From: Elusimicrobia bacterium RIFOXYA2_FULL_47_53
Lineage (GTDB): Bacteria > Elusimicrobiota > Endomicrobiia > Endomicrobiales > XYA2-FULL-47-53
Assembly (NCBI GenBank): GCA_001800315.1
Contig: MGVE01000019.1
Span: forward strand, 791 to 34,499
Length of the DNA: 33,709 bases
Direction: 5' to 3'
Part shown: piece after piece, positions 1 to 33,709 of the stretch
Numbering within the stretch: position 1 is the stretch's first letter
Layout: each line of letters starts with the position of its first letter
Position numbers and translations under genes: made by a program
Notes under the pieces: generated by a model
Seen by the model: the letters and a program-made list of their open reading frames with translations, nothing else
Told to the model about the DNA's origin: nothing
Database searches by the model: none

Positions 1-98
1 AGGTTTCTCTGATTGGGAGCGTTCAAGCGTCAACAGCTTGAACAACTCAAAGAGTAAGCCCGAGCCGCAAGCGAGGGCGCGACTAAAAGGAGAATGCC

Positions 99-452
99 AT
101 GGAAAACCTGACAAAAGAAACATTCAAAACCAAGATTTTTGATTATGAGGCAAAAAAGGAGTGGGAGTACAGCGGAGACCTGCCCTGCATAATTGACTTT
201 TACGCCGACTGGTGCGGGCCCTGCAGAATGGTATCCCCTGTTCTGGAAGAACTGTCAAAAGAATACGCCGGAAAAATAACCGTTTACAAACTTGATACCG
301 ACAAGCAGCAGGAACTGGCCGGGATGTTCGGCATCAGCTCTATACCCAGCATACTCTTTATTCCCAAAACCGGCAAACCCCAGATGGCCGTAGGGGCCCT
401 GCCCAAAGAATCGTTCGTCAAAGGAATAAAAGAGATTTTAGGCGTGGAGTAA
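99..452 (+). CDS. trxA: Thioredoxin
   Basis: Encodes a 117-residue single-domain thioredoxin, a cytoplasmic thiol-disulfide reductase. The redox motif is WCGPC with the two active cysteines at residues 39 and 42, and the cis-proline loop is SIPS (Pro83). A third cysteine lies at residue 30, just before the beta-strand that leads to the active site; I recall this arrangement from thioredoxins of anaerobes such as Bacteroides. Length is typical of the family and there is no signal peptide. The start is supported by an AAAGGAG ribosome site 7 bases upstream. The gene converges on hcp with only 8 bases between the stop codons and no visible terminator. No thioredoxin reductase is present nearby. 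Family assignment is secure; the physiological partner is unknown. Confidence 0.95.
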   Translation: MENLTKETFKTKIFDYEAKKEWEYSGDLPCIIDFYADWCGPCRMVSPVLEELSKEYAGKITVYKLDTDKQQELAGMFGISSIPSILFIPKTGKPQMAVGALPKESFVKGIKEILGVE

Positions 453-460
453 AACCCGAG

Positions 461-2077
461 TCAACAAACCGTCGTTACCTCAACCCTGTCTTTGAGTTTG
501 CCGACTAAATACTGAGTCAGAAACTCGGGCAGGGTGGGGCCGAGTTTTATTTTCTTGACGCCAAGATAAACAAGAGTCAGCAAAACCGCGACAGCCTTCT
601 GGTCGTACCAGGCTATATCAAACTCAACAGGCAGTTCGTTGATATCATTTATTCCGAGGGACTTTGCCAGCTCAAGCGCGAAAACAAGAAAAGAATAGTT
701 GTCGCTGCACTGGCCCGCGTCAAGAACTCTGGGTATGCCGTCAATATCGCCTTTAACAAGCCTTATATAGCGGAATTTCGCGCAGCCGGCCGTCAATATT
801 ACGGTATCCTGAGGCAAAGACAGCGCCTTCTCGGTGTAGTAACTGCGGCGGGGATCGCGGCCGTCGCAGCCGCCCATGGCCACGAACCGCTTTATCTTTC
901 CGGCCTTAACAAGCGCGATAACCTTATCCTTCACCGACATAAGCGTATTATGGCCGAAGCCCGACATGAACGGTGCGTCGTTTAAGGGCGCCGGGGCTTT
1001 GAGTTTTTTGGCCTGTTCAATCACCGCGGAAAAATCTTTTTCCCCGTTTTTGGCTCCGATATGCGGCACGCCGGGATAGCCTGCGACGCTGGAAGTGTAG
1101 ATCCTGTCTTTGTATGCATCTTCAACGGGTATAATACAGTTTGAGGTTACAACTATCGGCCCGTTAAACGAGGCAAACTCGTTATTCTGCTGCCACCAGG
1201 CGTTTCCGTAATGCGAAGAGAAATGCCTGAATTTTTTAAAATACGGCATGCTCTGCGCGAGTATCATTTCGCCGTTGGTAAATATATCCACCCCGCTTCC
1301 TTCAGACTGCCTCAATATCAGGTCCAAATCATGCAGGTCATGGCCGCTGACAAGAATCCCAGGCCTGCTGCCAACCTTTGACTCAATGCTTGTCGGCTCC
1401 GGGCTTCCGTAGGTTTCGTTATTGGCCTTATCCAGGACGGCCATGGCCTTTAAATTGCAGTGCCCCGTCTCCAAAACAAACTCCAGCAGGCCTTCCATCG
1501 GAGCGCTGTTGTCGGTCTTAGCGAGAGCCGCGAAAATAAAATCAAATATTGAATCGTCATAGAAACCCATTATAGCCGCATGGTAAGCATAAGCCGAAAG
1601 GCCCTTAAGACCGTATGTTATTGTCTCTTTTACCGACCTTAAGTCCGGATCGCTGAACTCAAGCACCGACAAGGAATAGCTTTTTGAAACTATTTCCGCC
1701 ACGCCCGACGCCGACCACTTGGCGCTTTCGGGCAAGCCCGATAAGTCTTTATAATACTTCAGATAAACAGCCTTAAGGGCTTCCCTTTGCGACAAAGCGC
1801 TTTCAATAAAACCGGCTATCCTGTCGGGGTCAAAATTTGTATTTGTAATAGTCGCAAAGAGCGACTCGGCTATCATGACGCCTGTTTTACGCTTCAGCTC
1901 AGTATCCGAATGCCTGTTAGCGTTAAAAATCCTGTCTGCGATAAAAGCTATTCCTCTTAAAGTGTATATCAGCAGGTCCTGCAGGTTTGCGGTCTCATCG
2001 GTCTTGCCGCAGGCGCCGCCCGCGGTACAGCCCTTTCCGTTGCCTGTTTCCTGGCACTGATAACAAAACATATTCAT
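461..2077 (-). CDS. hcp: Hydroxylamine reductase / hybrid-cluster protein (Hcp)
   Basis: Encodes a 538-residue hybrid-cluster (prismane) protein. Family members reduce hydroxylamine in vitro and are linked to NO detoxification and protein S-nitrosylation in anaerobes. The N-terminus carries four cysteines (5, 8, 17, 23) with Cx2Cx8Cx5C spacing, typical of the class I [4Fe-4S] proximal cluster rather than the enterobacterial class II spacing. Hybrid-cluster ligand motifs follow in the expected order: SGHDLHD, TNGEMIL, SNCIIP, GQCSDN, GGCDGRDPRR and TAGCAKFRY. Full length for class I. The ribosome site AAAGGA lies just upstream of the ATG; Met3 is a possible alternative start. I see no hcr reductase gene beside it, so its electron donor is unknown. 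Its upstream side faces a repeat cluster. Confidence 0.95.
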   Translation of the reverse strand: MNMFCYQCQETGNGKGCTAGGACGKTDETANLQDLLIYTLRGIAFIADRIFNANRHSDTELKRKTGVMIAESLFATITNTNFDPDRIAGFIESALSQREALKAVYLKYYKDLSGLPESAKWSASGVAEIVSKSYSLSVLEFSDPDLRSVKETITYGLKGLSAYAYHAAIMGFYDDSIFDFIFAALAKTDNSAPMEGLLEFVLETGHCNLKAMAVLDKANNETYGSPEPTSIESKVGSRPGILVSGHDLHDLDLILRQSEGSGVDIFTNGEMILAQSMPYFKKFRHFSSHYGNAWWQQNNEFASFNGPIVVTSNCIIPVEDAYKDRIYTSSVAGYPGVPHIGAKNGEKDFSAVIEQAKKLKAPAPLNDAPFMSGFGHNTLMSVKDKVIALVKAGKIKRFVAMGGCDGRDPRRSYYTEKALSLPQDTVILTAGCAKFRYIRLVKGDIDGIPRVLDAGQCSDNYSFLVFALELAKSLGINDINELPVEFDIAWYDQKAVAVLLTLVYLGVKKIKLGPTLPEFLTQYLVGKLKDRVEVTTVC

Positions 2078-2109
2078 GAATTTTTTCCTTTCCCCATCAC
2101 GCGGCCTGT

Positions 2110-2247
2110 ATGCACCGCTTACGGGGTTTTTATCATTTTGGAAAACAAATTACAAATCGCGGCTTCAAAGCCCGGCTGACGGCTGGATCCCGGACTACTA
2201 CCTCCGGGATGACGGCACAAGGAAATCTGCCGTTCACTCAATATTAT
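2110..2247. repeat. REP-like palindromic repeat upstream of hcp
   Basis: Non-coding stretch upstream of hcp. It holds a palindromic module at 2181-2216 in which ATCCCGGA (2187-2194) pairs with TCCGGGAT (2203-2210). The same module recurs at about 2660-2695 and 7727-7760, and in decayed form at about 28864-28890. Open frames across it are not gene-like. Confidence 0.75.
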
Positions 2248-2568
2248 AAAGTTATTTCAGAAAGAAACAAAGTCGCGGGGCTGCTGCCCCTGCACCCCTT
2301 TCTAACTTTCTTTGAGCGCTCAAAGAAAGTTATCCCACGGCAACTACGCACCCGTCAAAGACGGGTGAAGAATGTTTCGCATTCGCCTGGGAGGTCGGCT
2401 GGTTTTATTTAAACCATTGGGCCGCCACATAAAGAAACGCGCACCCGCGAGCCATTCGCAAAAGTATTTTAGGCAGTCTTGCAAACTCCCTGCCTTGTCG
2501 GCAGGTCAAACAGGCAAGACTGAAGGCCTCCAAAACTACTTTTGCTCATAACCGGCTCGGAAGGGGTG
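2248..2568 (+). repeat. Long multi-hairpin interspersed repeat, copy 1
   Basis: First of five copies in the window; the others start at 7862, 13983 (inverted), 28992 and 33502. In order it contains a GGGGC/GCCCC hairpin, a perfect 28-bp palindrome at 2304-2331 (half-site AACTTTCTTTGAGC), a hairpin CACCCGTC/GACGGGTG at 2349-2367 inside an inserted cassette, and a nested inverted repeat at 2449-2558. That last structure has outer arms GAGCC/GGCTC, then GCAAAAGTA..TACTTTTGC, CAGTCTTGC/GCAAGACTG and CCTGCC/GGCAGG. It carries no protein-like reading frame. It probably behaves as a small non-autonomous mobile or structural element; the mechanism is unknown. Confidence 0.85.
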
Positions 2569-2880
2569 CATATAAACTAAAAACCTTTTAAAGGTTTAAG
2601 TCACAAGGTAGGCCGTCATTCCGGGAATGTTCTGTCCGGAATCCAGAAGTAAGACTAAAGGCTGGATCCCGGACTACTACCTCCGGGATGACGGCACAAG
2701 GAAATCTTCCGTTCACTTACAGCTTACAACTTAAAACTTATAACTTAAACTGGATACCAGCTTTCGCTGGCATGACGACAAAGAAAAAGCCGTCCATCCT
2801 GAGAGAAGCGAAGAATCTCTGTTGCCGGGAAGGGGCGTGACAACACAAAGAAGTCTGCTGCTCACTTAAGAAACGAAGCC
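2569..2880. repeat. REP-like repeat cluster
   Basis: Continuation of the repeat cluster. It includes a CCGGAAT-type palindrome (about 2609-2643), a second copy of the ATCCCGGA/TCCGGGAT module (about 2660-2695), an A/T-rich block built on CTTACAACTTAAAACTTA (2711-2750), and the GGATACCAGC..GCTGGCATGAC module (2751-2779). Each module recurs elsewhere in the window. Short frames here translate to the VIPAKAGI-type peptides that are usual spurious translations of such repeats. Confidence 0.75.
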
Positions 2881-2884
2881 AAAC

Positions 2885-2913
2885 TTGACATCCACTCCCC
2901 AAACAGGTATTAT
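2885..2913 (+). promoter_or_regulatory. Sigma70-type promoter of the surface-repeat gene
   Basis: TTGACA at 2885-2890 and TATTAT at 2908-2913 are separated by exactly 17 bases. Transcription would start near 2920, giving a leader of about 23 bases with an AGGGAGGTG ribosome site before the ATG at 2943. This is a near-consensus promoter placed directly after the repeat cluster. Confidence 0.75.
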
Positions 2914-2942
2914 ACTCACAGTAAAAGGGAGGTGAATACTCA

Positions 2943-3374
2943 ATGAAGAAAATGTTAACTCTTGCCATCACAGTTCTTGCTTTCGCGGGAATCAGCGCTT
3001 TCGCGGCGGACAAATCGCCGGTTCAGGTGTCTTTGCTTCCCACTCTTGCCATTCCTAATGTTCAAACCGTTCATGGTTTGGATCTTGGTTTAATAGCGAG
3101 CAATATAGAGGAAGTTCAGGGTTTGCAGGCCACATGGATATTCGGCGGAACTGACAAGAAGCTTGTCGGCGTGCAGCTGGGGTTCGTTAATAAAGGCAAC
3201 AATGTTATCGGACTGCAATACGGCTTCTATAACGGAGCGAACAAGGTTACCGGAGTACAGCTTGGATTCATCAATGTCACTGAAAAAATGACCGGAGTAC
3301 AGGTTGGATTGGTCAATTTGATAAAGAAGAGCAAAGTACTGCCAGTAATGCTTCTCGTAAACGCGTATTTCTAA
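2943..3374 (+). CDS. Exported LA_2272-type surface-repeat protein
   Basis: A 143-residue protein of unknown function with a signal peptide at residues 1-21 (MKKMLTLAIT then a hydrophobic stretch ending AFA-A). The mature part is built of short glycine repeats: GLDLGL, GLQATW, GVQLGFVN (76), GLQYGFYN (90), GVQLGFIN (104) and GVQVGLVN (118). The last four are spaced exactly 14 residues apart. This pattern matches the LA_2272 surface-repeat family first noted in Leptospira, which is thought to be envelope-associated and beta-rich. The start is fixed by a strong AGGGAGGTG ribosome site and the signal peptide. It has its own near-consensus promoter and a hairpin terminator, so it is a single-gene unit. 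The C-terminus ends in a hydrophobic aromatic stretch (VMLLVNAYF), compatible with an outer-membrane strand. Molecular role unknown. Confidence 0.85.
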   Translation: MKKMLTLAITVLAFAGISAFAADKSPVQVSLLPTLAIPNVQTVHGLDLGLIASNIEEVQGLQATWIFGGTDKKLVGVQLGFVNKGNNVIGLQYGFYNGANKVTGVQLGFINVTEKMTGVQVGLVNLIKKSKVLPVMLLVNAYF

Positions 3375-3390
3375 GCTGTTTTCCAAAATA

Positions 3391-3429
3391 AAAAAAAACA
3401 ACCCTCTTTATCAGGGGGTTGTTTTTTTA
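3391..3429. terminator. Bidirectional intrinsic terminator
   Basis: The arms AACAACCCTC and GGGGGTTGTT enclose a short loop. They are flanked by an A-run on the left and a T-run on the right, so the hairpin works on both strands. It serves the surface-repeat gene (+) and the histidine kinase (-), whose stop codon overlaps it. Confidence 0.9.
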
Positions 3430-6234
3430 TGCCTGCGCGCCGTTGCCCAGCGTAAAATAGAAAACCGCCCCCTGCCCCTCACTGGCCTCGGCCCATATCT
3501 CGCCGCCATGCCTGTTTATAATTTTTCTGACCGTCGCGAGGCCTATGCCGATACCCGGAAAATCATCCTGGCTGTGAAGCCGCTGAAATATCCCGAAAAG
3601 TTTGCCGACATATGTCATATCAAAACCCACTCCGTTATCTTTAATAAAATATATCTTTTTGCCGTCCTTCTCGCAGGCGCCGAATTCTATTTCTATAACC
3701 TCGCCTTTTTTGCTGTATTTAAAAGCATTGGAGACAAGATTATATAACGCGGTCCTGATCAGCTCGGGGTCGGCTACGACAAAAGCTTCCGTCAGCCCCC
3801 CTAATTTAGCTTTTTGCTCCGGGTTACTCTGTGAAATTTCAACAAAAACATTTTCAAGTATCTTAGAAAGATTGATTTTTTTGTTTTCAAGCTCCGCGCT
3901 GGAAACCCTGGAAAGCCGCAGGATCGCCTCAATCAAATCGTCCAGACGAGCGGTGCTTTTGACTATCCTGCTTATATAGCCTTCCGCCACCGCGCCCAGC
4001 TTACCCTTATAATCCTCCCGCAGCATATTCGCAAAACCTATTATTGCCCTCAAGGGCGCCTTCAAATCATGGGATATGGAATAAGCGAAACTCTTAAGGT
4101 CGTCATTTAGCAGAACCAGCTCATGGGTGCGCTTCTTCACCAACTCCTCAAGATGTTCCCTGTGAAGGCTTAATTCATCTTCCACGATCTTCCGCTCGGT
4201 TATATCCTGAATAGTGCCTACCATTGCCGTGACGCTCCCGGCCTCGTCAAATTCCAGATCTCCTATTCCGTGAACCCAGCGCTCCACCCCGTCGCTTTTA
4301 CGCTTAATCATATATATTTTATTGAAGCGTTTCTTTTTTCCGACAACCTCGTCTTTAAAATAACTCAACATCCCGTCCCTGTAATCAGGATGGACTATAG
4401 CGCCCCATCCCGCAACATCACGGACATAGTCCTCGGGTATGCCGAATATCCCATCAAGGACTTTTGAAGACTCCCATTTGCCGGCTTTAACATCCATGAC
4501 ATAACTGCCGATATTGGCCGCTTCCTGCGACCTGGCCAGAAACCATTCCTTCTGCGCCATTTCTTTCTCGTTTTTTTTGCGCTCGGTTATATCCAGCTCT
4601 ATTCCGTCCCAGAGCACGCAGCCGTTATGATCATAATGAGGGACTGAGACAAACTGCCTCCACCGCGTGGCCCCGGACGGCAAAACAACTCTTGCCTCAA
4701 ATTCCAGTTTCCCCTTTGCTTCAAACGCCTTTTTTTCCTTTTCAGCCAGCGCCGCGCGGTCGTCAGGATGTATCTGGCCGTATATGAGCATGGGATTTTC
4801 AAGAGCTTCACTGACTTTAACGCCATGAAGTTTTTCCACAGCCTGGCTTATATAGGAGAATTCTCTGAGCGTGCCGTCTTTTCCGCTGTTGATCTGATAG
4901 ACCATGCCGTCGGCCAGGTTATCATTCAGCGCTTTTACCCGGTTCGTGATTTCAATAAGCTCCCGCTCCGCTTTTTTGCGCTGACTGATATCGCGGAATA
5001 CCCCCTGAAGAATTTTTTTGCCGTCCAACTCAACCGCCCTGGACACTATTTCAACCTGCACTTCGCTGCCGTCGGAGCACAGCACGGGAATTTCAAGCGG
5101 CAATGTCTCGCCGCACTTTTCAACCTGTTTTATATGCTCCTTAAACACTTCACTGGGGTAATCCTTGAGCCTTGACGGATGCAGCTGAGACTGAAGCATT
5201 CCGATAATCTCATGCCGGGACTTCTTTACCAACCTGCATCCAGCGGGGTTTACCTCTACTATCCGTCCGGTTTGAGCGTCGCATAAAAACATGGCATCCG
5301 GTAAATTATCAATCAACGCCTTATACTTTTTCTCACTTTCCGATAGCGCCAGCTGAACTGATTTTTTTTCCTCCAAGTTTTTTTCCAGTTCATCCCCGAT
5401 TTTCTTTGAGAGAATCATTATTACGGCATAAACAAGAACCGTTACCGCTATCATAGTAACAGCCGCGTAAAGTACGGTCGTATTCCCATAGGGTATAAAA
5501 AACGAAGCGTCTATCAGCCCCATTAAAATCTGAATAAACAACAGCGGCGGGAGCAGGGTCCTTAATATCCGCGCCCGCGCGGAGTCACCTATAAAACCCT
5601 TCAGCGGCCATGTGTCGTCGCCGGCCAAAAATATTGCCGCTGCGCCGGAAAATAAAAAACCGAAAGCGGTAGAAAATGCCATCGGTATAACATTGCTCCC
5701 GTAAAGAAAAGGGGTCCTGTAAACATATCCCATAATGATAACAAATGAACCGGCTATTATGCTCGTCCCCGCCAGTCCGGCGGCTTTCAAATGCCTCCCC
5801 AGCAGCAGCAGAATAGAGATATTCAGGAGCAGAAAAAATGCCGCCGTCAGCAGCGACATACTGCCAATGGGAACGCCGCCCACAAAGCCAGCGGCTCTGA
5901 TTATCATGCCGTCTATGTTCAAATGCCGTCCGGAGAGCGTGTCAACGATTGTAAGAAACAACAAAATCGTGTTTAACGAAACGATAACCATAACAGCAGG
6001 TTCTGATTTATTTTCCTGGCTGCCAAATTTTCTCAGTACATACATCGCGGCCGCCGATGTAAGAAAAACAAGGGCTGTATTGGGAGCCATGGGTATGTAG
6101 CCGGCCCCGAAACTTGAAATATGCGCCCAGCCGGCAAACCATCCGGCAAGAGCGAACAAGCTTATCCCGGCGGCAGCGGTTAAGCAGAACAACACAACCC
6201 TGTTGTTAAATTTAACATTTTCTTTCATAATCAT
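3427..6234 (-). CDS. Membrane-bound PAS sensor histidine kinase
   Basis: A 935-residue sensor kinase. The N-terminal part (about 1-280) has roughly eight hydrophobic segments forming an integral membrane sensor. Three PAS/PAC modules follow, at about 300-420, 430-560 and 565-690; each ends with a D-I-(S/T)-(Q/E)-R-K-like linker. A HisKA dimerisation domain contains the phosphoacceptor H-box SISHDLKAPLRAI. The HATPase domain has the N-box LYNLVSNAFKYS, G1 KDNGVGFD and G2 GIGIGLATVRKII. The arrangement resembles phytochrome-like and orphan multi-PAS kinases. The input signal cannot be read from sequence, and no haem- or flavin-binding signature is evident. No response regulator gene is adjacent, so it is an orphan kinase in this window. 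The ribosome site is weak (AGCGGTG); Met3 is an alternative start. Confidence 0.93.
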   Translation of the reverse strand: MIMKENVKFNNRVVLFCLTAAAGISLFALAGWFAGWAHISSFGAGYIPMAPNTALVFLTSAAAMYVLRKFGSQENKSEPAVMVIVSLNTILLFLTIVDTLSGRHLNIDGMIIRAAGFVGGVPIGSMSLLTAAFFLLLNISILLLLGRHLKAAGLAGTSIIAGSFVIIMGYVYRTPFLYGSNVIPMAFSTAFGFLFSGAAAIFLAGDDTWPLKGFIGDSARARILRTLLPPLLFIQILMGLIDASFFIPYGNTTVLYAAVTMIAVTVLVYAVIMILSKKIGDELEKNLEEKKSVQLALSESEKKYKALIDNLPDAMFLCDAQTGRIVEVNPAGCRLVKKSRHEIIGMLQSQLHPSRLKDYPSEVFKEHIKQVEKCGETLPLEIPVLCSDGSEVQVEIVSRAVELDGKKILQGVFRDISQRKKAERELIEITNRVKALNDNLADGMVYQINSGKDGTLREFSYISQAVEKLHGVKVSEALENPMLIYGQIHPDDRAALAEKEKKAFEAKGKLEFEARVVLPSGATRWRQFVSVPHYDHNGCVLWDGIELDITERKKNEKEMAQKEWFLARSQEAANIGSYVMDVKAGKWESSKVLDGIFGIPEDYVRDVAGWGAIVHPDYRDGMLSYFKDEVVGKKKRFNKIYMIKRKSDGVERWVHGIGDLEFDEAGSVTAMVGTIQDITERKIVEDELSLHREHLEELVKKRTHELVLLNDDLKSFAYSISHDLKAPLRAIIGFANMLREDYKGKLGAVAEGYISRIVKSTARLDDLIEAILRLSRVSSAELENKKINLSKILENVFVEISQSNPEQKAKLGGLTEAFVVADPELIRTALYNLVSNAFKYSKKGEVIEIEFGACEKDGKKIYFIKDNGVGFDMTYVGKLFGIFQRLHSQDDFPGIGIGLATVRKIINRHGGEIWAEASEGQGAVFYFTLGNGAQA

Positions 6235-6244
6235 TCACCGCTTA

Positions 6245-6272
6245 AAAATAAAAAACCGCGACTCAGCCGCGG
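6245..6272 (-). terminator. Intrinsic terminator of the zinc-ribbon operon
   Basis: Read on the minus strand, CCGCG, a seven-base loop and CGCGG are followed by a T-rich run. It lies between the zinc-ribbon membrane protein gene and the kinase start, so the kinase is probably transcribed separately. Confidence 0.8.
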
Positions 6273-6342
6273 CCACTGTTAATAATCCATCGCCTTAACG
6301 CGCATATTAACCTCTTTTAAAAAAACTTTATGACGGGATTGC

Positions 6343-7431
6343 TTACTGCCGGCCAGCCTGGGGCTGCGCGGCGTTTTCAGCTTTAGGATATGAAGATTTC
6401 GCGAAACACGCGAGCATGTCCGCCGCGAAACGGAAAATCAGCATCATGAGGTAAGTGAACAACACTGAAAAAACAATTCCAATAAAAGCCAGGAAAATAT
6501 CCTGAAAAAGGAAAATTACGAATATCACCGGCGTTGTTATCGCCCCCGCTACGCCGAAAAGCCAGGAGAGAAACCTGAAGGCGTTTATGACCCGTTCAAT
6601 GCCATGGTACGGTATTACGGCCACCTTTTGCCGCGGCGCCGCGGTGGGAAGAGATTTGCCGCAGTCGGAGCAATACCAGAATTTGAGAGGATTTTTTTTG
6701 GAACAGAACCCGCATTCTTTAATGTCAAGCGACGGGTCTTCCTTGCGCTTGAAAATGTAAACCTTTTCAATAATGCCAACGACAAACCATAGCGAAGCCC
6801 CTAAAAGCCCGCCCGACAAACCTTCGGCAAACCTGTTGGCCATCCAGCTTCTGGGCTGGAACTCTATTAAAGCAGATCCGTAAAAAACAGAGCCGAGATA
6901 GCCGCCTATGGCGCCGCCGGCGAAACCAAAAATAACTCCGGCCAGAATTTTTTTGCCGCTGCGCTCAATTATTCCGCTCGTGGCGCCTATAAAGGCTCCG
7001 CCTATGGCCCAGGTTATCATTATTGAAAACGGGAACCACGCCTCGCTCTGACTGAAAATCCCCATCAAAGGGATGTTTAAAAGACCGCCGAGCGCTCCGC
7101 CGATGGCCCCCAAGATGCCTCCGCAAAAAGCCTTGTAAGCCGACTCTTCTATTATGCCGCCAGCGGTGCCTAAGAAAACTCCGCAGATAAGGCCGGTGAC
7201 GGTGTTGTTCATCAGCGAACCGACATCCTGTTTTAACATGCGGCTTATTATAAAGACGAGTATCCAGCCTACAAAGCCCGAAACAAAACCGCCCCAGCTT
7301 CTGCGGAATATCCACGCGAAATCTGAGCGAAGCTTTTCCAGCCGTTCGCTTTTATCGCTTAAAAACATACCGCAGCGGCCGCAAAACTTTGAGTTGTCCG
7401 GCATAAGGCTTTCACAGCTGGGACAATACAT
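6343..7431 (-). CDS. Zinc-ribbon membrane protein with internal glycine-rich repeats
   Basis: A 362-residue protein of unknown function. It starts with a zinc ribbon (Cys 3, 6, 17, 20; CPSC..CGRC) and has a second one after the main membrane region (Cys 240, 243, 254, 257; CGFC..CSDC). Between them are several glycine-rich hydrophobic segments with an internal repeat: GIIEESAYK at about 92, GIIERSGKK at about 153 and GIIEKVYIF at about 219. The first two are each followed by a GG-rich helix. More membrane segments follow at about 285-345. This is the common bacterial layout of a zinc-ribbon plus glycine-zipper membrane protein. The start has a GGAG ribosome site. It lies 25 bases downstream of a 60-residue membrane protein and is probably cotranscribed with it. 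Function unknown. Confidence 0.8.
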   Translation of the reverse strand: MYCPSCESLMPDNSKFCGRCGMFLSDKSERLEKLRSDFAWIFRRSWGGFVSGFVGWILVFIISRMLKQDVGSLMNNTVTGLICGVFLGTAGGIIEESAYKAFCGGILGAIGGALGGLLNIPLMGIFSQSEAWFPFSIMITWAIGGAFIGATSGIIERSGKKILAGVIFGFAGGAIGGYLGSVFYGSALIEFQPRSWMANRFAEGLSGGLLGASLWFVVGIIEKVYIFKRKEDPSLDIKECGFCSKKNPLKFWYCSDCGKSLPTAAPRQKVAVIPYHGIERVINAFRFLSWLFGVAGAITTPVIFVIFLFQDIFLAFIGIVFSVLFTYLMMLIFRFAADMLACFAKSSYPKAENAAQPQAGRQ

Positions 7432-7456
7432 ATTTTCTCCGTTTAAAATTATTTTA

Positions 7457-7639
7457 TTAACTGTTTTTTACGACAGCCATTACTACAAAATGCGACAGAC
7501 CGGCAAGAATTGCCGAAAGCGCAAGCGCTTTGTGTGTGTTAATGCCGAATTTGTGTGATTTTACGCCGGAAACAACCGTGAGCAAAAGCAAAATCAGAGA
7601 AATGATTCCCAATAAGCCGCCCAATTCACCCAGGCCCAT
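7457..7639 (-). CDS. Small two-helix membrane protein
   Basis: A 60-residue protein with two hydrophobic helices (about 6-25 and 37-57). The start is supported by GGAGG just upstream and by a promoter-like sequence at 7676-7702. His36 and His50 sit at the two ends of the second helix with 13 residues between them. That spacing is seen in bis-histidine haem b helices of ferric-reductase-type proteins, but the protein is too short to bind haem alone and the comparison is only suggestive. It precedes the zinc-ribbon membrane protein gene in an apparent two-gene operon. I do not recognise a family. Confidence 0.65.
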   Translation of the reverse strand: MGLGELGGLLGIISLILLLLTVVSGVKSHKFGINTHKALALSAILAGLSHFVVMAVVKNS

Positions 7640-7675
7640 AGATCCTCCGTGACGGACTTTATGTTACGCCGATAT

Positions 7676-7702
7676 ATTATAACAATATTGTTGTTTAGTC
7701 AA
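7676..7702 (-). promoter_or_regulatory. Promoter with spacer palindrome (60-residue protein operon)
   Basis: On the minus strand, TTGACT (7702-7697) is followed 15 bases later by TATAAT (7681-7676). The 15-base spacer is short. Most of it is a perfect 12-bp palindrome, AACAATATTGTT (7681-7692), a plausible operator. No regulator has been matched to it. Confidence 0.55.
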
Positions 7703-7861
7703 CCTGTTTTTAGCTTACGACTAAAGGCTGGATCCCGGACTACTGCCTCCGGGATGACGACACAGATAAATCTGTCATTCCTGTATTTGCAGCGCGGCGA
7801 ATAAGCCGCACAAGCTTGCAACGGGTGCGAGATGTGAGCACACACAGGAATCCAGAATTTA
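7703..7861. repeat. REP-like repeats including a module shared with the window end
   Basis: Contains the ATCCCGGA..TCCGGGAT module (about 7727-7760). From 7774 a block containing CGGCGAATAAGCCG and the stretch ending ACACACAGGAATCC leads into long repeat copy 2. The same block, in the same register and without gaps, occurs at 33414-33501. Confidence 0.75.
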
Positions 7862-8180
7862 AAAGTTCTTTCAGAAAGAAACAAAGTCGCGGGGCTGCTG
7901 CCCCTGCGCCCCGTTCTAACTTTCTTTGAGCGCTCAAAGAAAGTTATCCCACGGCAACTACGCACCCGTCAAAGACGGGTGAAGAATGTTTCGCATTCGC
8001 CTGGGAGGTCGGCTGGTTTTATTTAAACCATTGGGCCGCCACATAAAGAAACGCGATCCGCGAGCCACTCGCAAAGTATTTTAGGCAGTCTTGCAAACTC
8101 CCTGCCTTGTCGGCAGGTCAAACAGGCAAGACTGAAATCCTCCAAAAATACTTTTGCTCATAATCGGCTCGGAAGGGATG
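7862..8180 (+). repeat. Long multi-hairpin interspersed repeat, copy 2
   Basis: Same organisation as the copy at 2248: perfect 28-bp palindrome at 7918-7945, an inserted cassette with the CACCCGTC/GACGGGTG hairpin starting at about 7963, and the nested inverted repeat at 8062-8170. The distance from the palindrome to the nested hairpin is 144 bases, matching copy 1 (145) because both carry the cassette. Confidence 0.85.
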
Positions 8181-8405
8181 TAACGACACAAAAGTCCTCC
8201 GTTCACTTACAACTTAAAACTTCTAACTTAAAATGTTTAGTCTGTCTGGATACCAGCTTCCGCTGGTATGACGACACAGAAAAAGTCCGTCATCCTGATC
8301 TCCCGAAGGGAGAGAAGGATCTCTGTTGCTGGGAAAGGGTGTAACGACACAAAAGTCCGCCGTTCACTTACCACTTACCGCCTACCCCTTATCACTTACA
8401 TCTTA
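8181..8405. repeat. REP-like repeat cluster upstream of the helicase gene
   Basis: Holds the CTTACAACTTAAAACTT block (8201-8234), GATACCAGCTTCCGCTGGTATGA-type module (8246-8274), and CTCCCGAAGGGAG hairpin module (about 8299-8312). Each has sister copies elsewhere in the window. The frame leading into the helicase is open through part of this DNA but is not expected to be translated. Confidence 0.75.
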
Positions 8406-8428
8406 TCACCGCAAAAATAGTTTATTGC

Positions 8429-8457
8429 TTTACATCGCGCGTATTAAAGCGTATAAT
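8429..8457 (+). promoter_or_regulatory. Consensus-like promoter of the DEAD-box helicase
   Basis: TTTACA at 8429-8434 and TATAAT at 8452-8457 are exactly 17 bases apart. The expected transcription start (about 8463-8465) coincides with the helicase ATG at 8464, which implies a leaderless or nearly leaderless mRNA from this promoter. Confidence 0.7.
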
Positions 8458-8463
8458 GTGCGT

Positions 8464-9708
8464 ATGAATAATAACACTAATGACGGTTTTTACGGACTTG
8501 GCATAGCCCCGGGAATACTCGGAGTGCTTGAGAAACTCGGCTTTAAAGAACCAACCCCAATTCAGAGAAAAGCGATCCCGTTTGCCGTGGAAGGCAAAGA
8601 CATCGTGGGCATCGCCCAGACCGGGACAGGCAAGACTATAGCCTTTGGAATTCCTCTTATTCAGCGCCTGGCCCAGCTTAAAGGACGGGGACTGGTACTG
8701 GTTCCCACCCGCGAGCTCGCCATACAGGTAGACGAAACCCTTAAAAAATTCACTCACATATTTTCAATGGAAACGGTCGTGCTTATTGGCGGCGAATCCA
8801 TGACTCTGCAGGTAATGCAGCTGAGAAAAAACCCGCGAATTCTGGTCGCCACTCCCGGCAGGCTTATTGACCATGTCGGCCAGCACCGGGTAAGGCTTGA
8901 CGATGTCCACACGCTGGTGCTTGACGAAGCGGACCGCATGCTGGATATGGGTTTCGCGCCCCAGATTGAAAGAATCCTAAAACTAATTCCGAAAGACCGC
9001 CAGACCATGCTTTTCTCGGCGACCATGCCGGCAAAAATCACAAGCATAGCGGCCGCGCACATGAAACTGCCGGTCCGTACTGAAATAGCTCCCCAGGGTA
9101 CGACCGCCGAAGGCATATCGCAGGAAATATTCGTTGTGCAGAAGGAACACAAGAGCAAACTTTTAGGCAAACTGCTGGAGCAGTATTCCGGTTCGGTTCT
9201 ATTATTTACAAGAACTAAAAGGGGCGCCCGCAAAGTCACGGAAACTCTCAAAAAAATGCGCCAGCATGCCGCCGAAATTCACGCGGACCGCTCGCTTAAT
9301 CAGAGAAAAGAAGCGCTGGAAGGGTTTAAGTCGGGCAGATTCAGAGTGCTGGTAGCCACCGATATCGCCGCCAGAGGAATTGATGTGACGGGTATTGAGC
9401 TGGTCATAAACTACGACCTTCCTGACGACCCGGAGAATTATGTGCACCGCATAGGGCGTACGGGACGAGCCGGGCGCGCCGGCCACGCCATCTCTCTGGC
9501 AACTCCGGATCAGGGCAGCGATGTAAAAAGCATTGAAAAAATTATAAGAAAAAACATACCCATATCAAAGCACCCCTCGGTTCCCGACGAAATATTCTCT
9601 TACGGGCCGTCCGCTGCCCGTTCAAGCCAGGAACACGGACGCGGTAACCCGAGAGGCCGTAACTCTTTTAAACCCCGCAGAAGTTCTCACGGCCACGGAA
9701 GAAATTAA
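8464..9708 (+). CDS. DEAD-box ATP-dependent RNA helicase
   Basis: A 414-residue cytoplasmic RNA helicase that unwinds RNA duplexes with ATP, as in ribosome assembly, mRNA decay or cold adaptation. Motifs are in order: Q-motif PTPIQRKAIP, I AQTGTGKT, Ia PTRELA, Ib TPGR, II DEAD, III SAT, V ARGID and VI HRIGRTGRAG. A short basic Gly/Arg/Ser-rich tail (HGRGNPRGR..) resembles the RhlE-type extension. The reading frame stays open upstream to 8326, but that part is repeat DNA. ATG 8464 is chosen because it sits a few residues before the conserved F..LGI..GIL..L..LGF segment. There is no ribosome site, and the promoter's -10 box ends only 6 bases before the ATG. Which paralogue (RhlE, CsdA or other) cannot be settled. 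Confidence 0.95.
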   Translation: MNNNTNDGFYGLGIAPGILGVLEKLGFKEPTPIQRKAIPFAVEGKDIVGIAQTGTGKTIAFGIPLIQRLAQLKGRGLVLVPTRELAIQVDETLKKFTHIFSMETVVLIGGESMTLQVMQLRKNPRILVATPGRLIDHVGQHRVRLDDVHTLVLDEADRMLDMGFAPQIERILKLIPKDRQTMLFSATMPAKITSIAAAHMKLPVRTEIAPQGTTAEGISQEIFVVQKEHKSKLLGKLLEQYSGSVLLFTRTKRGARKVTETLKKMRQHAAEIHADRSLNQRKEALEGFKSGRFRVLVATDIAARGIDVTGIELVINYDLPDDPENYVHRIGRTGRAGRAGHAISLATPDQGSDVKSIEKIIRKNIPISKHPSVPDEIFSYGPSAARSSQEHGRGNPRGRNSFKPRRSSHGHGRN

Positions 9709-9744
9709 CATCTGCAAAATACGGGTTAAACTCCCGGCCAAAGT

Positions 9745-9788
9745 AAAAAAAATACCTCACGGCAATGCCTGCCTAAAGGTATTTTTTA
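9745..9788. terminator. Bidirectional intrinsic terminator
   Basis: AAAAAATACC and GGTATTTTTT flank a loop of about 21 bases that contains a small secondary GGCA/TGCC stem. It lies between the convergent helicase (+) and beta-propeller (-) genes and fits both directions. Confidence 0.85.
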
Positions 9789-9796
9789 TCGTTTAA

Positions 9797-11293
9797 TTAC
9801 CTTATTACCACTACTTTTTTCTGTTCCGTGCTGGGTTCGGCGCGGATGACATACACTCCGCTTGCCACCAGTTCCCCGTTGTCGTCTCTGCCGTCCCACA
9901 AAATACTGTTAACCCCTTCATTCGCGGTTCCGGAGAACAGTTCTCTGATTCTTGTTCCGAGGCTGTCATAAACATAAACATTTATCTCGCTGGAATCCGT
10001 CAGCGTATAGTTTAACTGGCAGGTTTCGCTTAAACCCGGCTTAAATATACCGTGATACACCTTCATTTCCGCTGGTTTCGCCAATATGGAACTCTTTTCT
10101 TTCATCAGGCACCGCATGATAAGATTATACCCGGAACCGGTAGTAAACCCCTCCACGGTCCCGCTGTAGTTGCCGGACATGTAAAGATAGGCGTTATATG
10201 TTTCCATGCCGTAAACGCTGACATGGTCGCCGTAATACAAATTCTTGGTCCAGGTGTTATCGCCCTGAGCGTTAAAACCGGCAAACTGCAGGGTGTAATA
10301 AAACTCCGCGGTATTTTCTTCCTTTCCGGTCTTTTTTACCGCGGCCACTATAATATTACCGTCGGGATCAAAAGCAAGGCCCCACTCGTCTTCGTCATCT
10401 CTTGTCCCAAACATTTTCGTCCAGCTCTTAGTTCCGTTTGAATCAACCTTGCATACAAATACATCCTGGCCTCCCGGATGAGCATTGCCGTCAAGATCCC
10501 CGTAAGAAATGCCCGCGACATAGGCGTTACCGGCCCCGTCGGAAAGAATATTCTTCGCGTATTCCTTGTACTCGGTGCCAATGTGCTTAGTCCAGGAACG
10601 GACACCGGCCTTCGTGTACTTCATGACAAACCCGTCGTAGTACTGCTGCTGGGTATACGCGTAAGCGTTGCCGTCTATACTCGCGGCCGTCGTGCCGCAT
10701 AAGTAGATAGTGCCGTCAGGCTCCACCGCGATGTCATTTACTCCTTTCTTGGCCTCGGAATCGCCGCCGGCAGTACCTATTTCAAAACGACTGTCCCAAA
10801 GTTTGGCGCAGGCGGAATCAACTTTCATGACATAACCGTAAGTTCCGGTTGAAACCCCGTAGCTGAAGCCGGCTATTATGCAGTTGCCGTCGCTGTCGCT
10901 TGAAACCGCGTACGGGAAGGAGCGCGCGGTGGCTGTAGACCAGAGGATATTGCCGAGGGAATCGTATTTTTCCACGAAACCCACATCCGAATAACCGCAG
11001 ATGTATATAAACCCGTTTGTTTTATCTATGTGAATTCCGGTCCCGGTTATAGTGGAGGAAGAAATGCTTTTTCCCCACAGCCTGGTTCCTGCGCCGTCAT
11101 ACTGCGTAATAGTAAGATCGGTGCCGTCAAAAACGCAGGGGTTGCCGGTAGAATCCAGAGCCAGCAGCATGGTGTGGGCGACTGAGGCGCCCGACAGCTT
11201 TATCCAGTCGTAATTAGCGGTAGTCGCCGCGGAAAGAAGGCCCGCGCACGCGGAGAGCATAAGCGACACAAAAAATAATTTTTTCATTTTCAT
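9797..11293 (-). CDS. Secreted SBBP-type beta-propeller with FlgD-like C-terminal domain
   Basis: A 498-residue exported protein. The signal peptide is residues 1-22 (MKMKKLFFVSLMLSACAGLLSA). Most of the chain is a series of SBBP-like propeller repeats built on DGNxYVAG, GxDxFVxKxDSNGxxxW and similar signatures. The last 75 residues or so form a FlgD/CTD-like immunoglobulin fold, with NVYVYDSLGTRIREL, WDGRDDNGE and GVYVIRAE, ending in KKVVVIR. In type IX secretion such a terminal domain is the sorting signal; here that role is inferred from similarity and from the PorV-like barrel encoded immediately upstream, whose stop overlaps this start by 4 bases (ATGA). Likely cell-surface or secreted; ligand unknown. 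The bidirectional terminator at 9745-9788 closes the operon. Confidence 0.85.
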   Translation of the reverse strand: MKMKKLFFVSLMLSACAGLLSAATTANYDWIKLSGASVAHTMLLALDSTGNPCVFDGTDLTITQYDGAGTRLWGKSISSSTITGTGIHIDKTNGFIYICGYSDVGFVEKYDSLGNILWSTATARSFPYAVSSDSDGNCIIAGFSYGVSTGTYGYVMKVDSACAKLWDSRFEIGTAGGDSEAKKGVNDIAVEPDGTIYLCGTTAASIDGNAYAYTQQQYYDGFVMKYTKAGVRSWTKHIGTEYKEYAKNILSDGAGNAYVAGISYGDLDGNAHPGGQDVFVCKVDSNGTKSWTKMFGTRDDEDEWGLAFDPDGNIIVAAVKKTGKEENTAEFYYTLQFAGFNAQGDNTWTKNLYYGDHVSVYGMETYNAYLYMSGNYSGTVEGFTTGSGYNLIMRCLMKEKSSILAKPAEMKVYHGIFKPGLSETCQLNYTLTDSSEINVYVYDSLGTRIRELFSGTANEGVNSILWDGRDDNGELVASGVYVIRAEPSTEQKKVVVIR

Positions 11294-12411
11294 TTAATCA
11301 GCCTGTTTTTCCACCAGTTTGAGTCACTTGCTCCGAAACGGCCTTTCCTGTCAAGATTATCCTCTCTATCCCTGATGGCAACCTCTTTGGCCCTTTTCTT
11401 CATACCCCTGGCGGCATAGGCTTTTGAGAGGCTTTTCTCGTCACGAGCGCCCCAGAACCAGTTTAGCGAAAACATAACGGGCATCTCCTGGGAAACTTTC
11501 TCGGAAGAAATTATCTGGTAGGCAAGATTGAAATCCACCCTGCCGATGTTTATGCCGAGGCCCGCGTAATATTTCATGTCGCCGCCGACCTGCTTTCCCC
11601 CGCCGCGAAGCCTGATTAATTTTATTTTTGGCTTGTATTCTATCCCGGCTGATATTCCGCCCTGGGAGGCGTCTAAAATATAATAATATGAAAAACCCAC
11701 GGTCCATTTGGCGCCGTTATAGGTATAACCCGCTTCCGCCTGCGCGGGAACCGGCTCCTCAATACTTAAATATTTCAATTTCTGACCGTAATTTTTCAAA
11801 GACAGGCCGGCCGTGTGCGCCGCGTTCAGCGTGTTAAACATTAAACCCGCATCGCAGAGAACGGCGCTTGCGGTGTAATCCTGCGCCAGCACGCTCTGAA
11901 GGTATTTTGCCTGAAAGCCGGCGAAAAACTTCTCGCTCAGAGGAAAACCGTAACCGAACGAATACATTTTATCGTCCTCAAGTTTTACGCTCTTTGAGGT
12001 CCCGTCTAATTCATACAGGAGTTCCTCGCCTACATCATAGCTCAGATAATTGACACTGAAAGCTCCGTGTTTCTTCAGCGGGAGCACGACACCTGCGAAA
12101 TTATAGTTTGATTTGGATATCATTCCGGGCCAGTGAGCCAGGGAAGCGCCCGGCACCGCCGCAAGGCCGAGCATCCAGGGATTGGAAAAGGCGTCTTCAA
12201 AGCTTCCGCTTGAAAAAATATCGCCCATGGAGTAAAGGTGCGTGGCGGGCTCGGAATTAACCAGGAACAGCGCGGTCGGTTTTTGTGATGAAAACGAAGG
12301 AGTGAAAAGCAGGAACAATAAGGCCGCCGCCAGAGAAACGGCCGCGGGAAAAGAAAAACGGATTTTTTTTGTTTTTTTGATTTGCGCCATAGATCCCGTT
12401 ACAGCGTTCAT
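11290..12411 (-). CDS. PorV/PorQ-like outer-membrane beta-barrel protein
   Basis: A 373-residue protein with an N-terminal basic segment and hydrophobic signal (SFPAAVSLAAALLFLLF). The mature start has the typical features of the PorV/PorQ family: SMGDIFSSGSFEDAFSNPWMLG, comparable to the family pattern G-x-A-F-x-x-x-x-x-D-x-x-x-x-x-x-N-P-A-G-L. Alternating beta-strands continue to the end (e.g. FSVNYLSYDVGEELLYEL and YSFGYGFPLSEKFFAGFQ). PorV-type barrels receive cargo with C-terminal sorting domains, and the cargo-like gene follows with a 4-base overlap. No other type IX component is visible here. The start is uncertain: ATG 12411 or ATG 12390 (Met8), neither with a clear ribosome site. A -10-like TATAAT lies at 12443-12438. 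The C-terminal 40 residues are basic and look periplasmic rather than barrel-like. Confidence 0.75.
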   Translation of the reverse strand: MNAVTGSMAQIKKTKKIRFSFPAAVSLAAALLFLLFTPSFSSQKPTALFLVNSEPATHLYSMGDIFSSGSFEDAFSNPWMLGLAAVPGASLAHWPGMISKSNYNFAGVVLPLKKHGAFSVNYLSYDVGEELLYELDGTSKSVKLEDDKMYSFGYGFPLSEKFFAGFQAKYLQSVLAQDYTASAVLCDAGLMFNTLNAAHTAGLSLKNYGQKLKYLSIEEPVPAQAEAGYTYNGAKWTVGFSYYYILDASQGGISAGIEYKPKIKLIRLRGGGKQVGGDMKYYAGLGINIGRVDFNLAYQIISSEKVSQEMPVMFSLNWFWGARDEKSLSKAYAARGMKKRAKEVAIRDREDNLDRKGRFGASDSNWWKNRLIK

Positions 12412-12437
12412 TGAATCAGGCCGATGCTTTCCAGCGC

Positions 12438-12462
12438 ATTATACAATATTTTCGCGCGAAAA
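12438..12462 (-). promoter_or_regulatory. Possible -10 element and palindromic operator upstream of the PorV-like gene
   Basis: A minus-strand TATAAT (12443-12438) lies just downstream of a perfect 14-bp palindrome, TTTTCGCGCGAAAA (12449-12462). Both sit in the 55-base gap between the SET-domain gene and the PorV-like gene. No good -35 box is seen, so the promoter is tentative. Confidence 0.4.
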
Positions 12463-12466
12463 AGAA

Positions 12467-12949
12467 TTATATATCTTTTCTTATACTGCCCTCGTACCGC
12501 GACGGCACGATATAGCCCAGGCAGTTCGGAGCGCCGCATTTGCAAGGGTTCTCCGTGTAATTTTTAAAATCGTACCCGTAATCGTAGGTAATTTCTTCGC
12601 CCTTTTTTATATCCCTGAGGGCTCTGAGCAGTATCCTGCCGTTGACTTTTATGCTCTTACAGTTGGGGCTGCACGAATGATTGGCGTAACGCCCGAGATT
12701 CCACGCAACGCTGCCGTCAATACATAATTTTGAATTAAAGGCGAATATGTAAGCGTTCCCTTCGGCCGCCAGCCGTTCTCCGTCTTCGCGTGGAAGCCTC
12801 GGGCCGTCATATTCAACCAACTCGGCGCCCTGAGCAATATCCGCGCGGGCGAAAAGCCCTTTATCGTGTATGCCGGAAGGCCCCATATACACATACTTGT
12901 TGTTTGAAGGCTTATTGTGCCTGATCCTGGCCGGCTTTTTAATAGCCAT
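12467..12949 (-). CDS. SET-domain protein lysine methyltransferase with post-SET zinc motif
   Basis: A 160-residue protein consisting of a SET domain plus post-SET tail. After a basic N-terminus, GIHDKGLFARADIAQG matches the SET-N strand. NHSCSPNC (90-97) forms the S-adenosylmethionine/pseudoknot motif, and GEEITYDYGYD (117-127) supplies the catalytic tyrosine region. Post-SET cysteines 136, 138 and 143 (CxCx4C), with Cys93 of NHSC, can build the zinc site known from eukaryotic histone methyltransferases. Bacterial SET proteins modify proteins such as ribosomal or nucleoid factors, or host histones in pathogens; the substrate here is unknown. It starts 13 bases after the yciB stop on the same strand with a weak ribosome site, so it is probably cotranscribed with yciB. 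Confidence 0.88.
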   Translation of the reverse strand: MAIKKPARIRHNKPSNNKYVYMGPSGIHDKGLFARADIAQGAELVEYDGPRLPREDGERLAAEGNAYIFAFNSKLCIDGSVAWNLGRYANHSCSPNCKSIKVNGRILLRALRDIKKGEEITYDYGYDFKNYTENPCKCGAPNCLGYIVPSRYEGSIRKDI

Positions 12950-12962
12950 GATTACAGACGAA

Positions 12963-13514
12963 CTATTTATCCTGCTCTTTTATATTTTCTTTTTCAAGGT
13001 GAGGCGAAAGGTATATGGCCTGTGCTATCAGGAATGTCAGCGTGCAGCCTAAAAGGCCGAACAGCTTAAAATTCACCCAGGTGCCGGTGGAAAAATGATA
13101 AGCAATAAAAAGGTTTAGAAAACCTAACGCAGAAAAAAAGACCGCCCAGGCTATATTAAGCCTGTTCCAGATGTCATCAGCCAGCGCCATCTGGGAAGAG
13201 AGCAGCGCTTTGAGCGGATTCTTCTTAAACAAAAGCTGAGCGAAAAACAATATAGCGGCAAAAATCCAGTAAAGTATAGTCGGCTTCCATTTGATAAACA
13301 TCTCGTTATGCAGAAGCAGGGTAAACCCGCCGAAAACTGAAAGTACGCCCAGCCCGATAAGGGCCATAGGCTCAACTTTTCGCTTCAGGGCATAGGTGAC
13401 GGCTATTTGCACGAATGAAACCGCTATGGCTATGGCTGTAGCGAAATATATTCCCTTAAATTTAAAGGCCGCGAAAAAAAGCGCTATCGGAAGAAAATCA
13501 AGAAGTAATTTCAT
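12963..13514 (-). CDS. yciB: YciB/IspZ-type inner-membrane protein
   Basis: A 183-residue integral membrane protein of the YciB (septation protein A/IspZ) family, with about five hydrophobic helices. Family features are the N-terminal LLLDFLPIALFFAAFKFKGIYFATA, KPTILYWIFAA in the middle, and the terminal WNRLNIAWAVFFSALGFLNL and TWVNFKLFG segments. In proteobacteria the family affects septation and envelope synthesis; the exact activity is unsettled. The start has a strong GGGAGG ribosome site and a promoter at 13555-13584. The SET-domain gene follows 13 bases downstream. Confidence 0.92.
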   Translation of the reverse strand: MKLLLDFLPIALFFAAFKFKGIYFATAIAIAVSFVQIAVTYALKRKVEPMALIGLGVLSVFGGFTLLLHNEMFIKWKPTILYWIFAAILFFAQLLFKKNPLKALLSSQMALADDIWNRLNIAWAVFFSALGFLNLFIAYHFSTGTWVNFKLFGLLGCTLTFLIAQAIYLSPHLEKENIKEQDK

Positions 13515-13554
13515 TTACATGCCTCCCTGAATCAAAAGTCGTCTGCGTCCGGCT

Positions 13555-13584
13555 ATTGTACAAATTATCTCAATCCGGAGTCAA
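13555..13584 (-). promoter_or_regulatory. Promoter of yciB-SET operon
   Basis: On the minus strand, TTGACT (13584-13579) and TACAAT (13560-13555) are separated by 18 bases. They lie about 40 bases upstream of the yciB ATG. Confidence 0.6.
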
Positions 13585-13654
13585 TTCCCTGATTGCATCC
13601 TAATCCACAGATAATCCCCAGGATCTGACGGTGAAGATTTCACCCATCAGGCGT

Positions 13655-13982
13655 TTCAAGTAATAAGTTATAAGTTTTAAGTTGTAAGTTTTAAGTTGAG
13701 TCTGTTGAAAAAGTGTTTCAGTCCGTCTTTGCCTGCCCGCCAAAGCTTTTGTGGAGGGCGAGGAGTGCAACGACACGGCAATCTCGTCGTTCCCGACGGA
13801 AAAGCGAGATTGCTTTTCTCCCTTCGGGAGATCAGGATGACGGCGCTCTACGGAACGCGCAGCAAGCTGCGCAGCTACTTTTTGTCGTCATACCAGCGGA
13901 AGCTGGTATCCACACAGACTGAACATTTTAAGTTGTAAGCTGAAAGTTGTAAGTGAACGGCGGACTTTTTTGCGTCGTTACA
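13655..13982 (-). repeat. REP-like repeat cluster
   Basis: Mostly inverted copies of modules seen elsewhere: the AAGTTATAAGTTTTAAGTTG block (13661-13698 and again about 13924-13956), the CTCCCTTCGGGAG hairpin (13818-13830), and the CATACCAGCGGAAGCTGGTATC module (13889-13912). It also holds GCGCAGCAAGCTGCGC, a small hairpin (13857-13872) that recurs at about 16440-16455. No gene is seen. Confidence 0.75.
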
Positions 13983-14205
13983 CCCGTTCCGAGCCGGTTA
14001 AGAGCAAAAGTATTTTTGGTGGCTTTCAGTCTTGCCTGTTTGACCTGCCGACAAGGCAGGGAGTTTGCAAGACTGCCAAAATACTTTTGCGAATGGCTCG
14101 CGGTGTGCGTTTCTTTATTAACTTTCTTTGCGCACCCAAAGAAAGTTAGAACGGGGCGCAGGGGCAGCAGCCCCGCGACTTTGTTTCTTTCTGAAAGAAC
14201 TTTAA
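13983..14205 (-). repeat. Long multi-hairpin interspersed repeat, copy 3 (inverted, short form)
   Basis: Opposite orientation to the other four copies. The nested inverted repeat is at 13991-14099 and the central palindrome at 14120-14147. The palindrome keeps its 11-bp arms (AACTTTCTTTG/CAAAGAAAGTT) but the middle six bases are changed to CGCACC. The spacing between the two structures is only 48 bases, the shortest in the window, so this copy lacks any inserted cassette. Confidence 0.85.
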
Positions 14206-14370
14206 AATTCCGGATCCCAGAGTGACGGCTCATACCAAGACATATTTAATCAGCCGTCCTCCCAGGCGAATGCGAAGCATTCTTCACCCGTCCAAAGACG
14301 GGTGATTTTTCTCCGCGAGACTAAACATTTCCTGGATGACGGCAGGCTTCACCGCGCCGCCCTGCCGGTA
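14206..14370 (-). repeat. Detached hairpin cassette and remnants
   Basis: 14251-14304 is an inverted copy of the cassette (CACCCGTC..GACGGGTG plus flanking GAATGCGAAGCATTC) that sits inside long-repeat copies 1 and 2. Here it lies outside copy 3. The remainder up to 14370 shows only weak remnants. Confidence 0.6.
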
Positions 14371-14374
14371 GTCC

Positions 14375-14403
14375 TTGAAATACTTTTGCAAAAGTGATTG
14401 AAT
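14375..14403 (+). promoter_or_regulatory. Weak candidate promoter of the rubrerythrin-like gene
   Basis: TTGAAA (14375-14380) and TTGAAT (14398-14403) are separated by 17 bases. The -10 box matches consensus at only four of six positions. Confidence 0.3.
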
Positions 14404-14435
14404 GTAGTGGTCATTGTCGGCTAAACGGAGGTTTT

Positions 14436-15092
14436 ATGCGCGAAATCTTAAAAACGGCGTCAGCGGCAGGGCTTTTACTTTTATTAATGTCTGGGTATTG
14501 CCTCTCGGCACAGAAGGCAGTGATCCAAACCTCGGAGGAACAGGAACTCAAAGTTTCCGCGACCCTCGGCAACCTTATGACAGCCTATAACGGCGAACTG
14601 AACGCCAGGGAGAAATATCTCGCCTTCGCGGCTAAAGCCGAAGAGGAAGGCTTCCTTAAAGCGGCTCAGCTTTTTAAAGCTGCCGCGCTGTCAAAAGAAG
14701 TCCACGCCGCCAAACGCGCCGAGCTTATCAAAAGCCTCGGAGATACACCGAAAGCCGATATCAGGAAGCAAACCGTCAGGAGCACAAAGGAAAATATCGC
14801 GGAAGCTATAAAACTGGAGAATTACGAAACGGCATCTCTTTATCCGGGATTCCTTTCCCAAGCCGGCAAAGACGACATCCGCGGGGCCGTCTTAGGATTT
14901 AACTCTGCGATAAAGGTAGGCGCGGGGCGCAAAAAACTTTTTATTGAAGCTCAAAACAATCTCGCTTCCTGGAAACAGCCTTCGGCGGGTTTCTATGTCT
15001 GCAGGGTTTGCGGCAATCTGGTGAAAACCATTGATTTTGAATACTGCCCGATATGCAAGGTTCCTTCGTCCGAATTTACAACGGTAAAGTAA
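14436..15092 (+). CDS. Exported rubrerythrin-like protein with altered di-iron site
   Basis: A 218-residue protein: signal peptide (about 1-25, MREILKTASAAGLLLLLMSG), ferritin-like four-helix domain (about 40-175), and a C-terminal rubredoxin-like knuckle with Cys 189, 192, 204 and 207. Rubrerythrins are normally cytoplasmic peroxidases; export is unusual. Aligning by eye with the canonical pattern, Glu54 (GELNAREKY) and Glu128/Glu131 (LENYE) are kept. Both ExxH ligand motifs are changed: the first reads KEVH (Lys87..His90) and the second GAGR (Gly162..Arg165). The di-iron centre may therefore be weakened or lost while the FeS4 site is intact. The ATG at 14436 is chosen for its CGGAGG ribosome site and the signal peptide; the frame extends 14 codons further upstream. 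The signal peptide has Cys22 but no good lipobox. Confidence 0.85.
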   Translation: MREILKTASAAGLLLLLMSGYCLSAQKAVIQTSEEQELKVSATLGNLMTAYNGELNAREKYLAFAAKAEEEGFLKAAQLFKAAALSKEVHAAKRAELIKSLGDTPKADIRKQTVRSTKENIAEAIKLENYETASLYPGFLSQAGKDDIRGAVLGFNSAIKVGAGRKKLFIEAQNNLASWKQPSAGFYVCRVCGNLVKTIDFEYCPICKVPSSEFTTVK

Positions 15093-15098
15093 ATCTTA

Positions 15099-16256
15099 CT
15101 AAGCAATTGACTTAAGCTTCATCAGTTTATTTCCCGCCTCGTCTAAAGTTTCGCGTTTTTTAGCGAAATGGAACCTGATGAGATTTTTTACGGGCTCATG
15201 AAAAAAGCTTGAACCTGGCACGCCGGCCACTCCGATTTCCTTTACCAGCCACTCGGAAAATTTCACATCGTCTTTCCAGCCCAGAGGCTCTATATCCACC
15301 AGCACATAATAAGCCCCCTGGGGCTTTGAGTACTTTAGTCCCGCCCTGTCCAGATGCCCCAGAAAAATATCTCTTAAGCCGGTGTATTTAGCCTTAAGCT
15401 CCCCATAATAACTCTCAGGAAAACCGAGCGCGGTCACGGCGGCCTCCTGAAGGGGCGCCGCGGCTCCAACCGTTAAAAAATCATGGACCTTGCGCGCGGC
15501 GTTGATAATTTTTTCCGAAGCCAATATATAACCCAGCCGCCAGCCTGTTATCGCGTAGGTTTTAGACAGAGAACCGCAAACAATAGTCCTTTCAAACATG
15601 CCCGGGAGCGCTGACATATACAGGTGATTGTTCGGCTCGTAAACGATGTGTTCATAAACCTCGTCGGTGATAACAAAAGTGTCATATTCCATGGCTAAAG
15701 AAGCGATATACTCAAGCTCTTCTTTGTTGAATACCTTGCCGGTGGGGTTTGAAGGGTTGCAAAGCACTATTGCTTTGGGGCCTTTCCGGAAAGCTCTCTT
15801 AAGCTCCTCGCGGTCAAACCCGAAATCAGGAGGATAGAGAGGAACATATATCGCTTCGGCTCCTGACAGAACCGCGTCAGCCACATAGTTTTCGTAAAAC
15901 GGCGAAAAAACGATGACCTTATCCCCGGGGTTGCAGGCGGCCATCATAGCGGCCATCATGGCCTCCGTGCTTCCGCAGGTTACGACAATATTTGTCTCGG
16001 GATTTATCGCGGTGCCGGAGAATTTCTGATGTTTTAAGGCCAGCGCTTTCCTGAAATTCTCAGCTCCCCAGGTAACGGCGTACTGGTGAGGGCCTTTAAG
16101 AGCGGCTTTCTCCAGAGCCTTCAGAAGAGGCTCCGGCGGATCAAAGTCAGGGAAACCCTGAGAGAGATTGACCGCTCCGTATTTGTTTGAAAGCCTCGTC
16201 ATGGACCTTATTACCGATTCAGTGAATTTCCCAAGCCTGTCGCTTGTTTGCGGCAT
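15099..16256 (-). CDS. PLP-dependent class I/II aminotransferase
   Basis: A 385-residue fold-type I aminotransferase. Visible motifs are NLSQGFPDFDPP near the N-terminus, NPSNPTGK (167-174), TDEVYEH (197-203) and the Schiff-base lysine Lys232 in SLSKTYAITGWRLGY, with the substrate-carboxylate arginine in IRFHFAK near the C-terminus. The sequence resembles the kynurenine/glutamine/methionine aminotransferase group (YbdL/KAT-like), but substrate specificity cannot be read. Full length, cytoplasmic. The ribosome site GGGAG..AGGA precedes the ATG. It converges with the rubrerythrin-like gene (6 bases between stops) and is flanked upstream by a repeat cluster; no metabolic partner is adjacent. Confidence 0.93.
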   Translation of the reverse strand: MPQTSDRLGKFTESVIRSMTRLSNKYGAVNLSQGFPDFDPPEPLLKALEKAALKGPHQYAVTWGAENFRKALALKHQKFSGTAINPETNIVVTCGSTEAMMAAMMAACNPGDKVIVFSPFYENYVADAVLSGAEAIYVPLYPPDFGFDREELKRAFRKGPKAIVLCNPSNPTGKVFNKEELEYIASLAMEYDTFVITDEVYEHIVYEPNNHLYMSALPGMFERTIVCGSLSKTYAITGWRLGYILASEKIINAARKVHDFLTVGAAAPLQEAAVTALGFPESYYGELKAKYTGLRDIFLGHLDRAGLKYSKPQGAYYVLVDIEPLGWKDDVKFSEWLVKEIGVAGVPGSSFFHEPVKNLIRFHFAKKRETLDEAGNKLMKLKSIA

Positions 16257-16284
16257 ATCCTATCTCCCTTTTGAAAGCAATTTG

Positions 16285-16650
16285 ACACCAAAGAAGTCCG
16301 CCGTTCACTTACAACTTACAGCTTAAAGCTTTAAAATGTTCAGTCTGTCTGGATACCAGCTTCCGCTGGTATGACGACACATAAAAAGCCTGTCATTGCG
16401 AGGAACGAAGCAATCTCGCAGTTGTTTGGTTTTGTAGCTGCGCAGCTTGCTGCGCGTTCCGTAGAGCGCCGTCATCCTGATCTCCCGAAGGGAGAGAAGG
16501 ATCGCGAAGTTATTGTTACCGTAGAGATGCTTCACTGCGTTCAGCATGACAACAGCTCAAAGCCCTCGTTAATGGCAGTTACGACACAGTCTGTCCGCTG
16601 GTATGACGACTCAAAACAAACCGTCGTTGCGAGCGAAACGCGTCAGATAA
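16285..16650. repeat. REP-like repeat cluster
   Basis: Contains GTTCACTTACAACTTACAG block (16301-16337), GATACCAGCTTCCGCTGGTATGA-type module (16350-16378), the CATTGCGAGGAACGAAGCAATCTCG module (16394-16419), GCGCAGCTTGCTGCGC (about 16440-16455), and the CTCCCGAAGGGAG hairpin (16482-16494). A truncated CCGCTGGTATGACGAC follows at about 16598-16613. These fill the gap between the aminotransferase start and the end of the long nuo operon. No gene is seen. Confidence 0.75.
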
Positions 16651-16679
16651 CCGAATTACACCCCGGGGGTGTAATTCGG
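16651..16679. repeat. Perfect palindrome, first of two copies
   Basis: CCGAATTACACCCC and its exact complement flank a single central G (14-bp arms). A sister copy with 12-bp arms lies at 33378-33402. It sits downstream of the radical SAM gene but has no T-run, so it is not a standard terminator. 16680-16837 shows no other structure or gene. Confidence 0.8.
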
Positions 16680-16837
16680 GTTTGGAAACGGCCAAGTGAT
16701 TATATAAATTTATGGAGTGTTTGCAAAATGAGGTTTTCCTGACTAATTCTTGCGTGGCGGACAATGTTTGACGGAGAATATTGCGCCTGATCGGTTGTGA
16801 CCGCAATCCCCGCGGAAGATGTATACCCCGCATGGCC

Positions 16838-18079
16838 TCAGGAGATTATACCGGAGTCTCTGCGCATTTGAGCGCGGAGCGAGTTAATGGCGTTAAAAAA
16901 TCCGGACATCACTAAAACCCAGAGATACATTCCTCTCCGTGAAAGCCTTATAAAACGGCCGTGAAAACGAAAAGCCCCCATAAGGCACAGGGCGGCGAAT
17001 TCCGGCAGCAGCAGCAACGACGAAAAACCATATTTTTTCCATAACTCGCTCAGGCCTAACTCTGTGCTGAAAAGTTTAACCATAAAATCGTAGCCTATCC
17101 GCTGTTTTAGAGTCATTTCCCTGAAATGCGTTATGCCGCCGGCGCTTCTTTCAATGCGCCGGATATATTCCTCTATTGAAAATGTGGACGCGTACATCGC
17201 GCCTTCAACATAGCTGAAAGCCCCGCTGCCGATGCCCACATAACTCTCATTTTTTACTATATATTCGTCAATCATAGCGTCTTTCCGCGAAAAGCACCAG
17301 GCCGTGCCTGCGGTGTAGTTTCCGCTCATTCCGGAAAGTATCATATTATAGTATTGCCTGAGATTTTCATTCTTAATACCTCCAAAGGAGCCTGATAGCT
17401 TATCTCTTACCGACGGCTCGGCCATCAAAGGGTAAAAAGTTATCTGATCCGGGGCAAGAGCGAGCAGAATATCAATATCCCGCTCAAGCGATTGCCGCGT
17501 CTGGCCCGGCAGATTAAACATCATATCCACATTGAGCGTGCGGAACCTGCCTGAGGCGAAAGCAAGCCTCTCTCTGATTTCAGCTCCGCTCCCGTACTTC
17601 TTATACCTGTCCATTTTTTTAAGCAGGCTGTCATCAAAACTCTGAACTCCGACAGAAAGCCTGTCCACGCCGGAATCGGCAAGCAAAGCGAGCGTGGCGC
17701 CGTCAAGCCCGTTGGGGTTAGTCTCAAGCGAGACCTCCCTGGCCGGGAAAAGCGAACGGATAAGTTCTATCGTTAAACAAAGCTCGCGCGCGTCTATAGT
17801 AGGCGTCCCGCCTCCGAAATAAACTTCCGTGAACCTGAAACCCCGCTCCGAATAAAACTTTATCTCGCTTCGCAAAGCGTTAAAATACCGCTTTATTTCT
17901 CCGTCTGACGCCTTTACCCTGTGAAACGAGCAGAAGGGGCAGAGCTCCTCGCAAAACGGTATATGGACATAAAGCATCCGGATCTTTGAAGGATCCCGTG
18001 ACTCTACCCAACCGCGCGGCGATGGCTTAAAGCCGCGGAGATTTCCGGCGAAGATGGAATCAATTATTTGTTTTATCAT
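16838..18079 (-). CDS. HemW/HemN-like radical SAM protein
   Basis: A 413-residue radical SAM enzyme of the coproporphyrinogen III oxidase-like group. The cluster motif is YVHIPFCEELCPFCSFH (Cys 43, 47, 50; CxxxCxxC), followed by YFGGGTPT (87-94), ETNPNGLD and SVGVQSFD, then DMMFNLPGQT. These are shared by HemN, HemW and their relatives. The C-terminal HemN-like part is divergent and ends in a hydrophobic WVLVMSGFF segment plus a basic tail. True oxygen-independent HemN needs further residues I cannot confirm, so haem chaperone (HemW-like) or another porphyrin or radical role is equally possible. It starts 15 bases after the nuoN stop on the same strand, making it the last gene of the nuo operon. 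No obvious terminator follows. Confidence 0.85.
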   Translation of the reverse strand: MIKQIIDSIFAGNLRGFKPSPRGWVESRDPSKIRMLYVHIPFCEELCPFCSFHRVKASDGEIKRYFNALRSEIKFYSERGFRFTEVYFGGGTPTIDARELCLTIELIRSLFPAREVSLETNPNGLDGATLALLADSGVDRLSVGVQSFDDSLLKKMDRYKKYGSGAEIRERLAFASGRFRTLNVDMMFNLPGQTRQSLERDIDILLALAPDQITFYPLMAEPSVRDKLSGSFGGIKNENLRQYYNMILSGMSGNYTAGTAWCFSRKDAMIDEYIVKNESYVGIGSGAFSYVEGAMYASTFSIEEYIRRIERSAGGITHFREMTLKQRIGYDFMVKLFSTELGLSELWKKYGFSSLLLLPEFAALCLMGAFRFHGRFIRLSRRGMYLWVLVMSGFFNAINSLRAQMRRDSGIIS

Positions 18080-18094
18080 CAGGGCCCGCGAAAA

Positions 18095-19510
18095 TTACTG
18101 AAGGAAAATTCTGACAGAGGACAATATTTCGTTGAAAAGCGGAAGTGGCAGCAAACCGAAGCCGAGCGTTCCGGCAAGGCATATTGAAAGCGAGGCCTTC
18201 TCCCAGAAAGTGAGTTTTATAGGCGAGGTATCAGGCGACGGCACTATATAGACTCTTTTGAGCACCATAAGATAATAGTAAATTGAGACGACGCTCATCA
18301 GCACGCCGAGCGCCACAAGCCACGCGAAGCCGTTCTCAAAAGCTCCTACAAAAATATATAATTTCCCGAAAAATCCTACCAGCGGAGGCACGCCGCCAAG
18401 CGACATAAGGGAGATCAAAAGAGCAAGCGATAGAAAGGGCGAGCGTTTGGCAAGACCGCTGTAATCGTCTATATTGTCGCCCTCAACGCGGCTGCCCACT
18501 ATTATGATGACGCCGAAAGCCGTGAGGTTCGCGAAAAGGTAGCCGGCCAGGTAAAAAACCGAGGAAGCAAGCCCCGTCACCGTGGCCATCGCAAGGCCGA
18601 TGAGCACAAAACCCGCCTGGGCTATGCTTGAATACCCCATAAACCTCTTTATATTGGTCTGGGGTATCGCGAGCAGGTTGCCGATGATTATGGTCGCCGC
18701 GCTTAATACCGCCATAAGAATTCCCCACTCGCTTCGCAGGTTTCCGAAAGCAGTCAGAAAAAGCCTCATGAGCACGGCAAATCCGGCCATCTTCGTGCCG
18801 ACCGAAAAGAACGCGGCCACGGGTGAGGGAGCGCCCTCGTATACATCAGGCACCCACATGTGAAAAGGCACGGCCGCTATCTTAAAGCTCATCGCCACAA
18901 CTATAAGCACAATACCGGCATAGGCTATCGGCGGAACGCTTCCCGAGGACAGAGAGGCGGCTATGCCGGAAAACTTAAGAGAACCGGTGGCGCCGAAAAC
19001 GAGGCTCATGCCGAAAAGCAGCATACCCGAGGCAAGCGCGCCCAGCAGCATGTACTTCATTCCGGCTTCGGAGGACTTCTGCTCCGATTTCTGGAAAGCG
19101 CTCAGGACATAAGAGCTGATGGAAAGAAGTTCCAGTGCGATGTAAAATGTTATCAACTCGCCGCTTGAGGCAAGAAGCAGCATGCCGAGCGTGGAAGAAA
19201 ATATCAGCGTGAAATACTCGCCCGTATAACGGCCGTTCTTTTCCAGAAATCCAAGCGACAGCATTGAAACAATAAAGGCGTTCAGCAGAAAAAGCGATTT
19301 AAATATCAGGCTCAGCCCGTCGGAAATAAAGGCCCCCGCGAAGGCATCGCCTGTCTGCCGAATAAACAGGGAGGCTATAAAAACACCGAGGCTTCCTGCA
19401 ACGGCGGCGTAACGGACGATCTTTTTGCTGCCGGACAGAAGGTCCAGGACAAAAATAAGGCCGATAAGCCCGCTTAATATCAGTTCAAGTTTTAAAAGGC
19501 TGATGTCCAT
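18095..19510 (-). CDS. nuoN: NADH-quinone oxidoreductase subunit N
   Basis: A 471-residue antiporter-like membrane subunit of complex I with about 14 hydrophobic helices. Family motifs include LITFYIALELLSISSYVL (conserved TM5 glutamate) and PFHMWVPDVYEGAPSPVAAF around the central lysine channel. It moves protons as the first antiporter-like module next to the quinone arm. The start ATG overlaps the nuoM stop (TAATG), which implies translational coupling. Length is typical. Confidence 0.96.
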   Translation of the reverse strand: MDISLLKLELILSGLIGLIFVLDLLSGSKKIVRYAAVAGSLGVFIASLFIRQTGDAFAGAFISDGLSLIFKSLFLLNAFIVSMLSLGFLEKNGRYTGEYFTLIFSSTLGMLLLASSGELITFYIALELLSISSYVLSAFQKSEQKSSEAGMKYMLLGALASGMLLFGMSLVFGATGSLKFSGIAASLSSGSVPPIAYAGIVLIVVAMSFKIAAVPFHMWVPDVYEGAPSPVAAFFSVGTKMAGFAVLMRLFLTAFGNLRSEWGILMAVLSAATIIIGNLLAIPQTNIKRFMGYSSIAQAGFVLIGLAMATVTGLASSVFYLAGYLFANLTAFGVIIIVGSRVEGDNIDDYSGLAKRSPFLSLALLISLMSLGGVPPLVGFFGKLYIFVGAFENGFAWLVALGVLMSVVSIYYYLMVLKRVYIVPSPDTSPIKLTFWEKASLSICLAGTLGFGLLPLPLFNEILSSVRIFLQ

Positions 19511-21102
19511 TAAAACAATCCTCCGATCCTGCCGACCAGTTCAATGACAGCCGGATTTACAACCCTAAGCAGCAGCGAAGGCCACACACCCATAGTTATA
19601 ATTACAAGAATGAGTATAGCCATGGGTATTTTCTCGGCCGTTGTAGCGTCGCCCATCGCGACAGGAAATCCGTGATGCCCGGAGCTGCCGACTTTCTGCA
19701 GATGCCTGGCGGAAAACTCGTCGGCGGTCTGTGCCTGAGAGCCTTCCGTCACATAGTGCGCGTTAAGCTCTCCGAAAAATATCTTCTGAAGAACGCGGAG
19801 CACATAAATAGCCGTTATTACCACGCCTGTGGCCGCGCCGACGGCAAGCAGAGGATAGGCCCTGAAAGCTCCAACTAAAACAAGAAATTCGGCCACAAAG
19901 CCGCTGGTTCCCGGAAGGCCCAGTGAAGCCAGCCCGCCGATGGCAAAAGCGACAGCCAGAAAAGGCGAGAGCTTTGCAAGCCCGCCCATATCGGCTATAA
20001 CCCTTGTATGGGTGCGGCCGTATACCGCTCCCACCAGCGCGAAGAAAAGAGCCGTCATCACACCGTGGGCGAACATCTGGAACACCGCTCCGTCAAGTGA
20101 AATTACATTTAAGCTTGTTATGCCGAGCAGCACAATACCCATGTGGCTGACCGAAGAATAGGCAATAACATATTTCAGGTCCTTCTGGTTCATGGCCACA
20201 AGCGCGCCGTAAACGATATTTACGATAGTAAGAACAGCGAAATAGGGCGCCCAGAACTTCGCCCCGTAAGGCATTAAAGCCAGAGCCACCCTGATTATAC
20301 CGAATGCGCCGAGCTTCATGAGCACACCGGCATGCAGCATGCTCACCGCGGAAGGAGCAGAAGCGTGGCCGTCGGGCGACCAGGTATGGAAAGGCCAGAG
20401 GCCCGCGAGTATGCCGAAGCCCACGAAAACAATCGGGAAAAATATTGTCTGAAATCTCTCGGAAAACGAGTAATTGCTCAGAGCGAACCAGTCAAAGGTC
20501 CCGAGCCCGCTTGTAAAATACAACGCCAGTATGCCCAGCAGTATAAAAGCGCTTCCGAGCATAAGGTATAAGGTCAGCTTCATGGCCGAATACTCTTTCT
20601 TACCCGTGCCCCAGATACCTATCAAAAGGTACATCGGCAAAACGGCTATCTCGTAGAATAAAAACAGAAAGAAGAGGTCCAGGGAAACAAAAACCCCGAA
20701 CACTCCGGTCACAAGTATAAGCAGCATGGCGAAAAATTCTCTCGGCCTTCCGACGCGGCCGAGCAGTCCGCCTTCCTTAAATTCATGAGCGGATATCAGC
20801 ACGCCCGTGAATATAACTATGCCCGTCAGAAGCAGCATGGCAAGGCCTATACCGTCAATACCGAGCTGATAGGATATTCCCAGGCTCGGCAGCCAGGGAA
20901 GCTTTTCAAGAAACTGGAAGCCGGGCTTTGAGGCGTCAAAGAGATAAAAAACCACAAGCGAAAGGGCAAGCGAGATAAAACTGGAAATGCCGGCGACAAG
21001 CTTTATGAGGGAATGCTTGTGGTCGGGAATAAGCATAATGGCAAGCCCTCCGAGAAGAGAGGATGCCAGTATGGCTGAAAGATATGGAAATTCCATTATC
21101 AT
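19510..21102 (-). CDS. nuoM: NADH-quinone oxidoreductase subunit M
   Basis: A 530-residue proton-pumping antiporter-like subunit. Conserved parts are FFLFLFYEIAVLPMYLLIG with the TM5 glutamate, and PFHTWSPDGHASAPSAVSML. In the latter the usual WLPDAHTEAPT is altered (Ser for Leu, Gly-His-Ala-Ser), a mild divergence. ATG 21102 or Met3 (21096) could be the start; AGGA lies just upstream. The gene is separated from nuoL by 153 bases of repeat-like DNA, the only large gap in the operon. Confidence 0.96.
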   Translation of the reverse strand: MIMEFPYLSAILASSLLGGLAIMLIPDHKHSLIKLVAGISSFISLALSLVVFYLFDASKPGFQFLEKLPWLPSLGISYQLGIDGIGLAMLLLTGIVIFTGVLISAHEFKEGGLLGRVGRPREFFAMLLILVTGVFGVFVSLDLFFLFLFYEIAVLPMYLLIGIWGTGKKEYSAMKLTLYLMLGSAFILLGILALYFTSGLGTFDWFALSNYSFSERFQTIFFPIVFVGFGILAGLWPFHTWSPDGHASAPSAVSMLHAGVLMKLGAFGIIRVALALMPYGAKFWAPYFAVLTIVNIVYGALVAMNQKDLKYVIAYSSVSHMGIVLLGITSLNVISLDGAVFQMFAHGVMTALFFALVGAVYGRTHTRVIADMGGLAKLSPFLAVAFAIGGLASLGLPGTSGFVAEFLVLVGAFRAYPLLAVGAATGVVITAIYVLRVLQKIFFGELNAHYVTEGSQAQTADEFSARHLQKVGSSGHHGFPVAMGDATTAEKIPMAILILVIITMGVWPSLLLRVVNPAVIELVGRIGGLF

Positions 21103-21255
21103 AATTATCCTGTTTTACTTTCTGGGTCGCTGGCTGAGTGTCGCGTCACTTCCCGCGATGACAGCACTTCATAGACAGCGAGATTGCCGCGGCCTGCGGC
21201 CTCGCAATGACATTTTTTTATCAGACTCAATTTTAAACAGCTATTATTGCTATTC
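21103..21255 (-). repeat. Repeat-like insertion between nuoL and nuoM
   Basis: Non-coding 153 bp within an otherwise tightly packed operon. It contains the TCATTGCGAG..CAATCTCG module (minus strand, about 21215-21180) also found at 16394-16419 and 32841-32878. Here the centre of the module is replaced by a GGCCGCAGGCCGCGGC hairpin. Confidence 0.75.
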
Positions 21256-23091
21256 TTAGCGCAGAATGCGCAGTAAAATCCAGACGGCCACCATTCCGCC
21301 GACAATGCCCAGCGCGTAATTCTGGACAAGGCCGGTCTGCAATCCGCGCAAAACAACGGCTGTAAACCTGGTCAGGCGGAAAACGCCGTCAACCGAACCG
21401 TCTACGATGTTGCGGTCAAACCAGTTTGCAAGCCTTGAAACATTGAAAAGGATCCTGTTGACGCAGAAAGCGTAGAATTCGTCTACATAATATTTGTTCT
21501 TGAGAATCTTATACGGCCAGGAAAACCTGGCGGCCAGCGCGTCGGAAGATATCAGCTCTTTGTGGTATATGGCCCAGGCCGCCAGCATGGAGAGCAGAGC
21601 CAGCGCGTTTGAAACCAGAGGTATTAACAGCCCGTGGTGTTCGCCCCCCGCCTCCGAACCCAGCACGAAAGAACCGAAAGGGCCGGTATAATATCCAAGG
21701 CCCAGAGCAAACAGAGCAAGTATCACAAGAGGAACCGTCATAACAGCGGGCGACTCGTGAGGGTGTCCGCCGGCGGACCTTTCTTTTGAAAGAAATACCA
21801 CAAAAAACACCCTTGCCATATAGAAAGCTGTAAAGGCCGCCGTCAAAAGCCCCATAACGAAAAGCGCCGTATGGCCGCTGTGGTAAGCCTGTATAAGTAT
21901 GGCGTCTTTGCTGAAGAAGCCGCTTGTCGGAAATAAACCCGAGAGAGCCAGTGAACCCACAAGAAAAGTCAGCGCCGTCACCTTCATTTTTTTGAACAGG
22001 CCGCCCATCTCCCAGATGTCGTTTGTATGCATAGCGTGTATCACGCTGCCGGCCCCAAGGAATAAAAGCGCCTTAAACGACGCGTGAGTGATAAGGTGAA
22101 AATATCCCGCCGTGAAGCCGCCGACCCCCAGGCCCAGCATCATGTACCCGAGCTGGCTTACCGTGGAATAGGCGAGAACTCTTTTGATGTCGTTCTGCAC
22201 GAGGGCTATGCTCCCGGCGAAAAACGCCGTGAAAGCTCCTATGACCGCTATGACCTCAAGAGCCGTTCCTGAAAAAACAAACAGATAATAGGTTCTGGCC
22301 ACCAGGTAAACTCCGGCGGCCACCATGGTAGCCGCGTGAATGAGCGCCGAAACCGGCGTCGGGCCTTCCATAGCGTCGGGCAGCCATATGTGGAGCGGGA
22401 ACTGAGCGCTCTTGCCGGCCGCGCCCGCGAAAAGCAGAAGCGCTACAACCGTCACAAGCTGCTGCGAAAGGGCTCCTGCCTTTATAAGCTGTTCTATCTG
22501 AAGGAAATTGAATGTGCCCGTCTTAAAAGAAATAAGTATTATCGCCACAAGGAAACCGAAATCTCCGAAACGCGTGACGATAAAAGCCTTCTTGGCGGCG
22601 TTGGCGGCCGAAGGCTTGGAATACCAGTGGCCTATCAGAAGGTAGGAACAAAGGCCGACAAGCTCCCAGAATATATACATCTGAAGCAGGTTGTTGGCAA
22701 GCACAAGGCCGAGCATTGAAAAACTGAAAAGCGAGATGAATGAATAATATTTTGTGTAGCCCTCGTCGCCTTTCATGTAGCCCAGCGAATATACCTGCAC
22801 TAAAAAGCTGACTCCCGTCACCACAAGAAGCATAACCGACGAGAGCGGGTTAACGAGAAAACCGAGCTCAACAGAGAAACCGCTTATCGTGGCAAACCAG
22901 GGCATTTTAAATTCAAACGAGCCGGGAGCCTGCGAAAGGCTGAAAAATATTAAAAGCGAAGAAACCAGCGAGAGGAATATCGCGCTTATGGAAACAGCCG
23001 ACGAAAGCTTTTCTGATTTTCTTGTCAGAAAAGTTATCGCCAGGAAAGAAACTATCGGAAATATAAGTATCAGTTCTGCGAGCCTTAACAT
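21256..23091 (-). CDS. nuoL: NADH-quinone oxidoreductase subunit L
   Basis: A 611-residue distal proton-pumping subunit with the long lateral helix at its C-terminus. Motifs include MYIFWELVGLCSYLLIGHWY with the conserved glutamate, and PLHIWLPDAMEGPTPVSALI with the HAATMVAAGVYL continuation. The C-terminal part carries the segment YYVDEFYAFCVNRI typical of NuoL. It begins 1 base after nuoK. No truncation. Confidence 0.97.
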   Translation of the reverse strand: MLRLAELILIFPIVSFLAITFLTRKSEKLSSAVSISAIFLSLVSSLLIFFSLSQAPGSFEFKMPWFATISGFSVELGFLVNPLSSVMLLVVTGVSFLVQVYSLGYMKGDEGYTKYYSFISLFSFSMLGLVLANNLLQMYIFWELVGLCSYLLIGHWYSKPSAANAAKKAFIVTRFGDFGFLVAIILISFKTGTFNFLQIEQLIKAGALSQQLVTVVALLLFAGAAGKSAQFPLHIWLPDAMEGPTPVSALIHAATMVAAGVYLVARTYYLFVFSGTALEVIAVIGAFTAFFAGSIALVQNDIKRVLAYSTVSQLGYMMLGLGVGGFTAGYFHLITHASFKALLFLGAGSVIHAMHTNDIWEMGGLFKKMKVTALTFLVGSLALSGLFPTSGFFSKDAILIQAYHSGHTALFVMGLLTAAFTAFYMARVFFVVFLSKERSAGGHPHESPAVMTVPLVILALFALGLGYYTGPFGSFVLGSEAGGEHHGLLIPLVSNALALLSMLAAWAIYHKELISSDALAARFSWPYKILKNKYYVDEFYAFCVNRILFNVSRLANWFDRNIVDGSVDGVFRLTRFTAVVLRGLQTGLVQNYALGIVGGMVAVWILLRILR

Positions 23092-23092
23092 C

Positions 23093-23401
23093 CTACCCTC
23101 TCATCAGATTGTATCTGTCTGTGGCTATATCTTTGAAACTGCGGTAAATATTAAACAATAGCGCCAGCCCCACGGCCGCCTCGGCGGCCGCGACCGCTAT
23201 TATAAATAACACAAAAACCTCTCCCGAAAGCAGGGTCGGGTTAAGCGCCCGGGTGAATACCACAAAATTGAGGCAGGCGCTGTTGAAAATAAGCTCCACC
23301 GACATAAGTATGCCGATAGTGTTCCTGCGGGTCAGCACGCCGTAGATGCCTATGGCGAAAAGAAGGCTGTTTATTATAAGAAGCTCTTTAACGGTTATCA
23401 T
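23093..23401 (-). CDS. nuoK: NADH-quinone oxidoreductase subunit K
   Basis: A 102-residue three-helix membrane subunit. The conserved membrane glutamates are in GILMSVELIFNS and VAAAEAAVGLAL, which form part of the E-channel. Its ATG overlaps the nuoJ stop by 4 bases. Confidence 0.97.
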   Translation of the reverse strand: MITVKELLIINSLLFAIGIYGVLTRRNTIGILMSVELIFNSACLNFVVFTRALNPTLLSGEVFVLFIIAVAAAEAAVGLALLFNIYRSFKDIATDRYNLMRG

Positions 23402-23898
23402 TTCTCGTTTTCCCTTCCGGCCATCATTATCGCCCCGACAAGCGCCGCCAGCAGAAGCACCGAGACGGCCTCAAAAGGAAGTATATTCCCTGAGAATATT
23501 TCCAGGCCGGCCTCGGCCGCGCTTACGACCCTGGGTGTTATCGTGTTTGAGGCGAACTGGGTTTTAATTATGCTGGCCGTCAATATGGCAAAGACGGCGA
23601 GGCTGGCCGCCAGCGACCAGAACTTCTGTTTGTTGGTCTGGGCTATGCTTTTATCGCATATTTTATGGGTCAGCATGACGGCAAAAAGAATTAGTATCAG
23701 TATGCCGCCGATATATACCAGAACCTGAACCGCCGCCAGAAATTCCGCGCCCATAAGCAGGTATATGCCCGCTACGCTTAAAAGCGAAACTCCGAGCAGA
23801 AGGCCCGAGTGGAACATATTGCGCGCCGTCACGACGCCGAGCGCCGAGATTATCATGGCCGCTGAAAAAAAGTAAATAATATATTTATCTATCATCAT
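23398..23898 (-). CDS. nuoJ: NADH-quinone oxidoreductase subunit J
   Basis: A 166-residue membrane subunit with five helices; AAVQVLVYIGGILILILFAVML is the conserved TM3 (pi-bulge) region. The frame is open to 23928, but ATG 23898 (MMIDKYI..) is preferred: it follows a GGTGA ribosome site and begins at the first helix. It overlaps the end of nuoI by 14 bases; the next Met (23895) is equally possible. Confidence 0.93.
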   Translation of the reverse strand: MMIDKYIIYFFSAAMIISALGVVTARNMFHSGLLLGVSLLSVAGIYLLMGAEFLAAVQVLVYIGGILILILFAVMLTHKICDKSIAQTNKQKFWSLAASLAVFAILTASIIKTQFASNTITPRVVSAAEAGLEIFSGNILPFEAVSVLLLAALVGAIMMAGRENEK

Positions 23899-24325
23899 TT
23901 TCACCGTCAGGAAAAAGCGAGCGGACACAGGCCTCTCTGGAAGCGGCCGCCAGCTCGTAATCCTTGTTCATCTTAAGAGCGTTAAACGGACAGGAGTCCA
24001 CGCAGAGCCCGCAAAAAAGGCACAAGGCCGTGTCAACCGTAAATTTCACGGGGTAACGCTTTTTATTCTGATCCACGGCCGACTCAAGGCGCAGAGAGGC
24101 GTTGGGGCAGGCGCGCAGGCAGTTGCCGCAGGCGGTGCACCTGTGTTTTAATGTTTTCTCGTCACGGATAAGCACGACCCTTCCCCTGAAGCGCTCCGGC
24201 AGTATCCATCTTTCTTCCGGATACTGCATGGTAACGGTCCGGCCGAAAAGATACTTGAGTGTCACAAGCATCCCGGCGGGCAGGCTTATCAGCGCCTTAT
24301 AGATCTCTTTAATTATCCGTATCAT
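23885..24325 (-). CDS. nuoI: NADH-quinone oxidoreductase subunit I (2x[4Fe-4S])
   Basis: A 146-residue ferredoxin-like subunit carrying clusters N6a and N6b. Cysteines 63, 66, 69, 73 (CTACGNCLRAC) and 102, 105, 108, 112 (CLFCGLCVDSC) are followed by the usual Pro. It links the peripheral arm to NuoB. One base separates it from nuoH. Because NuoEFG are absent here, this subunit or NuoCD may be the point where a ferredoxin-type donor delivers electrons; that is inference. Confidence 0.96.
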   Translation of the reverse strand: MIRIIKEIYKALISLPAGMLVTLKYLFGRTVTMQYPEERWILPERFRGRVVLIRDEKTLKHRCTACGNCLRACPNASLRLESAVDQNKKRYPVKFTVDTALCLFCGLCVDSCPFNALKMNKDYELAAASREACVRSLFPDGENDDR

Positions 24326-24326
24326 A

Positions 24327-25376
24327 TTATTTAATGAACATCCTTATGCCGGTCACAAAAATATTTAATAAAGCCAGCGGAGTCAGTATCTTCCAGCCGA
24401 GGTTCATCAGCTGATCCATGCGGAAACGCGGAAAAGTCCAGCGAAACCATATCAGCGTAAATATTGTAAAGGCGTCTTTTATCAGAAACCAGGCTATCGG
24501 CGGCAGGAAGCCAAAACCGTGCCAGCCGCCGAGAAAAAGGCTCGTTACTATGCTTGCAACTATCATCATATTGGCAAACTCGGCTAAAAAGAATATTCCG
24601 AAGCGTATGCCGGAATACTCCGTGTGGAACCCGGCGGTTAATTCGCTTTCGGCCTCGGGGATATCAAAGGGAAGCCTGTTTATCTCCGCGGTGGCGGCAA
24701 CGAAATAAATTAAAAATGCCAGCGGCTGGCGGAATATGTGCCAGTCAAAGAAATTTTTCTGCGAGGCAACGATCTCGGAGAGGTTTAGCGAGCCTGCCAT
24801 CATAATGACGCTTAAGACCGCGAGCACAAGAGGTATCTCGTAGCTGATCATCTGGGCCGCCGAGCGCATTCCTCCGATAAGGGAATATTTGTTATTGGAG
24901 CTCCAGCCGGCCATCAGAATACCTATGACTCCGAGGCTCGAGATAGAAAGAATGTAGAGAATGCCCAGGCTGAAATTATTTACCACCAGGCGCGGCGCGA
25001 CGGGCAGAGCAATATACGCCATGAACGCCGCGGCAAAAACCACCATCGGCGCGAGCAGATACACCACTACATCGGCGTTCGCCGGGGTTATGTTTTCTTT
25101 GGCCAGCAGTTTGACTATGTCGGCGACAGCCTGGAGCGAGCCCTGCCAGCCGACCCTGTTGGGGCCTATCCTTGACTGAAAATGCGCGCTTAAGCGGCGC
25201 TCAAGCCAGATGAGAAACATTACGGCAAGCGATATCACGCCCAGCAGAATGGAACCTATAACCACAATCTTTATCTGCGAGTAGAGCCACAGAGGCAGGC
25301 CCGTCAGTTCCCAGAGCCTGGCTCCCAGGGAAAATACGAAATCAAATATCAGCCTTATATCGTAAATATATTTCAC
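24327..25376 (-). CDS. nuoH: NADH-quinone oxidoreductase subunit H
   Basis: A 349-residue membrane subunit with about eight helices that forms the quinone chamber with NuoB and NuoD. Conserved segments are RIGPNRVGWQGSLQAVADIV, the loop EINRLPFDIPEAESELTAG, and RWTFPRFRMDQLMNLGWK. Its ATG overlaps the nuoD stop by 4 bases. Typical length. Confidence 0.97.
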   Translation of the reverse strand: MKYIYDIRLIFDFVFSLGARLWELTGLPLWLYSQIKIVVIGSILLGVISLAVMFLIWLERRLSAHFQSRIGPNRVGWQGSLQAVADIVKLLAKENITPANADVVVYLLAPMVVFAAAFMAYIALPVAPRLVVNNFSLGILYILSISSLGVIGILMAGWSSNNKYSLIGGMRSAAQMISYEIPLVLAVLSVIMMAGSLNLSEIVASQKNFFDWHIFRQPLAFLIYFVAATAEINRLPFDIPEAESELTAGFHTEYSGIRFGIFFLAEFANMMIVASIVTSLFLGGWHGFGFLPPIAWFLIKDAFTIFTLIWFRWTFPRFRMDQLMNLGWKILTPLALLNIFVTGIRMFIK

Positions 25377-26485
25377 CTGTCCACATCCCCGAGCACGATA
25401 TCAATGCTTCCAAGAACAATTACCACATCCGAAACCTTAAGCCCCCTGCAAAGAAGCGGTATTACCGAAAGATTTGAGAAAGAAGAAGAACGAATTTTCA
25501 TTCTGTAAGGTTTCGCAGTGCCGTCGCTGACTATATAAAAACCGAGTTCTCCCCTCGGCGTTTCAATGCAGGTGTAGGCCTCGCCGGGTTCGGGTTTTAT
25601 CAGCTTGGGCAGTTTGGCGGATATTTCGCCCTGCGGCAGTTTATCAAGCGCCTGTTCTATTATTTTAAGCGATTCGCTCATCTCGGCGAGCCTTACGCGG
25701 TAGCGGTCCAGCGTGTCGCCTGTTTTTCCGACCGGTATATCAAACTCAAATTCATTGTAAACGCTGTAAGGCTCGTCTTTTCTTTTGTCGTGGCGCGCTC
25801 CGGTAGCTCTTAAAACCGGGCCGGTGCAGCCGTAGTCTATGGCATCCTCTTTTGAGAGAGCGCCTACGCCCCTGGTCCTTTCAAGGAAAATAATGTTTCC
25901 GCCGACAAGTGTTTCATAGTCGTCCAGCTGGCCCTTAAAATATCGGCAGAACTCCCGTGTCTTTTCTATAAAACCTTCCGGCAGGTCCCAGCGCACTCCG
26001 CCGATTTTCATATAGCTGTATGTCAGCCTCTGGCCGCAGGCCGATTCAAAAAGGTCCAGTATCATTTCCCTGGATTTGAAAGCGTAAAGAAACGGCGTAA
26101 TGGCTCCGAGGTCCATGGCAAAGGGCCCGAACCATACAAGATGGCTTGCTATCCTGTTAAGCTCAGCCATTATGACCCTGATATATTCGGCCCTCGGCGG
26201 AACCTCTGCTTTTAAAAGTTTTTCAACAGCCATGCAGTAGGCCTGGTTGTTTGCCATGCTCGCGACATAATCAAGCCTGTCGGTAAACGGCAGGAACTGC
26301 GAATAGGTCCTGCTCTCGGCTATCTTCTCAAAGCCGCGGTGCAGGTAGCCGAGGTCGGGGACAGCCTCAAGAACGACTTCTCCATCCATCTTCAACATCA
26401 GGCGCAGAACGCCGTGGGTGCTCGGGTGCTGCGGCCCCATGTTCAGGAAATATTCTTCGGTGGTGTTAATAATCGTCTGGTTCAT
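25373..26485 (-). CDS. nuoD: NADH-quinone oxidoreductase subunit D
   Basis: A 370-residue 49-kDa-type subunit derived from [NiFe]-hydrogenase large subunits. The quinone-site loop is NMGPQHPSTHGVLRL with the conserved histidines, and the C-terminus is GSIDIVLGDVDR. As expected for complex I, the hydrogenase Ni-binding cysteines are absent. Separate from nuoC, with a 4-base ATGA overlap. Confidence 0.97.
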   Translation of the reverse strand: MNQTIINTTEEYFLNMGPQHPSTHGVLRLMLKMDGEVVLEAVPDLGYLHRGFEKIAESRTYSQFLPFTDRLDYVASMANNQAYCMAVEKLLKAEVPPRAEYIRVIMAELNRIASHLVWFGPFAMDLGAITPFLYAFKSREMILDLFESACGQRLTYSYMKIGGVRWDLPEGFIEKTREFCRYFKGQLDDYETLVGGNIIFLERTRGVGALSKEDAIDYGCTGPVLRATGARHDKRKDEPYSVYNEFEFDIPVGKTGDTLDRYRVRLAEMSESLKIIEQALDKLPQGEISAKLPKLIKPEPGEAYTCIETPRGELGFYIVSDGTAKPYRMKIRSSSFSNLSVIPLLCRGLKVSDVVIVLGSIDIVLGDVDR

Positions 26486-26943
26486 AATTTTGGAAGCGGA
26501 ACAAGTTTTTCCGACTTAAAATCCTTTAACAGCGGACAGCCTTTAAAATCTTCCTCAAGCAGAATATGCCTCAGGTCCGGATGGCCCTCAAAAATCACGC
26601 CGAAGAAATCAAAAGCTTCCCTCTCGTGCCAGTCCGCGGTTCTCCAGATACCGGCAACGGAACCTATTTTCGGGCCTGACCTGTCAATAACCGTCTTAAT
26701 GACAACATCAGACTTGTCATTGTACGAGTGAACAAAATATCTCATCTCAAGCCTGTCGGGATAATCTATGCAGGTTAAAAAACGAAGGTAATCGTAACCG
26801 AGGCTGTCCTTAAGATAGCGGCACAGGCCGGGCAGAGACTCGGCTGTCAGCGTGACGACAATTTCCCCGGCCTGCCGGCCGGCGGCCGCGTCTGCCGAAG
26901 GAAAACCGTTTTTAATTTTTTGGATTTTCTCTTCTCTGTTCAT
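26482..26943 (-). CDS. nuoC: NADH-quinone oxidoreductase subunit C
   Basis: A 153-residue 30-kDa-type subunit. Diagnostic segment: [24 protein letters not shown], read in two parts as [13 protein letters not shown] and [12 protein letters not shown]. The N-terminal region is short and slightly alanine-rich. Overlaps both nuoB and nuoD by 4 bases. Confidence 0.95.
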
Positions 26944-27455
26944 TTCTTCGCCCTTAATTCAGCCATTCCGTTTTTCGCTATCTTTTTCTGAAGTTCCAGC
27001 AGCCCCTGCAACAGAGCCTCAGGGCGCGGCGGACAGCCCGGCACATATATGTCAACCGGGACTATAGTGTCAACGCCCTTGACGACCGTGTAGGAGTCGT
27101 AATAAAAGGCTCCGCCCGAGTTGGCGCAGCTGCCCATTGATATCACATATTTGGGTTCCGGCATCTGGTCATAAAGCAAAAGCAGCCTTTTGGCCATTTT
27201 ATCCGTCAGGGTTCCCGCCACTATCATAAGGTCTGCCTGGCGCGGGCTGGGCCTGGCGACTTCAAAACCGAAACGAGACCAGTCGTACCTTGAGGCGCCG
27301 GTAGCCATCATCTCTATAGCACAGCAGGCAAGCCCGAAGGTAAGCGGCCACAAAGAATTCTTTCTGGACCAGTTAAGCAGGGACTGGTAATTTGTAAGGG
27401 CTATCTGTCCGCCCGGTATTTTTTCCATAAAAAGAGGAACGCGGTCTACAGCCAT
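26940..27455 (-). CDS. nuoB: NADH-quinone oxidoreductase subunit B
   Basis: A 171-residue subunit that binds terminal cluster N2. Its ligands are the tandem Cys44-Cys45 ([10 protein letters not shown]), Cys110 (MGSCANSGG) and Cys141 (PGCPPRPE). It transfers electrons to quinone at the interface with NuoD and NuoH. The start overlaps the nuoA end by 10 bases. Confidence 0.97.
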
Positions 27456-27802
27456 TCAAGCGCTCCTTTTTTCCAGGCATAAACAAGCCCCAGGGCGAGT
27501 ATTGCGAGGAATATGAACATCTCTATCAGCCCCAGCACGCCCAGTGACCGCAGTGTGACAGCCCACGGGAAAAGAAAAATGACTTCCACATCAAATATAA
27601 GGAATATGAGCGCGAAAATATAATAGCGCACATTGTACTGTATCCACGCGGAACCCACCGGCGCCTCGCCGCACTCGTAGGTGGAGCTCTTGCGCTGGCT
27701 CGGGTTCCTGGGCGCGATCAGCCAGGATATGACAAACGGCGCCACCACAAAAACCGCGCCGAGCGCCGCGAAAATAAATATACTGCTGTAAATATTAAAC
27801 AT
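27446..27802 (-). CDS. nuoA: NADH-quinone oxidoreductase subunit A
   Basis: A 118-residue three-helix membrane subunit. The conserved loop and helix [12 protein letters not shown] and the segment [14 protein letters not shown] are present. First nuo gene of the operon, 5 bases after the polyprenyl synthase stop. Confidence 0.97.
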
Positions 27803-27807
27803 TGCGT

Positions 27808-28797
27808 TTATACCTTTGCCCTGTCTTCAAGATAACAGGTTATGTCATAGAGGCTTTTCTTAAACGGGGAACCCTCAAAAGCGTCCAGGCTCTTTCTGGC
27901 TTTGCGTATATAACCCAAAATTTCATTTCTGGTCATGTCATTTGCCGGAGAATTTAAAAACAGCCGCCGGAGCTCAAGAAAAGCGCTCCTGCTCTCTGAG
28001 GATTTTATTAATTTTCTTATTTTGTTTCTTTGCTCGCTTTGAGCCGCGAGATTTAAAAACGGCAGTGTCAGTTCGCCCTTTTTAAAATCAAGCCCCGGCG
28101 TTTTGCCGAGCGAGCTCTGTCCGCTTGCTATATCCAGGTAATCGTCTGTCATCTGAAACGCTATGCCGAAATTAAGCCCAAATGCGGCCGCCGCTTCCTC
28201 GCGCGCTTTAGAACCTTTGGACAACATGACCCCGCAGCGGCAGGATAGTTCAAAGAGGCTGGCCGTCTTTTTTTCTATTATTGAAATATAGCGTTCTTTA
28301 AGAAGAGTTGAATTTTCCCTTTCATGAATCTGAAGCACCTCTCCCTCGCACATCAGCCTGGTCGCATGAATTATCCTGCGCATAACCCGCTCATTGAGGC
28401 CGCCGTCGGCGATAATATCAAAAGCCGCGCAGTACAGGTAATCACCGAGCACTATGGCAAGCTCATTGCCCCACTTGGAGTTTACCGTAAGTTTGTTGTG
28501 ACGCAGGGACGAATCGTCTATGACATCGTCATGCACGAGCGAAGCCGCGTGAATGAGCTCAATGGCGGCCGCGGTATTTAAAAGGGTTCTGCCCGCTTTA
28601 AAAGGCCTGCCAACCGAAGAAGCTCCGGAAAAAAGCAAAGCCGTCGCAGGGCGAAGCCTTTTACCTTTATTTTTAAGGATAAAGTTTCCAAGCTCGGCGA
28701 CTCCGGAAAACGATTCGTTTCGCGGCGCCCTGAGCAGTATCTCTTCAACTTTTGAAAGGCCTTTGTTTATGGGCCTGTATATCTCGGAAAATTTCAT
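27808..28797 (-). CDS. Trans-isoprenyl (polyprenyl) diphosphate synthase
   Basis: A 329-residue all-alpha prenyltransferase that condenses isopentenyl diphosphate onto an allylic primer. The first aspartate-rich motif is VHDDVIDDSSLRHN, and the second is QMTDDYLD. The residues just before the first motif are small (HAASL), which in the family favours long products (C35-C50) such as quinone side chains. The gene starts the nuo operon with a 5-base gap to nuoA, so it probably supplies the menaquinone or ubiquinone tail for complex I; that link is inferred from position only. The ATG has no recognisable ribosome site, and no clear promoter was found upstream. It is preceded by a repeat cluster. 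Confidence 0.93.
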   Translation of the reverse strand: MKFSEIYRPINKGLSKVEEILLRAPRNESFSGVAELGNFILKNKGKRLRPATALLFSGASSVGRPFKAGRTLLNTAAAIELIHAASLVHDDVIDDSSLRHNKLTVNSKWGNELAIVLGDYLYCAAFDIIADGGLNERVMRRIIHATRLMCEGEVLQIHERENSTLLKERYISIIEKKTASLFELSCRCGVMLSKGSKAREEAAAAFGLNFGIAFQMTDDYLDIASGQSSLGKTPGLDFKKGELTLPFLNLAAQSEQRNKIRKLIKSSESRSAFLELRRLFLNSPANDMTRNEILGYIRKARKSLDAFEGSPFKKSLYDITCYLEDRAKV

Positions 28798-28854
28798 TTA
28801 ATTTTTTTGTGGAACAAGTTTGTCGTGCCGGAAACATGGCATTTATGAATGACT

Positions 28855-28991
28855 CATTGAAATGGATCCCAGACTAAGGCCTCTGGGATGACCCCAAAGA
28901 AGTCCGCCGTTCACTTATAACTCAAACCGTTCGGTCTGTGTGGAATCCATCAAGACCTGTCATCCCTGAGAAAACAGGGATCCAGAATTTA
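28855..28991. repeat. Decayed REP-like repeats
   Basis: Contains a degenerate copy of the ATCCC..GGGAT module (28863-28890) and a truncated GTTCACTTATAACT block (28909-28926). It leads into long repeat copy 4. 28798-28854 shows nothing recognisable. Confidence 0.6.
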
Positions 28992-29272
28992 AAAGTTCTT
29001 TCAGAAAGAAACAAAGTCGCGGGGCTGCTGCCCCTGCGCCCCGTTCTAACTTTCTTTGAGCGCTCAAAGAAAGTTAATAAAGAAAGGCGACGCCTCACCA
29101 TCTCGGCGTCCTCATGGAAGTCCGCACTTATTCGTGCGGACATTCGACCACGCGAGCCATTCGCAAAGTATTTTAGGCAGTCTTGCAAACTCCCTGCCTT
29201 GTCGGCAGGTCAAACAGGCAAGACTGAAGGCCTCCAAAAATACTTTTGCTCATAATCGGCTCGGAAAGGGTG
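28992..29272 (+). repeat. Long multi-hairpin interspersed repeat, copy 4 (different cassette)
   Basis: Perfect 28-bp palindrome at 29048-29075 and nested inverted repeat at 29154-29262. The stretch between them is 106 bases and carries a different insert from copies 1 and 2. It includes GGCGACGCC..GGCGTC and the hairpin GTCCGCAC/GTGCGGAC (29120-29141). Confidence 0.85.
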
Positions 29273-29626
29273 TAACGACACCAAAGAAGTCCGCCGTTCA
29301 CTTAGAACTTACAACTTAAAACTTATAACTTAAACCGTTCAGCCTGGAATCCACAAGCGCCGTCATCCTGAGAGAAACGAAGGATCTCCCGTGCTGTCAT
29401 TCCGGAAAGCCTCTGTCCCGCGGCGAAAAATCTCCCGTCTTTGGACGGGTGAAGGATGCTTCGCATTCGCCTGGGAGGTCGGCTGGTTTTATTCAAAGCA
29501 TTGGGCCGCCACTCCGGAATCCAGAAGTAGGACCAAAGGCTGGATACCAGCTTCCGCTGGTATGACGACACCAATGAAGTTCGCCGTTCACTTATAACTT
29601 ACAACTTAAAACTTATAACTTTAAAC
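29273..29626. repeat. REP-like repeat cluster with detached cassette
   Basis: Two CTTACAACTTAAAACTTATAA blocks (29296-29334 and 29586-29626), a detached copy of the CCCGTC..GACGGG cassette (about 29432-29510), a CCGGAATCC module, and the GATACCAGCTTCCGCTGGTATGA-type module (about 29540-29568). It occupies the gap between the FAD/Fe-S oxidoreductase and the nuo operon. No gene is seen. Confidence 0.75.
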
Positions 29627-29634
29627 AGTGTGCT

Positions 29635-32600
29635 TTATTTATTCTGCAGGTACTTTATCATTCCCGGCGTAACAAGCGGCACAACATCTTTAATCATATG
29701 AGGCATAAGGTTGTCCATGACCTGCGGCATAAGCACGGGCATCTGTTCGCGCATATAGTCCGGCATGGGCACACGCTGTGCCACCCTTGAAAGCATCACG
29801 GGCATGACCTTAGGCATCATCATAGGCAGAAGTTTCGGGAAAAGCAAAGGAAACATCGGCTTCATTAAATTCAGCGCGCCCGGTATTTTACCCATCAGCC
29901 TCATCATGGGACCCATTCCGAAAGGCATGGCGTCAACCAGCTCCGGCCACATGGTCTGCATAAGATCCGCGAAACCTCTCGGAGTCATAAGCGCTATCAT
30001 GGCTTCAAAGACAGCCCACTGGGCCTTGACTTCCGGGTTCGGGTCGGGCAGTTTATATCCGAGAGCCGATGCCGCGAAACTCGCCAGGTCAACAACTTCA
30101 ACCGGCACCTTCTTTGAATCGGCGCTGACCCTAAGCTGGAACTCGCAGCAGGGGCAAAGCGCGAGGACTTTCTGAGCGCTGGCATCAACCGCCTCTTCAA
30201 GGCGCGATTTGCCGATATCCCCCGCCACATCGGGCTCTTTAATAAGCGTCAGGACGCTCCCGCAGCATTTTCCTTCTTCGCGGTTTGACTTCATTTCCAC
30301 AAAATTCACATTCGGTATAGCCTTAATAAGCTCGCGGGGCGGCTCAAAAACTCCGGAGGCTCTGCCCATGTGGCAGGAATCGTGCCAGGTCACCGTGACG
30401 GGCTTGTTGTCGTTGGCCGGGAACTTGAACTCGCCGCTCTTTATTTTCTCGGCAAGGACTTCGCTGTAATGTCTGGCCTTTATGTTAAATTCAATACCTT
30501 CTTTTTTAGCCCAGGCCGGATAGACATGGCGCCACATCATATCGCAGGCGGGGCAAGACGAGATTACGGTGTCGGCCCCCGCGTCCTGGACGGACTTTAT
30601 GTTTTTTTTCATCGTTGCCGAGAAAACATCCCATTTTCCGGAGGCAAGCATGGGGGTTCCGCAGCAGCTTTCCCGCTCGCCCAAAAATGTAAAATCCACT
30701 CCGGCTTTATCCAGCAGCCTTACCGAAGCTATGCCGATATCATGCTCCACATAGCTCGCGGTGCATCCGGCGAAATAAACCGATTTTGATTTACGCCCGG
30801 GCCCGTACTTTTCTTTAAGATCTGCGGGGAACCAGTCGGCGCGATTTTTCCTGTATCCGGCCCATATGTTGCCCTGGCCCACAAGCGCCGCGGACATCAT
30901 CTCAAAGGGAGGGAAGGGCATCCACTTGTCTTCGTTCACAAGTTTGCCTCGGAGCTTCATCCACGACGGCTCCACCGGCAGGCAGGCCGAGCAGCGGGTA
31001 TCGCAGAGCTCGCAGGTGGTGCATACCAGGAAAGAATCAACTATTTTCTGGTCCCACTTTTCCCTGCCCTCCATATATTCTTTCAGCCAAAACCATTTTC
31101 CCCTGGGCGACTGGCTTTCCCAGCCTCGTTCCGAAAACTGGGTACAGGTGTCAACACAGTTGCCGCACTGGGAACAGCTGTAGGCGTACCACGCGACATC
31201 GGCGGGAATTCCGCGCACGGGTTTTTTGGCTCTCTCGCCTATCTCTGTCACGACAAAATTTCCAAAGGGCCTTGAGAACGGCTCAAACAATCCGCCCATA
31301 GCCAGAGCCAGGCTCATTAGATTTGGCTCGTAAACCTTGCCCGGATTAAATATGCCGTGCGGGTCGGCCTGTTTCTTGTATTTTTTTATTTCTTCAAGCC
31401 TTTCTTTTCCGAGCAGTTTTGCGGCATGCCTGACAAAATATATGCCGGTGGAATAAGCCCTGCCGCCGTATTTCTCGGCGATCTTGACTATGCTTAAGAC
31501 AAGCGCGAAAACAAGGTTATATCCGAATTTGCGCTGGTCGCTCGGAATAAAACCGAGTATCACCGCCTCGGGTTTGCCGTGCATGCCGTTAAGGACTATT
31601 ACTCCCTCTTTCACAAGCGGCTGGGTAACCTTCTTTTCTATCTCGCTTAGGACTTTACCGAGCGCCTCAACCGGCACCACGATCTCAGACGGAACGAGGC
31701 TCGGCCCAAGGCGTTTCACGACCATGGGTTTGAAGCGGTTTTCCCATTCATGTCTGGCTATGTGTTCGCCAAGCTGGGACGCGCCGCTTGCTTTAATTAT
31801 ATCGGGGATCTGCTTTATAATGTTATTTTTATCTTTCGCGCGGTATGTTAAAAGTATTATGTAGGATTTTGGAAGGTCTATATGCTCTCCGACTTCATGC
31901 CCGAAGTGTTCCATATGCGGAGACTTGTTCTTAAGCTCAGCCATCTTGGGGTTTATGAAAGCCAGCGACCAGACCGGCATTTTTGTTTCTATGACATGGC
32001 TAACTGCCTTCTGCATGGAATGGGCGTCCGGGCATCCGAGGGCTACGACTTCAAGTTCCTCATTTTTCTGGACTTTTACGGTGACAGAACTGATAATGCC
32101 GGTCATGCCTTCGGCTTCGGAAATAAGAGCTATCTCTTTGCCTTTAAAAGCCTTCACGGAACCGTCGGCGCTTACTACCCTGGCGCTGACCACATTGTCC
32201 TTAAACCAGCCGTACTCGTAGGAACCGATGCCGGCGCCGCCCTGGGCAAGCCATCCGCCGACAGTTGAAGCGGGGTAGCTGGTGGGATAAAGCCTCAGCG
32301 TAAGGCCCTTTGAGCCAAGCTCCTTGTCCAGTTTTTCCCAGACAACTCCGGCCTGAACCGTGGCCTCAAGAGTTTCGGGATTTACGGAAAGAACCTTGTT
32401 CATCCTGAAGAAATCTATTACTATGCCATTCTTTACCGGAAGCACTCCGCCGTAACCGGAAGAGGCTTTGCCGCGCGGGGTGAGCGGTATGCGGTTCGCG
32501 TCGGCCCATTTAACAAGCTCTATAAGGTCGTCTTCGCTGCGCGGCTGTACTACGGCATCCGGAGTGGTATCGCCGAGCAGTGGCTTAAAAAGTTTCGGCA

Positions 32601-32709
32601 TCGCGGAAATATCGTGGCCGTAGAGCTTGCGCTCAAGGCGGTCAAAACTGACATTTTTTCCGAACCGTTGTAAAAGATACTGCCTCTGCTTTGGTTTAAG
32701 CCCGCTCAT
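29635..32709 (-). CDS. FAD-linked oxidase / 4Fe-4S / CCG-domain oxidoreductase with Met/Pro-rich tail
   Basis: A 1024-residue fusion. Residues about 45-215 form the FAD-binding PCMH domain (PRSEDDLIELVKWA; TPRGKASSGYGG), and about 220-460 the FAD-linked oxidase C-terminal domain, ending ADPHGIFNPGKV. Two [4Fe-4S] motifs follow (Cys 512/515/518/522 and 563/566/569/573). Then come two CCG domains: YFAGCTAS with CC at 682-683, and HDSCHMGR with CC at 815-816. This is the GlcD-GlcF (D-lactate/glycolate dehydrogenase) plan in one chain; the substrate is probably a 2-hydroxyacid, passing electrons to quinone or another carrier. The final 117 residues (908-1024) contain 23 Met and 18 Pro, many as xxMP repeats, and match no domain I know. 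Start supported by GGAG. Single-gene unit upstream of the nuo operon. Confidence 0.9.
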   Translation of the reverse strand: MSGLKPKQRQYLLQRFGKNVSFDRLERKLYGHDISAMPKLFKPLLGDTTPDAVVQPRSEDDLIELVKWADANRIPLTPRGKASSGYGGVLPVKNGIVIDFFRMNKVLSVNPETLEATVQAGVVWEKLDKELGSKGLTLRLYPTSYPASTVGGWLAQGGAGIGSYEYGWFKDNVVSARVVSADGSVKAFKGKEIALISEAEGMTGIISSVTVKVQKNEELEVVALGCPDAHSMQKAVSHVIETKMPVWSLAFINPKMAELKNKSPHMEHFGHEVGEHIDLPKSYIILLTYRAKDKNNIIKQIPDIIKASGASQLGEHIARHEWENRFKPMVVKRLGPSLVPSEIVVPVEALGKVLSEIEKKVTQPLVKEGVIVLNGMHGKPEAVILGFIPSDQRKFGYNLVFALVLSIVKIAEKYGGRAYSTGIYFVRHAAKLLGKERLEEIKKYKKQADPHGIFNPGKVYEPNLMSLALAMGGLFEPFSRPFGNFVVTEIGERAKKPVRGIPADVAWYAYSCSQCGNCVDTCTQFSERGWESQSPRGKWFWLKEYMEGREKWDQKIVDSFLVCTTCELCDTRCSACLPVEPSWMKLRGKLVNEDKWMPFPPFEMMSAALVGQGNIWAGYRKNRADWFPADLKEKYGPGRKSKSVYFAGCTASYVEHDIGIASVRLLDKAGVDFTFLGERESCCGTPMLASGKWDVFSATMKKNIKSVQDAGADTVISSCPACDMMWRHVYPAWAKKEGIEFNIKARHYSEVLAEKIKSGEFKFPANDNKPVTVTWHDSCHMGRASGVFEPPRELIKAIPNVNFVEMKSNREEGKCCGSVLTLIKEPDVAGDIGKSRLEEAVDASAQKVLALCPCCEFQLRVSADSKKVPVEVVDLASFAASALGYKLPDPNPEVKAQWAVFEAMIALMTPRGFADLMQTMWPELVDAMPFGMGPMMRLMGKIPGALNLMKPMFPLLFPKLLPMMMPKVMPVMLSRVAQRVPMPDYMREQMPVLMPQVMDNLMPHMIKDVVPLVTPGMIKYLQNK

Positions 32710-32926
32710 TTTATTCTCCGGTATTTCATCTTAAAATATTTCATAGGCTCAAATCAGCCGCTTGCCGTCATCTTCCAGCGTCCCTGTCGGGTATCCATAT
32801 CCTAATATTGAGTCTATTGAAAAACCCTTAAAAATGCCCTGTCATTGCGATCTCCCGAAGGGAGAGAAACAATCTCGCCTTTCCGTCGGCAACTACGGCT
32901 TGCTTGCCTGTCTTTGCCTGGCCGCG
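32710..32926. repeat. Small repeat-bearing gap
   Basis: Contains the CATTGCGAT..CAATCTCG module (32841-32878) with the CTCCCGAAGGGAG hairpin inserted in its centre (32853-32865). This is the same two modules that occur separately at 16394 and 16482. No gene is seen. Confidence 0.65.
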
Positions 32927-33205
32927 CTACTTTGACATTTCTTTCATAATGGGCCCGAGTTTGCCCTTGACCATCAGGGAAAGCTCGTCGCTTTTGATAA
33001 GCGATATGCAATGGACCTTTGAATCCTTGTTCCAGGAAACCAGCACCATTTTGTCCCCGGGTTTTATGCCGGCTTTCAGGCGCAGTTCTTTGGGAAGCAC
33101 CATCTGCCCGCGGTCGTCTATCGTTATAATAGACTCCACCTGGCAGGATCCGATGTCAACCTTTAACTGGTCGCAGGATATGGAATTTTCATTTTTCTGC
33201 ATCAT
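32927..33205 (-). CDS. AbrB/SpoVT-type DNA-binding protein (possible HgcAB-associated family)
   Basis: A 92-residue swapped-hairpin AbrB-type protein. The core is VESIITIDDRGQMVLPKEL followed by RLKAGIKPGDKMVLVSW (about 23-58). The N-terminal part has Cys11 and Cys21, and a further Cys66 lies in KVHCISL. The C-terminal segment ends LGPIMKEMSK. I recall a similar short Cys-bearing AbrB protein annotated as HgcAB-associated in mercury-methylating anaerobes; no hgcA or hgcB is in this window, so this is only a lead. AbrB-type proteins usually bind DNA as dimers or tetramers and often autoregulate. The ribosome site AGGGG precedes Met1 (Met2 is possible). The promoter is consensus-like and overlapped by three phased AATCAG repeats. 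Confidence 0.85.
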   Translation of the reverse strand: MMQKNENSISCDQLKVDIGSCQVESIITIDDRGQMVLPKELRLKAGIKPGDKMVLVSWNKDSKVHCISLIKSDELSLMVKGKLGPIMKEMSK

Positions 33206-33213
33206 TTTCCCCT

Positions 33214-33266
33214 AATCAGCGTTTTCTGATTAATCTGATTATACTGATTGGGCGCCATTTTGTCAA
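33214..33266 (-). promoter_or_regulatory. Consensus promoter with phased AATCAG operator repeats
   Basis: On the minus strand, TTGACA (33266-33261), a 17-base spacer and TATAAT (33243-33238) match consensus at every position. Three AATCAG direct repeats (33249-33244, 33240-33235, 33231-33226) are spaced exactly 9 bases apart across the -10 region, and an inverted copy (33219-33214) lies downstream. This is a likely operator, perhaps for the AbrB protein itself. Confidence 0.75.
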
Positions 33267-33272
33267 TAGTTA

Positions 33273-33312
33273 TAAAAAAAATCCCCGCCCGCGTGTTTAC
33301 GGAGAGGATTTT
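33273..33312 (-). terminator. Probable intrinsic terminator
   Basis: On the minus strand, AAAATCCTCTCCG, an interrupted stem and CGGGGATTTTTTTT suggest a terminator for transcription entering from beyond the right edge. The central stem is imperfect. Confidence 0.55.
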
Positions 33313-33377
33313 ATTATTTTAATGACATCAGAAAAGCAAACAAACCCGAAACGACGCGCCAGCCCGCCAAAGGCTCA

Positions 33378-33402
33378 GAATTACACCCCCGGGGTGTAAT
33401 TC
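33378..33402. repeat. Perfect palindrome, second copy
   Basis: GAATTACACCCC and its complement around a single central C; sister of the palindrome at 16651-16679, about 16.7 kb away. Confidence 0.8.
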
Positions 33403-33413
33403 GGGTGAGCGCC

Positions 33414-33709
33414 GTCATCCCTGTAGTTGCAGTGCGGCGAATAAGCCGCACAAGCTTGCAACGGGTGCGAGATGTGAGCACACACAGGAATCCAGAATTT
33501 AAAAGTTCTTTCAGAAAGCAACAAAGTCGCGGGGCTGCTGCCCCTGCACCCCGTTCTAACTTTCTTTGAGCGCTCAAAGAAAGTTAATATAGAAAGGCGA
33601 CCACGCGAGCCACTCGCAAAAGTATTTTAGGCAGTCTTGCAAACTCCCTGCCTTGTCGGCAGGTCAAACAGGCAAGACTGAAAGCCTCCAAAAATACTTT
33701 TGCTCATAA
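33414..33709 (+). repeat. Long multi-hairpin interspersed repeat, copy 5 with left extension (cut by window end)
   Basis: 33414-33501 is the same left extension as at 7774-7861. The long repeat proper starts at 33502. Perfect 28-bp palindrome at 33558-33585; nested inverted repeat begins at 33607 and is cut by the window edge. The spacing of 49 bases shows no cassette, as in the inverted copy at 13983. Confidence 0.85.

Follow-up and report, generated by a model that had tools for sequence, protein, structure and literature searches.

MITEs, such as ERIC and Correia, are non-coding, dispersed repeats with inverted ends. H-type pseudoknots with a triple helix occur in telomerase RNA and the SAM-II riboswitch, the known cases being single-function RNAs and not dispersed repeats. 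REPs served by TnpA-REP/RAYT are single hairpins of 20 to 40 nt with a GTAG or CGTC foot, and the CGTC REPs have no dedicated transposase (PMC3733652). In TMECO/PIT/BoxC repeats (Holder et al. 2015), which are G/C-rich, a pyrimidine arm is followed by a short loop, a purine arm, a short spacer, and a mirror purine arm (PMC4666352). TMECO and PIT repeats are intergenic, dispersed on both strands, found as inverted pairs, and variable in presence between strains, with no known mobiliser; a TMECO oligonucleotide formed a triplex of the purine-motif class in vitro, and TMECO has been described as chromosomal and not associated with phages (PMC4666352). Here, viral contigs also contained the TMECO motif, in at least 120 stretches (L329 to L448) with unrelated flanks.

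Here, we analyzed a stretch of 33,709 nucleotides from Elusimicrobia bacterium RIFOXYA2_FULL_47_53 (the window), in which a repeat recurs five times. These repeats are probably copies of a selfish, mobile-like element that is non-autonomous, encodes no protein, and depends for its mobility or persistence on a one-strand fold.

Architecture of the window copies

The preliminary description of this DNA had listed five elements in both orientations, and both points were borne out. The copies lie at 2251 to 2569 (+), 7865 to 8181 (+), 13980 to 14200 (−), 28995 to 29273 (+), and 33505 to 33709 (+); copy 3 is the inverted one, and copies elsewhere in the genome are dispersed both ways. The parts named there, a TTCTTTCAGAAAGAA hairpin, a GGGGC/GCCCC hairpin, a palindrome, and a nested inverted repeat, are found in each window copy; in copy 1, the TTCTTTCAGAAAGAA hairpin is broken. 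The palindrome is real and measures 30 bp (TAACTTTCTTTGAGCGCTCAAAGAAAGTTA) instead of the 28 bp given before. It is perfect in four of the five copies, copy 3 having the loop GGTGCG, and it is the core of a larger motif recurring in other phyla. The copies are not uniformly near-identical, as had been thought: ungapped identity ranges from 62% to 97%, and copies 1, 2, and 4 carry inserts.

Copy 1 begins with the broken outer TTCTTTCAGAAAGAA-type hairpin (GTTATTTCAG, 2251 to 2268, +), followed on the same strand by the GGGGC/GCCCC hairpin, hp0 (2274 to 2290), whose loop pairs with its own 3' tail family-wide. Stem S1, the palindrome TAACTTTCTTTG-AGCGCT-CAAAGAAAGTTA, spans 2303 to 2332 (+). A 96-bp insert follows (2333 to 2428, +), containing a GACGGGTGAAGAATG...GGGAGG repeat that is also free-standing elsewhere in the window, and then a third-strand segment, ATAAAGAAA (2429 to 2437, +), and domain B, a nested inverted repeat with the 3' end GGGGTGC (2447 to 2569, +). 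The copies are mosaic. The 96-bp insert is shared with copy 2 (7947 to 8042), where it likewise sits between the palindrome and the ATAAAGAAA segment, and copy 4 has a two-hairpin insert of about 57 bp (about 29090 to 29147, +) in nearly the same place. In copy 2 (+), S1 lies at 7917 to 7946, the third strand at 8043 to 8051, and domain B at 8060 to 8181. Copy 3 (−) has no insert, and its hp0 (14161 to 14177), S1 (14119 to 14148), third strand (14110 to 14118), and domain B (13980 to 14101) are accompanied by a linker, CGCAC, that pairs with the S1 loop. Copy 4 (+) has hp0 at 29018 to 29034, S1 at 29047 to 29076, the third strand at 29077 to 29085, and domain B at 29152 to 29273. Copy 5 (+) comprises hp0 (33528 to 33544), S1 (33557 to 33586), a third strand mutated to ATATAGAAA (33587 to 33595), and domain B from 33605; it is incomplete, stopping at the window end, which is also the end of contig C19. 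Two assembly contigs end inside an element copy, C19 (window 33490 to 33709) and, at its start, G000:C14. Since the assembly breaks at element repeats, copy numbers are lower bounds.

Other repeats were seen close by. CGTC-type REP hairpins (CCGTCATTCC...GGAATCCAG; translated PAKAGIQ) adjoin most element copies, often abutting the left end, and lie at 2176 to 2238, 2612 to 2650, 2655 to 2717, 7721 to 7783, 8228 to 8293, 16331 to 16396, and 29522 to 29587. A separate repeat, GACGGGTGAAGAATGCTTCGCATTCGCCTGGGAGG, occurs both within copies 1 and 2 (2360 to 2428 and 7974 to 8042) and free-standing (14248 to 14344, −, and 29392 to 29512); its copy at 14250 to 14312 gave a sub-threshold Rfam match to anti-hemB (E = 0.045, below the cut-off). 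Short A/T-rich repeats of ACTTATAACTTACAACTTAAAACTT units also adjoin elements (2715 to 2747, 13664 to 13696, 29300 to 29332, and 29590 to 29621).

Pseudoknots, run-length covariation, and domain B

Divergent copies of the window's own genome have the same plan in different letters. Read on the strand of copy 1, the 5' part consists of hp0, then S1 (T_nCTTTG, loop, CAAAGA_n, enclosed by outer base pairs), a short spacer, and A_nGAAA. The 3' part runs from a linker through CCCC and domain B, whose nested stems surround AACTC-hairpin-TCA(A/G)ACA, to GGGG. The whole is a discrete unit of about 190 to 250 nt with conserved ends and unrelated flanks that encodes no protein.

The linker that immediately follows A_nGAAA on its 3' side complements the S1 loop (pseudoknot 2), as in the loop/linker combinations GGCGAG/CTCGCC, GGCACA/TGTGCC, TTAATGG/CCATTAA, and AGACC/GGTCT. 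The strongest set came from viral contigs, where the search pattern set no linker requirement: the mean loop/linker score was 10.71, versus 7.53 (sd 0.35) for reshuffled linkers, and none of 1000 shuffles reached it. The own genome scored 12.02 versus 10.21 shuffled (0/1000), and the named genomes also exceeded all 1000 shuffles, in a set biased by a pattern that required CGC after the third strand. As a negative control, the same loop/3'-flank test on 140 TMECO-type motifs from viral contigs was null (443 of 1000 shuffles reached the observed value), indicating that the signal is not made by the method itself. Pairing of the hp0 loop with its own 3' tail (pseudoknot 1), assessed in the 94 elements that have an upstream hairpin, scored 7.19 versus 5.62 (sd 0.19), again with 0/1000 shuffles reaching the observed value. 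Both the loop/linker and the hp0/tail pairings therefore have the predicted features of an H-type pseudoknot, namely, a loop paired outside its own hairpin and compensatory changes.

Four window copies (2303 to 2332, 7917 to 7946, 29047 to 29076, and 33557 to 33586) have the loop AGCGCT. Since this loop is self-complementary, the stem becomes a perfect 30-bp palindrome and the loop/linker pairing becomes weaker, at 3 to 4 bp. The palindromic form is possibly derived or cruciform-prone.

In length, the third-strand A-run matches the S1 T/A-run (3-3, 4-4, 5-5, 6-6). With the set collapsed to one entry per organism and combination, the two runs agreed in 91% of 89 entries versus 46% after shuffling (maximum, 65%), the exceptions including some n=4 stems of the own genome whose third-strand run is 3. 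Where the inner and outer runs differed, the third strand was the mirror in 36 cases, a direct copy in 0, and something else in 17. This mirror symmetry excludes two purine segments competing for one Watson-Crick partner, and a Hoogsteen-type third strand requires just such mirror covariation of the runs. An alternative in which the third strand forms Watson-Crick pairs with the T arm was also considered and is excluded where the runs differ, because the third strand is then the mirror and not the complement. Pattern counts for the third-strand base gave 33 matches for G versus 17 for the other three bases together, which is suggestive, and the all-T/A arm pattern was uninterpretable owing to A/T-rich chance matches.

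Intact copies have the Y-R-R arm order of class II intrastrand triplexes, that is, a pyrimidine arm, a loop of 1 to 6 nt, a complementary purine arm, a short spacer, and a mirror purine arm of 6 to 15 nt, with some loops (7 to 9 nt) and spacers longer than the published limits. Read on the complement of copy 1, this geometry would give a pyrimidine-motif triplex whose third strand occupies the deep groove of an H-type pseudoknot; read on the strand as written, it would give a purine-motif DNA triplex, a class shown in vitro for TMECO DNA (PMC4666352). Judging from the sequences, one such triplex may form in cells as well, and the run-length mirror covariation represents evolutionary evidence for a natural triple helix. 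Folding energy was discarded as a guide to the strand: the complement of copy 1 seemed stabler in 28 of 29 own copies, and composition-matched shuffles erased the effect. Outer-stem mismatches were A.C in 29 cases versus G.T in 14, summed over own copies, which are not independent.

Domain B (about 120 nt) was aligned together with S1 for 19 diverse elements of the own phylum. Of 37 consensus pairs, 22 had two-sided changes, and 95% of cells were paired; when partners were slid by 1 to 4 columns, 34 to 61% were paired and 5 to 11 pairs had two-sided changes. As the structure was derived from the same alignment, part of the pairing excess arises by construction, which does not hold for the two-sided changes. 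Stem changes in 20 recent own-genome copies of the window subfamily comprised 26 other mismatches, 7 A.C, 4 G.T, and 1 compensatory change, so that pairing was not favoured. Pairs kept between element lineages, and not per site, are the pattern of a propagating element with decaying copies, not of a host function per locus. Such stem changes in recent copies are expected under selection on the propagating lineage rather than on the individual copy.

These patterns bear on whether the repeats are an independent structured non-coding or cis-regulatory RNA used by the cell, which we consider quite improbable. Functional RNAs typically show such features as a double pseudoknot with a triple-helix signature and long-range covariation, and divergent subfamilies share the same plan. 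However, recent copies do not preserve their pairs, most relatives have no element, and base composition accounts for the difference in folding energy between strands. Rfam 15 gave no family at gathering score in the window, and relaxed thresholds yielded only sub-threshold matches to neighbouring sequence. The complements of all five window copies read toward a gene start, which was the ground for a cis-regulatory reading. That reading was rejected because three of these copies sit between divergent genes and the wider set in the own genome has no orientation bias (6 cases with both neighbouring genes along the top strand, 5 with both against it, and 4 with opposed genes), in a count from a small sample and a crude ORF caller, unreliable in G/C-rich genomes. 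Of the earlier proposals, a structured RNA thus holds as to structure, which is far more elaborate than described (two pseudoknots and a triple-helix signature), and is improbable as to an RNA used by the host. A chromosome-organising site fits badly, the element being absent from most relatives.

Distribution and possible mobility of the element

The whole-genome search advised in the preliminary description found about 40 further copies across the 2.41-Mb genome, on at least 12 contigs, so the element is not confined to one contig. A DNA search gave 64 matches, with BLAST E-values down to 1e-102 outside the window, and the bare palindrome occurred 37 times versus 0 for a reversed-pattern control, so that chance does not explain the copies. 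The strict motif was found in 8 of 150 genomes of the window's phylum (controls, 0), three of which (G120, G053, and G150) look like chance matches, and it was absent from the nearest relative, G001. It also occurs in Pseudomonadota, Bacillota, Bacteroidota, and Ignavibacteria (by record title), which with the window's phylum makes at least five phyla. Among the matches listed, 16 named genomes carry 1 to 82 copies each (controls, 0), a lower bound on a true spread that is larger. No description of the core strings as a repeat was found in the open-licence literature, and an earlier account elsewhere is possible.

A viral or plasmid origin was considered and rejected. The motif had 33 matches in 2.9 million viral contigs; the window element had no match in the plasmid collection, where seven records, mostly large Burkholderiales replicons, match pieces of the Herbaspirillum unit described below. 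In Bacteroidota and viral contigs, a short version of the pseudoknot motif was observed close to one recurring family of phage-like proteins (L082, L123, L182, L189, L192, L201, and L206). Apart from this phage-like cluster, there was no clear recurring partner gene around element loci. The largest recurring "protein" cluster there contains translations of the element itself, and some spurious open reading frames are thereby explained.

Composite units of about 600 to 700 bp, made of two arms that face each other, occur in Herbaspirillum sp. 3R11 and a Polaromonas MAG; the units have common ends and unrelated flanks. At Herbaspirillum locus 1, G173 (flanks 91 to 94% identical) is without the interior of about 585 bp, and G172 retains only the outer ends and one hp0-like hairpin. 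At locus 2, G168 is occupied, G172 has end remnants, and G170 and G177 have nothing. The recommended check for empty sites thus found orthologous sites with and without the element. Since these relatives are about 10 to 25% divergent, loss is as possible as gain, and outer-end remnants persist at the two loci. No transposition event was seen among the compared orthologous loci, and visual inspection of four composite loci showed no target-site duplication. The earlier proposal of a non-autonomous mobile element is supported in part, by the dispersed copies in both orientations, the patchy presence (8/150), the empty and occupied sites, and the composite units.

The shortened and empty sites resemble deletions at two loci and, together with the inverted pairs, which occur in the Herbaspirillum and Polaromonas copies too, are also what an instability motif without mobility might leave: an A/T-rich relative of the G/C-rich intrastrand triplex repeats, spread by recombination or repair and not by transposition. 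Its TMECO-like arm order, intergenic location, lack of strand bias, inverted pairs, and variable presence agree with this explanation (PMC4666352). We regard it as unlikely, since the TMECO-type motifs from viral contigs lack both the loop/3'-flank pairing (the null control above) and the domain B motif, whereas the element forms a discrete unit, about 200 nt long or longer, whose ends are conserved and whose flanks are unrelated.

That the repeats are MITEs of an ordinary DDE insertion sequence is very unlikely, even though they have no coding capacity and have inverted ends, CACCCC...GGGGTG in copy 1 and TTGTTCCGAC...GTCGGAACAA in Herbaspirillum. No target-site duplication was visible at the four composite loci and no autonomous parent was seen, an end-pattern scan of one genome having listed the positions of the ends; terminal repeats alone leave the internal covariation unexplained.

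A REP/RAYT-type element moved by a Y1 (IS200/IS605-type) transposase is disfavoured and appears extremely improbable, although the element is palindromic, high copy, intergenic, and found in inverted pairs like BIMEs and REPINs, and although the own genome has five Y1 genes, one about 650 bp from an element copy. The element has no GTAG or CGTC foot. The RAYT partner suggested earlier did not materialize in genomes with 6, 7, and 82 motif copies: a Y1 transposase gene is absent from the loaded genomes G157, G160, G163, and G165, Silvimonas with its 82 matches among them, whereas G001 has nine Y1 genes and no motif. One Y1 relative was found in 141 element loci, and the Y1 gene in L031 (1340 to 2180) is flanked by an inverted repeat of its own (GGGGACGGTTCTATTT/AAATAGAACCGTCCCC) and carries a longer direct repeat (TTGTTATAATCCGCTTAGTTGCACACCTATCTCAAT). 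RAYT/Y1 was thus rejected as a general mobiliser, being missing from heavily loaded genomes. So was a reverse transcriptase: RVT_1 went unmatched in the window's genome and in 10 of the 12 other loaded genomes searched.

Sequence statistics show the copy number, the patchiness, the presence of both occupied and empty sites, both pseudoknots, the run-length mirror covariation, and the domain B covariation. For the selfish, fold-dependent element that we favour, we infer that it moves and that an enzyme acting in trans recognises its fold. The fold would form when the element DNA is single-stranded or transcribed. The hp0 loop would pair with its own 3' tail to give pseudoknot 1, and the S1 loop would pair with the bases just 3' of the mirror purine segment A_nGAAA to give pseudoknot 2, in which A_nGAAA would lie on the T_nCTTTG/CAAAGA_n stem as the third strand of a triple-helix core. 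Domain B, of about 120 nt and closed by CCCC/GGGG, would stand 3' of pseudoknot 2, and the enzyme would recognise this one-strand fold and propagate the element. We tentatively propose that this may be a mobile nucleic-acid class not described before, spanning at least five phyla, with a single-stranded double pseudoknot and a triple-helix core and propagated in trans by a fold-recognising enzyme. A three-strand, double-pseudoknot design in very different bacteria, with no known mobiliser or Rfam entry, suggests a large overlooked selfish or structured class. The element would be a common genome parasite or structured nucleic acid of which none was found in Rfam or in the open literature searched.

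Comparison with known systems

Like MITEs, the element is non-coding and dispersed and has inverted ends; unlike them, it has an elaborate internal structure, and neither a target-site duplication nor a parental transposase was found. It resembles REPs in being high copy, palindromic, intergenic, non-coding, and present as inverted dimers, and differs from them in its length of about 190 to 250 nt, its two pseudoknots, and the lack of a GTAG or CGTC foot, as read from aligned copies. As in the pseudoknots of telomerase RNA and SAM-II, the complement of copy 1 would set a U-rich loop into the deep groove of its U/A stem, in the register required for the U.A-U and C+.G-C triples of triple-helix pseudoknots. 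Unlike those RNAs, the element is a dispersed repeat, with a triplex predicted from covariation only.

The closest precedent is the TMECO/PIT/BoxC group, with which the element shares the three-arm order, intergenic location, occurrence on both strands, inverted pairs, and variable presence. Its arms, however, are A/T-rich with variable run length (T_nCTTTG/CAAAGA_n/A_nGAAA) and do not follow the TMECO pattern CCCTCNCCC N3-6 GGGNGAGGG N3 GGGNGAGGG. It also differs in its loop/3'-flank pairing, its second pseudoknot upstream, its stem domain of about 120 nt downstream, and its presence in at least five phyla. Overall, REP/RAYT membership is rejected on the tested features, and we place the element in the intrastrand-triplex/palindromic-repeat group, as a new form.
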